This document shows positions 1-64,000 of a stretch of DNA of 64,000 nucleotides, in pieces. Both the position numbers and the translations under genes were made by a program. Position 1 is the stretch's first letter. The number at the start of each line of letters is the position of its first letter. The stretch lies in NCBI GenBank assembly GCA_937868765.1, contig CALMNL010000004.1, forward strand, positions 1,252,749-1,316,748, given 5' to 3'. Origin of the DNA: an uncultured Desulfatitalea sp. (GTDB taxonomy: Bacteria > Desulfobacterota > Desulfobacteria > Desulfobacterales > Desulfosarcinaceae). The notes under the pieces were generated by a model. It was given only the letters and a program-made list of their open reading frames with translations. It was not told the origin of the DNA and ran no database searches.

Positions 1-59
1 GAAGGTTGTGCAGATATTACACAGGCGCTGGGGCCGGATTCAAAACCTCGCAGGATAAA

Positions 60-1847
60 ATGATGCCGAAGAAAAATACAGGGTACCGGTTTGAGCACAT
101 TCTGGGAAGCTCCCACTGGATCCTGGTGGGTTCGGTGGTGATCCTGCTGGTCACGGTGCTGGTGCTGGCCATCCAGAGCTATAACCGGGAGGAGCATTTC
201 ATCTCTCAGGTGCTGATCGAAAAAGGGTCCGCCCTGATCAAGACCGTGGAAGCCGGGGCGCGCACGGGAATGATGCGCATGAGCTGGGGCAACGACCACA
301 TCCAGGCCCTGATCGAAGAGAGCGCCCAGGTGCCCGAAGTGCTCTACATCACCATGATCGATAGCCAGGGCCGCATCGTGGCGGCCAGCGATCCGGCACG
401 GGTGGGCACCACCGTCGACCGGGGCCCCTGGCCGAAAGCAGATGATCCGCCGGCCAGGGTCCGCTGGCAAATGGTGACCAGCGCGGATGGCCGCCGCGCC
501 TTCGAGGTGTACAAGCGTTTCGTTCCCATTTCACCCCGCCGGGGCATGGATCAAGGCATGGGCCCGGGCATGCACCGGCGCATGATGATGCCCGATGATG
601 AGGGCCAGGCCCCCCCTTTCAGGCCCGATCCGGCATTAGACCGCGTGATCGTAGTGGGCCTGGACCCCTCCACCTACGAAGCCGCCAGGCGGGCCGATGT
701 GCGCAATACCGTGATCATTTCGGGGGTCCTGGTGTTACTGGGGCTGGCCGGCTTCGTCTCCATGTACTGGATGCAGAGCTACCGCGCGGCCCGCAGGCGG
801 CTGCAGGATACCAGCGCAATGGCCGACGAGGTGATGACCAGCATGCCGGTGGGATTGATCGCCACGGACAGCCAGGGTCGCATCGCGGTATATAACGGGG
901 CGGCCGAACGGGTCACCGGTCTGGACCTGTCCGACAAAGTCGGCCGGATGCCGGAGGAGGTGCTGCCCGCCGACGTCTCCGGACTGATGGCCGGCCTGGG
1001 GCCCGGTCAGGCGGTGGTCGAGCGGGAGATGACCTGTGAATTCATCACAGGCCGCTCGGCGCCGGTGAGTGTCAGCGCCTCGAACATCGTCAATGAAGAG
1101 GGGCGTTTCGTCGGTCGCGTCCTGATCCTGCGGGACCTGTCGGAGGTGCGCCGGCTGCAGGCCGCCATGCGCCGGCAGGAGAAGCTGGCGGCCATCGGCG
1201 GCCTGGCCGCGGGCATGGCCCATGAAATCCGCAATCCCTTGAGCTCCATCAAGGGCATGGCCACCTTTTTCAAGGACGGTTCCGAGGAGGGCAGCGCGGC
1301 CCGCGAGGCCGCCGAGGTGATGATCCAGGAGGTGGAGCGCCTGAACCGCGTCATCACCGAACTGCTGGACTTCGTACGGCCCAGCGATGTGCGCCTGAAG
1401 CGCGGCGACGTGGATGCCTTGCTGGCGCACTCCCTGCGCCTGATCCAGCCGGAGGCCGCCGGCCAGGGCATCGTCCTCCAGCGCCATGCCTCGCCGCAAC
1501 CGCTGACGGCGCCGCTGGACACGGACCGCCTGAACCAGGCGCTGTTGAACCTCTATCTGAATGCATTGCAGGCCATGACCCCCGGCGGCCGGCTGACGGT
1601 CACCAGCGGCCCGGCCGGTGACGGCAGGGCGGCCATCACCATCGAGGACACCGGTTGCGGCATCCCCTCCGAAAATCTGGGCAAGATCTTCGATCCCTAT
1701 TTTACCACCAAGGCCAACGGCACCGGCCTGGGGCTGGCCATCGCCCGCAAGATCATCGAGGCCCACAACGGGGAGTTGACGCTGAGCAGCGCACCGGGGC
1801 AGGGCACCCGGATCACCCTCCTGCTCCCCCTGGAAAATGAGGATTAG
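60..1847 (+). CDS. Membrane sensor histidine kinase (NtrB/ZraS type)
   Basis: Two-component sensor that should autophosphorylate and pass phosphate to the sigma-54 response regulator starting 6 bases downstream. I place the start at the ATG at 60 (a second ATG follows at once), preceded by AGGAT; the frame also opens at a TTG at 6. TM helices lie near residues 20-41 and 217-240 and enclose a periplasmic sensor. A PAS domain (about 250-370) precedes the HisKA motif AHEIRNP with His388 and an ATPase domain with NALQAM, DTGCGIP and GTGLGL. The periplasmic part carries a Met/His-rich stretch (bases 538-600) that could bind metal. The architecture is like ZraS, but the ligand is unknown. Confidence 0.9.
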   Translation: MMPKKNTGYRFEHILGSSHWILVGSVVILLVTVLVLAIQSYNREEHFISQVLIEKGSALIKTVEAGARTGMMRMSWGNDHIQALIEESAQVPEVLYITMIDSQGRIVAASDPARVGTTVDRGPWPKADDPPARVRWQMVTSADGRRAFEVYKRFVPISPRRGMDQGMGPGMHRRMMMPDDEGQAPPFRPDPALDRVIVVGLDPSTYEAARRADVRNTVIISGVLVLLGLAGFVSMYWMQSYRAARRRLQDTSAMADEVMTSMPVGLIATDSQGRIAVYNGAAERVTGLDLSDKVGRMPEEVLPADVSGLMAGLGPGQAVVEREMTCEFITGRSAPVSVSASNIVNEEGRFVGRVLILRDLSEVRRLQAAMRRQEKLAAIGGLAAGMAHEIRNPLSSIKGMATFFKDGSEEGSAAREAAEVMIQEVERLNRVITELLDFVRPSDVRLKRGDVDALLAHSLRLIQPEAAGQGIVLQRHASPQPLTAPLDTDRLNQALLNLYLNALQAMTPGGRLTVTSGPAGDGRAAITIEDTGCGIPSENLGKIFDPYFTTKANGTGLGLAIARKIIEAHNGELTLSSAPGQGTRITLLLPLENED

Positions 1848-1853
1848 GGTATC

Positions 1854-3242
<1,389 letters not shown>

Positions 3243-3260
3243 TCCCTCCGCCGGCCATCC

Positions 3261-3285
3261 CCAAAAAGAGCCGTTGACTTTTTGG
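3261..3285. terminator. Short hairpin after the two-component pair
   Basis: CCAAAAAG (3261-3268) and CTTTTTGG (3278-3285) form an 8-bp perfect inverted repeat about 20 bases after the response-regulator stop. It is a plausible weak terminator with no separate T-run. Its right arm overlaps a -35-like TTGACT at 3274-3279, so it may instead belong to the promoter region of the next gene. Confidence 0.35.
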
Positions 3286-3299
3286 CTGAACCCTATTAA

Positions 3300-3314
3300 T
3301 TGAATGGTATTAAA
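3300..3314. promoter_or_regulatory. Candidate TetR operator upstream of the MFS gene
   Basis: TTGAATGGTATTAAA is a 15-bp near-palindrome (5 of 7 pairs match around a central G). It closely matches TTTAATAGCATTAAA at 10949-10963, which sits in the promoter of the channel gene of the same putative regulon. It lies 74 bases before the MFS start codon. A tetR gene is second in the operon. Binding by that TetR is an inference. Confidence 0.5.
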
Positions 3315-3388
3315 TCATACCCGGTCTGTTCATACGCGCGCGCTCGGTTCGCCGAGTCCGCATAGACCCTGCGGCGGGAGGTCGTTTC

Positions 3389-4636
3389 ATGACGCAGACC
3401 CATCTGGTGACGGCGCAACCGATCGGCATCAAGGTGTACGGATATCGCTGGGTCATTCTCTTCTTCTTTTTCCTGATCAACGCCCTGATTCAGGTGCAGT
3501 GGATCACCTTCGCGCCCATCACCAGCGAAGCGATGGCCTTCTATGGGGTCTCCGCCCTGCAGATCGACCTGCTCTCCCTGATCTTCATGATCGTCTACCT
3601 CTTCGTTTCCATTCCGGCCTCCTATGTGATCGACACCTGGGGCATCCGGGTGGGCATCGGCATCGGGGCCGTGCTGTTGGGCCTTTTCAGTCTGGTAAAA
3701 GGCCTCTTCGGGGCACGCTACGAAATGGTGGTGCTGGCGCAAGTCGGCCTGGCCGTGGCCCAGCCGTTCATCCTGAACGCGGTCACCAAGCTGGGCGTGC
3801 GCTGGTTTCCACTGCACGAGCGGGCCACCCAGGCCGGCATTTCGGTGCTGGCCCAGTTCGTGGGCATCATCGCGGCCATGGCGGCAACGCCGTTGCTCCT
3901 GCAGCGCTGGGGCATGGAAAATATGCTGCGCGCCTACGGCCTTGTGGCCCTGGCCGGGGCCGCGCTCTTTTTGCTGTTCAACCGGGAACACCCGCCCACG
4001 CCGCCCTGTCCGCCAGGCCATGACGAACGCATCCCGGTCCTGGCCGGCCTGAAACACATCCTGCGGCAGAGAGACATGCGCTACCTGCTGATCGTTTTCT
4101 TCATCGGACTGGGCATCTTCAATGCCATCACCACCTGGATCGAGCAGATTCTCAGGCCGCGGGGGTTCTCCATCACCCAGGCCGGCTTTGCCGGGGCCAT
4201 GCTCATGATCGGCGGCATCATCGGCGCCTCCATCCTGCCTTTGCTTTCGGACCGGCTGCGCAAGCGAAAAGTCTTCATTCTCATTACCACGTTGTTTGCC
4301 CTGCCCGGGCTGGTGGGCCTGACCTTCGCGACCCATTATGGCTCGCTCCTGGCGGCCTGCTTTACCATGGGGTTTTTCCTGCTGGCCGGCGGCCCCATCT
4401 GCTATCAGTACTCCGCCGAGGTCTCATACCCGGCTCCCGAAGCCACCTCCCAGGGGTTGCTTCTGTTTGCCGGGCAGGTTTCGGGAATTCTCTTTGTCTT
4501 CTGCATGGATCTCTGGAGCGCGGCGGGCGAATCCAAGACGCCGGCCATGCTCGTGTTCATCGTCCTGACATTGCTCAACCTATATTTTATTCTGCGACTA
4601 AAGGAATCAAAACTGGTTCAAACGGATGAGATTTAA
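3389..4636 (+). CDS. MFS transporter
   Basis: Inner-membrane permease of 415 residues with about 12 hydrophobic helices, of the major facilitator superfamily. The first helix begins after a short cytoplasmic N-terminus (GYRWVILFFFFLINA). The layout recalls FLVCR-like and organic-solute MFS carriers. The ATG at 3389 follows GGGAGG. It is the first gene of a run that continues into tetR two bases later and then kinase, aminotransferase-like and RuBisCO-like genes, so it probably imports their substrate. The substrate cannot be read from sequence. Confidence 0.85.
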   Translation: MTQTHLVTAQPIGIKVYGYRWVILFFFFLINALIQVQWITFAPITSEAMAFYGVSALQIDLLSLIFMIVYLFVSIPASYVIDTWGIRVGIGIGAVLLGLFSLVKGLFGARYEMVVLAQVGLAVAQPFILNAVTKLGVRWFPLHERATQAGISVLAQFVGIIAAMAATPLLLQRWGMENMLRAYGLVALAGAALFLLFNREHPPTPPCPPGHDERIPVLAGLKHILRQRDMRYLLIVFFIGLGIFNAITTWIEQILRPRGFSITQAGFAGAMLMIGGIIGASILPLLSDRLRKRKVFILITTLFALPGLVGLTFATHYGSLLAACFTMGFFLLAGGPICYQYSAEVSYPAPEATSQGLLLFAGQVSGILFVFCMDLWSAAGESKTPAMLVFIVLTLLNLYFILRLKESKLVQTDEI

Positions 4637-4638
4637 AC

Positions 4639-5274
4639 ATGCCTAAAAAGACCCGAAGCACCGAAGAAGTGGATGCCGTCCGCGATCAGATTCTGGCGTG
4701 CGCCTTCGAGATCCTCGTCAAGAACGGCTACGAGGCTTTGTCCATGGCCAAGGTCGGCGCCCGCATGAAGATGACGGCCGCCAATCTCTACAATTACTAC
4801 GCCAACAAGGACGAGTTGCTCATCGCCATCCACAAAAAGGCCTATGGCATGCTGTATGACCAGCTGTGCGCCGCGGTCGCCAAAGCCAGGACGCCGCTGG
4901 CGCGCCTGCGCAAGATGATCGAAGTCTTCGTGGCCTTCGGCACACAAAACATCAATATCTACGACATCATGTTCAACCGTCGCATTCGCCAGCACAGCGA
5001 TTATATCGGTACGCCCCAGGAGGCGTTATCGGACGACGAGTTTCGCAGTTCTTTGCGGACGCGCACCTTTGCCGAAAAAGTGATCCAGGAGGTCTGCGAT
5101 GCCGAGGGGCAGGGCCATGCAATGGATGCGAAATTTCTGGCCATCCAGGCCACCAGCATGCTGCACGGCATCATCTCGCTTTACAACAGCGGGGTGCTCG
5201 CGCAGATCACCGCCGACCCCGAGGCAACCCTGAACCAAATCGTGGAGAATGTGATGCGCACCATCACCGGATGA
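4639..5274 (+). CDS. TetR/AcrR family transcriptional regulator
   Basis: Protein of 211 residues with an N-terminal TetR helix-turn-helix at about residues 10-60 (KVGARMKMTAANLYNYYANKDELL) and an all-helical C-terminal ligand/dimer domain. It begins two bases after the MFS stop and is probably cotranscribed with it. Two matching 15-bp palindromes, before the MFS gene and between the channel and aldolase genes, are its most likely operators. It would then be a local repressor released by a pathway intermediate. Confidence 0.9.
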   Translation: MPKKTRSTEEVDAVRDQILACAFEILVKNGYEALSMAKVGARMKMTAANLYNYYANKDELLIAIHKKAYGMLYDQLCAAVAKARTPLARLRKMIEVFVAFGTQNINIYDIMFNRRIRQHSDYIGTPQEALSDDEFRSSLRTRTFAEKVIQEVCDAEGQGHAMDAKFLAIQATSMLHGIISLYNSGVLAQITADPEATLNQIVENVMRTITG

Positions 5275-5312
5275 GCGTCTGAAAACACTTCCAGCCGAAT
5301 GCGGGTGAATGG

Positions 5313-6920
5313 ATGAAGAGCGAAGAAAAGTATATTCTGGCCATCGACCTGGGCACCTCCGGACCCAAGAGCACCCTGATCTCCGTTCGCGGAGAAGTGA
5401 TCGGCAGCCAGTTCCAGACCAACGACGTGATCCTGCTGCCCGGCGGCGGTGCCGAGCAGGACCCGGACCAGTGGTGGACGGCCATCATGACCACCGCCAG
5501 ACAGACGCTCGGCATGGGGCTGGTGGCCACCGAGCAGGTCGTTGCGGTCAGCGTGACCGCCCAGTGGTCGGGGACAGTGCCCGTGGACCGGGAAGGGCGG
5601 CACCTGATGAACGGCATCATCTGGATGGATTGCCGGGGGGCCGAGGCCATCCGCGAGAGGCTCACGGGTCTGGTCAACATAGAGGGCTACTCGCTGTTCA
5701 AGTTCCGCAACTGGCTCAAACTCACCGGTGGCGCGCCGGCGCGCTCGGGCAAGGACCCGCTGTGCCACATCCTGTGGCTGAAGAAGCACCGGCCGGATCT
5801 CTACCGCAAGACCTACAAATTCCTCGATCCCAAAGACTACGTCAACATGCGCCTGACCGGGCGCTTCGCGGCCACCTACGATTCCATCCTGCTTCATTGG
5901 GTCACCGACAATCGCGATCCGGCGCACATCGTCTACCATGACAAGCTGTTGAAGATGGCGGGTATCGAACGCGATAAGCTCCCCGACCTCATCGGCGCCC
6001 TGGATATTCTCGGACCGTTGAAGCCCGAAGTGGCTCGCGAGCTGGGCCTGGCGCCGGACACGCCGGTGATCGGCGGCACCCCCGACGTCCCTTCGGCCGG
6101 CGTGGGTTCGGGCGCCGTCCGGGATTACGAGGGCCACCTGTACATCGGCACCTCTTCGTGGATCTCGGCCCACGTGCCTTTCAAGAAGACCGACATCTTC
6201 CACAACTTCGGGTCGTTTCCCAGCCCCGTTCCCGGGCGCTACCTGATCCTCTCCGAACAGGAGTGCGCCGGCAAATGCCTTACCTGGCTCCGCGACAACG
6301 TGCTCTACCACCAGGACGAACTGATGCGGGAAGCCAATGCACCGGACATCTTCAAGGTCATGGACCAGATCGTCGGCCGGGTGCCGGCCGGGGCCAACGG
6401 CGTGATCTTCACGCCCTGGCTGTATGGCGAGCGCTCGCCCGTGGAAGATTGCTACATTCGGGCCTCCCTGTTCAATCTGTCGCTGCAGAACACCCGCGAA
6501 GACATCGTGCGGGCCGTTTTCGAAGGGGTGGCCTTTAACGCCCGGTGGCTGCTGCAGCCCGTGGAAAAGTTCATGGGGCGGCCTTTTTCCTACCTGAACT
6601 TCATCGGCGGCGGGGCCAACTCCGATGTCTGGTCGCAGATTCTGGCCGACGTCTTCGACCGCAAAATCCGCCAGGTGAAGGATCCGATCTTCTCCAATGC
6701 CCGGGGTGCGGCGTTCCTGGCCGCCATCGCCCTGGGCCACCTTAAGGCCGAAGAGATACCGGAATGCATCCAGATCAAGGCCGAATACACCCCCAACCCG
6801 AACCATCGCAAGATCTACGATGAGATCTTCAAGGAGTACCTGGCTTATTACAAATCCCAGAAAAAGGCCTGCGCGCGGTTGAACAAGGACTTGGACGTCA
6901 CCTGTGAGTTGCGGCAATGA
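5313..6920 (+). CDS. FGGY-family carbohydrate kinase
   Basis: Sugar or polyol kinase of 535 residues (xylulokinase/glycerol kinase superfamily) that should phosphorylate a small polyhydroxy substrate with ATP in the cytoplasm. The N-terminal phosphate loop is DLGTSGPKS. A GGTPDVPSAG segment carries the probable catalytic Asp, and the C-terminal half has the adenosine-site motif FIGGGANSDVW. The Shine-Dalgarno site is weak (GCGGGTG). It sits between tetR and the aminotransferase-like gene in one plus-strand run. Substrate-determining residues do not point to a named kinase. Confidence 0.87.
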   Translation: MKSEEKYILAIDLGTSGPKSTLISVRGEVIGSQFQTNDVILLPGGGAEQDPDQWWTAIMTTARQTLGMGLVATEQVVAVSVTAQWSGTVPVDREGRHLMNGIIWMDCRGAEAIRERLTGLVNIEGYSLFKFRNWLKLTGGAPARSGKDPLCHILWLKKHRPDLYRKTYKFLDPKDYVNMRLTGRFAATYDSILLHWVTDNRDPAHIVYHDKLLKMAGIERDKLPDLIGALDILGPLKPEVARELGLAPDTPVIGGTPDVPSAGVGSGAVRDYEGHLYIGTSSWISAHVPFKKTDIFHNFGSFPSPVPGRYLILSEQECAGKCLTWLRDNVLYHQDELMREANAPDIFKVMDQIVGRVPAGANGVIFTPWLYGERSPVEDCYIRASLFNLSLQNTREDIVRAVFEGVAFNARWLLQPVEKFMGRPFSYLNFIGGGANSDVWSQILADVFDRKIRQVKDPIFSNARGAAFLAAIALGHLKAEEIPECIQIKAEYTPNPNHRKIYDEIFKEYLAYYKSQKKACARLNKDLDVTCELRQ

Positions 6921-6970
6921 ACCGCCCGCGGCCGATCGATGGGTAGAGCGCAAAAGGAGGATGAACGCAT

Positions 6971-8380
6971 ATGGAGTACGAAGAAATCGTGGCGCGACGA
7001 AAGCAGATCCTTTCCCGCCCGGTCCGTCCCATTCCCCAGGAGAAGCTGGCGGCGGAACACAAGCGCTACGCCGAACGAACCCGGCGCTCGGTGGAAATCT
7101 TCGAAAAGGCCAAAGGCCTGATTCCAGGGGGCGTAGAGCACAACCTGAGCCAGAACAAGCCCTTCCCGCTGGCCATGGACCGGGCCAAAGGGTATAAGAT
7201 CTGGGACGTGGACGGCAACGAGTACGTCGATTACCTGCTCTGCGGCGCACCCATCATCCTCGGCCACGGTTTCGAAGCCTTGGATGAGAAAATCGTCCAG
7301 ATCATCCGGGAAAAGGGTCCGGCCACCGGTTTGACCTCGGAATACGAATTGCTGGCTGCCGAGCAGATCATCAAGCACATGCCCGGCGTGGAGATGGTGC
7401 GCTTTCTGCAATCCGGCACCGAGGCGGACATGGCCGCCATCCGCATCGCCCGGGCCTTCACCGGCAAGCAGAAGATCATCAAGATCGGCGGCAGCTACCA
7501 CGGCTGGTCCGACCAGATGGTCTACTCCATCCACATCCCCCAGACCGGCGCCCTGGAATCCAAGGGCATTCCCAATGAATGCTTCAGCCACATCGTGGAC
7601 GTGCCGCCCAATGACTTCGACGCCCTGGAAAAAGCCTTCAAAGAGCACCAGGACAAGGGCGGCATCGCCGGCATCCTGGTGGAACCCATCGGCGGCGAGT
7701 CCGGGGCGCACCCGGTGCATCCCGACTGGAACCGGACCATCCGCCAGCTGTGCGACCAGTACGGTGCCCTGATGATCTTCGACGAGGTCGTCACCGGTTT
7801 TCGCCTCGACATGGGCGGCGCCCAAAAGTACTACAACATCAAGCCCGACCTGACCGTGCTGGGCAAGATCATCACCCACGGATATCCCTCCTCGGGCGCA
7901 GTGTGCGGCCGCAAGGAGGTGATGAGCGCCTGCGCCGGCAGCCTGGGCCAGAAAGTCTTCGTGGGCGGCACCCTGGCGGCCAACCCCATCTCTACGGCGG
8001 CCTGCTACCACGCCCTCAAGCTCATGGAAGAACACGACGCCGTGGGAAAATCCACCGCTTACGCCGAGCGCCTCACCCGGGCGCTCAACGCACTTTTCGC
8101 CACCCGTCCCGACCTGGGTTTCTTCGTCTATAACTTCGGCCCGATCATGCACTACATGACCACCGCCTTCTTCTCCGTGGACCTCACCGCCGCCGACGCT
8201 TTGATCCAGATTCTCAACCGCAAGCAGGTGGCCGACGACTACCAGGTGATCACCATGGCTCACGGCCTGTGCACCCTGGCCGGCACGCGCATGTATACCT
8301 GCATGCAGCATGATGACGAGGCCCTGAAGAAGACCTTGGCGGTTTGGCAGTACTTGCTGGATCTGATACCGAAGCATTAG
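6971..8380 (+). CDS. Class III PLP aminotransferase / GSA-aminomutase-like enzyme
   Basis: Fold-type I PLP enzyme of 469 residues in the class III family (glutamate-1-semialdehyde aminomutase and omega-aminotransferases). The N-terminus contains FEKAKGLIPGGVEH, typical of GSA-aminomutase-like proteins. FLQSGTEADMAAIRIARAFT and IFDEVVTGFR (cofactor Asp) are present, and the PLP lysine is K299 in LGKII. AAAGGAGG precedes the ATG at 6971. It is unlikely to be hemL: it is embedded between a sugar kinase and a RuBisCO-like gene and is longer than usual HemL. It probably acts on a ketone or aldehyde of the same pathway. Confidence 0.85.
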   Translation: MEYEEIVARRKQILSRPVRPIPQEKLAAEHKRYAERTRRSVEIFEKAKGLIPGGVEHNLSQNKPFPLAMDRAKGYKIWDVDGNEYVDYLLCGAPIILGHGFEALDEKIVQIIREKGPATGLTSEYELLAAEQIIKHMPGVEMVRFLQSGTEADMAAIRIARAFTGKQKIIKIGGSYHGWSDQMVYSIHIPQTGALESKGIPNECFSHIVDVPPNDFDALEKAFKEHQDKGGIAGILVEPIGGESGAHPVHPDWNRTIRQLCDQYGALMIFDEVVTGFRLDMGGAQKYYNIKPDLTVLGKIITHGYPSSGAVCGRKEVMSACAGSLGQKVFVGGTLAANPISTAACYHALKLMEEHDAVGKSTAYAERLTRALNALFATRPDLGFFVYNFGPIMHYMTTAFFSVDLTAADALIQILNRKQVADDYQVITMAHGLCTLAGTRMYTCMQHDDEALKKTLAVWQYLLDLIPKH

Positions 8381-8430
8381 AAGGATTTTAGGTTGAGGAA
8401 TTCTACCCTGGCATAAAGGAGACAAAATCT

Positions 8431-9762
8431 ATGAGCGATAAATCGACCGCGAAGCCCATGGACGCTTTCGCCGACAAACCCATCGCCCTGCCCGAAGGCA
8501 TCGACATGGAAAGCCACATCGTCGCCACCTACTGGATCGAAGCCGACCGAACCATGGACATGGCCGTCATGGGGCAGGTGCTGGCCATCGAGCAGACCAC
8601 CGGCACCTGGGTCCCTGTACCCGGTGAAACGCCGGAAATCCGCGCCAGGCATGTGGCCAAGGTGATCGGCGTTTACGAGGCGCCGTACTTCGAGTACGGG
8701 ATACCCGAGGATGTGAAGCGGCGGCAATACATCCTACAGGTCGCCTTTCCGTCGGCCAATGTCGAAGACCAGCTGCCCATGATGCTGACCGCCACCATCG
8801 GTAACATTTCCCTGGTGCCCAATTTCAAGCTGCTGGACCTGCGCGTCCCCAAGGCCACCCTGGCGCAGTACAACGGCCCCAAATTCGGCCTGGACGGCTG
8901 GTGGCAGGCCCTGGGCCTTACGCGCGACCGGCCGCTGCTCAACAACATGATCAAGCCGTGCAGCGGCTATCCTCTGGAAGTAGGGGCCAAACTCTTCAAG
9001 GAGGCGGCCCTGGGCGGCTGCGACGTGATCAAGGACGACGAGCTGATCGCCAACATGCGCTACAACGATGCGGTCCAGCGGGTGAAGACCTACATGGCCA
9101 TCGAAAAGCAGGTCTTCGAGGAGACCGGCGAGCACACCCTCTACACGGTCAATGTCACCGACCGCCTGCCGCGCATGTTCGATCTGGCCAAGCGCTGCAT
9201 CGACGCCGGCGCCAATGCCATGATGGTCAACTATCTGGCCGTGGGCCCCGAAGCCATGCGCGCCCTGGCCGACGACCCGGCCATCAACGTGCCTATCCTG
9301 GCCCACATGGATCTGGCCGGCGCCTACTTCATGTCCCCCCACCAGGGGATCTCCTCGCCCATCATCTTCGGCAAGATTTCGCGTCTGTGCGGCGCCGACG
9401 CCATCGTGCTGCCCTTCTCCATGGGCGGCAAGGCGATCTACATGCACGACCGCTTCATGGCCACCACCCGCTGCCTGACCTACCCCATGGGCAACCTCAA
9501 ACCCACCATGCCCATGCCGTCGGGCGGCATCACGCCGGCCAATGTGGCCGACATCATGCTTTCCCTGGGCCGGGACATCATGATCGGATCGGGCGGCGGC
9601 ATCCATGCCCATCCCAAGGGGCCCCGGGCCGGTGCCCGGGCCCTGCGGCAGGCCATCGACGCCGCCCTCAAGGGGATTCCCGTGGAGCAGTACGGCAAAG
9701 ATCATGAAGAGCTGGGGATCGCACTGGGGGTATGGGGCAAGAAAACGGATTTCAAAATTTGA
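8431..9762 (+). CDS. RuBisCO-like protein (form IV-type large-subunit homologue)
   Basis: A 443-residue homologue of the RuBisCO large subunit. Retained: E54, T59/W60, N125, K175, the carbamylation/metal motif K201-D202-D203-E204, H292, S364-G365-G366 and the phosphate-binding glycines 388-390 (GGGIHAHPKG). Changed: the residue after K175-P176 is Cys where true RuBisCO has Lys177, Met follows H292 instead of Arg, the H327 position appears to be Ser, and the loop-6 GKLEG lysine motif is replaced by an FSMGGKA segment. Carboxylase activity is therefore unlikely; an enolase, isomerase or decarboxylase on a phosphorylated substrate is more plausible. It has a strong RBS (AAAGGAG) and is last in the operon before a terminator. 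Confidence 0.9.
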   Translation: MSDKSTAKPMDAFADKPIALPEGIDMESHIVATYWIEADRTMDMAVMGQVLAIEQTTGTWVPVPGETPEIRARHVAKVIGVYEAPYFEYGIPEDVKRRQYILQVAFPSANVEDQLPMMLTATIGNISLVPNFKLLDLRVPKATLAQYNGPKFGLDGWWQALGLTRDRPLLNNMIKPCSGYPLEVGAKLFKEAALGGCDVIKDDELIANMRYNDAVQRVKTYMAIEKQVFEETGEHTLYTVNVTDRLPRMFDLAKRCIDAGANAMMVNYLAVGPEAMRALADDPAINVPILAHMDLAGAYFMSPHQGISSPIIFGKISRLCGADAIVLPFSMGGKAIYMHDRFMATTRCLTYPMGNLKPTMPMPSGGITPANVADIMLSLGRDIMIGSGGGIHAHPKGPRAGARALRQAIDAALKGIPVEQYGKDHEELGIALGVWGKKTDFKI

Positions 9763-9802
9763 ACATAGCGGGCCTTCAGGAGAAAAAGGCATGAAAAAAG
9801 AG

Positions 9803-9844
9803 ACCGGGAGCCGGACAGGCAATTTCTCCAGTTCCCGGTTTTTT
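9803..9844. terminator. Bidirectional rho-independent terminator
   Basis: ACCGGGA (9803-9809) pairs with TCCCGGT (9833-9839), followed by a T-run to 9844 on the plus strand. An A-rich tract at about 9794-9800 gives the T-run for the minus strand. It separates the convergent RuBisCO-like gene and the channel gene and should end both transcripts. Confidence 0.75.
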
Positions 9845-9867
9845 AAAAAAGTCCGCTTTGCCGGAGT

Positions 9868-10791
9868 TCAAAATTTATAATTGCCGGCGATAAAGCCCCA
9901 GTCACCTTGAAAGCGATTCTCGGCATCGACCTCGTTGATCCATTTGGCGATGATCTGGAAATCCTTGAACGGCGACCACATCACCGCCGGGCCCACGCCG
10001 AGGCCTTCCCCTTTGAATTCAATATCTAAACCAGGGGCGGCATCCGCGGTGATCTGCTTATAATAGTAACCGACCACGCCGAGGCCGAAACTATCGGAAA
10101 AATACTGCGCCAGGGTGACATCGAGGTGAAATTCGTTCCCCGTGCGGTATTCCGTGTCATCGTTCTTTTGATTGGTCATATACCCCGCGAGGAAGGAAAT
10201 CTCATGGCCCCGCTTTTCATGCAACCAAGTTAAACCCAGCAAGGTTTCATAGGAGTAATAGTTGCGGCCGATGTTGGCCAGCTCTTCGGCGTCATACTCA
10301 CCGGTCTTCAACACGAAATTCTCGGAGAGGGTGAAATGAAAATAGCCCGAATTCCACATCAGGCCGAAGGGCACCACCTGGATATCCCCCAGTCCGGAGG
10401 CACTGTCCTCCAAGGTCATGCCGAGCACCTCGACATCCAGGTCCGCGGAAAACCCGTAGGGGACGTTCAGCACGCAAAAGTAATTACCACCCAGCAACTG
10501 CTTTTCGGAAATATAGGTCAGGACCAGCAGGTTGGCCCAGACGGTCTGGTCCATTTTGGCTTCGATGCCCGGCAGCACAGGGTAGTCATCGATATCGCCG
10601 TCGTAATAGATGACATTTTCGCGAATATAAAGGCCGGGGGGTGCATAATTCATGGAAAAATCGCCATAGGTACCGGGAGTATAGCTGCTACCAGCCCCTT
10701 CACTGGCCATCGCCGGCCCGATCAGCAACGGAAATAAAAACGATGCCAAGAACAAGACGACCGTAAGGAATCTGTTTGCGTGGCGCATCAT
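9868..10791 (-). CDS. Outer-membrane channel-like protein (MetA-pathway/SphA type)
   Basis: Exported protein of about 307 residues. I choose the ATG at 10791 because AAAGGAG lies just upstream and a signal peptide follows (RFLTVVLFLASFLFPL, cleavage near AMASEG). The rest alternates aromatic and polar residues as in a beta-barrel and ends in aromatic YKF. The pattern fits the family annotated as transporter/SphA or phenol-MetA-degradation proteins, thought to pass small hydrophobic or polar substrates. Its promoter carries the putative TetR operator, so it is likely the outer-membrane partner of the MFS transporter. Confidence 0.75.
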   Translation of the reverse strand: MMRHANRFLTVVLFLASFLFPLLIGPAMASEGAGSSYTPGTYGDFSMNYAPPGLYIRENVIYYDGDIDDYPVLPGIEAKMDQTVWANLLVLTYISEKQLLGGNYFCVLNVPYGFSADLDVEVLGMTLEDSASGLGDIQVVPFGLMWNSGYFHFTLSENFVLKTGEYDAEELANIGRNYYSYETLLGLTWLHEKRGHEISFLAGYMTNQKNDDTEYRTGNEFHLDVTLAQYFSDSFGLGVVGYYYKQITADAAPGLDIEFKGEGLGVGPAVMWSPFKDFQIIAKWINEVDAENRFQGDWGFIAGNYKF

Positions 10792-10946
10792 GAAATTTCT
10801 CCTTTGCTTCAGTTTGGGATCCATGTGAGAAAGGGATCGGCAACGCACCTCGCTCCGGCATCCGGAGATACTTTGCCCCGACGAGAGACAGCCTCGCAAC
10901 TCTCGGCGATATCGGTGGACCAGGGAATATATCTTGAGTTTTTTTA

Positions 10947-10976
10947 ATTTTAATAGCATTAAATTTATCAAGTCAA
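10947..10976 (-). promoter_or_regulatory. Sigma-70-type promoter of the channel gene
   Basis: On the minus strand, TTGACT (10976-10971), an 18-bp spacer and TAAAAT (10952-10947) make a good sigma-70-like promoter about 156 bases before the channel ATG. The candidate operator 10949-10963 covers the -10 box and part of the spacer, a classic repressor position. Confidence 0.6.
10949..10963. promoter_or_regulatory. Candidate TetR operator between channel and aldolase genes
   Basis: TTTAATAGCATTAAA is palindromic in 6 of 7 pairs around a central G. Only three positions differ from the element at 3300-3314. It overlaps the -10 region of the channel promoter and lies about 57 bases before the divergent aldolase start, so one repressor could control both genes. 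Confidence 0.55.
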
Positions 10977-11019
10977 CATCTATTTACTACCAATTCTATT
11001 CAGGGGAGATTTTCTTGCC

Positions 11020-11721
11020 ATGAGCGACTACGAAACGTGTAAAAAGAGCGTGCTCGACGCCAGTCTCTGGCTTTCGGAACACGGCTATTTTGGTTCCCTG
11101 AGGGGCTCGGGGGGCAATGTATCCGTGCGCGGCGACGAAGCTTCCATGATTATTACGCCTTCCTCGTTGAGCTACCAGACGATGACCGTCGAGGATCTAT
11201 TCGTGCTGGGCCTGGACCTTTCCGTCATCCAGGGCAAGAGCGGACTCAAGCCCTCCATGGAGGCGGGCATGCACGCCGCCATCTACCGCCGGCGACCCGA
11301 CGTGCAGGCCATCGTCCACACCCATCAGAACTACGGCAGCGTCTTCGCCCTGCTCAACAGGCCGATTCCGGCCCTTTTCGACGAGGTGGCCTTCTCCCTG
11401 GGCACGGCGGTGGAGATCATCCCCTACGCCGTTTCCGGGAGCCCGGAACTGGCCCGCAACGTGGAAACCATGCTGGCCAACAATGCCAATGCCTATATCA
11501 TCCAGAACCATGGCATCCTGGCCCTGGGCAAAACCCTCGACAAGGCTGTCCTGCATGCCGAGCTGCTGGAGAAGGTGGCCCATATCTACTGCCTGGCGCT
11601 CTCCACCGGCCAGCCGGTTACCACACTGCCCCAGGATATCGTTCAACTGGTTGCAGCGATGCGCGCACACGAGGTCAAATCGGCCGGCGCCAAACAGCAG
11701 CCGCCGATTCAGCACCTGTAA
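11020..11721 (+). CDS. Class II aldolase/adducin-family protein
   Basis: Cytoplasmic enzyme of 233 residues in the zinc-dependent class II aldolase family (FucA, AraD, RhaD, MtnB). The metal-site histidines appear as HTHQNYG in the middle and QNHGILALG near the C-terminus. A phosphate-binding segment, GSGGNVSVR, is near the N-terminus. It could cleave or dehydrate a phosphorylated ketose made by the upstream kinase. AGGGGAG precedes the ATG. It is divergent from the channel gene and shares the candidate operator region. Confidence 0.87.
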   Translation: MSDYETCKKSVLDASLWLSEHGYFGSLRGSGGNVSVRGDEASMIITPSSLSYQTMTVEDLFVLGLDLSVIQGKSGLKPSMEAGMHAAIYRRRPDVQAIVHTHQNYGSVFALLNRPIPALFDEVAFSLGTAVEIIPYAVSGSPELARNVETMLANNANAYIIQNHGILALGKTLDKAVLHAELLEKVAHIYCLALSTGQPVTTLPQDIVQLVAAMRAHEVKSAGAKQQPPIQHL

Positions 11722-11866
11722 AGAGGGAATGAAACGCCGATGCCGGGACGCCGGCTGACGGCCTCGGGGCCGGTATGATGGCGAGCGACATTGACAGGGG
11801 TCGGGGTTTGGTTCATAAATCGACGGAACACCTCCCCACCCATTCTCTACACGGAAGGAGACCCCC

Positions 11867-12124
11867 ATGAAAAAAGGCACCTGTCCCAAATGCGGCTCCC
11901 GCAACATCTATTGCGCCGACGATCTGCCCCTCAAGGGCGGTCCCTTCGGCAGCAACTGCATCCCGGTCAGCCTGTTCTCCATGGCGCCCCTGGACAACTA
12001 CGTGTGCGCCGAGTGCGGACTGGTGGAAAGCTATGTGGCCGACCAGGAGAAGCTGGAAGAGATCGCCCGCCGCTGGACGCCGGTCAACAGAACGGCTGAA
12101 AAAGACGCGGCCCAATCGGAATAG
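11867..12124 (+). CDS. Small zinc-ribbon protein
   Basis: Protein of 85 residues with two CxxC pairs, CPKCGS near the N-terminus and CAECGL about 40 residues later, the usual four-Cys zinc ribbon. It has a strong RBS (GGAAGGAG) and is followed 11 bases later by the ABC1 kinase-like gene. Function unknown; it may be a regulatory or assembly factor. Confidence 0.7.
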   Translation: MKKGTCPKCGSRNIYCADDLPLKGGPFGSNCIPVSLFSMAPLDNYVCAECGLVESYVADQEKLEEIARRWTPVNRTAEKDAAQSE

Positions 12125-12135
12125 AGGATGGATTG

Positions 12136-13824
12136 ATGCCATTGCCCTGGGGTAGCCGCCGCATCCGCGGCATCGGACATTTCGCCGCCATTTCCCATGT
12201 ATTGATCAAGCACGGATTGGGCGAGCTTTCCGATCGGCTCTTTGCCCGCCGCCGGCCGGGCGTCAAATCCTCCGGCCTGCCTGACGCGCAACGCATCCGC
12301 CGGGTATTCGAGGAGCTGGGACCGAGTTTCATCAAACTCGGCCAGCTGCTGAGCACCCGCGGCGACATACTGCCGCCGGAATACATCGAGGAGTTGACCA
12401 AGCTTCAGGACCGGGTGCCGCCGGTGCCCTTTGACGAGATCCGGCAGACCATCGAGCACGAGCTGCAACAGCCCCTCGAGTCGCTCTTCGCTCATTTCGA
12501 ACCCCGCGCCATGGCCGCCGCCTCGGTGGCGCAAGTCCACTCGGCACGCCTGAAGACCGGCGAACAGGTGGCCGTCAAGGTGATCCGGCCGGGCATCGAC
12601 AAGCGCATCCGCAAGGACATCGACCTGATGTATTTTTTTGCGTCGCGCATCGAGAAGCGCTCCGAGCTGGGCCGGGTGATCGGCGCAGCCAACCTGGTCA
12701 AGGAGTTCGAACGCACCATCTTCCGCGAGCTGGACATGCTGGTGGAGGCCGGCAACATCGAGCGCTTCGCCCAGAGCTTCGCCGATATCGACGAAATCTA
12801 CATCCCCGGCGTGCACTGGACCCATACCAGTCGTTCGGTGCTCACCATGGAGCATATCGACGGCATCAAGATGGACCACGTGGCCGAAATCCGGGAAGCC
12901 GGCATCGATCCCGAGGAGGTGGCCCTCATCGGCCTGCGCTCGTTCTCCCGCCAGTTGATGCAGGCGGGCATCTTCCACGCCGACCCCCATCCGGGCAATA
13001 CCATCGTGATGCGTGACGGCCGGGTCAGCCTGGTGGACTTCGGCATCGTGGGCTACCTGGACGAAGAGACCATGCTGCAGATCGCCCATGTCTTTCTGGG
13101 CTTTTCCGAACACGATTACGAACTGGTGATGGAGGCTTTCCAGGGGGCCGGCCTGATCGACCCCCAGACCATGGACCTGAACCAGCTGCGCGCCGATCTA
13201 AAGGAGATCAGCGAGCCCTTTTACGGCCGTTCCCTGAAAACCATCGCCGTCAAGGATGTCTACGACCAGACCATGCGCCTGGTGCGCAAATACCACATCT
13301 CGCTGCCGCGCAATCTGCTCCTGCTGCTCAAGACCTTCATCCAGACCGAGGCCCTGGGCAAGATCCTGGGTTCGGAGGCCAGCCTGCTGGAGGTGACCCG
13401 GCCCTACGCCAAGCAGCTGCTCGAAAGGGGGTACGAAGCCCAGAAAATCTTCAAGAACATGGGCCGCGAGCTGCGCGCCACCGGCGGCCTGCTGCGCTCC
13501 GTACCCAGGCTGACCCACGAGCTGCTGCGCCGCCTGGCCACGGGCGATCACCGCCTGGAGCTGCGCCATGACGGCCTGGACCAGGCCGCGCGCAAGTTCG
13601 AAGCGGGACTCAACCGGCTGACCATCGGCCTGGTGCTGGCCGCCTCGATCATCGCCGCCTCGCTGATCCTCAACTCCTCCCAGAACGTGTTGCTGCTGGC
13701 GATCCACCGCTTCGGCCTGGAAACGGTTTCCGTTACCCAACTGCTCGGCATCACGGGATATATCATCGCCACCATCCTGGGGCTGTGGCTGATCTTTTCC
13801 ATCATCCGATCGGGAAAATTGTAA
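12136..13824 (+). CDS. ABC1/UbiB-family kinase-like protein
   Basis: Atypical protein-kinase-like ATPase of about 562 residues, related to UbiB/Coq8, a family linked to quinone synthesis and membrane lipid handling. Visible motifs: KLGQ (FIKLGQLLSTR), the A-rich loop replacing the Gly loop (MAAASVAQVH), VAVKV, FHADPHPGN and LVDFGIVG. Two helices at the C-terminus (about residues 500-520 and 538-558) anchor it in the membrane, as in UbiB. I prefer the ATG at 12136 with GAGG upstream over the adjacent TTG. No quinone gene is next to it. Confidence 0.88.
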   Translation: MPLPWGSRRIRGIGHFAAISHVLIKHGLGELSDRLFARRRPGVKSSGLPDAQRIRRVFEELGPSFIKLGQLLSTRGDILPPEYIEELTKLQDRVPPVPFDEIRQTIEHELQQPLESLFAHFEPRAMAAASVAQVHSARLKTGEQVAVKVIRPGIDKRIRKDIDLMYFFASRIEKRSELGRVIGAANLVKEFERTIFRELDMLVEAGNIERFAQSFADIDEIYIPGVHWTHTSRSVLTMEHIDGIKMDHVAEIREAGIDPEEVALIGLRSFSRQLMQAGIFHADPHPGNTIVMRDGRVSLVDFGIVGYLDEETMLQIAHVFLGFSEHDYELVMEAFQGAGLIDPQTMDLNQLRADLKEISEPFYGRSLKTIAVKDVYDQTMRLVRKYHISLPRNLLLLLKTFIQTEALGKILGSEASLLEVTRPYAKQLLERGYEAQKIFKNMGRELRATGGLLRSVPRLTHELLRRLATGDHRLELRHDGLDQAARKFEAGLNRLTIGLVLAASIIAASLILNSSQNVLLLAIHRFGLETVSVTQLLGITGYIIATILGLWLIFSIIRSGKL

Positions 13825-13924
13825 GCGTTTGTAAACTTTCCCCTTGACCCCGGCGTCTCTTGGGGCCAAAACATGGCGGTTTTCTGGCAAGGCAACAGAA
13901 GGTTGTTACAAGAGAGGTGAAAAT

Positions 13925-14305
13925 ATGAAAAAAAGCCTGTTTAAGTGGTTTCTGGCAGTGGGTGCGGTACTGGCGATGTTCATGACGGCAAACGCCTGGG
14001 CCGACGGCCATGGCAAGGGCCATCATGGCGGACCTCCGGCGCATGGCGGCCACGGCTATCATGGCCCCAAATATGTTCATCCCGTGCGCCCCTGGGTTCC
14101 GCCCGTGCGCCATCATGTGCATCACTATTACGTGCCGGCGCCGCGCCCGGTGGTGCAACATCACACCTATTACGTGCCGGCCCCAGTGGTGGTGGTGCCG
14201 CCGCCCGCCCCGGTATACGTGGCACCGGTGCCCGTTCCCGGATTCTCCTTCTCGGCCACCATCAACGAGCCGGGATTCTCGCTGGGAATCGCCGCACGGA
14301 ACTAA
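13925..14305 (+). CDS. Small exported His/Pro/Val-rich protein
   Basis: 126 residues from the ATG at 13925 (AGAGAGGTG before it). A signal peptide ends near ANAWADG. The mature part is a low-complexity run of His, Pro, Tyr and Val with a doubled segment of the form HHYYVPAP...HHTYYVPAP, then a Pro/Val tract and a more ordered end (GFSFSATINEPGFSLGI). Such proteins are periplasmic or surface-exposed and may bind metal through His. No named family is recognised. A strong terminator follows. Confidence 0.72.
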   Translation: MKKSLFKWFLAVGAVLAMFMTANAWADGHGKGHHGGPPAHGGHGYHGPKYVHPVRPWVPPVRHHVHHYYVPAPRPVVQHHTYYVPAPVVVVPPPAPVYVAPVPVPGFSFSATINEPGFSLGIAARN

Positions 14306-14326
14306 CCAGATCCAATACCTGAAGAA

Positions 14327-14373
14327 AAAAAGGAGAGCCGCCACGGATCAGACGGGTGCTCTCCTTTTTGTTT
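14327..14373 (+). terminator. Rho-independent terminator after the His/Pro-rich gene
   Basis: AAAAAGGAGAGC (14327-14338) pairs perfectly with GCTCTCCTTTTT (14358-14369), with further T residues to 14373. The stem begins 21 bases after the stop codon. Confidence 0.9.
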
Positions 14374-14484
14374 TGAATACTGCGAACCTTCGCGCGATAA
14401 TAGCTAAAGCCCGAATTTCCATGCCGGCAATAATCGCCTCGGCCGACGAGCGAAAGGCAGGAAACCAAATGGGATGCATATAAA

Positions 14485-15852
14485 ATGACGCCGGTCGATG
14501 ACTTAACCCGCGGGGTAATCCAACTCACCGTTCTCATTGTGGATGATGAGGTCAATATCCGCAAAACGCTATCTTACTGTCTGGCCGCCGATGGACATGT
14601 CGTCATAGCGGTGAGCAATCCGGCCGACGCCATGGCGGAGAGTCGAAGACGGTCATTCGATTTGGCCTTTATCGATCTCAAGTTGGGTGAAGAAAATGGC
14701 ATGGCGTTGATCCCCGCCTTGCTTTCAAATTCACCGTGGGTCAAGATCGTGGTCATCACGGCCCATGCCTCCATCGAAAGCGCCGTAGAGGCCATGCGGC
14801 ATGGCGCCACCGATTATATTGTCAAGCCCTTCACACCGGACCAGATCAAGCTGCTCGCGCGCCGCATCGGCAGGATCAGGGAACTGGAAACCGAAATCGC
14901 CGTACTCAGAGAAAACATTCAGCGGCGCGGGCCGGAGGACAGGCTCCTGAGCAAAAATGGCAGCATGCAGCGGGTGATCGATACCGCTAAAAGAGCCGCG
15001 CCGTCGGAGGCAATAATTCTGCTTTGCGGACAAAGCGGCACCGGCAAATCCGTTTTGGCCAGAGCCATCCACAATTGGAGCCCGCGGTCGGCGAAACCGA
15101 TGGGGATCGTGGCGTGCCCGTCCGTGCCGGCCGACCTTCTCGAGAGCGAATTGTTCGGCCACGTCAAAGGGGCATTTACGGGTGCGGTTCGAGAATATCC
15201 AGGACGCATCGCAGCCTGCGAAGGTGGCACGCTCTTTTTGGATGAAATCGGCGATTTGGCCCCCTCGGTACAGGCAAAGCTGTTGCGGTTTCTTCAGGAT
15301 AAAGAGTACGAACGCCTCGGAGAGTCAACGACCCGAAAGGCGGATGTGCGCGTGATCGCGGCAACCAATGCGGAACTGGAAAACCTGGTGGCCGAGGGCC
15401 GGTTTCGGGAAGACCTGTTTTACCGCCTCAATGTCATCAGCCTGACGATTCCCCCGCTGCGGGAGCGCCCGGAAGATATCATGCCGATGGCTGATGCTTT
15501 TCTCGCTTATTTTTGCCGATCGAACCACAAGTCGATACTGGGATTTACCCCGGAGGCCGCGCAATTGATGACGAGCCATAGCTGGCCGGGTAATATTCGC
15601 GAACTGCGCAACGCCATCGAACGCGCCGTGATCCTGGGGGCCGGCGAAAGAATCGGGAAAGCCGACCTTCCCGACAACATCGTTCGGCCGGCCGGTGTTC
15701 CAGCCATCGGTGATTTGGTGCCGCTGGCCACCATCGAAGAGTTGCACATCAGACGGGTGTTGGCCAATACCGCATCGTTGCAGGAGGCAGCGGACGTTCT
15801 GGGGATCGACCAGGCGACGCTCTGGCGCAGGCGCAAAGCCTACGAAATCTGA
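14485..15852 (+). CDS. Sigma-54-dependent response regulator
   Basis: Activator of 455 residues: receiver with Asp64 (AFIDLKLG), AAA+ domain with Walker A GQSGTGKS and the sigma-54 contact loop GAFTGA, and a C-terminal Fis-type helix-turn-helix (LQEAADVLGIDQATLWRRR). The first 12 residues before the receiver are unusual for the family, so a later start is possible. It lies directly upstream of a kinase/Trk operon with a -24/-12 promoter and a palindrome suited to an enhancer. That operon is its most likely target. Confidence 0.92.
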   Translation: MTPVDDLTRGVIQLTVLIVDDEVNIRKTLSYCLAADGHVVIAVSNPADAMAESRRRSFDLAFIDLKLGEENGMALIPALLSNSPWVKIVVITAHASIESAVEAMRHGATDYIVKPFTPDQIKLLARRIGRIRELETEIAVLRENIQRRGPEDRLLSKNGSMQRVIDTAKRAAPSEAIILLCGQSGTGKSVLARAIHNWSPRSAKPMGIVACPSVPADLLESELFGHVKGAFTGAVREYPGRIAACEGGTLFLDEIGDLAPSVQAKLLRFLQDKEYERLGESTTRKADVRVIAATNAELENLVAEGRFREDLFYRLNVISLTIPPLRERPEDIMPMADAFLAYFCRSNHKSILGFTPEAAQLMTSHSWPGNIRELRNAIERAVILGAGERIGKADLPDNIVRPAGVPAIGDLVPLATIEELHIRRVLANTASLQEAADVLGIDQATLWRRRKAYEI

Positions 15853-15870
15853 TCCGGTCCGCCGGTTCGG

Positions 15871-15893
15871 CGGCCTTGCATTATGCAAGGCCG
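15871..15893. promoter_or_regulatory. 23-bp palindrome, probable activator (enhancer) site
   Basis: CGGCCTTGCAT-T-ATGCAAGGCCG: 11-bp perfect arms around one base. It is centred about 92 bases before the -24 GG of the sigma-54 promoter at 15973, the usual enhancer distance. It starts 19 bases after the activator stop codon and has no T-run, so a terminator role is less likely but not excluded. Confidence 0.55.
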
Positions 15894-15972
15894 AATTGGC
15901 TCCAACTTTTCAATTTTCAAGGCCAATCCACTTCTCCAATTAATATCTCTCTGATTTTATATAGTTCGCCTA

Positions 15973-15988
15973 TGGCATGCCCGTTGCT
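15973..15988 (+). promoter_or_regulatory. Sigma-54 (-24/-12) promoter of the kinase-Trk operon
   Basis: TGGCATG-N4-TTGCT matches the TGGCACG-N4-TTGCW consensus with a single change. The invariant GG and GC are ten bases apart. The predicted start is near 15999, about 34 bases before the kinase ATG at 16033. Confidence 0.82.
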
Positions 15989-16032
15989 GTGGTTCGGGAG
16001 TGCCTGCGACGACTCATTTTGGGAGCAAACCC

Positions 16033-17862
16033 ATGGCTCTAAAAAAGAAAATATTGATCGGATACGGCGTCGCCGTTGCCCTCATGGTTCTGGTGTTCGC
16101 GTGGGCGGTGACGAACCTGGTCTCCCTGGGCAAGGCGACGCAAGCCATCTTAAGCGAGAACTATCGTAGCATCCTTGCCGCGGAAAACATGGTGGACGCG
16201 CTGGAACGCCAGGACAGCGGCATTTTGCTCTTATTTCTGGGCGACACGCAAAAAGGCATCACTCAGTTTCGCGAGAACGAAGCAGAGTTCCTCGAGTGGC
16301 TGGCCCGGGCCAAAGATAACATTACGATCGGCGGCGAAAAGGAGTTGGTGAAATCCATAGAGACCGACTATGCGGCATATCGACGGGAATTTTCGTCTTT
16401 GACCGATTGGCGCGAAGCGGCCCGTCCCTCGCAGCCAACTTCCTATCGCGAAACGATCTTCCCTCTCTTCTCCAGGGTACGGCAGGCGTGTATCAAGCTA
16501 CGCAATCTCAACGAGGAGACCATGTACGCCGCCAGTGTGCAGGCAGGCACCGTCGCCGGACGGGCCATCTGGTCCACGGCGCTCGTGGCCGCTTCGGCAT
16601 TGCTCGTGGCCCTGATCTTCAGCCTGGTTCTGGCCGAACGGATCGTGCGGCCGGTCCGGCGCTTCATGGAAGCATCCCGGAAGATCTCCTCGGGGGACTA
16701 TGCCGTCCAAGTGCCGGTGGAAACCAACGACGAGCTGGGCCGGTTGGCGACCGAGTTCAATCAAATGGCCACCCAACTGGCGCGCTACCATGCGATGAAT
16801 ATCGAGCAGATCATTTCCGAGAAGAACAAGGGCGAAGCGATTCTGCACAGCATCGAAGATGGTCTTGTGGTTTTCAATACCCAGCTCATGGCAACCGGCA
16901 TCAATCCGGCGGCATGCAGGCTATTGGGCGTGGAAGCGTCGGAAGCCGCCGAGATGCATTGCACGGCTATTCTTCGGGACCCAAAAGTCTGCGATTTGAT
17001 TGGCAAGACCATCGAAACCGGCACAAAATCCAGCGCCCCCGACGAACAGCGCATCATTACCATGACCCATGGCGATCGGTCGCGGCACTACCTGTTTTCG
17101 GTCACGCCCATTCGTGGTGTGGAGCGTGATCTGTCCGGCATCGTGCTGCTATTAAGAGATGTCACCCGCTTGAAAGAGATCGAACAGCTCAAGAGCGAAT
17201 TCGTCATGGCCGCCTCCCATGAATTGCGCACCCCGCTGACCAGCCTGGGGATGAGCGTGGATTTACTGCTGGAGCATGCGGCTCGGGCGCTTCCAGAAAA
17301 AGATCGGGAATTGCTCCAGGCAGCCCACGAGGAGGTTCATCGGATGAAGGCCCTGGTCAATGATCTGCTGGATCTATCCAAAATCGAGGCGGGCAGGATC
17401 GATCTGGAATTCGAGAATGTCACGGTTTCAACGCTTTTTAAACATGCCAGAGAGATTTTCAAAAGCCAGGCGGAGATCAAGGGAGTCTCGCTGGCGATGC
17501 AGTCGGCCGAGGATCTGCCCGCCGTCCGCGCGGACGCCAACAAGATCACGTGGGTATTAAGCAACCTGATTTCAAATGCCCTGCGATATGTCCCCAAAGG
17601 CGGAAATGTGGAGCTTTCGGCGCACCGGATCGGACCTCACCTGCACCTTTCCGTGCGGGATGACGGACCGGGGATACCCCCTGAATACCAATCCAGGGTT
17701 TTCCAGAAGTTCGTGCAGGTGAAAGGACAGGAGGCCGGGGGAACCGGTCTGGGCCTGGCCATCTGCAAGGAGATCGTGCGGGCCCATGGTGGGGCCATCT
17801 GGGTAGAATCGGCGCCTGGTCATGGAAGCACCTTTATTTTTACGCTTCCCATCGCCCGATAG
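16033..17862 (+). CDS. Membrane sensor histidine kinase (KinB-like)
   Basis: About 609 residues from the ATG at 16033 (GGGAG upstream; the sigma-54 promoter also favours this start over the in-frame ATG at 16000). TM1 is at the N-terminus (LIGYGVAVALMVLVFAW). A helical periplasmic domain follows, then TM2 near residue 175-200, a HAMP linker, a PAS domain, HisKA with His396 (SHELRTPL) and an ATPase domain (NLISNAL, DDGPGIP, GTGLGLAI). It is first in an operon with a TPR response regulator and Trk potassium-uptake genes, so it may sense osmotic or ionic state. Confidence 0.9.
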   Translation: MALKKKILIGYGVAVALMVLVFAWAVTNLVSLGKATQAILSENYRSILAAENMVDALERQDSGILLLFLGDTQKGITQFRENEAEFLEWLARAKDNITIGGEKELVKSIETDYAAYRREFSSLTDWREAARPSQPTSYRETIFPLFSRVRQACIKLRNLNEETMYAASVQAGTVAGRAIWSTALVAASALLVALIFSLVLAERIVRPVRRFMEASRKISSGDYAVQVPVETNDELGRLATEFNQMATQLARYHAMNIEQIISEKNKGEAILHSIEDGLVVFNTQLMATGINPAACRLLGVEASEAAEMHCTAILRDPKVCDLIGKTIETGTKSSAPDEQRIITMTHGDRSRHYLFSVTPIRGVERDLSGIVLLLRDVTRLKEIEQLKSEFVMAASHELRTPLTSLGMSVDLLLEHAARALPEKDRELLQAAHEEVHRMKALVNDLLDLSKIEAGRIDLEFENVTVSTLFKHAREIFKSQAEIKGVSLAMQSAEDLPAVRADANKITWVLSNLISNALRYVPKGGNVELSAHRIGPHLHLSVRDDGPGIPPEYQSRVFQKFVQVKGQEAGGTGLGLAICKEIVRAHGGAIWVESAPGHGSTFIFTLPIAR

Positions 17863-17870
17863 GAGGAGCC

Positions 17871-18596
17871 ATGGAAGACAAATACATCCTGGTCGTCGAT
17901 GATGAAAAGAACATCCGACTGACCATGTCGCAGGCCCTGGAACCCTTGGGAATCCCCGTACAGACGGCTGTGAACGGAGAAGAGGCCTTGCAGAAGCTGC
18001 CTGACAAACCTTTCCGGCTGATGTTCCTGGATTTGAAGATGCCGGGGATGGATGGCCTGGAGGTGTTGCGTCGGACCAAGGACCAATGGCCTAAAACCCG
18101 GGTGGTCATCATCACCGCCCACGGAACCATCGCATCGGCCGTGGAGGCCATGAAGCTCGGGGCGGTGGACTTTGTCCAGAAGCCCTTCAGCCCGGCTGAG
18201 ATACGGGATCTTGCGACGCGGGTGCTGGAGCGAGAAGCGCTGGATGAACAGAACGCAACCGATTATGAATCTCTGATCGAATTGGCCAAGCGCCACATTA
18301 CCGATACCGATTTTGCCAAAGCCCGGGAAACCACCCGCAAGGCCATCGCCGAGGCCCCGGGCCAACCGGAGGCCTATAACCTCCTCGGCGCCTTGACGGA
18401 AATCAATGGGGATTGGGTGGAGGCGCAAAAATTCTATCGAGCCGCCCTGGACATCGATCCGACATATAAGCCGGCGGCCGCGAACCTCGATAGAACCGTA
18501 TCGGTTCACAAATTCGGGAAAATCGATCTCGGGCCGGAAAAGCAGGACCTCGCTGTTCAAAATGTAAACGCGCGCGAGGGCCGGGATGAAAAATAG
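17871..18596 (+). CDS. Response regulator with TPR-like output
   Basis: 241 residues: receiver domain (1-125) with phosphoacceptor Asp54 (MFLDLKMPGMDG), then a helical tail with tetratricopeptide-like repeats at about 150-210 (AEAPGQPEAYNLLGALTEI). There is no DNA-binding domain, so output is probably protein-protein. AGGAGG precedes the ATG. It overlaps the following trkA gene by 11 bases, which suggests tight coupling of signalling and potassium transport. Confidence 0.88.
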   Translation: MEDKYILVVDDEKNIRLTMSQALEPLGIPVQTAVNGEEALQKLPDKPFRLMFLDLKMPGMDGLEVLRRTKDQWPKTRVVIITAHGTIASAVEAMKLGAVDFVQKPFSPAEIRDLATRVLEREALDEQNATDYESLIELAKRHITDTDFAKARETTRKAIAEAPGQPEAYNLLGALTEINGDWVEAQKFYRAALDIDPTYKPAAANLDRTVSVHKFGKIDLGPEKQDLAVQNVNAREGRDEK

Positions 18597-19026
18597 CCTT
18601 TACATCGTAATCGTCGGCTGCGGGCGGCTGGGGTCGGACCTGGCCAACCAACTGAGCCGCATCGGACATTCGGTGGTGGTGATCGACTCGGAAGAGAAAA
18701 CCTTTAACGACCTTTCATCCGAATTCAGCGGCTTTCGCGTCGCCGGGGACGCCACCCAACTTTCGGTCCTCAAGCAGGCCAAGTTGAAGGATGCCGACGT
18801 CTTCTTCGCCACTACCCATGAAGACAATGTCAACCTGATGGTCGCTCAGGTGGCCCGCAAGTTGTTCGATGTCCCGCATGTGCTGGCCAGAGTATTCGAT
18901 CCTCGCCGGGAGCAGGTTTACAACCAGCTGGGCATCGAGACCATTTGCCCCACATCCGTGGCGGCCGAAATGTTCCTGTTGGCCGTTGCCAGCGGCCAGG
19001 CCGGGGAAGGGATGTCTAAAGCATGA
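18586..19026 (+). CDS. trkA: TrkA-type potassium-uptake regulator, N domain only
   Basis: 146 residues, essentially one RCK/TrkA-N Rossmann domain: dinucleotide loop GCGRLG at the start, an acidic residue after the second strand (VVVIDSE), and AGDATQ. It lacks the C-terminal RCK domain. It overlaps both neighbours, including a 4-base ATGA overlap with the second trkA, so the two proteins probably form a gating ring together on TrkH. Confidence 0.85.
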   Translation: MKNSLYIVIVGCGRLGSDLANQLSRIGHSVVVIDSEEKTFNDLSSEFSGFRVAGDATQLSVLKQAKLKDADVFFATTHEDNVNLMVAQVARKLFDVPHVLARVFDPRREQVYNQLGIETICPTSVAAEMFLLAVASGQAGEGMSKA

Positions 19027-19685
19027 AGGTACTGATCGTCGGCGCCGGCAAAACGCTCTATTTTCTGTGTCGGAGCTTCACCGCCAAAGGCTATGAGGTC
19101 GCAATCATCAACCGGAACCGGCAGGAGTGCGTGCAACTGGCTCGCCAGCTCCGCGCCCTGGTGATCTGCGGTGACGGCAGCGATATCGCCATCCTCAAGC
19201 AAGCCGGCGCCATGGAGGCCGATGTGGTGCTGGCCATCACCCCCAACGATCAGGACAATCTGGTCATCTGCCAGCTGGCCACGGTCCAGTTCGGCGTGCC
19301 CCGCGCCGTGGCTCTGGCCAACGATCCGGACAACACCGAAATATTCGAAAAGTTGGGGGTGTCCGCCTTTTCCACAACGCACATTGTCGGCAGCCTGATC
19401 GAGCAGCGGGCGGAACTGGAACAAATCATGAACCTGTTGCCCGTGGGAGAAGGCCGGGTCAATGTAACCGAAATCATGCTGGATGCCGATTCTCCGATGG
19501 CCGGCAAGCTTATGAAGGATATCGCCTTGCCGGAAAACGCCCTGGTGGCCGTGGTGATACGGGACAAAAAAGCGATTGTCCCGAGAGGCGCCAATGACCT
19601 GCAGGCCGGCGACCGGGTGGTGCTGATCACCTTGCCTGATAACCATGGCGCTGTACTCAAGACCTTCACAGGGGACCTGCGTTAG
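19023..19685 (+). CDS. trkA: TrkA potassium-uptake regulator with C domain
   Basis: 220 residues with a TrkA-N domain (VLIVGAGKTLYFL, CGDGSDIAILKQAGA) and a TrkA-C domain at about 135-220. The first Gly motif is GAGKTL rather than GxGxxG, so nucleotide binding may differ from the partner. It follows the N-domain-only trkA with overlapping stop/start and precedes trkH by 14 bases. Confidence 0.85.
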   Translation: MKVLIVGAGKTLYFLCRSFTAKGYEVAIINRNRQECVQLARQLRALVICGDGSDIAILKQAGAMEADVVLAITPNDQDNLVICQLATVQFGVPRAVALANDPDNTEIFEKLGVSAFSTTHIVGSLIEQRAELEQIMNLLPVGEGRVNVTEIMLDADSPMAGKLMKDIALPENALVAVVIRDKKAIVPRGANDLQAGDRVVLITLPDNHGAVLKTFTGDLR

Positions 19686-19699
19686 GGGAGGCCGCTGGG

Positions 19700-21202
19700 T
19701 TGCGAAGACCGCAATATCTCAGGCAACAGTATGCCGCGATCCTTTCATCGACCGGATTGATACTGCTTTTATCGGCCGGGTTGATGCTGACCCCGCTGCT
19801 GGCCTTAGTCACCTATCCGGAGCAGTTCGCGCAAGCATTCGCATTCATTCTGCCGGCAGGCTGCTGCGCTCTGGCGGGATTGGTCTTGTGGCGGATTTTT
19901 CGCAGCGCACCCAGCGTCACCCTCTCGATAGAAGATGGGGGCGTCATCGTGCTGCTGAGCTGGATCGCGGTCATCCTTTTTTCGGCCTGGCCGTTTACCG
20001 CAGCGATCGGACTTCCGTTTTCCAGGGCCGTTTTCGAATCCATGAGCGGATGGACCACCACGGGCCTTTCGGTGGTGGATGTGACCCGGGCCGGCCCCAT
20101 GATTCTATTGTGGCGCAGCATCATTCAACTGGCCGGCGGCGCTGGGCTTGCGATCATCATGATGTCGGCCATTGTCGGCCCTACGGGGGTGGGCATCTCC
20201 AGCGCCGAAGGCCGCGGCGATCAACTGGTTCCACATGTGCGCCAGTCGGCGCGTCTGGTTTTGATCATCTACACCTGCTACGCCGCCGCCGGCACGGTGG
20301 CGTACCGGCTTGCCGGAATGTCGCTCTTTGACGCCCTCAACCACTCCTTTGCCGCAGTATCCACAGGAGGATTTTCCACTCGGATCGAAAGCATCGGCTA
20401 CTGGGATTCGGCGACCATCGAGGCCGTAACCCTGGCGCTGATGGTGCTGGGCAATCTGAGCTTTGTCACCGCCTGGTCCCTTTGGCGCGGTAGAATCGGC
20501 CTGGTGGCCAGGAATGGGGAAGTCCGCCTGCAGGCAGCGCTGATGCCTTTAGCGGCGGCCGCTGTATTTCTTCTGACCTGTCAGGCCCTTTATCCACAAC
20601 TTACCAAATCCATTCGCGTCGCGGTCTTCGAAACGGTATCGGCGTTAACGACCACCGGTTTTTCCACTGTGGGGTATGGTAATTGGAACGCTTCCGGCGT
20701 GTTTATCCTTGTCGTGCTGATGCTGATCGGCGGGGGGACCTGCTCCACCGCCGGCGGCATCAAACAATTCCGGGTCTACTTGTTCTGGAGGATGCTCCTC
20801 TGGGAGATCAGGCGCGCATTTTTACCGCTGAATGCGATTTTTGAAGGCTCTCTCTGGGAGGGAGATCGACAAGTCTTCGTGGATGACACCAGGGTGCGCC
20901 AGGCGGCGGTCTTTGTTTTCTTGTACCTGGCGACCTTCATTGGCGGCGTGCTTCTCTTGTGCGCCTGTGGCTACACGCTCGGGGATTCTCTTTTCGAATT
21001 TGCCTCCGCCCTGGGAACGGTAGGTCTCTCCGTGGGGGTAACCGCCGTCCAAATGCCGGATGTCGCTCTGTGGGCGGAAACCCTCGCCATGTTTCTCGGC
21101 CGGCTGGAGTTCATGGTGGTCCTGCTCAGCTTGCTCAAGCTCGTCCGGGATGGACGGCTGCTCTTGGCAAAAAACCCTCATGGGACGGTGAGGCATGCCT
21201 GA
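19700..21202 (+). CDS. trkH: TrkH/KtrB potassium channel subunit
   Basis: Inner-membrane potassium translocator of 500 residues. Four pore loops are visible: SGWTTTGLS, AVSTGGFST, SALTTTGFS and SALGTVGLS, each giving one selectivity-filter glycine. The start is a TTG at 19700, supported by AGGGGAGG eight bases upstream. It works with the two TrkA proteins. Being third behind a kinase and regulator under a sigma-54 promoter is not a usual arrangement for trkH. Confidence 0.93.
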   Translation: MRRPQYLRQQYAAILSSTGLILLLSAGLMLTPLLALVTYPEQFAQAFAFILPAGCCALAGLVLWRIFRSAPSVTLSIEDGGVIVLLSWIAVILFSAWPFTAAIGLPFSRAVFESMSGWTTTGLSVVDVTRAGPMILLWRSIIQLAGGAGLAIIMMSAIVGPTGVGISSAEGRGDQLVPHVRQSARLVLIIYTCYAAAGTVAYRLAGMSLFDALNHSFAAVSTGGFSTRIESIGYWDSATIEAVTLALMVLGNLSFVTAWSLWRGRIGLVARNGEVRLQAALMPLAAAAVFLLTCQALYPQLTKSIRVAVFETVSALTTTGFSTVGYGNWNASGVFILVVLMLIGGGTCSTAGGIKQFRVYLFWRMLLWEIRRAFLPLNAIFEGSLWEGDRQVFVDDTRVRQAAVFVFLYLATFIGGVLLLCACGYTLGDSLFEFASALGTVGLSVGVTAVQMPDVALWAETLAMFLGRLEFMVVLLSLLKLVRDGRLLLAKNPHGTVRHA

Positions 21203-21773
21203 TAAAATCGCATCAAGGAACCCGCGGACCGGGCAAAAGATAAAATTCCTGTTGTGCGACACAACGAAAAGATTCCATTCATTGTCTTCGGACGGACAAT
21301 GGACGTGGAGCCCGATTCAATGCATGGGCAAAGCCGCAAGCCATCCCCAGACGATGGTCGTCGTCCGCTTTGGACCGCTGCGGGACCGAGAGGTTCTGGT
21401 AGAGTTGTGCGCCGCGTTAAAACGCAACGAGCACATAGTTCTGGCGTTGCTGGATTCGAAGCATCGTCAACTGGTCGAAACCCTGGAGCGGGTCCGGGTG
21501 GATTTCGTTCGGTTTGTTGGGAATGTCGAATTAACTTCCGATCAACTCCTTAAAGTTGGGGCGCAATTGGGCCCGGTGGATCGCCCGAGATCACAACTGG
21601 CGGCGCTTTGCCCTTTTTTGCATTACGACCCGCTTGATGTCCAGCACGAACTGGTGACCTGTGGGGCTTACCTAGACAGAATGGTATTGGGAGGTCGGCG
21701 GCTGCGAACTATTTGCGAAACCGAAAATCATCTCCTGTGTGAATACTACTTGGTGCCCAGGTGCAGCGCATGA
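21195..21773 (+). CDS. Hypothetical protein, last gene of the Trk operon
   Basis: 192 residues, overlapping the trkH stop by 8 bases, with GAGG before the ATG. I recognise no family. The first 50 residues look poorly ordered. The middle (VVVRFGPLRDREVLVELCAA) has alternating hydrophobic strands and helices, and the C-terminus holds several Cys (TCGAYLD, ICETENHLLCEYY). It could be a small alpha/beta sensory or regulatory domain. The overlap implies co-translation with trkH. Confidence 0.55.
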   Translation: MPDKIASRNPRTGQKIKFLLCDTTKRFHSLSSDGQWTWSPIQCMGKAASHPQTMVVVRFGPLRDREVLVELCAALKRNEHIVLALLDSKHRQLVETLERVRVDFVRFVGNVELTSDQLLKVGAQLGPVDRPRSQLAALCPFLHYDPLDVQHELVTCGAYLDRMVLGGRRLRTICETENHLLCEYYLVPRCSA

Positions 21774-21939
21774 CGCTTGGCGCCCGTCTCCTTAAAGCCC
21801 ATCCGGCAACCCTCGTGTTGGCCAGCTTTAAATTGGCCATTGCCATCGGCACGCTCGTGCTCAAATCGGCGGTTTGCATCCACTAAGTTGAGATGTTGAA
21901 TTCTCTGAAGCGAACTTGATAATCGGATAACCCGACGGC

Positions 21940-22995
21940 CTACCAGCGGGAGCACGTCTGCCCGTTGATCCGCAGGGTGTCTTCGGCCAGCGCCGGATTG
22001 GCCTGCACTTCCAAGGATCTGAGCTGATGCCTCTGCAACAGATCCAGGAGGTTGAAATCCTTCTGGCCCTTGATCTGGGACAAGAGGCGGGCAGGGGCCT
22101 CCAGCACCACCTCGCCCCCTTGCAGTCCCTCTTTTTCCAGATGGCGGGAGATGGCGTCCAGCCACAATGCCGACTGCACCATCTCGCCGAAGGCCGGATG
22201 AAAGGGGCCGGCCACCAGGTCGGCGTCGGGGGCCAGCTCCGGACCGGCCTGCAATCCCATACGGGCCACGGCGATATCGTGGCGATGAAAGATCTGGTAA
22301 ATGTCGGCCACCAGGGCCACGGCCGCCTCGAGGGTGAGGGGCTCGTATTCTCCGCGGGCATGCTGGCTGGCGAGCAGGCTGCCCCGGAGCACCAGGGTGG
22401 GGTAAATTCGAACGAAATCAGGACCGAGATCGGCGATCTGGCGGGCGGTGGCCAGGGCCGTGGCGGGGGCGTCGCCGGGAAGGCCCACCATCATCTGCAG
22501 GCCCAGGGCATAGGGCCGGCGTCTGAGCAGGGCCACCGCCTCGCGTACCGCTTGGGCCGTGTGACCCCGCTGGGATTGCCGCAGCACGGCATCGTTCATG
22601 GATTGAACCCCCAGTTCCACGGTGGTGACCGGGAAGCGGGCGATGAGCTTCATCCGGGGTGCATCGATGGTGTCGGGTCGGGTGGAAAAGCGGATGCCGT
22701 CGGCCTCGCCGCTCTGCACGAAAGCGGTGGCCGTGGCCAACAGCAATGAAATCAATTCGGGGGACAGCCCCAGGAAGTTCCCGCCGTAAAAGGAGATCTC
22801 GGTGCGGCGCGTCCGTTCCTTGCGGTGGGCCAAAAATTCGCGGATGGTCCGGCGCACGGCGTTCACCGACGGCAGGGACTCCTCCTGGCCCGTGGTGCTG
22901 CGCTGGTTGCAAAAAACGCAACGGTGCGGGCACCCTGCATGGGGCAGGAAAACCGGAACCACGAACGGCGAGGCAAGGGATGTTTTCGTTTCCAT
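21940..22995 (-). CDS. Elp3-like radical SAM protein
   Basis: 351 residues. The radical SAM cluster motif is CPHRCVFC near residue 22, followed by the S-adenosylmethionine-site segment SFYGGNF and ELGVQSM. The organisation follows the Elp3/YhcC-like radical SAM group, which modifies RNA or other substrates; the acetyltransferase half of true Elp3 is absent. It is the last gene of the dksA-PHP-rnc run, 19 bases after rnc. The specific reaction is unknown. Confidence 0.85.
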   Translation of the reverse strand: METKTSLASPFVVPVFLPHAGCPHRCVFCNQRSTTGQEESLPSVNAVRRTIREFLAHRKERTRRTEISFYGGNFLGLSPELISLLLATATAFVQSGEADGIRFSTRPDTIDAPRMKLIARFPVTTVELGVQSMNDAVLRQSQRGHTAQAVREAVALLRRRPYALGLQMMVGLPGDAPATALATARQIADLGPDFVRIYPTLVLRGSLLASQHARGEYEPLTLEAAVALVADIYQIFHRHDIAVARMGLQAGPELAPDADLVAGPFHPAFGEMVQSALWLDAISRHLEKEGLQGGEVVLEAPARLLSQIKGQKDFNLLDLLQRHQLRSLEVQANPALAEDTLRINGQTCSRW

Positions 22996-23014
22996 GCAGT
23001 GCTGTTTTGGGAGG

Positions 23015-23716
23015 CTAGAGCGCGTTTAGCCGCGCCAGGCCCTTGCGCGCGGCGTCCTGTTCGGCCGTTTTCTTGCTCTTGCCGGTGCCGCGGGTTTCCA
23101 GGTCGCCGATGGTCATCACCACACCGAAGGTCTTGTCGTGGTCCGGGCCCTGCTCTTCCACCACACGGTAGCGGGGCACGTCGCGGTACTTGCCCTGCAC
23201 GGCCTCCTGCAGCCGGCTCTTGAAGTCCTGACCGGCCGTGCCGTCGGCGGCCTCGATAAGGGCGCGAAAATGGCGTTCGATCGCCGCAAAGGCGGCCTGG
23301 AACCCGCCATCCAGGTAGACGGCCGCCACCACGGCTTCCACGGCATTGGCCAGAATGGAATTCTTTTCGTGGCCGCCGGTCTGGGCCTCGCCCTTGCCAA
23401 GTTGCAGGTATCGGCCAAGATCCAGGGATCTGGCGATCTCGGCCAGCTGACTTTCGTTGACCATGTTGGCCCGGATGCGCGACAGCTCCCCTTCGCGCAA
23501 GGCGGGGTGGGCGCTCATGAGCATGTGGCCGACCACCAGGTTCAGCACGGCATCCCCCAGAAATTCCAGGCGCTCGTTGTCGCGCAGGCCGGCGGCGGCA
23601 TGCTCGTTGACGAACGAGCTGTGGCGCAGGGCCTCCTCCAGCAGGGCCAAATCCGTGAAAGGATGCCCGAGGGTCGCTATCAGGGGACGATAATCGCTGG
23701 CCGGCGCCATGTTCAA
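23015..23716 (-). CDS. rnc: Ribonuclease III
   Basis: Double-stranded-RNA endonuclease of 231-233 residues for rRNA and mRNA processing. The signature NERLEFLGDAVLNL is intact, with a second acidic site near ANAVEAVVAAVYLD. A dsRNA-binding domain fills the C-terminus (DFKSRLQEAVQ... GTGKSKKTAEQDAA). Start is either a TTG at 23716 or the ATG at 23710, two codons later; the ATG is more likely. The PHP-domain gene ends just before it. Confidence 0.95.
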   Translation of the reverse strand: MNMAPASDYRPLIATLGHPFTDLALLEEALRHSSFVNEHAAAGLRDNERLEFLGDAVLNLVVGHMLMSAHPALREGELSRIRANMVNESQLAEIARSLDLGRYLQLGKGEAQTGGHEKNSILANAVEAVVAAVYLDGGFQAAFAAIERHFRALIEAADGTAGQDFKSRLQEAVQGKYRDVPRYRVVEEQGPDHDKTFGVVMTIGDLETRGTGKSKKTAEQDAARKGLARLNAL

Positions 23717-23717
23717 A

Positions 23718-24599
23718 TCATCTCTTGGACGTGATTTCAGCCATCAAGGCTTCGTATAGGGCAAAGGGCACGCATAAATCGCCGCGGCCGCGGCCCATCT
23801 GGATTTCCGGCAGCAGGTCGCCGTGGAAGTCGGTGCCGCCGGTGACCAGCAGATCGAAGCGGCGGGCCAGCGCCAGGTAAAGCGCCATTGCCTGGGGGGA
23901 GTGCTCGGGATAATAGACCTCCACCCCCTTCAGGCCCATGTCGCACAGGGTGCGGATCAACCCGGTGAGGGCCTCTTGCCCGCCGGGCACCAGGTAGGGG
24001 TGGGCCAGCACCGCCACACCCCCGGCGCCGTGGATCAACGCCAGGGCTTCCCGGCAGGGGATGCGGTATTTGTCCACATAGGCCGACTGGCCTTTGCTCA
24101 GGTAGCGATCGAAGGCCTCATCGACATCGGCCACCACCCCCATCTGGATCATGGCCCGGGCCACGTGGGGCCGGCCGGGGCTGCCGTCGCCCACATGCGC
24201 CAGGACCGCCTCCATGGTGATCGGAACCCCGGCCTGATTGAGACGGGCCACGATGCGTGGAATCCGTGAGTCCCGGGCCTGTTGCAGTTCCAACAGGGCC
24301 TGTTGCAGGGGTGCGTCATCGATATCCACGCCGTAGCCCAGAATGTGCAGGCTGCCCCCCATGGAGAAACCTTCCGGGGCCTTGGTGCTGATTTCGACGC
24401 CATTGAGAAAGAGAGGTTCGGACGGAAGGGGGCCGCGCAAGACCTCGCGGCCGCCTTCGAGTGTGTCGTGGTCGGTAATGGCGATGGCCTTCAGTCCCAG
24501 GTCGGACGCCATCTGCAAAATCTCGGAGGGCGAACAGGTGCCGTCCGAGGCGGTGGAGTGGATGTGGAGATCGATGCCCCCGAGGTGATTAGAGTCCAA
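23718..24599 (-). CDS. PHP-domain phosphoesterase (RNase AM/YciV-like)
   Basis: Metal-dependent phosphoesterase of about 293 residues. Motifs: DLHIHSTASDGT at the N-terminus, AITDHDTLEG, VLAHPYL and GTDFHGD, all metal ligands of the PHP fold. YciV-type members remove the 3' phosphate of pAp or trim RNA 5' ends. The longer open frame upstream only mirrors dksA. The best start is a TTG at 24599 that overlaps the dksA stop codon, eight codons before the first metal motif. Confidence 0.82.
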   Translation of the reverse strand: MDSNHLGGIDLHIHSTASDGTCSPSEILQMASDLGLKAIAITDHDTLEGGREVLRGPLPSEPLFLNGVEISTKAPEGFSMGGSLHILGYGVDIDDAPLQQALLELQQARDSRIPRIVARLNQAGVPITMEAVLAHVGDGSPGRPHVARAMIQMGVVADVDEAFDRYLSKGQSAYVDKYRIPCREALALIHGAGGVAVLAHPYLVPGGQEALTGLIRTLCDMGLKGVEVYYPEHSPQAMALYLALARRFDLLVTGGTDFHGDLLPEIQMGRGRGDLCVPFALYEALMAEITSKR

Positions 24600-24951
24600 G
24601 GGCCTTTTCAAGCGCCTCCTCTTTGGTTTTGCACTCGATGCACTGGGTGGTGACCGGACGGGCCTTGAGGCGTTCGACGGAAATCTCTTCGCCACAGGAT
24701 TCGCAAATGCCGAAGGTTCCGTTCTCGATCCGTTCCAAAGCCTTCTTGATTTTCTTGATCAGCTTATGTTCCCGGTCCCGGATGCGCAGCATGAAGTTGC
24801 GGTCCGATTCCAAGGTGGCGCGGTCGGTGGGGTCGGGAAAATTTTCCTTTTGCTCGGTCATCCCCGAAACGGTATCATCGGCTTGACTCAACAGCTCCTG
24901 GAGGCGTTTGCGCAGAAGGTCCTCAAAAAATTTGATATCCTTTTTTTTCAT
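24589..24951 (-). CDS. dksA: DksA/TraR-family zinc-finger protein
   Basis: 120 residues from the ATG at 24951. A coiled-coil region (RDREHKLIKKIKKALERIENGTF) precedes a four-Cys zinc finger, CESC...CIEC. DksA binds the RNA polymerase secondary channel and mediates stringent control with ppGpp. The acidic tip residues cannot be assigned firmly, so it may be DksA proper or a paralogue. It leads the PHP-rnc-radical SAM run. Confidence 0.85.
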   Translation of the reverse strand: MKKKDIKFFEDLLRKRLQELLSQADDTVSGMTEQKENFPDPTDRATLESDRNFMLRIRDREHKLIKKIKKALERIENGTFGICESCGEEISVERLKARPVTTQCIECKTKEEALEKALGL

Positions 24952-25051
24952 AGGCAACTCTCTTTGCGCAACAGGTTTAGGCCAGTAAAAAGAAATTTCG
25001 ATAGCACAACGAAATTGTTAATGTAAAGAAAAATAACCGAAAGGAAGCGCC

Positions 25052-25303
25052 ATGACAAGCCAAGAACACGCTCACCGCACCGATTACCGCACCATCACCA
25101 TCAAAACCAGTGACGGCTCGACGGTCCAGGGCAGGGTCAACATCTCACCCCACCAGCGGGTCTCCGAAATCTTCACGCTCCACAAGGGCCCTTTCGTGGT
25201 CATGATCGATGCCAGCTACGGTTCGGTCAGCGGCAAGACCCTCTTCATCAACAAAGAGCATATCGTCTGGGTGGAGCCGGAAGATCAGCCTGAACAGAGG
25301 TAA
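25052..25303 (+). CDS. Small conserved hypothetical protein
   Basis: 83 residues, divergent from dksA, with AAGGAAG before the ATG. It reads as a short beta-rich domain (TITIKTSDGSTVQGRVNIS, then GPFVVMIDAS, then TLFINKEHIVWVEPE). I recall similar proteins in deltaproteobacteria but cannot name a function. It ends at a strong terminator. Confidence 0.65.
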   Translation: MTSQEHAHRTDYRTITIKTSDGSTVQGRVNISPHQRVSEIFTLHKGPFVVMIDASYGSVSGKTLFINKEHIVWVEPEDQPEQR

Positions 25304-25316
25304 CCGGGAATCTGAA

Positions 25317-25358
25317 ACGACGGCCGCCGGCAGGGGATGCGGGCGGCCGTCGTTTTTT
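25317..25358 (+). terminator. Rho-independent terminator
   Basis: ACGACGGCCGCC (25317-25328) and GGCGGCCGTCGT (25342-25353) make a perfect 12-bp stem with a 13-base loop. T-run 25353-25358. It lies between the convergent small gene and fabD. Confidence 0.92.
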
Positions 25359-25362
25359 GTGA

Positions 25363-26301
25363 TCAAGCTTCGTTTTGGAGGAATTTATCCAGGGAGCCGA
25401 CGTCGCTCACGTTATAAACCCGAGCGTTGCCGCCGGCGGGCAGCGCCTTTTTCAGCAATCCGGTGAGCACCTTGCCCGGTCCGATCTCCACGTAGACTTC
25501 GATGCCCCGGGCCGCCATGCGGGTCATGGTGTCGTACCAGCGCACCGGACTGCACAATTGGCGGGCCATGAGATCCTTGACCGCCTGGGGATCGGCGGCC
25601 GTATCGGCAGTCACATTGTGAAGCACCTGGCGCTTGGGGGGCTCAAAGGCGACAGTGTCCAGAAAGGCCTTGAATTCCGCCTCGGCCCCCTGGATCAGGG
25701 GGCTGTGCCAGGCCCCGCTCACCTTGAGGGGGATCGCCCGGGCGCCCTGGGCCGCGGCCGCCTCGCCGGCGGCCTTGACCGCATCCGGGGCGCCGGTGAT
25801 GACGATCTGGTCGGCGCTGTTGTGATTGGCCACGGCCACCACCCCGTGGGTCGCGGCCTGGGCCACGATGGCATTGACCTGCTCGATGTTCAGGCCCACC
25901 ACGGCGCTCATGGCGCCCTGGTGCCGCGTGGCTTCGCGGTGCATCAGCTCGCCGCGCTTGTGGACCAGCTTGAGGCAATCGGCGGCCGAAACCACCCCGG
26001 CCGCGCACAGGGCGCTGTACTCGCCCAGGCTGTGACCGGCACATACCGTCGGTTCGACGCCCTTTTTCTGCAGCACCGCCAGGCAGGCCAGGTTCACCAC
26101 CGTGATGGCCGGCTGCAGGTTCACGGTTTCGGTGAGGGTCTCCATGGGGCCCTGGAAGCAGAGCTGGGTGATGGGCAGACCCGTGGCCCGGTCGGCGGCT
26201 TCGAACAACGCTTGGACGAAATCGTGGGCCTGGTGCAAATCCTGCCCCATGCCCACTTTCTGGGATCCCTGTCCTGGGAATAAGAATGCGATTTTCTTCA
26301 C
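25363..26301 (-). CDS. fabD: Malonyl-CoA:ACP transacylase
   Basis: Loads malonyl groups onto acyl carrier protein for fatty acid synthesis. About 312 residues from a GTG at 26301, chosen for the adjacent AGGAGG. Motifs: FLFPGQGSQ at the N-terminus, active-site Ser in GHSLGEYSAL, and catalytic His in GAWHSPLI. It is last in the clpB-to-fabD run, 13 bases after hemA, away from other fab genes. Confidence 0.95.
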   Translation of the reverse strand: MKKIAFLFPGQGSQKVGMGQDLHQAHDFVQALFEAADRATGLPITQLCFQGPMETLTETVNLQPAITVVNLACLAVLQKKGVEPTVCAGHSLGEYSALCAAGVVSAADCLKLVHKRGELMHREATRHQGAMSAVVGLNIEQVNAIVAQAATHGVVAVANHNSADQIVITGAPDAVKAAGEAAAAQGARAIPLKVSGAWHSPLIQGAEAEFKAFLDTVAFEPPKRQVLHNVTADTAADPQAVKDLMARQLCSPVRWYDTMTRMAARGIEVYVEIGPGKVLTGLLKKALPAGGNARVYNVSDVGSLDKFLQNEA

Positions 26302-26314
26302 GTTTCCTCCTCGC

Positions 26315-27586
26315 TCAATCATCCAGCTTGAACAATTTGCGGGCCACGTCCAGCGACACCGAGCGGTCTCCCTGGCAGCCGTTGCTTCTCAAATAATGAG
26401 TCGGATCGTGCAGCAGCTTGTTGACGGTACTTTCCATCAGGCGTTCGACCGCCTTGCGGTCCTCGGCGCTCAAATGGCCCAACTGCTGATGAAAGGCCTT
26501 ATCCAGTTCGGCCTGGGCCGCGGCACGAATTTTGGCGTGCAGGGCCTTGATGGTGGGCACCACGTTTAAACTGTCGTACCACTGCCGGAACTGGATCACC
26601 GCTTCGTCGATCAGGCGCTCGGCCTTGACCGCCTCGCGCTGGCGATCTTCGATGTTGGTGTCGACCACGGTGTTCAGGTCGTCGATGTCGTATACATAGG
26701 CGTTGTTGATGGTGTTGATGGCCGGGTCGATGTCCCGGGGCACGGCGATGTCGATGAAAAAGAGCGGCCGGTTGCGCCGGTCGCGCATCACGGCCTTGAC
26801 CTCCGGTGCCCGCAGCACATAGCCGGGCGATCCGGTGGAACTGATGATGATGTCCACCCGGTTGAGCTGATCGGCCACTTCCTCCAGGCGGATGGCGCTG
26901 CCCTTGTACTGGGCCGCCAGGGCCATGGCCCGCTCCAAGGTGCGGTTGGCCACCACCACCTGGCCCACCCGGTTGCGGATCAGGTGTTCCACGGCCAGCT
27001 CGGCCATTTCCCCGGCGCCGACCAGCAGCACCCGTCTGCCCTCCAGGCTGCCGAAGATCTTGCGGCCCAGCTCGATGGCCGCGTAGCTGATGCTCACGGC
27101 GTGGTCGCCGATGCCGGTTTCGGTGCGGATGCGCTTGGCCACGAAAAAAGTGCGGTGCAGCAGGCGGTTGAGGATCACCCCCGAGCTCTTCTGTTCGGTG
27201 GCCAGGCGGTAGGCGGTCTTCACCTGGCCGAGGATCTGGGGCTCGCCCACCACCATGGAGTCGAGGCTGGCCGCCACCCGGAACAGATGGCGCACGGCCG
27301 CATCCCCCTGGTGCAGGTAGAGGGCGTCTTCGAAATCGGCCAGGGAAATCTGTTTCTGGTGGGAGAGAAAATGCTTGGCAGCCTGAATGGCGGCCGGAAT
27401 CTGCCGGGCCGTAAAGAGCAGCTCCACCCGGTTGCAGGTGGAAAGCAGGATCGACTCCTCGATGGCCGGCTCGCCGCACAGCCCGGCCAGGGCGGTGCAG
27501 GCGTCGCTCTCGGAAAAGGCGAGACACTCCCGGATCTCGATGGGAGCCGTCTTGTGATTCAGTCCGATGAGGATGATCTTATCCAT
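26315..27586 (-). CDS. hemA: Glutamyl-tRNA reductase
   Basis: First enzyme of C5 tetrapyrrole synthesis: reduces Glu-tRNA to glutamate-1-semialdehyde with NADPH. 423 residues with LIGLNHKTAPIEIRE at the N-terminus, catalytic Cys in LLSTCNRVEL, the NADPH loop VGAGEMAELA and a C-terminal dimerisation domain. Preceded by the HemX/CcsA-type gene, a common pairing that tunes HemA level. Confidence 0.96.
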   Translation of the reverse strand: MDKIILIGLNHKTAPIEIRECLAFSESDACTALAGLCGEPAIEESILLSTCNRVELLFTARQIPAAIQAAKHFLSHQKQISLADFEDALYLHQGDAAVRHLFRVAASLDSMVVGEPQILGQVKTAYRLATEQKSSGVILNRLLHRTFFVAKRIRTETGIGDHAVSISYAAIELGRKIFGSLEGRRVLLVGAGEMAELAVEHLIRNRVGQVVVANRTLERAMALAAQYKGSAIRLEEVADQLNRVDIIISSTGSPGYVLRAPEVKAVMRDRRNRPLFFIDIAVPRDIDPAINTINNAYVYDIDDLNTVVDTNIEDRQREAVKAERLIDEAVIQFRQWYDSLNVVPTIKALHAKIRAAAQAELDKAFHQQLGHLSAEDRKAVERLMESTVNKLLHDPTHYLRSNGCQGDRSVSLDVARKLFKLDD

Positions 27587-27609
27587 GACCCGCTACCGGC
27601 CGTCCACCG

Positions 27610-28431
27610 CTACCAGCGGGTGAACTGCCCGTGATGCCCCGAAAGCAAAAAGTTGACGCCCAAGAAGGTGAACAACAGCACCCCCAGCCCGGCGATGGCC
27701 ATGATCGCGGCCCGGCGGCCGCGCCAGCCCACGGCCAGGCGCTCGTGCAACAACACGGCATAGAAGATCCAGGTCACGGCCGACCACACCTCTTTGGCAT
27801 CCCACTGCCAGAAATGACCCCAGATGATCTTGGCGTAGACCATGCCGGTGATCAATCCGATGGTCAGCATGGTAAAACCGGTAACAATACACGCATACCC
27901 GGTGGTGTCAAGCAGATCCAGCGACGGCAGCCGCTTGAAAAAGAAATCGCGCCGCTTGGCTTTGATGTTGCGCTCCTGAATAAGGTAAAGCACCCCCACG
28001 CCGGCCGCCAGCACGAAGGCCGCGTCGCCGATGAAGGTGGCCAGGATGTGGGTGAAGAGCCAGACCCCTTTGAGCAGATTCTGCGGCTGCAGCGGCTCAT
28101 TGGGAAACTGGGTGGCCGCCAGCAGGATGAAGACCGCCAGGGGCGCCGTGTATACCCCCAGGATCTTCAGGTTGAACTTGGTGCGCAGGGCCAGGAAGAC
28201 CCCCACCAGGGTCCAGGCCGCCACCGTCAGGGTTTGATGCAGGTTGTTGACCGGCACGCTGCCGGTGGCGGCAAAGGCCCAGCCGAAAAGCGCCGTCTGG
28301 CATCCGAAGCCGGCCGCCAGCAGCCACACCCCGGCCTGCTGCAGCCGCTCGTGCTGCAGAAAAAGATAGGTGCAGTAAGCCGCGGCGCTGAGCATGTATA
28401 ACAGCGTGGCCGATACGAACAGGATCTGCAT
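27610..28431 (-). CDS. CcsA/HemX-type cytochrome c assembly membrane protein
   Basis: 273 residues with about eight hydrophobic helices. The heme-handling WWD-type segment is IIWGHFWQWDAKEVWS near residue 205, flanked by conserved His. Proteins of this type present heme for cytochrome c maturation (CcsA) or regulate HemA (HemX). Its position between the siroheme-type gene and hemA fits either role. Confidence 0.88.
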   Translation of the reverse strand: MQILFVSATLLYMLSAAAYCTYLFLQHERLQQAGVWLLAAGFGCQTALFGWAFAATGSVPVNNLHQTLTVAAWTLVGVFLALRTKFNLKILGVYTAPLAVFILLAATQFPNEPLQPQNLLKGVWLFTHILATFIGDAAFVLAAGVGVLYLIQERNIKAKRRDFFFKRLPSLDLLDTTGYACIVTGFTMLTIGLITGMVYAKIIWGHFWQWDAKEVWSAVTWIFYAVLLHERLAVGWRGRRAAIMAIAGLGVLLFTFLGVNFLLSGHHGQFTRW

Positions 28432-28457
28432 AGTGGGTCCTCTTACTCCCTGCGGCG

Positions 28458-29123
28458 CTAGTTCTCTTCATCCAGAAGATCTTCGTAAGAAAAGGCCGAA
28501 CCGACCACCTCGGCCAGCACCCGGTCGATGCCGGCGCGGTCGTCCTGGCGGATCAGTTCGAGCAGACCCCTGGCGATGAGTTGCTCGAAAATGGGCTTGT
28601 GCGCCTCGGGCGCGTGGGCTTCGGCCAGCAATCGCTGGCGCACGGCGCCCATCAGGTCCAGGAAAATGGCATACTCGGGTCCGAACTGGCCCTCCAGCAC
28701 CCGGCGCAGGTGCTTGGCAAAGGCCGGGCTCTTGCCCGAAGTGGAGACGGCGATCATCAGGTCGCCCTGCTGGATGATCGACGGCAGCACGAAGTTGCAG
28801 CGCTCGGGCTGGTCGGCGATGTTGCACAGCCGCCCGTCCGCTTCGGCCTCCAGTTGCACCTGGCGGTTGAGGGGCTCCACATCGGTGGCCCCGATGACCA
28901 GAAACATGCCTTGCTGGTCGCCGCTGCGGTAGTCGCGCCGCTCCCAGACCACACGGCCTTTGCGGGCCAGGGCGGCCAGCTCCTCGGTACCCTCGGGGCT
29001 GACCACCGTCACCCGGGCGTCGCAATCCAAAAGGGTGCGCACCTTGCGCGTGCCCACCTGGCCGCCGCCCACCACCAGGCAGGGGCGTTCCCGGATATCC
29101 AGACAAATGGGGTAATATCGCAT
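28458..29123 (-). CDS. Precorrin-2 dehydrogenase/ferrochelatase (Met8/CysG N-terminal type)
   Basis: 221 residues. The N-terminal Rossmann loop is VVGGGQVGTRKV. Mid-protein segments NFVLPSIIQQGDLMIAVSTSGKSPAFAKHLR match the family active site. It oxidises precorrin-2 to sirohydrochlorin with NAD and may insert iron, giving siroheme for sulfite reductase or for the siroheme-dependent heme route used by sulfate reducers. The SUMT domain of full CysG is absent, as expected for Met8. Confidence 0.9.
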   Translation of the reverse strand: MRYYPICLDIRERPCLVVGGGQVGTRKVRTLLDCDARVTVVSPEGTEELAALARKGRVVWERRDYRSGDQQGMFLVIGATDVEPLNRQVQLEAEADGRLCNIADQPERCNFVLPSIIQQGDLMIAVSTSGKSPAFAKHLRRVLEGQFGPEYAIFLDLMGAVRQRLLAEAHAPEAHKPIFEQLIARGLLELIRQDDRAGIDRVLAEVVGSAFSYEDLLDEEN

Positions 29124-29143
29124 GTGATTCCCTGAAGCGCCCG

Positions 29144-29911
29144 TCAGGGCAACTGAAAGGAGATGAGATCCTCGGCCGCAAACACCGGCCCTTTATACGT
29201 GCCTTGGGCCTGTTTGACAATATCCACCTCGTCGCAGGGGGGATAGAGGTGGGTCAGCACCAGCCGCCGGGCCTGGGCCTGGGTCGCTGCCTGGCCGGCC
29301 AGGCCGGGGGTCATGTGGCCGGGCACCTTGCGGCCGTCGGGCATGGCCGACTCGCAGATGAAGAGATCGGCCAGGCGCGCGGCCGCCACCAGGCCCTCGC
29401 ACGGGTCGGTATCGCCGGAATAGGCCACCACCGTGCCGGCGGCGTCTTCGATGCGATAGGCCAGGCTCTCGGGGCGGTGGTCCACGGGCCGGGCCTTCAC
29501 CGTGAAGTCCTCGAAATGAAAGGATTCGCCGGCCAGGGTGTCGATCTCGGTCAAAGCCATCTGTTCTCCGGGCAGTACGATCCAGTCACCATACGCCCCC
29601 TGCAGCGCCTGGTAAAAGCGCTTGAACCCGCTGCCGCCCAGGATGCGCAGCAACCGGGTACGGGCGTTGCGATCCGGATACTTGGTGGCGAAGAGCAGGG
29701 GCACCAGTTCGGCGGTGTGATCGGGATGAAAATGGCTGAGGAAGATGTGGGTCAGGTCGAAGATCGTGACGCCGCAGTGCAGCAGGCGCCGCATGGTGCC
29801 CGGCCCCAGATCCAGGAGTATTTTCGAAGCCTTGGTTTCCACTAACACCGCGCAGGCGCTGCGCGCGAGGCGCGGCACGCAGGTGCCGGAACCGAGAAGG
29901 GTCACTTTCAT
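29144..29911 (-). CDS. MBL-fold metallohydrolase (RNase Z-like)
   Basis: 255 residues of the beta-lactamase fold. The metal motif is FLSHFHPDHTAEL, with VAYSGDTDPCEG and LTHLYP as the later ligands. The N-terminus MKVTLLGSGTCVP is typical of RNase Z/ElaC-like and arylsulfatase-like members. The substrate is open; the RNase Z exosite arm is not evident. It overlaps the DHH gene by 4 bases, which suggests coupling. Confidence 0.85.
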   Translation of the reverse strand: MKVTLLGSGTCVPRLARSACAVLVETKASKILLDLGPGTMRRLLHCGVTIFDLTHIFLSHFHPDHTAELVPLLFATKYPDRNARTRLLRILGGSGFKRFYQALQGAYGDWIVLPGEQMALTEIDTLAGESFHFEDFTVKARPVDHRPESLAYRIEDAAGTVVAYSGDTDPCEGLVAAARLADLFICESAMPDGRKVPGHMTPGLAGQAATQAQARRLVLTHLYPPCDEVDIVKQAQGTYKGPVFAAEDLISFQLP

Positions 29912-30963
29912 GTTGATCCCTGTGCCTTGGCATCGGGGCCCTTGATCTTTTTGGGGTCCACATTGGCATTGCGGCTCTGGCCGGTCCCTTTTTCGATGCG
30001 CTGGATGATCCAGCGACCGAGCCGGGCATTATCCCGGGTGCCGGTTTCCGCCTCCAGGGCTTCCAGGGGCACTTCGGCCCGGGCCGCGCTCTTGTGGCCG
30101 CCGGCCGAACCCCACTTGCCGAAGGCGCGCTTGGCCAGCTTGCCGGCATCGGTGCGGATGCCGTCGTTGCGGAAGATCACCACCAGCTTGCGCTGGTGCA
30201 CCCCGGAGACGATGCTCCATTTGACCTGATCAGTGTGCATGAAAAAATCGGCGATCTGCACGCACACGTCAGGGTGCACCACCGGTCCCAGATGCACGAA
30301 GGCGCGCCCCTTGCGCAAGGTCATATCCTCCAGGGCGCGCTTGAAATATTTGAGGAAATCCAAGCGGATCTCGGCGCACTCGATGCGCCGGGCCAGCGCG
30401 ATGTTCGACAGACGGAAGACGAACTGGAAGGCCTCCAGGTCCTCCATCACCGTGTGCCGCTCGAAATCGCTGGTGTCGGTCTTGATGGCGAAGTACAGGG
30501 CCGTGGCCAGGCGGGTGGAGGGCTTGATCTTGGCCGCTCGCAAATACTCGGTGAGGATGCTGCCCGTGGCGCCGTACTTGGGCCGGATGTCCACGAACGG
30601 CGCCTGGCTGCGCTCGCCGAGCGGGTGATGGTCGATGATCACCTGGGGTTTCAAACCGGCCAGCAGTTCGTGGTGGTCGGGCTGGGCGTCCACCAGCACC
30701 ACGCGGTTGTAGCGCTTTGGATCCACCGTCTTGAAGGGGACCATGGTGACGCCGATGAGCCGGATGAGCACCAGGTTGTCCGTGCGCTGCACCTCGTTCA
30801 AATTGGCGATGATCACCCCTGCCACCTTGCGCCACAGCAGCCGTTTGACCGCCATGGCACTGGCAATGGCGTCCGGGTCGGCCACGATGGGAATCAGCAC
30901 GTGGTCGTCGCCGCTGAACTGGGCATAGAATCGTCGCAACCGCTCTCTGACCGTAACCGTCAT
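29908..30963 (-). CDS. DHH-family phosphoesterase
   Basis: About 351 residues from the ATG at 30963; AGGAGG abuts this ATG, which is closer than ideal. The DHH domain has VADPDAIASAM and VIIDHHPLG as metal sites. The C-terminal DHHA1 part ends in GSAGGHKSAAR. Relatives include nanoRNases (NrnA) and c-di-AMP hydrolases. An extra charged tail of some 45 residues follows DHHA1. Located between clpB and an MBL hydrolase. Confidence 0.87.
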   Translation of the reverse strand: MTVTVRERLRRFYAQFSGDDHVLIPIVADPDAIASAMAVKRLLWRKVAGVIIANLNEVQRTDNLVLIRLIGVTMVPFKTVDPKRYNRVVLVDAQPDHHELLAGLKPQVIIDHHPLGERSQAPFVDIRPKYGATGSILTEYLRAAKIKPSTRLATALYFAIKTDTSDFERHTVMEDLEAFQFVFRLSNIALARRIECAEIRLDFLKYFKRALEDMTLRKGRAFVHLGPVVHPDVCVQIADFFMHTDQVKWSIVSGVHQRKLVVIFRNDGIRTDAGKLAKRAFGKWGSAGGHKSAARAEVPLEALEAETGTRDNARLGRWIIQRIEKGTGQSRNANVDPKKIKGPDAKAQGST

Positions 30964-31027
30964 CCTCCTGCTAACTCGTGGGATGCCTAATACATTACAG
31001 AGAGTTGCGGCCGATGACAACCCAAAA

Positions 31028-33616
<2,589 letters not shown>

Positions 33617-33666
33617 ATAAGCTCCTTGTACAATTCTCCTTTTCGGTGGTCTGATATTTGCATGGA

Positions 33667-33694
33667 ATTTTAAGCATACCGCCCCGCTTGTCAA
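33667..33694 (-). promoter_or_regulatory. Sigma-70-type promoter of clpB
   Basis: Minus-strand TTGACA (33694-33689), 16-bp spacer, TAAAAT (33672-33667), about 50 bases before the clpB ATG. I see neither a CIRCE repeat nor a clear sigma-32 box in this interval. Confidence 0.7.
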
Positions 33695-33899
33695 ACCCCC
33701 GGCTCCGAAAAGGGTTGAAAATACTGATAAGCGTCTGTTGCCGCGGGTCGAGTGCGGGCCGCCATGCGAACGGCGGTGACAATTTTTGTCGGCCGACAGC
33801 CGCAGCAGGGGTCATGAACTCGTGCGGGCGGCCGATATAGAGCTCGGACCCGTTGGTTGCAGTTGGCCCGACCGCCTTTTGCGATAAGGAATCGAAGGT

Positions 33900-34661
33900 A
33901 TGCCCAAGCTGATATTGCTGTTCCGAGACAAGCTCCTCAACGCCTATCCCTTGACCGAGGGGCGCAGCCTTACCATCGGCCGCCACGGGGACAACGACAT
34001 CATCATCGAAAATCTGACGGTCTCGGGGCACCACGCCCGGGTGGATCATCACGACGGCGCGATCACCCTCACCGACCTGAACAGCAAGAACGGCACGCAC
34101 CGCAACGGCGTTGCCATCACCCAATGCACCCTGGAAGACGGCGACATCATCACCATCGGCAAACACACCCTGCAGGCGGACTGGACCGACACCATCGCCG
34201 TGGAGGTCACACCTGAATTGCGCGCCCAGTTGGCCGACACCATGAACACCACGCGCACCATGGTGGTCAAATCGCCTGATTTTGAACAGCCGGCAACGGA
34301 ATCGGAAGCCGATCCCGAGGCGCCGGCCGTGCCGCCCCAGCCGCGTGCGGCCGCGGACCGCCTGGCTTTCCTGGAAGGCGGCGAGGGCACCTATGCCCTT
34401 TACAAGCACCAGGTATCCATTGGCAAAAACAGCGATGCCGACATCGTCATCGGCGGCACCTGGGCGCTGCTGCTGGGCAGCCCGGCCGCCGTGATCACCA
34501 AGCAGTCCGGCGATTACTTCTTGCGGTATGCCGGCGGCCTGATCCGCCCCAAGCGCAATGGGATCAGCGTCAAGGGAACGGTCAAGCTCAACCACGACGA
34601 TATCGTGGAAATAGGGCCGGTCAAGCTCCAGATCCAGATGGGTCAGCGACTGGCCGCTTAG
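33900..34661 (+). CDS. FHA-domain protein (two FHA-like domains)
   Basis: 253 residues. The first FHA domain (about 1-95) shows the phosphothreonine-binding pattern GRSLTIGRHGDNDI...VSGHHARV...NSKNGTHRNG. A Pro/Ala-rich linker follows, then a second, more degenerate FHA-like domain (about 155-250: VSIGKNSDADIVIG). It ends 9 bases before a membrane Ser/Thr kinase gene, so it is probably that kinase's phospho-target or scaffold. Confidence 0.85.
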   Translation: MPKLILLFRDKLLNAYPLTEGRSLTIGRHGDNDIIIENLTVSGHHARVDHHDGAITLTDLNSKNGTHRNGVAITQCTLEDGDIITIGKHTLQADWTDTIAVEVTPELRAQLADTMNTTRTMVVKSPDFEQPATESEADPEAPAVPPQPRAAADRLAFLEGGEGTYALYKHQVSIGKNSDADIVIGGTWALLLGSPAAVITKQSGDYFLRYAGGLIRPKRNGISVKGTVKLNHDDIVEIGPVKLQIQMGQRLAA

Positions 34662-34670
34662 CGGGATCCA

Positions 34671-37088
34671 TTGGAAAAAGCGTGTAAAAACAAAACCCGT
34701 CGCCGGTGCGCGCTCCTCCTGGCGCTCCTCTTCGCCCTGGTATGGGTGACCGGCGCTCAAAGCGCTCCCCCCGCCCCCGAGCCGGCGGGCCGATTGGCGC
34801 CGGCGCTTTCGGAGGGCGGCCCGGTCGGGCAGCCCCTCTCGGTGCTGGACCGCCTCAGAGTCCGGATGGGGTCGTTTCTGGAAAGACAGGGGGTCAACGC
34901 CGAATTCGTGCAGCTTTACGCTCAATGGGTCATCGGCGCACCGGTGCTGGTGGTCTCGATCCTCATCGCCATGCTGCTGCGGCCCAGGGGCAATCCGGTG
35001 GTGACGACCCGCCTGGCGCGTTCGGCCACCACCCCGCCCGTGGACCAGCACCAGCTCGATGCGCGCAGGAAACGGGCCGGACCCAAAACCAAGTCCAAAT
35101 TTTACAAGAACACGGTCAAATTATCCGATCAACAGCAGGTGCTGCGCTTTTTTCTGGAGCTCTTCAAGCGCCAGAACCAGGCCGAACCGGATGTGCCCGC
35201 CCAGATCGTACGCACCGAAACCCGGCCCACCTGTCCCAACGAAACCTATGAGATGCGCATCCTCATCGACGGGGAGTGGATGGCCCGGCGCATGTCCATC
35301 GGTCTGCTGGGCCAGGGCGGCGGCAGCCGCAGCAAGTGCTTCTACGTGATCTACGACACTCATATGGTGATCAAGATTCCGGCTGTGCCCATGCCCCGTT
35401 TCAGCGATTACAAGCGCCAGATCGAGACCGAGGCGCGCATCGTGGCGCGCCTGGCCCCCCGGCTGTGCATCGTGCCGCGGGTGTCGGTGATCCTGAAGCT
35501 GGTGCACGCCCTGCCCCAGGACACCCCGCTCTGCGAAGAGGCCCTGGAGGCCAGGTATGTTCAGCTGGCGGAAAACGACGCGGCGCTTCAGGAACACCTG
35601 AAGATTGACGACTCGTTCGCCCTGTTCATGGACCTGGCCAAACACCACTTCCTGAGCACCACGCTGGACGAAATCCACAGCGGCTACGGCCGCCTCCTGG
35701 ACGAAGCCAGGGAACATCCCGAACTGCTTTGGGACCACCATGCCTTTGTCTGCCGCTATGGCGAAGAGTCCGGGGCCGTGTGCCATGCGCTCCAGACGGT
35801 GTACCATGGCTGCGAAGAGAACCTGCGCCAGCTGGTCCAACACGCCGGCGCCGGCAAAACCGTCTCCACCTATCAGCTTCGGCAATGGTTTCTGGGCCAC
35901 GTGGCCGGTGAGATCATCCAGCGCGACGAGCAGGACCTGCCCCAGGAGCTGACGGACCAGGCCAACAGACTGCTTTCCCAGGTGATGCGCGACAACCGCG
36001 CCCTGGTCAACCAGTACCGCCGCCAGATAAAGGAATATATCCGCGGCACGCGCTTTACCCAGTATCTGAGGCCGGTCGAGAGCCTGTGCACCAACATCCT
36101 GGACCTGCTGGCCTGGATCGGCCAAAAGGGTCTGGCCCTGCGCGACCTGAAGCCCGAAAACCTCTTCGTGGCCGGCAACCCCGACGACTATCCCGGTTTT
36201 CTCAACGATGCCGAAAAGTTCTCCATCGGCTTGATCGACGTGGAGACCGCCGTGGCCATCGACGCCGAAGACCCGGTATTGATTCCCCAACCCCAGCTGG
36301 CGGGCACACCGCTCTACGCCACGCCGACCCACTTGATGCCCAACGCCCTGTTGCTGGAGGTTTACGAGGATCTGGCGACCATTCTGCATCTGCAGGATTG
36401 GCATGCCACCATCGCCATCCTCTACCGCATCGTCACCGGCGAGAACCTGTTCGGCACAACGGCCCACGTGTTTCCCGAAATCCTCAACCGCCTGCGATTG
36501 CTCGATCCCACCGGGCCGGACATGGAAAAAGAGGTGGCCGCCATCCAGCGCCTGTTCTGGAACAGCGCGGTGGCTGAATTCCAGGAGGGCATGGCCAAGA
36601 ACGCTTCGGATTTTGAACGGGTGGAGGTGCGCGTACCGGATGCTTTCGTCTCCGAACTCAAGGTCGGCTTGCATAACGAGGTGCGCGAAATCGAGCGCAC
36701 CGTGGAGCGGGCCGTGGCCGAACAATCCTTTTTCACAAGCGGCGACAAGCGCCGTTTTCTCAAGCAGGCCACGGCGGAAAAGATCAGTCAAATGAAAAAC
36801 AAACTGGCCCAGGAGGCCGAAAGCGGTCTCGGCCAGGGCCCCAGCCAGGTGTTGCTCTACTTCGAACTTCTGGAAAAACTGAAAACCAGGCTGGAGCACA
36901 AACAGCAGGCGGAGGCCACCCTGCGCGCTCCCAAGGCCACCATCACCGCGGACCACCTCATGGAGATGATGTTCCAGCGAGTCTTCACCACCATGTACCC
37001 CGCCCGCTGGCCGGAACTGGCGCCCAAGCTGTACGGCAGCAGCGCCTTTCTCGCCACCGATATCACCACCTACCAGGCGACCCTATAA
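34671..37088 (+). CDS. Membrane-anchored Ser/Thr protein kinase, atypical
   Basis: 805 residues from a TTG at 34671. Two N-terminal hydrophobic segments (about 13-32 and 85-105) enclose a short extracytoplasmic loop. The kinase region has a Gly loop ([11 protein letters not shown]), the VIK lysine K235, catalytic loop [10 protein letters not shown] with D492, DFG replaced by IDV (D523), and GTPLYATP. The His of HRD is Leu. About 257 residues separate K235 from D492, far more than the roughly 95 usual, so a helical insert interrupts the domain. A coiled C-terminal tail follows. Likely partner of the FHA protein. Confidence 0.75.
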
Positions 37089-37520
37089 CCGTTCCTTGAG
37101 GATGAACTTGTCCAGATGGTCGATGGGCACGAACCGCTCGGAAACGACCTTGCCGCGCACCGAGATGCCGGCGGCATGCACCGAGTCGGGGGAGCCGCTC
37201 ACCAGGGGGTGCCACTCGGGCAGGTCCTTGCCGGCGGCCACCAGGCGGTAGGCGCAGGTCTTGGGCAGCCAGCGCAGGCGGGCGATATTTTCGGGCTGAA
37301 GCTCCACACAATCGGAAACCAGAATGTGCCGCAGCTCATATTGGCTGCAGCGGCAGGTGTTCAGATCCAGCAGATGGCAGGCCACGCGGGTGTAGTAAAT
37401 TTTGCCCGTGGTGGGATTCCGCAGCTTCTCCAGGCAACAGCGGCCACACCCGTCACACAACGACTCCCACTCTTCCAGGCTGAGTTGTTTCAGTTTCTTG
37501 CCTTGCCAAAAAGCGTTCAT
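37083..37520 (-). CDS. YcgN/YkgJ-type cysteine-cluster protein
   Basis: 145 residues from the ATG at 37520 (GGGGAG nine bases upstream). Cys pattern LCDGCGRCC near residue 20, then CHLLD, CRCSQY, DCVEL and CAYR, as in the UPF0260 family, which probably binds zinc or an Fe-S cluster. Function unknown. It converges with the kinase gene; the stop codons overlap by 6 bases. Confidence 0.85.
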
Positions 37521-37729
37521 GGCGCATCGCTCCCCACGATCCCCTTGCTTGAAAACCCTTCGCACGATTTTAGCGTATTAGCAATATCGGCCGGCGCCGC
37601 CGAATGTTGAGCCGGCATCCAGATGAAACCCTTTCTTTGACAGCCGGCTGGCCGGCGCTTAGATTCCGGCAACCACCATCTTCGGCAGAACCCTAATCGT
37701 CCGGCATGGCCGGAGCGGGAGTCGTCCCC

Positions 37730-38578
37730 ATGAAACAGATTGTATGGTTCCTGGCCTTTGCCATGCTGGCCGTCGGCTGCCAGCCCATGCTCCCCGCACC
37801 GCAAACACTTCGGCTCTACGATCTGGCCCAAGGCCGCCGCCTTTCCGAACAGGAGGCCCTGGCGCGCCTGGAGACGGTCCGTTTCGTGCTGGTCGGCGAA
37901 CATCACACCGATCCGGCCGACCATGCCGCTCAGCTGGCGGTGATTCAGGCCCTCCACAGTTCGGGACGCAAGGTGGCCATCGGCCTGGAGATGTTCCGCA
38001 AGCAGGACCAGGCAGCGCTGGACCGCTGGGTGGCCGGCGAGATCGACGAGGCGGCCTTCCAGCCCATCTACCTGGACAACTGGAATTTCGACTGGCAGCT
38101 CTACCGCCCCATATTCGAGTATGCCCGCCGATATCGACTGCCCATGGTGGGCCTGAACGTGCCAGGGGAGGTGACCCGCCAGGTGGCGTATCACGGGTTC
38201 GACTCCCTTTCGGAACGCCAGCGTGCATCGCTGCCGGAGATCCGCTGCGAGGTAACCCCCCAATACCGTGAATTCGTCCGGGAAGCGTTCGGCTTCCACG
38301 CCCATGGCCGCATGAACTTCGACAACTTCTGCCAGGCCCAGCTGCTGTGGGATACGGCCATGGCGGCGAATGCGGCCCACTATTCGAACCAGCACCCGGA
38401 CAGGGTCATGGTGCTGCTGGCGGGCGCCGGCCACGCGCACAAGATGGGCATCCCGGCCCAGCTGCAGAAGCTGGGCGAGAGCGCCTTCCTCGTGATTCTG
38501 CCGGCGCCGTCGGAAGAGGGCGGATCGCAGGAGGTGACTACCGACGAAGCCGATTTCCTGATAGAGTCCGGAAGATAG
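37730..38578 (+). CDS. ChaN-family lipoprotein
   Basis: 282 residues from the ATG at 37730. Lipobox LAVGC with Cys17 marks a lipoprotein. The domain begins VLVGEHHTDPADHA and includes IGLEMFRKQDQ and a late GAGHAHKMGIP, matching the ChaN/DUF399 family, some members of which bind heme at the cell envelope. The heme genes are not adjacent, so a role in iron or heme handling is only suggested. Confidence 0.85.
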   Translation: MKQIVWFLAFAMLAVGCQPMLPAPQTLRLYDLAQGRRLSEQEALARLETVRFVLVGEHHTDPADHAAQLAVIQALHSSGRKVAIGLEMFRKQDQAALDRWVAGEIDEAAFQPIYLDNWNFDWQLYRPIFEYARRYRLPMVGLNVPGEVTRQVAYHGFDSLSERQRASLPEIRCEVTPQYREFVREAFGFHAHGRMNFDNFCQAQLLWDTAMAANAAHYSNQHPDRVMVLLAGAGHAHKMGIPAQLQKLGESAFLVILPAPSEEGGSQEVTTDEADFLIESGR

Positions 38579-38670
38579 AAGCGCGCATCAAGAATCCGGA
38601 AGGGGAAAACCTTCTGAATGACCGCTTCAGGATTGCGGATTCCGAACCCGTCAGCGCAAAGGAGGTCACC

Positions 38671-39012
38671 ATGCAAAACCGCCGTTGGACACTTATCGGA
38701 TCGGCCCTGGCGCTGGTCATCCTCATGGCCTTCATCGCCGTCCTGGCCGCCGACCAGCGCCCCCCCCAGGGGCCGGGCCCGCACCACGCCTACCCGCCGG
38801 TGGGCATCTATCTGGATCTGACCGAAGAATTCAACCGCGCCATGCAATATGACGGATCCGGCGGCACCCGCACCCTTTCCACCAACATGTCCGAAGATTA
38901 CCTGCACCAGATCGCCATCGCCACGCGCTACACCGTGGAGACCAACCTGCAGATCCTCAAGCAGCAGGAGCGCATTATCCAGCTGCTGGAGAAAAACGCC
39001 GGCAAGAATTAG
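38671..39012 (+). CDS. Small membrane-anchored hypothetical protein
   Basis: 113 residues from the ATG at 38671, chosen for AAAGGAGG just upstream; the frame extends further 5' but only as a shadow of the ChaN gene. One N-terminal helix (LIGSALALVILMAFIAVLA) anchors a soluble part with a Pro-rich stretch and a C-terminal amphipathic coil (LQILKQQERIIQLLEK). No family recognised. Probably cotranscribed with the ChaN lipoprotein. Confidence 0.7.
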   Translation: MQNRRWTLIGSALALVILMAFIAVLAADQRPPQGPGPHHAYPPVGIYLDLTEEFNRAMQYDGSGGTRTLSTNMSEDYLHQIAIATRYTVETNLQILKQQERIIQLLEKNAGKN

Positions 39013-39054
39013 GTTCCATCGAGAAACGTCGGTTTCCGCCGATTTCGTCGGGGA

Positions 39055-39801
39055 TCACGGCACGGACGGGTTGCGCCGCATGACCGGCTGCAGCCAGCGG
39101 TTGTTGAACCCTTCATAGAGCCACTTGTCGGGAAAACCGCTGCGCCGGATGTAGGTGGGATTCTTGGACCACTCGATCAATTTTTCGTACGCTTCCTGGA
39201 TCTTCAGGAACATGTGGGCATTGCCGCCGATGTCCGGGTGGTGGCGTTTGGCCTGGCGGCGGTAGGCCTGCTTGATGCGGCTCTGCAGGTTGGCCGGGGT
39301 CAGTTCCGCCGCCCGCAGTTCCAGGGCCACCAGGCTGCTGGCACGCACCGACGGAACGACCAGGGCCGAGGGGATCACCGTTTCCTTGGGAAGCGGCGGT
39401 TTGCGGGCCTGTTCCAGCAGCCGTTCCGAGGCCACGTACCGCTTCTTGGTGCGATCGCGGATATCCCACCACTGGCTGCCCAGCATGTTGGACAGGTCGC
39501 AGAAATCCTCCACCGGCTTCTTGCCGAAAGTGCGCGGCAGCATGTAGCTGTGAATCTGCTCCCGGTCGTAGGGCAGCATGTCCATCACGATCACGAATTC
39601 CGTAAAATAAAAGGTGGCGTAACGGATGTTGAGCGCCCGCAGCAGCCCCGTGCGCCGGTTCAGGGTGGCCAGCAGCTGCATGCGGCACTCGTTGGCGCAA
39701 TATCGCCGGTGCCGCGGCGGCAGGCTGCCCCCGCAGGCCAGGCAGGTGCGGCGCGGCGGGTCCTGGCGGGCGGGCAACAAGATTTTGGGGGCTGCGGTCA
39801 T
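39055..39801 (-). CDS. J-domain protein with N-terminal Cys4 motif
   Basis: 248 residues. Near the N-terminus CLACGG and YCANEC form a small zinc-binding pair. The J domain is C-terminal (about 165-215) with the HPD tripeptide in RRQAKRHHPDIGG, so it should stimulate DnaK ATPase. The middle is uncharacterised (MLGSQWWDIRDRTKK). This order is unlike DnaJ or CbpA. The client is unknown. Confidence 0.8.
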   Translation of the reverse strand: MTAAPKILLPARQDPPRRTCLACGGSLPPRHRRYCANECRMQLLATLNRRTGLLRALNIRYATFYFTEFVIVMDMLPYDREQIHSYMLPRTFGKKPVEDFCDLSNMLGSQWWDIRDRTKKRYVASERLLEQARKPPLPKETVIPSALVVPSVRASSLVALELRAAELTPANLQSRIKQAYRRQAKRHHPDIGGNAHMFLKIQEAYEKLIEWSKNPTYIRRSGFPDKWLYEGFNNRWLQPVMRRNPSVP

Positions 39802-39913
39802 GGGTTCATTGGTCCTCCAGCCGGAAGGATCGGCCTTTGGCGCCTCGGTCTTTAGCGTTCATCTCCGGCCATGCCGGAAGGGTAGGGTATCATTCCAATC
39901 CGGCCTGCATTTG

Positions 39914-40318
39914 TCAAGCCGTGGCCGGCGGCGGATCCATGGGCGGCCGGCCGGCGCGCACGCGCCAGCGGTTGAGGATCTTGAGGATGCGCCGCCGGCC
40001 CAGGACGCGCTGAATGAGCCGGTGTTTGCCGGGAAAACTGATCAGTCCGATGCCCAGCACCAGGGTCAGGATGCCCTGGCCGGGCAGCACCAGCATGGCG
40101 ATGCCGGCCAGGATGAAGATGGCGCCGAAGATGTTCTTGACGATGAGGTAGGGGTAGCGCCAGGCCGCCGGGAGCCGGTGCTTCAAGGTCGAGGCCGCTT
40201 CGTTGGTCAGGTAGTCGGCGGGCAGGTAGACCACCACCAGCGGCACCACGACGATGGTACCGATCCAGAAGAGAACCGACAGGATGATCATGGCGGTAAC
40301 CATAGCGGTCGGCATCAT
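39914..40318 (-). CDS. PGPGW-type small membrane protein
   Basis: 134 residues with three hydrophobic helices. The segment LPGQGILTLVLGIGLISFPGK is typical of the PGPGW-motif family of transmembrane proteins of unknown function. A basic C-terminal tail follows. It lies downstream of the acyl-CoA dehydrogenases, separated by a strong hairpin. Confidence 0.75.
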   Translation of the reverse strand: MMPTAMVTAMIILSVLFWIGTIVVVPLVVVYLPADYLTNEAASTLKHRLPAAWRYPYLIVKNIFGAIFILAGIAMLVLPGQGILTLVLGIGLISFPGKHRLIQRVLGRRRILKILNRWRVRAGRPPMDPPPATA

Positions 40319-40345
40319 ACCCGCCGCAGGGCCGCCTGTCCAGAA

Positions 40346-40382
40346 CGGAAAGGGCGCCGGGAAATCCCCCGCGCCCTTTCCG
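40346..40382. terminator. Strong hairpin between acyl-CoA dehydrogenase and PGPGW genes
   Basis: CGGAAAGGGCGC (40346-40357) pairs perfectly with GCGCCCTTTCCG (40371-40382), a 12-bp stem with a 13-base loop. There is no good T-run, so it may be a rho-type or transcript-stabilising hairpin rather than a classic terminator. Confidence 0.55.
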
Positions 40383-40399
40383 GTTAGGACCCCACAGAA

Positions 40400-42205
40400 T
40401 CAATCGTTGAAGTGGCTGCTCTCCATTTTCGCCGTCAGCGGATTGCCGTCGGTGAGGCGCTGGGCGAGATACTGGGTCTTGGGCAGCTCGTAAGCAAAAA
40501 AGTAGTCGGCCGTCACCAGCTTGCCCTGGTAGAAGTTCTGGTCTGCGGCCTTGGCGTTTCCGTCCAGGGCCTTCTGGGCCACGATGGCCTGCCGGAGCCA
40601 CTGCCAGGCGATGGCGATGATGCCGAACATCTCCAGGTAGAGCGTGGCGTCGGCCAGGAAGACCTCGGCGCCCTTGGTGACCGCCGAGCCGACCAGTTGC
40701 CGGGTGATCTGCTCCAGGTGGGTCAGCGCCGCTTCCAGCTTTTGCGCCAACGGCGCGACGGAAGTCAATCCCTGGGCCTGGGCGATGGTGGCCCGGGCCT
40801 CTTCCAAGAAGAGCTTGAAGGCCTGGCCGTCTTTCATCACCACTTTGCGGCCCAGCAGGTCCATGCCCTGAATGCCGGTGGTGCCTTCATGGATGGGGTG
40901 GATGCGGCAATCGCGGAAATGCTGCTCCACGGGGAAATCTTCGCAGTAGCCGTAGCCCCCCAAGCACTGGATGGCCTGGCTGGTGGACAGAATCGCCATC
41001 TCCGACGGATAGGTCTTGGCCATGGGGGTGAGCAGGTCGAGCAGCAGTTCGTATTTCGCATGTTGTTCCTTGGGCGAGATATGCTGCAGATCTTCGTACA
41101 GGGCGCACTGCATCAGCAGGCCCTCGGAACCTTCCACCACGGCCCGCTGGAAGAGCAGCATGCGGCGCACGTCGGGGTGCTCGATGATGGCCACCTGGGG
41201 CGTGTTGGGATCCTTCTGGTTCAGTCGGCGTCCCTGGGGCCGGGTCCTGCAGTACTCCAGCGAGGCATAGTAGGCCGCCGAGGCGATGGCTGTGGCGCCC
41301 AGGCCGACGCCGATCCGGGCGCCGTTCATCATCTGGAACATGTACATCAGGCCGCGGTTGGGTTCACCCACCAGGAAGGCGCGGCAGTCGTCCTTGTCGC
41401 CGAAGCTCAGTTCGGTAATTGGTGCGCCGCGGTAGCCCATCTTGTGAAACACCTGGGAAACGCTGACATCGTTGGAGGCCAGCTTGCCAGGGCCTTCCAC
41501 GCGCAGCTTGGGCACCAGGAACAGCGAAATGCCCTTGACGCCCGGGGGAGCGCCTTCGATGCGGGCCAGCAGCATGTGCACCACGTTGTCCACGCCGTCG
41601 TGGTCGCCGGCGGAAATGAAGACCTTGGTGCCCTTGAGGCGGTAGTAACCCTGGTCCGTCGGGTAGGCCGTGGTGGTGATGTCGCTCAGCGAGCTGCCGG
41701 CCTGGGGCTCGGTCAGGGCCATGGTGCCTTGCCATTTGCCGGACATCATGTTGGGCAGGTATTTGTTCTTCAGGTCGTCCGAAGCGAACGAGTGGATCAG
41801 GCGGGCCGCGCCCGTGGTGAGTTCGGCGTAAACGCCCGCCGAGTAGTTGGCCGAAGAGGTGATCAGATGGCAGGCGCAGTGCAGGATATGGGGCAACTGC
41901 TCTCCGCCCCAGGCTTCCGGGAAGGTGGCGCCGATCCAACCGCCGTCGCCGCTCTCTTTCATGATGTCGCGAACCGCCGGATGCACTTTGACCTGACCGT
42001 TCTCGAGGTAAGGCGGTTTGCGGTCCATCTCCTCGAACAGGGGGTAGAACTTCTTCTGGCCGATCTTGGCCGCCGCATCCAGCACCAGGTCGAACGCTTT
42101 CTGGTTGTGCTGTTCGTAATAGGGCGCCTTGGTAAGAGCGGCGGTATCGAATACTTCGTAGAGCAGAAACTTCAAGTTGCGCATGCTGAAAAATTTACCG
42201 GCCAT
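40400..42205 (-). CDS. Acyl-CoA dehydrogenase (long form)
   Basis: 601 residues, longer than the roughly 380 of short-chain enzymes, with the extra C-terminal domain seen in FadE-type bacterial proteins. FAD/active-site parts include MALTEPQAGSSLSD and the catalytic region GGYGYCEDFPVEQ...IHEGTTGIQGMDLLGRK. It should introduce the alpha-beta double bond of an acyl-CoA and pass electrons to ETF. It follows a similar enzyme by about 75 bases; the two are paralogues. Confidence 0.93.
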   Translation of the reverse strand: MAGKFFSMRNLKFLLYEVFDTAALTKAPYYEQHNQKAFDLVLDAAAKIGQKKFYPLFEEMDRKPPYLENGQVKVHPAVRDIMKESGDGGWIGATFPEAWGGEQLPHILHCACHLITSSANYSAGVYAELTTGAARLIHSFASDDLKNKYLPNMMSGKWQGTMALTEPQAGSSLSDITTTAYPTDQGYYRLKGTKVFISAGDHDGVDNVVHMLLARIEGAPPGVKGISLFLVPKLRVEGPGKLASNDVSVSQVFHKMGYRGAPITELSFGDKDDCRAFLVGEPNRGLMYMFQMMNGARIGVGLGATAIASAAYYASLEYCRTRPQGRRLNQKDPNTPQVAIIEHPDVRRMLLFQRAVVEGSEGLLMQCALYEDLQHISPKEQHAKYELLLDLLTPMAKTYPSEMAILSTSQAIQCLGGYGYCEDFPVEQHFRDCRIHPIHEGTTGIQGMDLLGRKVVMKDGQAFKLFLEEARATIAQAQGLTSVAPLAQKLEAALTHLEQITRQLVGSAVTKGAEVFLADATLYLEMFGIIAIAWQWLRQAIVAQKALDGNAKAADQNFYQGKLVTADYFFAYELPKTQYLAQRLTDGNPLTAKMESSHFND

Positions 42206-42281
42206 GGTGGGTCATTTCCTTTCGTTCTGGTGTGCTGATGCTTAGCTGTCTTCCAGCTTCTATTTAAAGTGATTCTTTTTC

Positions 42282-44090
42282 CTAGGCGCCAAACCCCGCC
42301 TCGTCCATCTCGTTGGCCGCATTGCTCATGCGGGCGATGGACGCCATCTGGCCAACGGTGCAGGGCAGCACGGTGTTGATGAAGAAATCGGCGGTCTTGA
42401 TCTGGCCGCGGTAGTAGGGCTCGTCCTTGGCCTTGGCCCCCTTGGCCAGGGTTCTGGCGGCCACCGTGGCGCGCCACAAGTGCATCCAGCCCATGATCAC
42501 ATCGCCCATCACTTCCAGGAACGGGAAGGCGTGGGCGAAAGCCTGCTTCACGTTGGGCGAAACGACGGTCTTGCCAAGGTCGCCGGCCACTTCGCCCATG
42601 CGCGTCACGGCTGCTTCCAACGATTGGGCCAGGTCGGCCAGCCCCTGCTGTTCCCTGGCCTGGGCGATCACATCTTGCACCTGCCGGATGAAATTGCCGA
42701 ACGACTTGCCGCCGTCGGCCACGATCTTGCGGCCCAGCAGGTCCATGGCCTGGATGCCGTCGGTGCCTTCGTAGATGGAGGCGATCTTGCAGTCGCGCAG
42801 CTGCTGCTCCACCGGGAACTCCTTGCAATAGCCATAACCGCCGTACACCTGCATGGCCTGCACCGTCACGGTGAAGCCGCGCTGGGCGCAGTAGGCCTTG
42901 ACCAGGGGGGTGAACAGCTCGATCAGGCCTTTGTAGTAGTCGCATTCGTCGTCGCTGCAGGCCAGGGCCGACTTGGCGAAAAGGCTCTCGGTAAAGTAGA
43001 TGAAGCTGCGCATGCCTTCCACGTGGGCCTTCATCCACATGAGCATGCGGCGCACGTCCGGGTGGCGGATGATGGGCACCGAGGGCGCGTTCTTGCCGCC
43101 GGTCATATCCTTGCCCTGGATGCGCTCCCGGGCGTAATTCAAGGCGTAGAGGTATGCCACCGAAGCGTGGCAGAAGCCCTGGAAGCCCACGCTCAGGCGC
43201 GCTTCGTTCATCATGTGGAACATGATCTTCATGCCCTGGTTTTCCTGGCCCAGCAGGATGCCCCGGCACTTGCCCTTGCCGCCCAGGGTCATGGTGCAGG
43301 TGGCGCTGCCGTGGATGCCCATTTTCTCTTCGATGCCGGTGCACACGATGTCGTTGCGCTCGCCCAGGCTGCCGTCGGGGTTGACCCAGTATTTGGGCAC
43401 AATGAAGATCGAGATGCCCCTGGTGCCTTCGGCGGCGCCCCGGACACGCGCCAGCACCGGTGAAATGATGTTCTCGCTCAGGTCGTGCTCGCCGTTGGTG
43501 ATGAAGATCTTGGTGCCGGTGAGAGAATAGGTGCCGTCGTCGTTTTTGACCGCCTCGGTGGTCAGGGCGCCCACGTCCGAACCGGCCTCGGCTTCGGTGA
43601 GCAGCATGCCGCCGCTCCACTGGGCCGTATAAAGCTTCTTGACGAAGAGACGCTTCATCTCCTCGGTGCCGAACAGGTCGATCATTTTGCCCGTGCCGTG
43701 CCCGAAATTGGCGTAGTTCACGCAGCAGTAGTTGCCGCCCACCATGTATTCGGCCACGGCCCGGGCCACGGAGGGGGGCAGCCCCTGGCCGCCTTTTTCG
43801 GCCGGCTCGCTCAGGGAGGTCCAGGCGCCTTCCACGTAGAGCCTGTGGGGGCGGTGGTAGCAGGCCGGCACCTTGACCACCCCGTCTTCCAGGGTCACGC
43901 CCTGGCGGTCGCCCTCGGCGCACACCGGCAGCAGCTCCTTGAGGGCGAAGGTGCGCGCCTCGTTGATGATCAGGTCCAGGGTTTTGCGATTGAATTCGCT
44001 GTACTTGTCGGTTTTGAGCAGGGCCTCGGTGTCCAGTTGCTCGAACAGGACGAAATCGATGTCCCGGCGGTCCGCGATCAGTTGTGCCAT
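42282..44090 (-). CDS. Acyl-CoA dehydrogenase (long form), paralogue
   Basis: 602 residues with the same architecture as the downstream enzyme: MLLTEAEAGSDVGAL, then GGYGYCKEFPVEQ...IYEGTDGIQAMDLLGRK. RBS GGGAGG before the ATG. The two probably form a tandem pair for beta-oxidation of different chain lengths or for growth on fatty or aromatic acids. A 10-bp palindrome GACGATCGTC (44129-44138) lies about 40 bases upstream and may be an operator. Confidence 0.93.
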   Translation of the reverse strand: MAQLIADRRDIDFVLFEQLDTEALLKTDKYSEFNRKTLDLIINEARTFALKELLPVCAEGDRQGVTLEDGVVKVPACYHRPHRLYVEGAWTSLSEPAEKGGQGLPPSVARAVAEYMVGGNYCCVNYANFGHGTGKMIDLFGTEEMKRLFVKKLYTAQWSGGMLLTEAEAGSDVGALTTEAVKNDDGTYSLTGTKIFITNGEHDLSENIISPVLARVRGAAEGTRGISIFIVPKYWVNPDGSLGERNDIVCTGIEEKMGIHGSATCTMTLGGKGKCRGILLGQENQGMKIMFHMMNEARLSVGFQGFCHASVAYLYALNYARERIQGKDMTGGKNAPSVPIIRHPDVRRMLMWMKAHVEGMRSFIYFTESLFAKSALACSDDECDYYKGLIELFTPLVKAYCAQRGFTVTVQAMQVYGGYGYCKEFPVEQQLRDCKIASIYEGTDGIQAMDLLGRKIVADGGKSFGNFIRQVQDVIAQAREQQGLADLAQSLEAAVTRMGEVAGDLGKTVVSPNVKQAFAHAFPFLEVMGDVIMGWMHLWRATVAARTLAKGAKAKDEPYYRGQIKTADFFINTVLPCTVGQMASIARMSNAANEMDEAGFGA

Positions 44091-44373
44091 GGGTGCCTCC
44101 CTTGATTGAATATTTTCATAAAGTTAAAGACGATCGTCCTGCCTTAATAAATTCGTCCCAACGCACATCGATCCATGCCGTCCGTTGGCGTTTGAAGGGA
44201 GCTCGTGCAGCCGACGGTTTGCCCTCCGCCCGGCGGCGTTCGCAGCCGCTTTGATGCCTTTCCGGCGAAATCGGCATGCTACCAAATATGATCGGAGAAT
44301 GTAAAGCGCTGTTTGGCTCAAATTGGGGCAAAGGGGGATTTTGCCTCAGATCGGAATCATGTTCGAAAATCGA

Positions 44374-45186
44374 CTAGGGCGCTTTCTTGATAGTGCCGCC
44401 CGCCCGGTCCATGGCCGCCTGTTCGAAGGCCGCCTGAAAGCCCGGCGTGTAGTTCATGTACTGGGGAATGGGATAGCGCAGGCCGGCGGCATGGGTCCGC
44501 TCCAACCCTTCCATCAAAACCGGCAGTTTTTCGGCCGGACAGGCGAACATCACCTCGTGGTCCTGGGCGCCGCCCCAGATGCGGTCGCCGTTGCCCAGGG
44601 TGACGTACTGGGGCTTTTGGGTCTTGATGGCCTTGATCACCCCCTCGTGGCAGGAGCCCACCCTTCCGGCGGCGCTGAACTCGAGCACGCCCCCCTCCAT
44701 GAAGAGGTAGCCCTGGACGAAGCGCATGGCCTGGCCGGGCAGGCAGTAGACCATGATGGTGTCGGGCACGAACCGGGTGCGGGTCAGGGGCGCGATGATC
44801 AGCCCTTCGAACGGATGATCCAGAGCATGCAGATGCTGCTCGAACTTGCCGGCCGTCGGTCCGTCCTTGGCATACAGCCCGACGCTGAAGGCCTCGGCCC
44901 ATTTTCTCTCTGCCGCGGTCAGCACGTCCCAGCCGTACACCGCGCGGGCCAGCTTGCAGTTGATGTCCGCCTCGGTGACGGCCATGCTCCAGCCGTAGGA
45001 GCGGGCGATCTTGAAATTCTGGCAGACGAAATTCTGCACCCCCAGGTCCCGGGAAGGGCGTTTGAATTCCGGCGGGATCTCCGCCTGCGAGCGGACGATC
45101 TTGATGGCCAGGGGAAAGGTGGCCGGCCGGATCAGGGCTTCGATGCGCTGGCCGAACGTACGGTACGCCTCGATGGCTTTGGTCAT
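44374..45186 (-). CDS. DUF169-family protein
   Basis: 270 residues. The pattern PLAIKIVRS, CQNFKIARSYGWSMAV, and VPDTIMVYCLPGQAMRFVQGYLF fits the DUF169 family common in anaerobes, of unknown biochemistry. Conserved Cys are scattered (VCQNF, INCKLA, GSCHEG). RBS GGAGGCACCC before the ATG. It lies downstream of a c-type cytochrome and LysR regulator in the same direction and may share their transcript. Confidence 0.8.
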   Translation of the reverse strand: MTKAIEAYRTFGQRIEALIRPATFPLAIKIVRSQAEIPPEFKRPSRDLGVQNFVCQNFKIARSYGWSMAVTEADINCKLARAVYGWDVLTAAERKWAEAFSVGLYAKDGPTAGKFEQHLHALDHPFEGLIIAPLTRTRFVPDTIMVYCLPGQAMRFVQGYLFMEGGVLEFSAAGRVGSCHEGVIKAIKTQKPQYVTLGNGDRIWGGAQDHEVMFACPAEKLPVLMEGLERTHAAGLRYPIPQYMNYTPGFQAAFEQAAMDRAGGTIKKAP

Positions 45187-45295
45187 GGGTGCCTCCTGTC
45201 ACTTCGGGCGAGCTGCGCGTAATAATCCACATGCGGCTGACCCTGAAGGTTTTTTCCGCTTCGACGAGCTGGTAAACAAGCCCTGGCGCAAAGCG

Positions 45296-45748
45296 CTACT
45301 TTGCGCCGGGCGCTCTGGCCTCCGGTGCGATCGGCTGTCCCTTCTTGCTCTGGCGGAGGATCTCGGTGACCATCCGCTGCGCCTCGTCCGGGGTGAGGGT
45401 GTCTTTGAAGGCCGGCATGGCCAAGCCGAAGAATTTGCCTTTCAAGATGGTCTTGACCATCTTTTCGTCCCGCGCGCCGCGCTGCCATTCCGGACTTGTA
45501 AAGTCCCGGCCTTTGAGCCGCTTGCCTTCCGCGTCGACGGCCGAGCCGTCCGGCCCGTGGCAAACGGCGCAGTTCTGCATATAGAACGCCCGCAGATCCT
45601 TCCCGTCAGCCATGACCGGCGCACTGCAAAAGGCGAGCAGCAGCGCAACCCGCCACGCCAGGCGCCCGGCCCGCAGGAACGGCCGGGGTGATTCGCCACC
45701 TTTCGCGTCGGGTCGTTTCGTGTTCCGCGGCTCCATCGGTCTGTTCAT
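45296..45748 (-). CDS. Small c-type cytochrome
   Basis: 150 residues with an N-terminal signal segment (LAWRVALLLAFCSAPVMA) and one heme site, CAVCH, in a class I cytochrome domain. The probable distal Met is in GLAMPAF. The ATG at 45748 shares an ATGA overlap with the LysR stop, and AAAAAGGAGG inside the LysR gene serves as RBS. Periplasmic electron carrier, partner unknown. Confidence 0.88.
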   Translation of the reverse strand: MNRPMEPRNTKRPDAKGGESPRPFLRAGRLAWRVALLLAFCSAPVMADGKDLRAFYMQNCAVCHGPDGSAVDAEGKRLKGRDFTSPEWQRGARDEKMVKTILKGKFFGLAMPAFKDTLTPDEAQRMVTEILRQSKKGQPIAPEARAPGAK

Positions 45749-46680
45749 TTTCGCACCTCCTTTTTGTTCTTCCTTGGATTGGATGACGATGGCTTTATGC
45801 CGGCACAGTGCGTTCTGACCAATTCCATGAAGGCGCCCAGCACCGGCGAAATCCATTTGTCCCTGTGCCGGATCATCAGTACCGCGGTTTCCAGAGGGTC
45901 TTCGCTCCAGGGCAGCCGCACGAGGGTGCCGGCGGTGAGCTCCTGACGGACCGCCATGGCGGGAATCAGGGTCACGCCCACGCCCTGCTGCACGCACTGC
46001 TTGATGGCCTCGACGCTGTTGAATTCCATGATCGAGGCGCACCCGACCTTCTCTTCGGCCAGCAGGCGTTCGAAAAGCAGCTTGTAGCTGCAATCCTGTT
46101 TGGGCAGCAGCACGGTATGATCGGCCAGATGCGCCATTTCCAGCGCGGAATGGGCGGCCAGGGGGTGATCGGGCCCTGCTGCCAGCAATAATTCTTCGTA
46201 CCCCAGCAGCTCTGCGATGAGATCCTGCTCGACGATCGAATCGGCCAGCAGAAAGGCCAGGTCGATGATGCCGCTGCGCAACTCCTGCTGGATGGTCTGG
46301 GCGCAGTTGCTGATATCCAGGCCCACCCTGGGATAGCGCGCACGGAAGGCCTTGATCACCGGGGGCAGCAGATAAACGCTGAGACTCTGGGGCACACGCA
46401 GGGTGAGCGACCCCTGGGTCTCGTCGTGCCGGGCCACCTGGGCCATGGTCTCCCGCTCGATGTCCAGCATTTTGCCGGCATAGCGAAGCAGCACCTGGCC
46501 GGCCTCGGTCAGGACGATGGTCTTGCCCAGACGGTCGAACAGGGGCTTGCCGAACTCTTCTTCGAGCAGCCGGATCTGGGTCGAAATGGTCGATTGCGCA
46601 TAATTCAGGGCCTGGGCCGCCCGGTTGAAATTGAGGAAACGGGCCACGGTCATGAAGGTTTTAAGTTGTCGCAGTTCCAT
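45745..46680 (-). CDS. LysR-family transcriptional regulator
   Basis: 311 residues. N-terminal winged helix-turn-helix (LKTFMTVARFLNFNRAAQAL...STISTQIRLLEEEFG) and a C-terminal periplasmic-binding-like effector domain. Divergent from the C_GCAxxG gene, with a 9-bp perfect inverted repeat between them. It is also translationally coupled to the cytochrome gene downstream, so it may control both its own operon and its neighbour. Confidence 0.92.
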   Translation of the reverse strand: MELRQLKTFMTVARFLNFNRAAQALNYAQSTISTQIRLLEEEFGKPLFDRLGKTIVLTEAGQVLLRYAGKMLDIERETMAQVARHDETQGSLTLRVPQSLSVYLLPPVIKAFRARYPRVGLDISNCAQTIQQELRSGIIDLAFLLADSIVEQDLIAELLGYEELLLAAGPDHPLAAHSALEMAHLADHTVLLPKQDCSYKLLFERLLAEEKVGCASIMEFNSVEAIKQCVQQGVGVTLIPAMAVRQELTAGTLVRLPWSEDPLETAVLMIRHRDKWISPVLGAFMELVRTHCAGIKPSSSNPRKNKKEVRK

Positions 46681-46700
46681 GGCGGTTTCATCGTTCGATT

Positions 46701-46723
46701 TTTTTGATGATCACCATCAAAAA
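46701..46723. promoter_or_regulatory. LysR-type operator
   Basis: TTTTTGATG (46701-46709), spacer ATCAC, CATCAAAAA (46715-46723): perfect 9-bp arms in the LysR/C_GCAxxG intergenic region. The inner part fits the T-N11-A LysR box. It lies 21 bases from the lysR start. Confidence 0.65.
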
Positions 46724-46807
46724 GTTGCGTTGGACACGAAAATATCGATAGATTATTTCTCCCCTGAAGGCGCCAGGCTGTCAACCGAAAACAACGGAGG
46801 AAAGAAC

Positions 46808-47248
46808 ATGGAACGACACGAAACCGCCCTCAAAGAGTTCATGGATGGCTTCCGCTGCTCCCAGGCGGTGCTGGCCGCCTATGCGCGGGATTTCGATCTG
46901 GACGTGGATCTGGCCCGGCAAATATCGCTGCCGCTGGCCGGGGGGTCCGGGGTGGGCGGCACATGCGGGGCGGTCAGCGGCGCCTATCTGGTGATCGGCA
47001 TGCAGCACGGCTTCGCCCATCCCGGCGACCCGCCGCGCTTGAATAAGGTCATCGCCAAGACCCGCGCCTTCGTAAAGCGCTTCAAGGCCTTGCACGGAGA
47101 GATCGACTGCCCCAAGCTCATCGGTCTGGATGTGTTCTCCGAGGAGGGGCACCGTGCGTATGTGGAAAAGAATATCAAGACGGAGCGTTGCGCCCATTTT
47201 GTCGCCGATGCGGTGAAGATCCTGGGAGCGGTCCTGGCTGAAGAGTAG
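46808..47248 (+). CDS. C_GCAxxG_C_C-family redox protein
   Basis: 146 residues from the ATG at 46808 (GGAGG upstream). Characteristic Cys spacing: RCSQAVL near residue 17, GGTCGAVSGAYL, IDCPKLIG and RCAHFVADA. The family is named after this pattern and is probably a redox or metal-binding protein of anaerobes, sometimes next to oxidoreductases. Its last 74 bases overlap the 3' end of the convergent MFS gene. Confidence 0.85.
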   Translation: MERHETALKEFMDGFRCSQAVLAAYARDFDLDVDLARQISLPLAGGSGVGGTCGAVSGAYLVIGMQHGFAHPGDPPRLNKVIAKTRAFVKRFKALHGEIDCPKLIGLDVFSEEGHRAYVEKNIKTERCAHFVADAVKILGAVLAEE

Positions 47249-48500
47249 GCGCAGGCGAAAACTCCACAAAAAGTCCGACAACAAGGAAAGCCGCCACACA
47301 TAGAGCGCTAGCGCCGAACATGATCTGATAGGCGCCCGCACCCAGGGAATCCAGGCGCTCCAGCATGTGTCCGAAAAAGAGGGGATACCCCGAGCCGAAG
47401 ACAAGGGTCAGCAGGGGCACGATGGCAAAATAGCTGGTGGCGTCCGGTCGATCGGAAAACATTTTGACGGCCGGTGAATAGATGATGCTGCGGGTGCCCC
47501 TGCAAAAGCCCATCAACAGGCTGGCCAATAGAAATCCGGGCAGGCTGGGCGCGGCAATCAGGACGATCAGGACGATGAGCGTAACAATTTTCGTGGAGAG
47601 GAACTTCTGTTTGAAACTGAGCAGGTTCAGGGTGCCCAGGGTGACGTTGGCCAGGATCGCGCCCACATAGATCAAACAGGCGAACAGGCCCGCAGCATTG
47701 TGATCCGGAATGCCGAAGTACTGGGTGGCATAGTTGGCATAAAATCCGATGATGGTCAGCACGATGTAGGTGTCCAGATCCCCGGCCAGATATTTGAGCA
47801 GGTTCTTGTTGCGCACGATCTCCGTCACCCCGCTCCAGGTATGCTGGAGAAAGGACCCCCCTGACGGCAGCAGGGGTTCGGCGGCGGGCAGCTCGCGATT
47901 CAGCAGAAAGCAGAAGGAGCCGGAAAGAAAGAGCAGGCCGGCGACCAGAAAGATCCAGGCGGCCGATGCAAGCGAAAACGCGTAGGCCTCCACCACCTTG
48001 ATAATGAAGAGACTGGCGATGATTTTCGCAATGTTCTGGGCGGTATACATGATGGCCAGCCCTTGGATGCTCCTGCCGGGCGGAAAAATCTTTACCAGGA
48101 AGTTGAGCCAGACCGGGAAGGTCAGCCCCAGACAGGCTGAAAAGATCATGTACGCAATGAAAAATACGGAGAGGATCAGGGTTCGGTCGCGCACGAAGAA
48201 CAGAAACGCGCCGAAGGCCAGAATGGCGACGGAGGAGACGACGTGCAGCCAGAGCACGAGGGGGCGCTTGCGTTCATGGTTGCGGGTCAGATAGCTGGAA
48301 AAGAGGGGAAACAGGGAAATGCCGGTCATCAGTATGGCCGGCACCAGGCCGATGAGGAAATCGCCGGCGCCGAAATTCTTCAGGAAGATCTGCAGGAAGG
48401 TGGATTCGATGATGACCGGAAATCCCAGGCCCCAAAAGAATTCCACCAAGGCAACGGCGGTTGCATTTCGTCTAAACAACTGATCGCTGTTCTGGTCCAC
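47175..48500 (-). CDS. MFS transporter
   Basis: 441 residues from a GTG at 48500. Twelve hydrophobic helices, with the MFS loop SSYLTRNHERKRPLVLW between helices 2 and 3. A hydrophilic tail of about 25 residues ends the protein and lies in the overlap with the convergent C_GCAxxG gene. Substrate unknown. It does not resemble the first MFS carrier closely. Confidence 0.82.
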   Translation of the reverse strand: MDQNSDQLFRRNATAVALVEFFWGLGFPVIIESTFLQIFLKNFGAGDFLIGLVPAILMTGISLFPLFSSYLTRNHERKRPLVLWLHVVSSVAILAFGAFLFFVRDRTLILSVFFIAYMIFSACLGLTFPVWLNFLVKIFPPGRSIQGLAIMYTAQNIAKIIASLFIIKVVEAYAFSLASAAWIFLVAGLLFLSGSFCFLLNRELPAAEPLLPSGGSFLQHTWSGVTEIVRNKNLLKYLAGDLDTYIVLTIIGFYANYATQYFGIPDHNAAGLFACLIYVGAILANVTLGTLNLLSFKQKFLSTKIVTLIVLIVLIAAPSLPGFLLASLLMGFCRGTRSIIYSPAVKMFSDRPDATSYFAIVPLLTLVFGSGYPLFFGHMLERLDSLGAGAYQIMFGASALCVAAFLVVGLFVEFSPAPTLQPGPLPGSSPHRRQNGRNAPS

Positions 48501-48656
48501 GGGGCCGGCCGGTCTTGTTGGTGTTAAAAAGGTGCACTACTCAACCCTGTTTTCAGGCATTTTCATTCTGCCATTTCATATGCAGCTATCTGTGGTTAAC
48601 AGCGCAGTCACGAAGATAAAGGTTTATCAGGTATTGGTTAGGAACTCGACTCCCTA

Positions 48657-49085
48657 TTAAGCGCCCGGTTGGCCTAAATATTCGGTACGCAGACCTGCTT
48701 TTTGGGCCGCCGTCAATTGCCTTCGATCCGAGGTCACGAACAGATCCGCTCCCCACTCCAGAGCGCAAGCTACATGAAAAGCATCCATTGCCCGCAAGAC
48801 ATTGTTTTCCAGCAATTTAACTGATTGAGAAATCACGGAAGGCGTAATCTGAAGGATAACCGCGTCTCGAACATCGCTCAGCAGTCGCTTTCTTACGGCA
48901 CGATACGCTTTTAGATCCAGAGCGCCCTCTCTAATGCGCCGGTTGAGTCCTGAAATAATCTCTGGAACCAGAATAATGCAAAGGGCCAATTCAGAGGCGT
49001 TTTGCAAGATAAGATCCAGTTTTTCACTGCCAAATTCCTGGACGTACCGTTTGGCAAGGGAGGATGAATCAACCACCAGTTTCAT
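48657..49085 (-). CDS. PIN-domain ribonuclease toxin (VapC-like)
   Basis: 142 residues. PIN motif residues: VVDSSSLAKRY near the start, an acidic EIISGL, and the late pair MDAFHVACAL and FVTSDRR. It should cleave RNA when free of antitoxin. Its ATG at 49085 overlaps the antitoxin stop (ATGA), the standard coupled order antitoxin-toxin. Confidence 0.88.
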   Translation of the reverse strand: MKLVVDSSSLAKRYVQEFGSEKLDLILQNASELALCIILVPEIISGLNRRIREGALDLKAYRAVRKRLLSDVRDAVILQITPSVISQSVKLLENNVLRAMDAFHVACALEWGADLFVTSDRRQLTAAQKAGLRTEYLGQPGA

Positions 49086-49315
49086 GTGGAGGCCTCGCGA
49101 TCTTCCAATATTGCGGAGGACAGATCGCTTCCTTGAATTTGCAGCCGTACACCGGGTTGTTTCCATGAAGGCATGTTTTGTGATCTGCCGGTGAATGGAA
49201 CTATCTCGGCAACCGGCTTCCCGCGCCGAACCAAGATGAGTGTTTCTCCGTGTTCCACCTCATTGATAAAGCCGGATGCATTCTTGCGGAAATCGGTGAA
49301 TGGGATCGTTTTCAT
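49082..49315 (-). CDS. Phd/YefM-type antitoxin
   Basis: 77 residues from the ATG at 49315 (GGAGG seven bases upstream). N-terminal DNA-binding fold MKTIPFTDFRKNASGFINEVEHGETLILVRRGKPVAEIVP is typical of Phd/YefM. The C-terminal tail should bind the PIN toxin. The 18-bp perfect palindrome overlapping its promoter is the likely auto-repression site. Confidence 0.88.
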   Translation of the reverse strand: MKTIPFTDFRKNASGFINEVEHGETLILVRRGKPVAEIVPFTGRSQNMPSWKQPGVRLQIQGSDLSSAILEDREAST

Positions 49316-49332
49316 TGTATTGCCTCCATAAA

Positions 49333-49350
49333 TGTACATTTAAATGTACA
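49333..49350. promoter_or_regulatory. Toxin-antitoxin operator palindrome
   Basis: TGTACATTTAAATGTACA is a perfect 18-bp palindrome 18 bases before the antitoxin ATG. It covers the -10 box of the promoter listed separately. Confidence 0.85.
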
Positions 49351-49371
49351 GACGGAGAGGCATTTTGTCAA
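49343..49371 (-). promoter_or_regulatory. Promoter of the toxin-antitoxin operon
   Basis: Minus strand: consensus -35 TTGACA (49371-49366), 17-bp spacer, -10 TACATT (49348-49343). The -10 is inside the operator palindrome. Confidence 0.7.
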
Positions 49372-49486
49372 GCGGCCCTCGCAGTATTATTATACTTGAT
49401 TGTAAGTTATAACAGATACGGGTCGATGCTAATCCGACCCATAGGTCGGTCATTTGAGGGTTCGCGCGCTGGCCCGCCGCCTTCTA

Positions 49487-50305
49487 TCAGGCCGGCAATC
49501 CCGACGCCGCCCGCATTTTGATGTGTCTTTCGAGAAAGGTCTGTACGGCTTCGATGACCTCCCTGGTCTTCTCCCGGTGGGGCAGGTGGCCGCAGTTTCG
49601 AAGCATCACCATTTCCGACACGCCGCCGGCCCGGCCGGCGATGAATTCGGGAAATGCCTTTGAACCGTATTCATCCCGGTCTCCATGGATCGCCAATACG
49701 GGGCAGACCACTTTGCCGATGCTTTCGGCCAGGCTCCAACCGGAGAATTCGGCCGAAAGCCAGACATCGGCCCAGGCCCGCAGCACCCATCGGGCCTTGC
49801 TGCCGTGCCACCGTTCCAGCCGCCGGATCTGTTCGGGCCGCCGGAAGCCTTGCATCGCTTCCTTGATGCCCGCAACGGTGCGATCCTCCACGAACGCCTG
49901 GGAGGCTACCGTTATGACGGCCGCACAGTCGCTGTCCCGCGCAGCGATATTGATCGACATCGCACCACCGACACTGTGGCCGAACAGGATATATCGGCCC
50001 AGCGCCAGCTTCTCTTTGACTACCGGGAAATAGCGGGTGGCCTCTTCCTCGATGAAGCCCAGGGAGGGCAGGCCGGTGCGCGCATCCGACTTTCCGAATC
50101 CCAGCCGATCATAGGCGATCACATTTCGGGCTAGGCCGGCGGCCAGGACTTCCGGGAATTCCCGCCACAGATCGACGCTTCCCAGCGAGTCGTGAAGCAG
50201 AACGACGGGAATGTCCGACGATTGCTTTTCCGGAATCCATTTCCGGACATAAATCTTCCCGTCCGGCGTCTGGATGTCGCATGCTTCAATCTGAGTCTCG
50301 TTCAT
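49487..50305 (-). CDS. Alpha/beta hydrolase
   Basis: 272 residues of the alpha/beta-hydrolase fold. Nucleophile Ser in FGHSVGGAM, probable Asp in HGDRDEYG, and His in CGHLPHRE. VVLLHDSLGS gives the oxyanion region. It lies before an enoyl-CoA hydratase in the same direction and may hydrolyse a thioester or ester in the same pathway. Confidence 0.88.
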   Translation of the reverse strand: MNETQIEACDIQTPDGKIYVRKWIPEKQSSDIPVVLLHDSLGSVDLWREFPEVLAAGLARNVIAYDRLGFGKSDARTGLPSLGFIEEEATRYFPVVKEKLALGRYILFGHSVGGAMSINIAARDSDCAAVITVASQAFVEDRTVAGIKEAMQGFRRPEQIRRLERWHGSKARWVLRAWADVWLSAEFSGWSLAESIGKVVCPVLAIHGDRDEYGSKAFPEFIAGRAGGVSEMVMLRNCGHLPHREKTREVIEAVQTFLERHIKMRAASGLPA

Positions 50306-50372
50306 CGCCCTCCATGCCCATTATTCGAGCGATAGATGAATCGGCGCCATGATCGGCCCGGTCCGGGTCTTC

Positions 50373-51155
50373 TCAAGGGTTGAATTTCGGCTTGCGCTTC
50401 TCGATGAAGGCCTTCAGGCCTTCCCGGCCGTCGGGATGGTCGGCGCAGGCGGCCAGGCCATGGCGTTCCGATTCCAATTGGGTCTCGAAGGAAGTATTGA
50501 AGGCATCGGTGAGCAGTTTTTTCGACCAGCCGAACGAGTGGGTAGATTTTTCCAGAAGCTGGGCCAGCATGCTCTGCGCCGCCTGCAAGGCCGTGCCGTC
50601 GTCGGCCACTCGGGTTACCAGGCCCCACGCGAGGGCCTGACTGGAGGAGATCGGCGGATCGAAGGCGGCGATTTCCAGCGCCCGCGCCAGCCCGACCAGT
50701 CTCGGCAGGGTGAAGGTGCCGCCCCCGTCGATGCAGAGCCCGCTGGCGGTATAGGCCTGCCTGAGATCAGCGGAGGCTTCCATGATGCGAAAGTCGCAGG
50801 CCAATGCCAGGGAAAAGCCGCCGCCCGCAGCCACCCCGTTGATGGCGGCCACCACCGGCTTGGGCATTCTTCTGATCTCGACGACGGCCTGGTGGAATTG
50901 CGCCGCGAGCGCATGGAAAGCACGGCCGGCCGGCTCGGCGAAACCGACCGCCCATTTGAGGTCTCCGCCGCCGCAGAAGGCCTTGCCTCTGCCCGTGAGG
51001 ACGATCCCCCGCACGGCGGCATCGGATGCCAGCCGGGTCATATGACCGGCCAGGGCGGTGATCATTTCCAGATTGAATGCGTTATAGGCTTCGGGACGGT
51101 TGAGAACGACAATTGCGATGCTTCCGCTGGGGTTGACCTCGATGAGCCTGCTCAT
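50373..51155 (-). CDS. Enoyl-CoA hydratase/isomerase
   Basis: Crotonase-fold enzyme of 260 residues. Oxyanion-hole segments GKAFCGGGDLKWAVG and INGVAAGGGFSLALACDFRI are clear; the region LCIDGGGTFTLPRLVG follows. It could hydrate or isomerise an enoyl-CoA, consistent with the acyl-CoA dehydrogenases elsewhere in the window. Exact substrate open. Confidence 0.9.
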   Translation of the reverse strand: MSRLIEVNPSGSIAIVVLNRPEAYNAFNLEMITALAGHMTRLASDAAVRGIVLTGRGKAFCGGGDLKWAVGFAEPAGRAFHALAAQFHQAVVEIRRMPKPVVAAINGVAAGGGFSLALACDFRIMEASADLRQAYTASGLCIDGGGTFTLPRLVGLARALEIAAFDPPISSSQALAWGLVTRVADDGTALQAAQSMLAQLLEKSTHSFGWSKKLLTDAFNTSFETQLESERHGLAACADHPDGREGLKAFIEKRKPKFNP

Positions 51156-51210
51156 GCCGCCTCCTCACTGCCAGCCCCGTCAACCGCTGCCGCTGAAGCA
51201 GGTCATGGGG

Positions 51211-51696
51211 TCATGGTCTGATTTCGATGGGGGTGCCGATGTCGACCGCCTCCCAGATGTCGTCCATGGCGCTGTTGGAAACCGCGATGCACCCTTCGGT
51301 CCAATTGAGATTTTCCATGGCCCACAATTGCAGCTGGGTGGAGGCTTTTTTACGGCCGTGGATCATGATGGCCCCGCCGGGGTCGACGCCGGCCGCTTCG
51401 GCGCGCTTGCGGTCCTCCTCGTTGGGATAGGAGATGTGGATCGATTTATAAAAGGGGCTCTTTTCTTTTTTATAATCGAGAACGTAATTGCCTTCCGGCG
51501 TCCGTTTGTCGCCTTCCATCTGTTTGTGGCCCCTTGAATTGGGGCCGAAGGCCGCCTTGTACGCTTTAAAAACCTTGTCGTTTTTCACAAGAAACAATTT
51601 GGCCTCGGACTTGATCACAAGCACCAGATCCGCCTTATCCGTCGCCAAAGCAAGGTTGGGTAAGAGAATCAGAATGATCAGGGTGACAATTTTCAT
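51211..51696 (-). CDS. L,D-transpeptidase (YkuD/YafK-like)
   Basis: 161 residues with a signal peptide (IVTLIILILLPNLALA). The catalytic domain shows a His in IMIHGRKK and the active-site Cys in TEGCIAVSN, the YkuD pattern. It should form or release 3-3 peptidoglycan cross-links or attached proteins in the periplasm. It is downstream of a hybrid kinase, with about 115 bases between. Confidence 0.9.
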   Translation of the reverse strand: MKIVTLIILILLPNLALATDKADLVLVIKSEAKLFLVKNDKVFKAYKAAFGPNSRGHKQMEGDKRTPEGNYVLDYKKEKSPFYKSIHISYPNEEDRKRAEAAGVDPGGAIMIHGRKKASTQLQLWAMENLNWTEGCIAVSNSAMDDIWEAVDIGTPIEIRP

Positions 51697-51811
51697 CGAT
51701 TCAACCCAAATGACGTCAGTTTGATCCCCACGACTTCATCTTAAGATCGATCATTCCCGGCAGTTTCTTGAGTGAATTTCAGGCTGGTGTTGGGCCCCGT
51801 TGCGTCCGCTT

Positions 51812-54049
51812 TCACTGCGCGGCGATGATCTCCATCATGATTTTCGATAACGTTTCGATATTGTAGGGCTTCTGGATATAGCCCGAACACCCGTCGGCGA
51901 TCAGCGCTTCGGCCTGGCCGTCCTGACCGTATCCGCTCGAGATCAACACCTTTACCCCGGGACAGACCTCTTTCAGGCGGTAGAAGAGATCTTTGCCGCT
52001 CATGTGGGGCATGACCAGATCCAGGATCACCAGGTCGATCCGCGCCCAATCCTTCTCAAAGATCTCCAGCGCAGCCGACCCGTTGATGGCCTTAAAAACG
52101 GTAAAGCCCGAATGCTCCAGCAGGGCCGCCAGGGGATGAAGCACGTGGGCTTCGTCGTCGACCAGCAGGATGGTTCCCTGACATGCCATCGCCGGCGGCT
52201 GGGACGCAGCGGCCGGTCCGGTACAATCGGCCGAATGCGCCGGCAGGTAGATGCAGAAGGTGCTGCCTCTGCCCACTTGGGATTCGACGCAAATCTCGCC
52301 GTCATGATGTTTGACGATGCCGTAAACGGTGGAGAGGCCCAGTCCGGTGCCCTGGCCAACCCCTTTGGTGGTGAAAAAAGGTTCGAAAATGCGGTCGAGG
52401 ATATTATCGGGGATGCCGCTGCCGCTATCGGAAACCTTTATCATCACGTAATCCATGCTTTTGGAGAGGGTGACCTTGCCTTCGGCCCGGGCCCCTTTCA
52501 GGCAGGCGGTCTCGATGAACACGTCCCCCCCTTCGGGCATGGCGTCGGCGGCGTTGAGCAGCAGGTTCAACAGGACCTGCTCGATCTGCCCCTGGTCCGC
52601 TTTGATGCGCGGCACCTGCCTGGATAAGTTGAAACGAATCTGGATCTGTTTCCTGGCGGCGCCGAGGGTTTCGGATGCCTCTTTGACCAGGTGATTGATA
52701 TCCACCGGAACCGTTTCGCGGCTTCCGTCGCGGGCGTACTGGAGGAGCTGGCGGGTGAGTTTCGACCCGCTCTGAACCAGGCCGACGATTCTTTCCAGAT
52801 GGTTGTAGGCGGGGGTGGCGGGGGCGAGGTCGGCCATCGAGAGGGAGGCGTGGCCGATGATGCCCATGAGCAGGTTATTGAAGTTGTGGGCGACGCCGCC
52901 GGACAGGGTTCCCAGGGCCTCCATCCGCTGGGTGTTGCGCAGTTGACCCTCCATCTTCTTCTGGACGGTGATGTCTCTCAGGAAACTGAGGACCGCCGGT
53001 TTGCCTTCCCAGGTGATCAAGACGGCATTGAGCTCCACGTCTTTGACGTGGCCCGCCCAGTTGATGATACGAAAGGCGATGCTGTTTGAAAGCGCCTCGC
53101 CTGCCAGGCGCCGGCGGTGACGATCGGCGATCATCTCGCGGTCGTCCGGATGGACGAAGTCCATAAAGGGCCGGCCGGCGATGCTTTCGCGAGCAAGGCC
53201 CAGGATCGTCTGGGCGCTGGGATTCATGAACTTGAGCCTGTGGTCCTGGATCACGAAGATGGCATCTTTGGAGTTTTGAACGACGTTGCGGTACTTCTCT
53301 TCGGAGCGCCTGAGCGCCGCTTCGACCTCTTTTCGATCCGTGATATCCACCAGGGCGCCCTGAACGCCGGCCACCACTTTATTGCGCAGCACGGGTCGTG
53401 CATCGGTCCGAACCCATTTGACCTCGCCCCTCTTGGTGATCATCCGGTATTCGGTGGCCTGCTGCCCGCCGCCCAGGATTTTCAGAAACACCCCGATTCG
53501 GCCTTCGAGATCATCGGGATGAACGAAGTGGGTGAAGCTTTTGCCAAGTACTTCATGGGCGTGATAGCCGGAGAGCCGGTAGACATTGGGACTGACATAG
53601 GCCACGTTGGCATTTGTATCAGTGACATAGATGATCTCATTCAAATTTTCGAGCAGGTCGTAATATTGACCGGTTTCACTTTCCCCCGACGCTGGCGTAT
53701 GCTGCCATCTCTGCGCAGCAGGCACGATCACCTGGCACGCTTGGCCGCCCAGCCGGGCCGTTTTGACCTGGGCAGCGAAAAGCGACCGAATGCCGCTCGG
53801 CGACAGAAAATGGACGATGCTTTCGTCGATGATGCGCAGGCGATAGGCGCTTTGATCGCAAGCCGCGCCGCCGGAGCCATCGCGCAGGATCTGAGCGCTC
53901 TCTTCTGCGGGCAGCGCCAATGCATGGCAGAACCGCGCGTTGGCCGCCAGCAGGCACCCGTCCGCTGCGCTGAACGCGGCCACCGGGTGGGGCAGGGCCT
54001 GCAGCAGATCGAGAAGATCTTCGATGGGAGCATGATGGGAACGGGTCAT
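51812..54049 (-). CDS. Soluble hybrid histidine kinase with three PAS domains
   Basis: 745 residues without membrane helices. PAS-like domains at about 5-100, 128-240 and 250-365 (each ending near FVHPDD in the last two), then HisKA with the phosphoacceptor near residue 388 (GGVAHNFNN), ATPase (DSGSGIP, GTGLGLS) and a C-terminal receiver with its Asp near 676 ([13 protein letters not shown]). The NtrB-like AHNFNN motif replaces the usual AHDFNN. It probably senses a cytoplasmic signal; no partner gene is adjacent. Confidence 0.92.
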
Positions 54050-54212
54050 AGCGGTACGGTCTCAGCTATTCAGTTGAATAGTAAAAATGGCTGCGACCAT
54101 GCAAACCATATCGGCGCCGTTCGTCCCATGGTCTTTTTTAATGTAATCTATCGGGACGTTAGCCTATAGATCGGCGGCATGTCAATGCTTGCCGGCGGAA
54201 TTGGATGAAATG

Positions 54213-54295
54213 GCGCGCTCCCGCGCGTATTCGTCCAGGCGATGCTCGTGGGCGGGGTGGATCGGGGTACGAGCACGGATACGCGGGGAGCGCGC
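54213..54295. repeat. Long imperfect hairpin
   Basis: GCGCGCTCCC-GCGCGTAT (54213-54230) pairs with ATACGCG-GGGAGCGCGC (54279-54295) with one bulged base. Inside it, TGCTCGT (54243-54249) pairs with ACGAGCA (54269-54275). It lies just downstream of the VCBS lipoprotein gene and could end or protect its transcript. Confidence 0.65.
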
Positions 54296-54305
54296 GCAGG
54301 GAAAC

Positions 54306-56078
54306 CTACTCGTTGGGTGTGCCCATGCGCAGGGGGCCGCCGCGGGCGGTGGTCCAGAGCATGCAGTTGCCGGCCGAGCCGGGGATGGTGAAGATGTCCA
54401 TGCCGTGCTCGAAGGTCTGCACCAGGATCTCCAGCTGGCCGTCGCCGTCCAGGTCGGCGATGGTGGGCGCGGCCGGGGCGCCGTTGCCGTTGCCGTTGTG
54501 GCCGGGATCGGGCAGGGGAATGTCGTGCAGCGGTGCGCCGTTGGCCGCCAGGATCACCAGGCGGCCCGAATCGCTCGAGTCGGGGTCTCCATAAGTTGAA
54601 AAGACCACTTCGGGCGAGCCGTCCTGGTTCAGGTCGGCGATGGTCGCCTCCGAAGCGTACATGAGGCTCTTGCCGTGGGTGTAGTTGTAGCGCCATAACT
54701 GCTGGGCCGCGGCGTCGAAGGCGTACATGAACCCGTCGTTGAGCGACACGACGATCTCCGGCCGGCTGTCGCCCTGGATGTCGATGGTGGCGGCTGCCGG
54801 CACGCCGCTGGGCGGATACCAGTCGTCGTCGGTCATGGGCGATCCGCCCCGGGGCAGGGTCTCCCAGCCGGCCAGGCGCATGGCACTGCGGCTGCCGTCG
54901 CCGTAAGCCCCTTCGAGCACCATGATGGTGTAGGCCTGGGTCACGTAGGGAATCCCCAACTCCACGTTGGGCACGCCCAGCACCTCGTTGTCGCCGTCGC
55001 CGTCCAGATCCACCACGTTGGGCGGCGAGGCGGTCCACTGCAGCCACTCCTGCCCCTCTCCGGGATTGGGCCATTCGCCTGTGTGCAGGTGGTAGTGATT
55101 CTCTTCCACCACCGGATCGGCCCAGCGGATGAACTGGCCCCAGGTGAGGCGCTCCCCCTCATACTCGTTGCTGCGGTTGGTGAACCAGGGCGATGAATCG
55201 ATGGCCACGCCGTTGGGATCGAAGGCCTGGATGGCGTGGTTGTCGTAGGTGACGATGATCTCCAGCGCGGCGTCGTCATCGATGTTGCCGATGCCGACGT
55301 TGAGGCCGTAACAGCCGTATCCGTGGTGGCCGTAGCCGTTACGGTCGGCGTCGCCCCCTTCGCCGGTGCGGTTGTTGTAACGCGGCCAGGCCGGATAGCT
55401 CAGGCCGGCCGGCTGGTAGAGCCCGCCGTTGGCCGCGTAAACAAACACCTGGGCGCCGCCGTCTTCGGCCGGTTGGGTCTGGGTGGTGGTGGCCACAATC
55501 TCGATGGAGCCATTCCCGTCCAGGTCGGCCGCCGCCATACCGCGCACTTCGGGCGACTCCCCGGCCCGGGTGGTGTCGGCCGGCCAGCCGGCTTTGAGCT
55601 GCAAGGCACCGTTGCGCCATTCGTAGGCATAAACGTTTTTCCCCTGGCCACAGACAATATCGTACACGCCGTCTCCCTCCAGGTCGGTGACCACATGGGG
55701 CGCATAGACCCGGCTGCCGTTGCCGGCCTCGCGGTCCAGCAGATTGCCCTGGTCGTCGAAGACGAAGAGATCGTAATAAGCCGCGACGATTTCGTCGTGG
55801 CCGTCGTCGTCCAGATCGACCACGAGGGGAGATGCGAACCAGCTGGTCTGACCGTCCAGGTTGCGCACGAAGACCGGCGCCTGCACGGCCCCTTGGCTGT
55901 CACCGGCCGCGCACACCGGGTTGGTGAGCCCGCCGGTGGCGCTGCCGCCGCTGTTGTTGCTCCCTCCGCCGCTGCTGCTGCCACCGTCCGAAGAAGAGGA
56001 ATTGCCGCCGCCGCCACCACATCCCAGCATCAGCGCGATCATTGCACCGACCAGCCATCTCGTCCATCGCATCGTCAT
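54306..56078 (-). CDS. VCBS/FG-GAP-repeat lipoprotein
   Basis: 590 residues from the ATG at 56078 (AGGAGGG upstream). Lipobox LMLGC with Cys20, then a Gly/Ser/Asn-rich linker of about 35 residues. The mature part is a beta-propeller-like array with about eight acidic loops of the DxDxDG kind (DLDDDGHDE, DLEGDGVYD, DLDGNGSIE, DLDGDGDNE, DLNQDGSPE, DLDGDGQLE), which bind calcium. Probably surface-attached, for adhesion or binding of a polymer. Function open. Confidence 0.88.
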   Translation of the reverse strand: MTMRWTRWLVGAMIALMLGCGGGGGNSSSSDGGSSSGGGSNNSGGSATGGLTNPVCAAGDSQGAVQAPVFVRNLDGQTSWFASPLVVDLDDDGHDEIVAAYYDLFVFDDQGNLLDREAGNGSRVYAPHVVTDLEGDGVYDIVCGQGKNVYAYEWRNGALQLKAGWPADTTRAGESPEVRGMAAADLDGNGSIEIVATTTQTQPAEDGGAQVFVYAANGGLYQPAGLSYPAWPRYNNRTGEGGDADRNGYGHHGYGCYGLNVGIGNIDDDAALEIIVTYDNHAIQAFDPNGVAIDSSPWFTNRSNEYEGERLTWGQFIRWADPVVEENHYHLHTGEWPNPGEGQEWLQWTASPPNVVDLDGDGDNEVLGVPNVELGIPYVTQAYTIMVLEGAYGDGSRSAMRLAGWETLPRGGSPMTDDDWYPPSGVPAAATIDIQGDSRPEIVVSLNDGFMYAFDAAAQQLWRYNYTHGKSLMYASEATIADLNQDGSPEVVFSTYGDPDSSDSGRLVILAANGAPLHDIPLPDPGHNGNGNGAPAAPTIADLDGDGQLEILVQTFEHGMDIFTIPGSAGNCMLWTTARGGPLRMGTPNE

Positions 56079-56331
56079 CGAACCCTCCTGATTGTCCGCC
56101 CACGCCGCAAATGAAATTATGGGAAATAAAGCAAAGAACATGCCCGATGCGTGCGGGAACCAAGATGCCGGTCTTTGGCCATACTATGCGGGGCGGGGGG
56201 CCTGGACGCGGGCCGCCGGAGTGCAAAATCTTGCATGGCCGGCGCTGGCTTGGTCCTTTTTCGGAAACGGCCACCCTACCCGGAAAAGCGCCCATGGCCA
56301 ACCGGCCGCAAAGATGGTATAGCGCGGGGTC

Positions 56332-56952
56332 ATGAAACCAACCGTCCTGCACCTGGTGCGTCACGGGGAGGTGCACAATCCCCACAAGATCCTCTATGGC
56401 CGCCTGCCGCGCTTCGGTCTGAGCGCCAATGGCCGGCGCCAGGCCCGGGAGACCGCTCTTTTCCTGGCCGAAACACCGTTGCGGGCACTGTTCACCAGCC
56501 CCTTGCTGCGGGCGCGTCAGACGGCCGAAGAGATCCGCGCCCTGCATCCCCACCTGCGGCTGCGCATCGACCGCCGCCTCAACGAGGTGCACACCCTCTT
56601 CGAGGGGGTGCCCGGCGACCAGATCGACCGCAAGCGCGGCGATATCTACACCGGTGTGCCGGCTCCCTTCGAACAGCCGGTCGATATCTTCCGCCGGATG
56701 GAAGGCTTTCTGCGCTATGTGCGCCGGAACTTTGCCGGAGAGCAGGTGGCGGCGGTTTCCCACGGCGACGTGATTACCTTCACCGTGCTGTGGGCCCTGG
56801 GATGGGACCTTCTGCCCGCCAACAAAGGCCGGCTGCGTGAAGCGGGCTACGGCGCCCCTTACCCCAGCCATGCTTCGGTCACAGCCTTCACCTTTGCCAG
56901 CGGCGCGGCGGACGAGCGCCCCACTGTCACCTTCACCCAGCCCTGGCGCTGA
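56332..56952 (+). CDS. Histidine phosphatase family protein
   Basis: 206 residues of the phosphoglycerate-mutase fold. Phosphoacceptor His in LVRHGEVHN, Arg in SPLLRARQTAEE, and second His in VSHGDV. Possible roles include alpha-ribazole phosphatase (CobC-like) or a general phosphatase. It stands alone, with no cobalamin gene near. Confidence 0.85.
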   Translation: MKPTVLHLVRHGEVHNPHKILYGRLPRFGLSANGRRQARETALFLAETPLRALFTSPLLRARQTAEEIRALHPHLRLRIDRRLNEVHTLFEGVPGDQIDRKRGDIYTGVPAPFEQPVDIFRRMEGFLRYVRRNFAGEQVAAVSHGDVITFTVLWALGWDLLPANKGRLREAGYGAPYPSHASVTAFTFASGAADERPTVTFTQPWR

Positions 56953-56987
56953 CGCCGCCGGTGAACCCCCACGTTCCGAAAATCCGG

Positions 56988-57016
56988 TTGAATTAAAGCC
57001 CGAGCCCTTTTATAGT
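56988..57016 (+). promoter_or_regulatory. Sigma-70-type promoter before the amphi-Trp gene
   Basis: TTGAAT (56988-56993), 17-bp spacer, TATAGT (57011-57016). It lies 130 bases before the amphi-Trp ATG and 35 bases after the phosphatase stop codon. Confidence 0.55.
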
Positions 57017-57145
57017 GGCACCATCATCGCCACAATCGAAACGCCTGCACCATTCACGGGCCTGACTTTACTTCTTGGCGCAATCCGCATTCGAAGCGTA
57101 GCAACGAAATAAGGCAACCCCAATCTCCGACGAACAGAGGTGTCC

Positions 57146-57370
57146 ATGAAGCGCAAAGCGGACCGGGATATCGAAAAAGGTTACAGCCGCGGACAGATGG
57201 CGGCCAAACTGCGGCGTCTGGCCGACCGCCTGGAACAGGGCAAACCCTTCAAGATTCAAATCGCCGGCGAGCGGCTGACCGTTCCGGCCTCGGCCGTCTT
57301 CACCGTCGAGCACGAACGGGAGGAGGGGGTCGAGGAGGTGGAGTTCCAGTTGCGATGGGAAGTAAAATAA
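57146..57370 (+). CDS. Amphi-Trp domain protein
   Basis: 74 residues from the ATG at 57146 (AGAGG before it). The amphi-Trp pattern is clear: a helix (RGQMAAKLRRLADRLEQGKPF), strands, and a terminal EFQLRWEVK with the Trp. Function unknown. The next gene, a hybrid kinase, starts at a GTG immediately after its stop, so the two are translationally linked. Confidence 0.82.
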   Translation: MKRKADRDIEKGYSRGQMAAKLRRLADRLEQGKPFKIQIAGERLTVPASAVFTVEHEREEGVEEVEFQLRWEVK

Positions 57371-59908
57371 GTGGGCCTCCTCGATAAATGTGCCCCCAGT
57401 TGGATCGCACTGGAAAAGCGCATGCTGCCGGCGTATGTCTGGCGCAGCGACCCGTTGACCTTCTGGCAGGAGCGGGTGCTGTTCATCATGTGCTTTATCG
57501 CCGGCGTCTGCGGACCGGTGGCGCTGATTCCCTCGCTGACCCTGGCCTACCTGGAGCGGCGCTGGAACGTGATGCTGCTGGATCTGATCGTGTACGGCAG
57601 CATCCTGCTGGTGCTGTTCAAGCCGAACTGGCCGCTGCGGCGGCGGGCGGGCCTGGCCTGCCTCAATCTGTACGCCTTGGCCGTGGGCCTGCTCTGGCTG
57701 CTGGGGCCGGTGGGCGCCGGCTACATCTGGCTCTTCGGCATCTCGGTAATGATCAGCACCATCATCGGCCTGCGCGCGGCGGTGATCACCATGATCCTGA
57801 ACACCGTGGCCCTGCTGGGGGTGGCCCTGCTCATCGACCTGGGCACGCTGCCGTGGGCCGCCATGGTGGAAAACGCCATGGAAAAGTGGCTGGTGATGAC
57901 CGCCAACTTTCTGGTGCTCAACACCTTCGTCACCATCACCACGGCTTTCATGCTCGATGGGCTCAAGCGTCTGCTGCTCAACGAACAGGCCATCAGCCGC
58001 AGCCTGCGCCAAAGCGAGGAGCGCTACCGCATTGTTTCCGACTTCACCCACGATTGGGAGTATTGGGTCGGACCTTCCGGTGAGTTCAAATACATATCGC
58101 CTTCGTGCAAAGAGATGACCGGGTATGCGGTCGACGCTTTTCTCCGGGATCCGGCCCTGCTCGCCCGGATCGTTCACGAAGAGGATTGCGCTGCGGTGGC
58201 GCGGCATCTCGAAAGCGACACACGGGAAAAAGAACCGGTGGCCAGCCTGGATTTCCGCATCCTCGACCGGGAAGGCCGCCTCAAGTGGGTCAGTCACTAC
58301 TGCCAGCCGGTCTTCTCCGACGAAGGCCGCTTTCTCGGAAGACGCGTGAGCAACCGCGACATCACGGATCGCAAGCTGGTGGAAGACAAGCTGCGCATGC
58401 ACCACGAGCGGTTCCTCACGGTCCTCGACAGCATCGACGCCACCATCTATGTGGCCGACCTGCAATCCCACCGCATCCTGTTCATGAACAAACAGCTGAT
58501 CCAGCGCCAGGGCCGGGATTTCACGGGAGAAGTCTGCTGGAAAGTATTGCGGGGTGGTTCGGAACCCTGCGACTGCTGCACCAACGACCGGTTGGTCAAT
58601 GACCGGGGCGAGCCCACCGGCGTGCATGTATGGCACGAGCGCAACGAGGCCACCGGCCGCTGGACAGTGAACTACGACCGCGCCATCCGCTGGACCGACG
58701 GTCACCTGGTGAAGCTGCAGATCGCCACGGACATCACCGAAGTAAAAAAGATGGAGGCCGATCTGCGCCAGGCCCAGAAGATGGAAGCCATCGGCACCCT
58801 GGCCGGCGGCATCGCCCACGACTTCAACAACATCCTGGCCTCGATCCTCGGCTATACGGAGCTGGCCCTGGAAGATGCCGACAAGGGCACCGTGCTGGAA
58901 GAAAATTTACGCGAAGTCCTCGTTGCCGGCAAGCGCGCCCGTGAACTGGTGCAGCAGATCCTCGCCTTCGCGCGCCGCTCGGACGAGCGGGTCAAACCGA
59001 TCCAGGTGCGTTCCATCGCCAAGGAGACGCTCAAGCTGATCCGTTCCACGCTCCCGTCCAACATCGCCATCGAGCAGAACATCGCCAGCGAGGCGTCGAT
59101 CCTGGGCAACCCCACCCAGGTCCACCGTATCCTGATGAACCTGTGCACCAACGCGGGCCATGCTATGGAGCAAACGGGCGGCACCCTGCGCATCGACCTC
59201 ATCGATGATTTCGTGAAAAGCGGCGGAGCGGGCCCGCATGACGAACTCAAGAGCGGCCATTACCTGATCCTTTCGGTGGCCGACACCGGCAGCGGTATTC
59301 CCGCCGATATTCTTCCCTCCATTTTCGAACCATACTTCACCACCAAAGGCCCGGGACAGGGCACGGGCATGGGCCTGGCTATGGTGCACGGCATCGTGGA
59401 GAGCTACGGCGGCAAAATCTTCGTGGAAAGCGAAGTGGGTCGCGGCACCGTCTTCAGCATCTACCTTCCGGTGGCCGGCAGCCACTCGGTGAAATACGAG
59501 AACGACAACGAACCGCTGCCTTCGGGTCATGAGCGCATTCTGCTGGTGGACGACGAGCTGCCCATCACCCAGATGGGCCGCCAGACCCTGGAGCGGCTGG
59601 GCTACTCGGTGGTCACCGAGACCGACAGCCGCAAGGCCCTGACCCTTTTCCAGACCGCTCCCGACGCCTTCGACCTGGTGATCACGGACATGACCATGCC
59701 CCATATGACCGGCGATATTCTCGCCGCAGAAATGACCCGCATCCGGGGGGACATCCCCGTGATCCTGTGCACCGGCTACAGCCGGAACCTTTCGGAAGAA
59801 AAAGCCGCCCGGCTGCCCGTGCGGGCCCTGGCCTTCAAGCCCATCATCAAAAAGGACCTGGCGGTCACCATCCGCAAGATTTTGGACGAATCCAAGGGTG
59901 AAAGGTGA
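57371..59908 (+). CDS. Membrane hybrid histidine kinase
   Basis: 845 residues from a GTG at 57371, directly after the amphi-Trp stop. An N-terminal block of about six TM helices (30-180) precedes two PAS domains (about 215-340 and 345-460; the second has a CDCC cysteine cluster), HisKA with His483 (GGIAHDFNN), ATPase ([15 protein letters not shown]) and a receiver with its Asp near 774 ([13 protein letters not shown]). It may sense a membrane or redox signal, as the CxCC in the PAS hints. Confidence 0.92.
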
Positions 59909-59914
59909 CCGGCG

Positions 59915-60631
59915 CTAGGCGCCGCCGAACAGATCGAGCATGCGCCGCCGCACCAGATCCGCCAAGGCCGCCGTCTCCATCTTCTTCAGCCGGGCAGGGG
60001 GCAGGGGGGGCCCGAAGCGCAGCGCCATGCGGCCGGGCCGGACGAAGAGGCGACCTTTTTGCAGGATCTGGAAGGCGCCGGTCATGACCACCGGCACCAC
60101 CTGCGCCTGGGCGCGCCGGGCCAAGCGGAAGGCGCCCCTTTTAAACGGTTGAAACCGGCCGTCCAGGGTGCGGCCGCCTTCGGGCAGGATCAGGACCGAC
60201 GTCCCCCCGGCCAGCGCCTGCTCGGCCGTCTTGAGGCTGCGCAAGGCCTCCCGGCCCCTGGTCTGGCTGATGGGGATCATGCCCAGGCGCCGGATGATCC
60301 GGCCGTAGAAAAACCAGTCGAAGTGCTCGTCCAGCTCCACGCCCCGGAAAAACACGGGGATGTATCCGTAGAAGACAAAGACATCGAAGAGATTGACGTG
60401 GTTGCCCACGAAGAGATAGGGGCGGCCGGGATGCAGATATTCCCGGCCCGTTACCGTGACGCGCACCCCCAGGGCCCTGAGGATCATTCGGCAGCTCCAA
60501 CTGGTGAAGGCGTGAAAGCGCCGGGGCGGCGCCAGGAAGCTCAGCACCACCACCATGCCGCCCAGGGGGACGAACGCACACACGCCGGCGGCCCAGGCCA
60601 CCGCCGAGCGCAGCAGGGCAAACGCTTTCAT
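59915..60631 (-). CDS. PlsC-family lysophospholipid acyltransferase
   Basis: 238 residues. The HX4D-type site is NHVNLFD, and LPEGGRTLDGRF is the acceptor motif. An N-terminal hydrophobic helix suggests membrane association. It transfers an acyl chain to a lyso-phospholipid or similar hydroxyl acceptor. It overlaps the PIG-L gene by 4 bases and is last in the cysS-like operon. Confidence 0.9.
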   Translation of the reverse strand: MKAFALLRSAVAWAAGVCAFVPLGGMVVVLSFLAPPRRFHAFTSWSCRMILRALGVRVTVTGREYLHPGRPYLFVGNHVNLFDVFVFYGYIPVFFRGVELDEHFDWFFYGRIIRRLGMIPISQTRGREALRSLKTAEQALAGGTSVLILPEGGRTLDGRFQPFKRGAFRLARRAQAQVVPVVMTGAFQILQKGRLFVRPGRMALRFGPPLPPARLKKMETAALADLVRRRMLDLFGGA

Positions 60632-61323
60632 CCCGGCATCATCTCCCGGTGAAACGCCTCGGCCAGCTCGTAGCCGCTCTTACCGGCCAGCTTCTGGTAG
60701 CGCAAACGCAGCCAGGCCTCCAGATCCTCGGCTTTGAGTTCGCGCATCTGGCTGGCGTGGCACTTGAGGGCCGCCAGCTTCCGTTCGAAGGTGTCGCTGA
60801 TGTCGCTGTAGTAGTTGATATCCTCGGCACCGAAGAAGAGCAGCTCCTTGACCTTGTGGGGTTCGTAGCCCTGCGCCAGCAGATCGGGATAGGCGGCGTG
60901 GTCCCGGGCAAAGGGAAAAGTGGCGTCCAGCACCACCTGGCCCACGATGCGGTGGTCCCGGTGCCAGACGTAGCGGCGGTAGGGATCGGTGGTGACCACC
61001 GTGTGGGGCCGGAAGGTGCGGATCACCTGCACCAGGAGTTTGCGAAAGGCGGGCGTATCTTCCAGGCCCTGATCGGGATAGCGCAGGAACATGACCTCGC
61101 GCACGCCCAGCAGATCCGCGGCCGCCTGCTGCTCGGCTTCGCGCAGGCGCGCCAGCTCTTCGGGCCGCACGTTGCGGTCGCTGGTGCCTTTTTCGCCGCT
61201 GGTGCACACGGCATAAGCCACGGAACGGCCCTCGCGGATCCAGCGCAGCACGGTGCCGGCGCAGCCGTATTCGGCGTCGTCGGGATGGGCGATGATGACC
61301 AGAATATCAACGGGTGCTTTCAC
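60628..61323 (-). CDS. PIG-L (LmbE-like) deacetylase
   Basis: 231 residues. Zinc motif IIAHPDDAEYGCAGT at the N-terminus and HRDHR about 120 residues later. The family removes an N-acetyl group from GlcNAc-containing substrates, as MshB and BshB do in thiol synthesis. It overlaps the glycosyltransferase by 17 bases and PlsC by 4. Confidence 0.9.
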   Translation of the reverse strand: MKAPVDILVIIAHPDDAEYGCAGTVLRWIREGRSVAYAVCTSGEKGTSDRNVRPEELARLREAEQQAAADLLGVREVMFLRYPDQGLEDTPAFRKLLVQVIRTFRPHTVVTTDPYRRYVWHRDHRIVGQVVLDATFPFARDHAAYPDLLAQGYEPHKVKELLFFGAEDINYYSDISDTFERKLAALKCHASQMRELKAEDLEAWLRLRYQKLAGKSGYELAEAFHREMMPG

Positions 61324-62509
61324 GGTTCATTTCTCCTTGGTAGATCTTTTCGATTTCAGCGGTAATGGCGCGCCAGTCGTAATCCGCCACGCTGCTGCGG
61401 ATGTGCGCTTCTTCTACGGGCGAACGGCGCATCCGCAGCAGACGCGCGAGGCCCCGGGCAATGTCCTCGGGCGCCGGGCCTTCCAGGAGAACGCCGTTGT
61501 GCCCCTCCCGGATCACGTCGGGCACCACGCCCACGGCCGTGGCGGCCACGGGGGTGCCGCAGGCCAGCGCCTCCAGCACCACCAGCCCGAAGCTTTCGTA
61601 GTAGGAGGGCAGGGCCAGCAGATCGGCCGCGCTGTAGTAAAACGGCAGTTCGGCCTGGTCGATGGGGCCCGCAAAGTGCACGGCGTCGGCGATGCCCAGG
61701 GTCCGGGTCAGGTGGATCAACGCCGACGGTCCCCGGGGATCGTCTCCGCCGATGACCCGCAGGCCCAGGCGCGGCCGCTGCGGCCGCAGCAGGGCCACGG
61801 CCCGGATCAAATTCGCCAGCCCCTTGAGGGGCACCAGGCGGCCCACGAAGAGCACCATCTCTTCTTCGGCGGGCAGGCCCAGCCGATCCCGGCCGACCTC
61901 GCGCCCCCGGGGCTGGAAAAGGGCCAGGTCCACGCCGCAGGGCACTGTGTGGATCTTCTCCCGGGGCACGGCATACAACCCGGTCAGATGGGCCAGCTCG
62001 GCCCGGGAGGGCACCACGATGCCGTCGGCGGCCGCGGCCAGCCGTCGCTCTGCGGCCACGCGCAGGGCGCTTTCGTTCTCCCCCGAGCCGGGGGTGTTCT
62101 TGGCCGCGCCCAGGGTGTGGAACATCACCAGATGCGGCCGCCGCCACCGGTCACGGGCCAGCGCACCCACCGCGGCCGAGATCCAGTAGTGGCTGTGGAT
62201 CAGGTCGTAGCGCAGGCCGTTTTCAGCACGAAAGGCCTCCAGGGCGGCGAAGATCTCGGCCACGTGACCGGGCAGGCGCTCCTTGGCCATCCCGGACAGG
62301 GCGCCGCGGCCGATATGAACTAGGCGTACGCGGGGCGCCAGCGCCTGGGGCGGCGCCGGCGGGCCGGCGCAGGTGAAGACGTCCACCCGGTGCCCGGCCG
62401 CTCCCAGCCAGCGGGAGAGGTGGCGCAGGTAAACACTCATGCCGCCCGTGTCGCGGGTTCCCAGGGCCCCCAGGGGGCTGGCGTGGATGCTGAGCATGGC
62501 GATCTGCAC
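61307..62509 (-). CDS. GT4 glycosyltransferase, MshA-like
   Basis: 400 residues of GT-B fold, GT4 family. The N-terminus reads LSIHASPLGALGTRDTGGMS, which closely follows the MshA/sucrose-synthase pattern. DLIHSHYWISA, VPCGVDLALF, FVGRLVPLKG and the C-terminal SYYESFGLVVLEALACG (nucleotide-sugar site) are typical. MshA joins GlcNAc to inositol phosphate. The acceptor here is unknown. It overlaps the deacetylase gene. Confidence 0.87.
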   Translation of the reverse strand: MQIAMLSIHASPLGALGTRDTGGMSVYLRHLSRWLGAAGHRVDVFTCAGPPAPPQALAPRVRLVHIGRGALSGMAKERLPGHVAEIFAALEAFRAENGLRYDLIHSHYWISAAVGALARDRWRRPHLVMFHTLGAAKNTPGSGENESALRVAAERRLAAAADGIVVPSRAELAHLTGLYAVPREKIHTVPCGVDLALFQPRGREVGRDRLGLPAEEEMVLFVGRLVPLKGLANLIRAVALLRPQRPRLGLRVIGGDDPRGPSALIHLTRTLGIADAVHFAGPIDQAELPFYYSAADLLALPSYYESFGLVVLEALACGTPVAATAVGVVPDVIREGHNGVLLEGPAPEDIARGLARLLRMRRSPVEEAHIRSSVADYDWRAITAEIEKIYQGEMNRESTR

Positions 62510-62527
62510 GGCGGTTCCCCCATGGCC

Positions 62528-63499
62528 TCAGAGGGTGAAGCGGCAGCGGTGCAGCGGCAGCTCCCGGCCGCCGATGCGGCGCTTGTAAATTTCGGCGCCC
62601 TTGAGAAAGTCGTATTGCCGGCAGCCGCCGGCCACGGCATCCCGGATGCTGAACACCTTGCTGAGGATCCCGACGCTCAACGGTTCATACCGTTCTTCAT
62701 AGCCGCTGTTATATAGGTAACGTACCCCGTCGTAATCGAAGCACAAGACGCCGGCCGCCGGTTCGCCGGCCACCTGCAGGAACATGAGCCGCAGCAGGCC
62801 GCGGTGCGCCAGCACGTTGATCAGCGCGCGGAAATAGCCCACCATGGTGTCGTTCATGAAATCGGCCTTGTCCGCGCGGTTGCGGCGGAAAAGGCGCACG
62901 AAGAGGTCGGCCCCCGCCTCTGGATCGGCCAGGGGGCCATAGGTGAAGTCGCTCTGGTTTTCCAGCCGGCGCACCTTGCGGCGCACCTCGTGGCGCTGTT
63001 TGCCGTCCAGCTGACCGAGATAGCCTTCCCAATCGGCGGGCAGGGGGGTCTCGAAGGTGACCTCGTCGGGCCCCAGGCCGGCCTCCCATGCGGGAAGGGC
63101 CCGCCGGCGCAGGGCGCCGATCATCTGGCTGTCGGGCCGCAGGGTGCGCAGGTCCATTTCTCGTATGCCCAGCCCGGCCAGATGATCCAGGAGCGCATCG
63201 AGCACCTGAACCTCGCAGCCCGGCACGCACACCAGGTCCTGGTAGTCGCACACCTCGTGGGTGCCCAGGAAGTGGGCCGTGGCGCCTTTCAGCGCCAGGG
63301 GTGCAAAACCGATCAGCCGCCCGTCGGCTTTGACGGCCACGATGTGCGGTTCGCCCGGCGCGCCCAGGTGGCGGAAGACCGTCTCCAGCCAGAAGGGGGT
63401 CACGAACGGAGAGGACCAGTGCAGGCCGTCGTTCGAAGCGGGCCAATGGGCGGCGAAGGTTTCGAAACTTTCGATCTGGATGGATGTGGTGGTCAGCAA
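62528..63499 (-). CDS. FemAB/GNAT-like transferase (acetyltransferase-6 type)
   Basis: 323 residues with two related acyltransferase-like halves. Motif-like parts: IVAVKADGRLIGFAPLAL, KQRHEVRRKVRRLE, GEPAAGVLCFDYDGVRYLYNSGYEERYEPLSVG and CRQYDFLKGAEIYKRR. These match the CelD/BcsL or FemAB-like group, which transfer acyl or aminoacyl groups. It lies between the CysRS-type gene and the glycosyltransferase, 18 bases from the latter. Confidence 0.8.
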   Translation of the reverse strand: MLTTTSIQIESFETFAAHWPASNDGLHWSSPFVTPFWLETVFRHLGAPGEPHIVAVKADGRLIGFAPLALKGATAHFLGTHEVCDYQDLVCVPGCEVQVLDALLDHLAGLGIREMDLRTLRPDSQMIGALRRRALPAWEAGLGPDEVTFETPLPADWEGYLGQLDGKQRHEVRRKVRRLENQSDFTYGPLADPEAGADLFVRLFRRNRADKADFMNDTMVGYFRALINVLAHRGLLRLMFLQVAGEPAAGVLCFDYDGVRYLYNSGYEERYEPLSVGILSKVFSIRDAVAGGCRQYDFLKGAEIYKRRIGGRELPLHRCRFTL

Positions 63500-63527
63500 C
63501 CGTTCTCCCTATGTCTTTCCGGCGTCA

Positions 63528-64000
63528 TCATCGGTTTTCGTCCAGGTGCCAGCGGGCCCCTTCGGGCGCGTCCTCCACTATCACTCCGGCTTGCGTCAGA
63601 CAATCCCGAATGGCATCGGCCGCAGCCCAGGCATTTTGGGCGCGGTAGGCGTCACGCCGCTCGAGCAGGGCCGTGACCAGGGGTTCCAGGGTCTTGCGGT
63701 TGCGGGCCAGCCGCTCGGCCAACCGGGTGCCGAAGAGCAGCAGGGTCTGGCGCAGCACCTCCCGGGCCGCGCCCAGGCCGTTGCGTTCCTGGAGCGCCTC
63801 GGCCTGGGCATGGATGTGCGCCTCCAGGGCCAGCAGGCACTGGACTGCCGGACCCACCTGGTCGAGGTCCAGCAGCGCCTGCACCTCTTCCGCGAGGGAC
63901 TCCACGGGCGGCCACACCGGGTCTGCGGCCGTCGGCGGGGGCGCTCCCTCCGATGCCGCGGGCGGTGCGTCGGTGGACGGAAAAACCCCTGTTTTTTCCC
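63528..64000 (-). CDS. cysS: Cysteinyl-tRNA-synthetase-type C-terminal region (partial)
   Basis: Open to the right edge, so the catalytic part is beyond the window. About 157 residues are visible. A Pro/Ala-rich linker precedes a helical domain ending LLERRDAYRAQNAWAAADAIR...GVIVEDAPEGARWHL, which is the characteristic CysRS anticodon-end pattern (…ADxIRxxL…GxxLEDTxxGTxW). It may be cysS itself or a CysRS paralogue (MshC-like) of the operon that follows. It heads the operon. Confidence 0.75.
   Translation of the reverse strand, partial: EKTGVFPSTDAPPAASEGAPPPTAADPVWPPVESLAEEVQALLDLDQVGPAVQCLLALEAHIHAQAEALQERNGLGAAREVLRQTLLLFGTRLAERLARNRKTLEPLVTALLERRDAYRAQNAWAAADAIRDCLTQAGVIVEDAPEGARWHLDENR

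What the first reader, a model, noticed from the sequence alone, without database searches (positions are those of the whole stretch)
3300..11721. Putative catabolic regulon built around a RuBisCO-like protein
The sequence shows MFS transporter, TetR, FGGY kinase, class III aminotransferase-like enzyme and RuBisCO-like protein in one run, then an outer-membrane channel and a class II aldolase in a divergent pair. Family knowledge: FGGY kinases phosphorylate sugars or polyols, class II aldolases cleave phosphorylated ketoses, and RuBisCO-like proteins act on phosphorylated diketo/enol substrates (MtnW, OiaX). The family set matches neither the methionine-salvage nor the D-apionate pathway as I know them. 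I infer a complete but undescribed import-and-cleavage route for a polyhydroxy or amino-sugar-like compound.
Basis: partly seen in the sequence, partly recalled or inferred. Interest (0 to 1): 0.85.

Follow-up and report, generated by a model that had tools for sequence, protein, structure and literature searches.

The report
TetR-controlled RuBisCO-like sugar-phosphate pathway
A group of mostly uncultured bacteria carry a gene set (import channel, transporter, kinase, aminotransferase, a RuBisCO-like enzyme and an aldolase) that seems to be switched on together and looks like an undescribed way to take up and split a small sugar-like compound.

Summary
Two independent lines make them one unit. 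[quoted passage not shown] Regulation: a 15-bp palindrome occurs exactly twice in the window, before the transporter operon and between outer-membrane channel and aldolase (0.03 expected). Its stricter form, at most one mismatch, has 22 sites in 14 loci with a similar TetR (0.4 expected; 12 of 14 loci have one), each just upstream of the transporter, TetR, kinase or aldolase. This predicts one TetR regulon. The RLP is below the cut-off of all six NCBIfam models it matches. It keeps RuBisCO's metal and enolisation residues but has lost R295 and H327 in 80 of 80 sequences, implying a monophosphate substrate. The aminotransferase is not HemL; the genome has its own. Likeliest scheme: import, phosphorylation, RLP enolisation/isomerisation, aldol cleavage. 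Substrate, order of steps and the aminotransferase's role are unproven, and the aldolase could be an epimerase. My paper searches showed no description. New variant of a known kind.

The parts
3300..3314 (.). predicted TetR operator TTGAATGGTATTAAA, 74 bp before the MFS start codon
3389..4636 (+). MFS transporter; no NCBIfam cut-off reached
4639..5274 (+). TetR-family regulator, proposed repressor of the set
   Evidence: a TetR of at least 50% identity in the 14 distinct loci tested for the palindrome
5313..6920 (+). FGGY carbohydrate kinase, XylB-like but below cut-off; catalytic Asp kept, xylulokinase His78 replaced by Ser
6971..8380 (+). class III (GSAM-like) PLP aminotransferase/aminomutase, not HemL
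8431..9762 (+). RuBisCO-like protein of an unassigned subfamily
9868..10791 (-). outer-membrane channel, PF13557 type (start chosen by eye)
10949..10963 (.). predicted TetR operator TTTAATAGCATTAAA between channel (157 bp) and aldolase (56 bp)
11020..11721 (+). class II aldolase/epimerase family protein, FucA-like active site

Best explanation
A TetR-repressed import and degradation regulon. A small polar compound enters through the outer-membrane channel and the MFS transporter. The FGGY kinase phosphorylates a terminal hydroxyl of it or of its keto form. The RuBisCO-like protein, with a carbamylated-lysine Mg site and the base equivalent to RuBisCO K175, enolises the monophosphorylated ketone and isomerises it (or decarboxylates it). 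The class II aldolase then cleaves the product, most likely to dihydroxyacetone phosphate and a small aldehyde. The class III aminotransferase handles an amino group at some point, before the kinase or on the aldehyde product. Shown by computation: gene content, co-occurrence, shared palindrome, residue pattern. Inferred: each catalytic step, their order, direction and substrate.
For: Kinase within 3 kb of the RLP in 75/80 named loci, 73 on the same strand; in L044 and L052 it is a kinase of another FGGY branch. Palindrome twice in the window against 0.03 expected; 22 sites with at most 1 mismatch in 14 loci (window included) against 0.4 expected, all 12-271 bp before MFS, TetR, FGGY or aldolase starts (for L012's MFS I take the start, for the window's aldolase that, because the ORF caller chose another start or ORF there). 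Aldolase upstream regions carry it in 7 of 9 loci tested. In the window, L012, L014, L019 and L033 the site lies between the aldolase and a divergent channel or porin. RLP residues E60, T65, W66, N123, K175, K201, D203, E204, H294, K334, G381, G403, G404 kept in 80/80; R295 to M and H327 to V in 80/80. Aldolase aligned to FucA with its Glu, the HxH pair and the later His kept (residue roles recalled).
Against: Aldolase within 6 kb in only 13/80 and aminotransferase within 3 kb in 38/80. In 20 of the 44 Actinomycetota and Chloroflexota loci a saccharopine-dehydrogenase-like gene is near instead (22/80 in all). None of the NCBIfam models listed for kinase, aminotransferase, RLP, MFS or aldolase reaches its cut-off, so each substrate is open; the aldolase's best listed model is an L-ribulose-5-phosphate 4-epimerase (134/251 bits), so it may be an epimerase. 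L013 and L025 lack the palindrome; L020, L022 and L038, which have the aldolase but no TetR of 50%, show no exact copy of the looser pattern. In the own genome that looser pattern has four further places, not examined beyond reading short ORF starts, and its reversed control two. TetR binding is untested. No wet data.
Confidence: 0.5

Rival explanations
1. Anaerobic variant of methionine or 5-deoxyribose salvage: the RLP and class II aldolase process MTRu-1-P or 5-deoxyribulose-1-P made by MtnA, with the aminotransferase as a MtnE analogue.
For: MtnA above cut-off in 31 of 33 tested genomes, own included; best RLP model scores are MtnW; class II aldolases serve the DHAP shunt (PMC6302742, passages seen); functional classes parallel MtnK-MtnB-MtnW-MtnE (recalled).
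Against: Channel and importer share the palindrome, odd for an internal by-product; no MtnA/MtnK/MtnX among the ten window genes scanned with Pfam, and the own mtnA lies on another contig; RLP 324/409 and 282/514 bits, below both MtnW cut-offs; the residue aligned with an MtnW lysine (catalytic, recalled) is Asn; FGGY kinase unexplained; MtnA is widespread anyway (rings in 9 of 14 control genomes).
Confidence: 0.12
2. Acid-sugar pathway of the OiaX/tetronate kind in which an FGGY kinase replaces the usual four-carbon acid sugar kinase (DUF1537, recalled) and the RLP is a decarboxylase.
For: RLPs next to an annotated 'four-carbon acid sugar kinase' in L095 and L098; the L064 aldolase scores best, though below cut-off, with 3-oxo-tetronate-4-phosphate decarboxylase (137.9/250); MFS resembles D-galactonate transporters weakly (66.5/395); K334 kept.
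Against: RLP 176 of 700 bits for OiaX; the OiaX, L095 and L098 proteins keep R295 while this family has Met in 80/80, which argues against an anionic distal end; the window aldolase scores only 91.4/250 with that decarboxylase model.
Confidence: 0.15
3. Kinase and RLP process a phosphorylated diketone related to AI-2 (LsrK-like), the RLP doing the LsrG-type tautomerisation.
For: AI-2 kinase is the second-best of six E. coli FGGY relatives of the window kinase (135 v 163 bits for XylB); MtnW acts on a 2,3-diketo phosphate (recalled).
Against: XylB is best for all 66 kinases compared; no lsr-type partner appeared among the neighbour cluster representatives annotated, but lsr genes were not searched for.
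Confidence: 0.05
4. Independent genes that happen to lie together.
For: Aldolase and aminotransferase are not at every locus.
Against: Cross-phylum kinase-RLP linkage and the shared palindrome.
Confidence: 0.03

Closest known systems
MtnW, 2,3-diketo-5-methylthiopentyl-1-phosphate enolase (methionine salvage)
   Same: closest RLP by sequence (NCBIfam; PDB 2zvi/3fk4); Mg-site residues; R295 and H327 also absent
   Different: below cut-off; Asn instead of Lys at the RuBisCO-123 position; K334 kept here, Ser in the MtnW compared; different kinase and aldolase families beside it
OiaX and RLPs beside a four-carbon acid sugar kinase
   Same: RLP encoded beside a sugar kinase (L095, L098; the annotated oiaX of L093 has no such kinase in the 9.3 kb shown)
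   Different: FGGY kinase here; R295 kept there, Met here; 176/700 bits with OiaX
FucK-FucA / RhaB-RhaD type kinase-aldolase routes
   Same: FGGY kinase plus class II aldolase giving DHAP (chemistry recalled; E. coli fuc and rha loci seen)
   Different: kinase is XylB-like; RLP and aminotransferase added; no sugar isomerase among the window genes scanned
Glutamate-1-semialdehyde aminomutase (HemL)
   Same: fold family and PLP-site stretch aligned
   Different: 312/527 bits while the genome's HemL scores 640/527; the Arg of the GSAM SPVR stretch is aligned with Ser (role recalled)

Membership tests
MtnW | NCBIfam equivalog cut-off | tested here: not met
   324/409 and 282/513.6 bits
MtnW | lysine at the RuBisCO-123 position | tested here: not met
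   Asn in 80/80, Lys in the one MtnW compared (B. velezensis)
MtnW | neighbours MtnX/MtnB/MtnD/MtnK | tested here: not met
   none among the ten window genes scanned or over an NCBIfam cut-off; mtnK, mtnX, dehydratase and cupin seen around the reference
OiaX | NCBIfam equivalog cut-off | tested here: not met
   175.9/700
RuBisCO (carboxylase forms I-III) | full active-site set incl. K177, R295, H298, H327 | tested here: not met
   C/N, M, A/G/S and V in 80 sequences; form III 230/497 bits
RuBisCO superfamily | both Pfam domains and K175/K201/D203/E204 | tested here: met
Xylulokinase | NCBIfam cut-off and His78 | tested here: not met
   279.7/380 bits; Ser at that position, no His in any of 18 family kinases shown (role recalled)
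HemL | equivalog cut-off | tested here: not met
   312/527
L-fuculose-phosphate aldolase | equivalog cut-off | tested here: not met
   115.9/400 TIGR01086, 128/264 NF005302
L-ribulose-5-phosphate 4-epimerase (PRK06557 subfamily) | NCBIfam cut-off | tested here: not met
   best listed model for the aldolase, 134/251 bits
TetR regulon | palindromic site before each transcription unit | tested here: met
   window and 11 of 13 other loci carry at least one site
TetR regulon | binding of the site by this TetR | not testable with these tools
   needs purified protein

The most novel reading that the evidence does not exclude
This RLP subfamily carries out a reaction not yet known for the RuBisCO superfamily: enolisation (isomerisation, epimerisation or (de)carboxylation, since K175, K201, H294 and K334 are all kept) of a C1-monophosphorylated ketose made by an FGGY kinase, in an import-and-cleavage pathway shared by Desulfobacterota, Actinomycetota and Chloroflexota.
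Probability: 0.45. Interest if true: 0.75.

Novelty: new variant of a known kind. Interest (0 to 1): 0.62.

Why it matters
Few RLPs have known reactions (recalled). Here a whole subfamily comes with a nearly constant kinase partner, a predicted operator and a residue pattern that narrows the substrate to a monophosphate, so its reaction can be sought directly. It would add a physiological role for the RuBisCO fold in bacteria known here only from metagenome-assembled genomes (all 80 record titles), lineages that I take to be mostly anaerobic (recalled).

Tried and rejected
Strict exclusion of aminotransferase and saccharopine-dehydrogenase-like gene (c4): at the RLP locus they never occur together (38 and 22 of 80, both 0; one of the 38, L036, rests on a 41% opposite-strand hit and is doubtful), and the state changes at least 5 times on the RLP tree. 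At genome level it fails: of 26 genomes without c4 at the RLP locus (20 with and 6 without the aminotransferase there), 12 carry a c4 relative elsewhere, 10 of them at 47% or more; I fetched nine of those ten and each lies beside another FGGY kinase. Of the 22 c4-locus genomes I searched 21 and none has an aminotransferase above 43% identity, while 24 of the 26 others have one at 45% or more, four of them away from the RLP locus (L050, L054, L059 at 62-64%, L085 at 45%). I therefore do not claim that c4 replaces the aminotransferase.

RuBisCO carboxylase reading: rejected on residues. Deep placement of the RLP among reference RLPs: not used, because reference branches are long and the tool warns of false joins; the clade of 80 itself has SH-aLRT 93. 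Neighbour clusters were made from mechanical ORFs; in some loci antisense ORFs displaced real genes, so presence was scored by tblastn. FGGY exceptions: L053, L071 and L086 end within 0.9 kb upstream of the RLP; L037 (4.1 kb upstream held) and L076 (2.8 kb) have no FGGY hit within 3 kb and are true gaps in the pattern. In L036 and L046 the FGGY hit is on the other strand at 36-37% and may be unrelated; L046 is among the 56 of 56. L030 was dropped from the residue count and the tree because my start-codon rule cut its protein. The looser palindrome was also scanned in 29 loci (L007 and L011 being one genome): 6 had an exact copy upstream of a set gene, and L011/L007 also a stray one elsewhere; a two-mismatch scan of the window gave one more site at 44114.
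Full report
Observation. The seven genes are present at the stated places. MFS, TetR, FGGY kinase, class III aminotransferase and RLP follow each other on the + strand with gaps of 2-50 bp; the PF13557-type channel (-) and the class II aldolase (+) are divergent. The window lies in a 5.36 Mb genome, reported 100% complete, in which the RuBisCO large-chain family matches one place.

Distribution. In the window's class, 5 of 291 drawn genomes have an RLP match at 1e-30: the own genome, one of the same genus (95% identity), two at 67-68% and one distant at 32%. A scan of the collection of one genome for each of 84,980 species, with a four-row alignment, found 305 stretches encoding a relative and kept the best 80 (the named loci L011-L090, 56-95% identical). 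Their titles name Syntrophaceae/Smithella and other Deltaproteobacteria, Desulfobacterales, Actinomycetota (including Geothermincola and Solincola), Chloroflexota/Dehalococcoidia and two Spirochaetes (the automatic ranks put 'Deltaproteobacteria bacterium' titles under Myxococcota and are not relied on for those).

Neighbourhood. FGGY lies within 3 kb of the RLP in 75 of 80 loci, 73 on the same strand; in the 56 loci with at least 3 kb of DNA on both sides it is 56 of 56, one of these (L046) on the other strand. The aminotransferase is within 3 kb in 38, a saccharopine-dehydrogenase-like gene (c4; representative with PF03435/PF16653) within 3.5 kb in 22, never both; an aldolase within 6 kb in 13. 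In L038 and in L063/L064 (different phyla) c4, aldolase, a TetR, FGGY and RLP stand together in different orders. Genome-wide, the aminotransferase (45% identity or more) is found in 24 of 26 tested genomes without c4 at the locus, including four where it is elsewhere, and in none of 21 searched c4-locus genomes above 43%. In 291 class genomes, 15 have a match at 1e-90: the two with the 95-100% RLP at 93-100%, and 13 others at 42-48%; the two genomes with a 67-68% RLP have none.

Regulon. Reading the two promoter regions showed the palindrome TTNAATNNNATTNAA at 3300-3314 and 10949-10963, the only two matches in 64 kb (0.03 expected). The stricter TTTAATNNNATTAAA with at most one mismatch was then looked for in the 14 distinct loci whose TetR is at least 50% identical, window included. 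12 of 14 carry it, 22 sites in 307 kb against 0.4 expected from a first-order Markov model; three pairs of sites lie 14 bp apart and are not independent, and L011/L012 are close relatives of the window. All 22 lie 12-271 bp upstream of MFS, TetR, FGGY or the aldolase. On the operon side (MFS, TetR or FGGY) 10 of 14 loci have one, before the aldolase 7 of 9. In five loci the site lies between the aldolase and a divergent channel or porin (the porin of L014, L019 and L033 belongs to a cluster whose L020 member matches an outer-membrane porin model below cut-off, 54/250). L013 (cut at the operon start) and L025 lack it; L020, L022 and L038, outside the TetR set, have an aldolase but no exact looser copy. 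In the whole own genome the looser pattern has six places, its reversed control two; the four outside the window were looked at only by short ORF starts, without a family search.

The RLP. It reaches none of the cut-offs of the six NCBIfam models it matches, among them MtnW 324/409 and 282/514, form III 230/497, OiaX 176/700. Aligned with a C. necator form I enzyme, 80 family members (79 named loci plus window) keep E60, T65, W66, N123, K175, K201, D203, E204, H294, K334, G381, G403 and G404 without exception and S379 in 79; R295 is Met and H327 is Val in all 80; K177 is Cys (77) or Asn (3); H298 and L335 are changed too. From established RuBisCO chemistry (recalled), R295 and H327 bind the phosphate on C5 while T65, W66, K334, G381, G403 and G404 bind that on C1. 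I infer a substrate with one phosphate, beside the enolisable ketone, and a distal end without an anion. The OiaX and the two acid-sugar-kinase-linked RLPs compared keep R295.

Partners. The kinase is XylB-like but below cut-off (280/380). XylB is the best of six E. coli FGGY kinases for all 66 family kinases compared. The catalytic Asp is kept and xylulokinase's His78 is not, in the 18 family kinases shown. The kinases beside most Desulfobacterota RLPs and those of Actinomycetota/Chloroflexota form separate branches, and L044, L052 (and the opposite-strand one of L046) another, so different FGGY lineages accompany the same RLP. The aminotransferase is GSAM-like (312/527) but the genome's own HemL scores 640/527. 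The aldolase's best listed models, all below cut-off, are an L-ribulose-5-phosphate 4-epimerase (134/251), FucA (128/264) and ribulose-1-phosphate aldolase (128/300); MtnB scores 83/137; its closest solved relative is FucA.

Other neighbours. A protein just downstream of the RLP in 20 loci (c3) has no Pfam or NCBIfam match. Its AF2 model (pLDDT 75) finds only zinc-dependent phospholipase C and S1-type nuclease structures in the first 19 Foldseek rows, but weakly: best E 0.015, none at 0.001, TM-scores by query length at most 0.38. It keeps the HxxxD...H and HxxxE pattern of that family (pattern recalled). No such ORF stands after the window's RLP.

Mechanism. Import (channel, MFS), kinase, RLP enolisation/isomerisation, aldol cleavage to DHAP plus an aldehyde, with the aminotransferase acting on an amino group at an unknown step. 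The regulon and the monophosphate inference rest on computation; the chemistry is inference by family.

Literature. PMC7325909 (passages seen) reports an RLP of unknown function in an actinobacterium, near an epimerase-domain gene and a DeoR-type domain; whether it belongs to this subfamily is not known. PMC6302742 (passages seen) covers salvage pathways. The passages seen of PMC3245297 and PMC4846661 do not mention this set. Searches combining RLP with FGGY kinase/aldolase (30 of 30 listed), aminotransferase/genome neighborhood (20 of 46), form IV with Dehalococcoidia/Syntrophaceae (13 of 13), RuBisCO-like or 3-oxo-isoapionate (40 of 173) and lineage words (15 of 30) listed no paper on this set by title or abstract start; RuBisCO-like with Smithella and form IV RubisCO with xylulokinase gave no paper. 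Carter et al. 2018 and Zhang et al. 2016 on acid-sugar pathways are not held, and most subscription papers are missing, so absence from print is not established.

Verdict. Real, conserved, predicted to be co-regulated, and not explained by any pathway whose markers I could test. New variant of a known kind.

Noticed in passing
L029:11404-12480 and 19 other loci, just downstream of the RLP: Protein of about 357 aa without Pfam/NCBIfam match; model and residue pattern weakly resemble zinc-dependent phospholipase C/S1 nuclease.
   Followed up: partly
L104-L112: A c4/FGGY pair without RLP nearby in genomes that have the RLP set elsewhere: the FGGY is 45-48% identical to the window kinase in L108-L112 and 33-34% in L104-L107; a TetR 34-36% identical to the window's is seen in L108-L112.
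   Followed up: partly
L032:5847-6881 and seven other loci: HpnA-like epimerase/SDR, directly before the kinase in L032, within a few kb of the RLP elsewhere.
   Followed up: no
L042:4384-4890 and five other Actinomycetota loci: HNH-domain protein of 169 aa close after the RLP, weakly similar to IscB.
   Followed up: no
G267 (L006, L010): A genome of the same order carries a distant RLP (31-32%) that groups with the Thiodictyon RLP encoded near puf genes.
   Followed up: no
window, ORFs 6-1847 and 1854-3242: Putative histidine kinase and sigma-54 response regulator upstream of the set, not seen beside it in L011/L012.
   Followed up: partly
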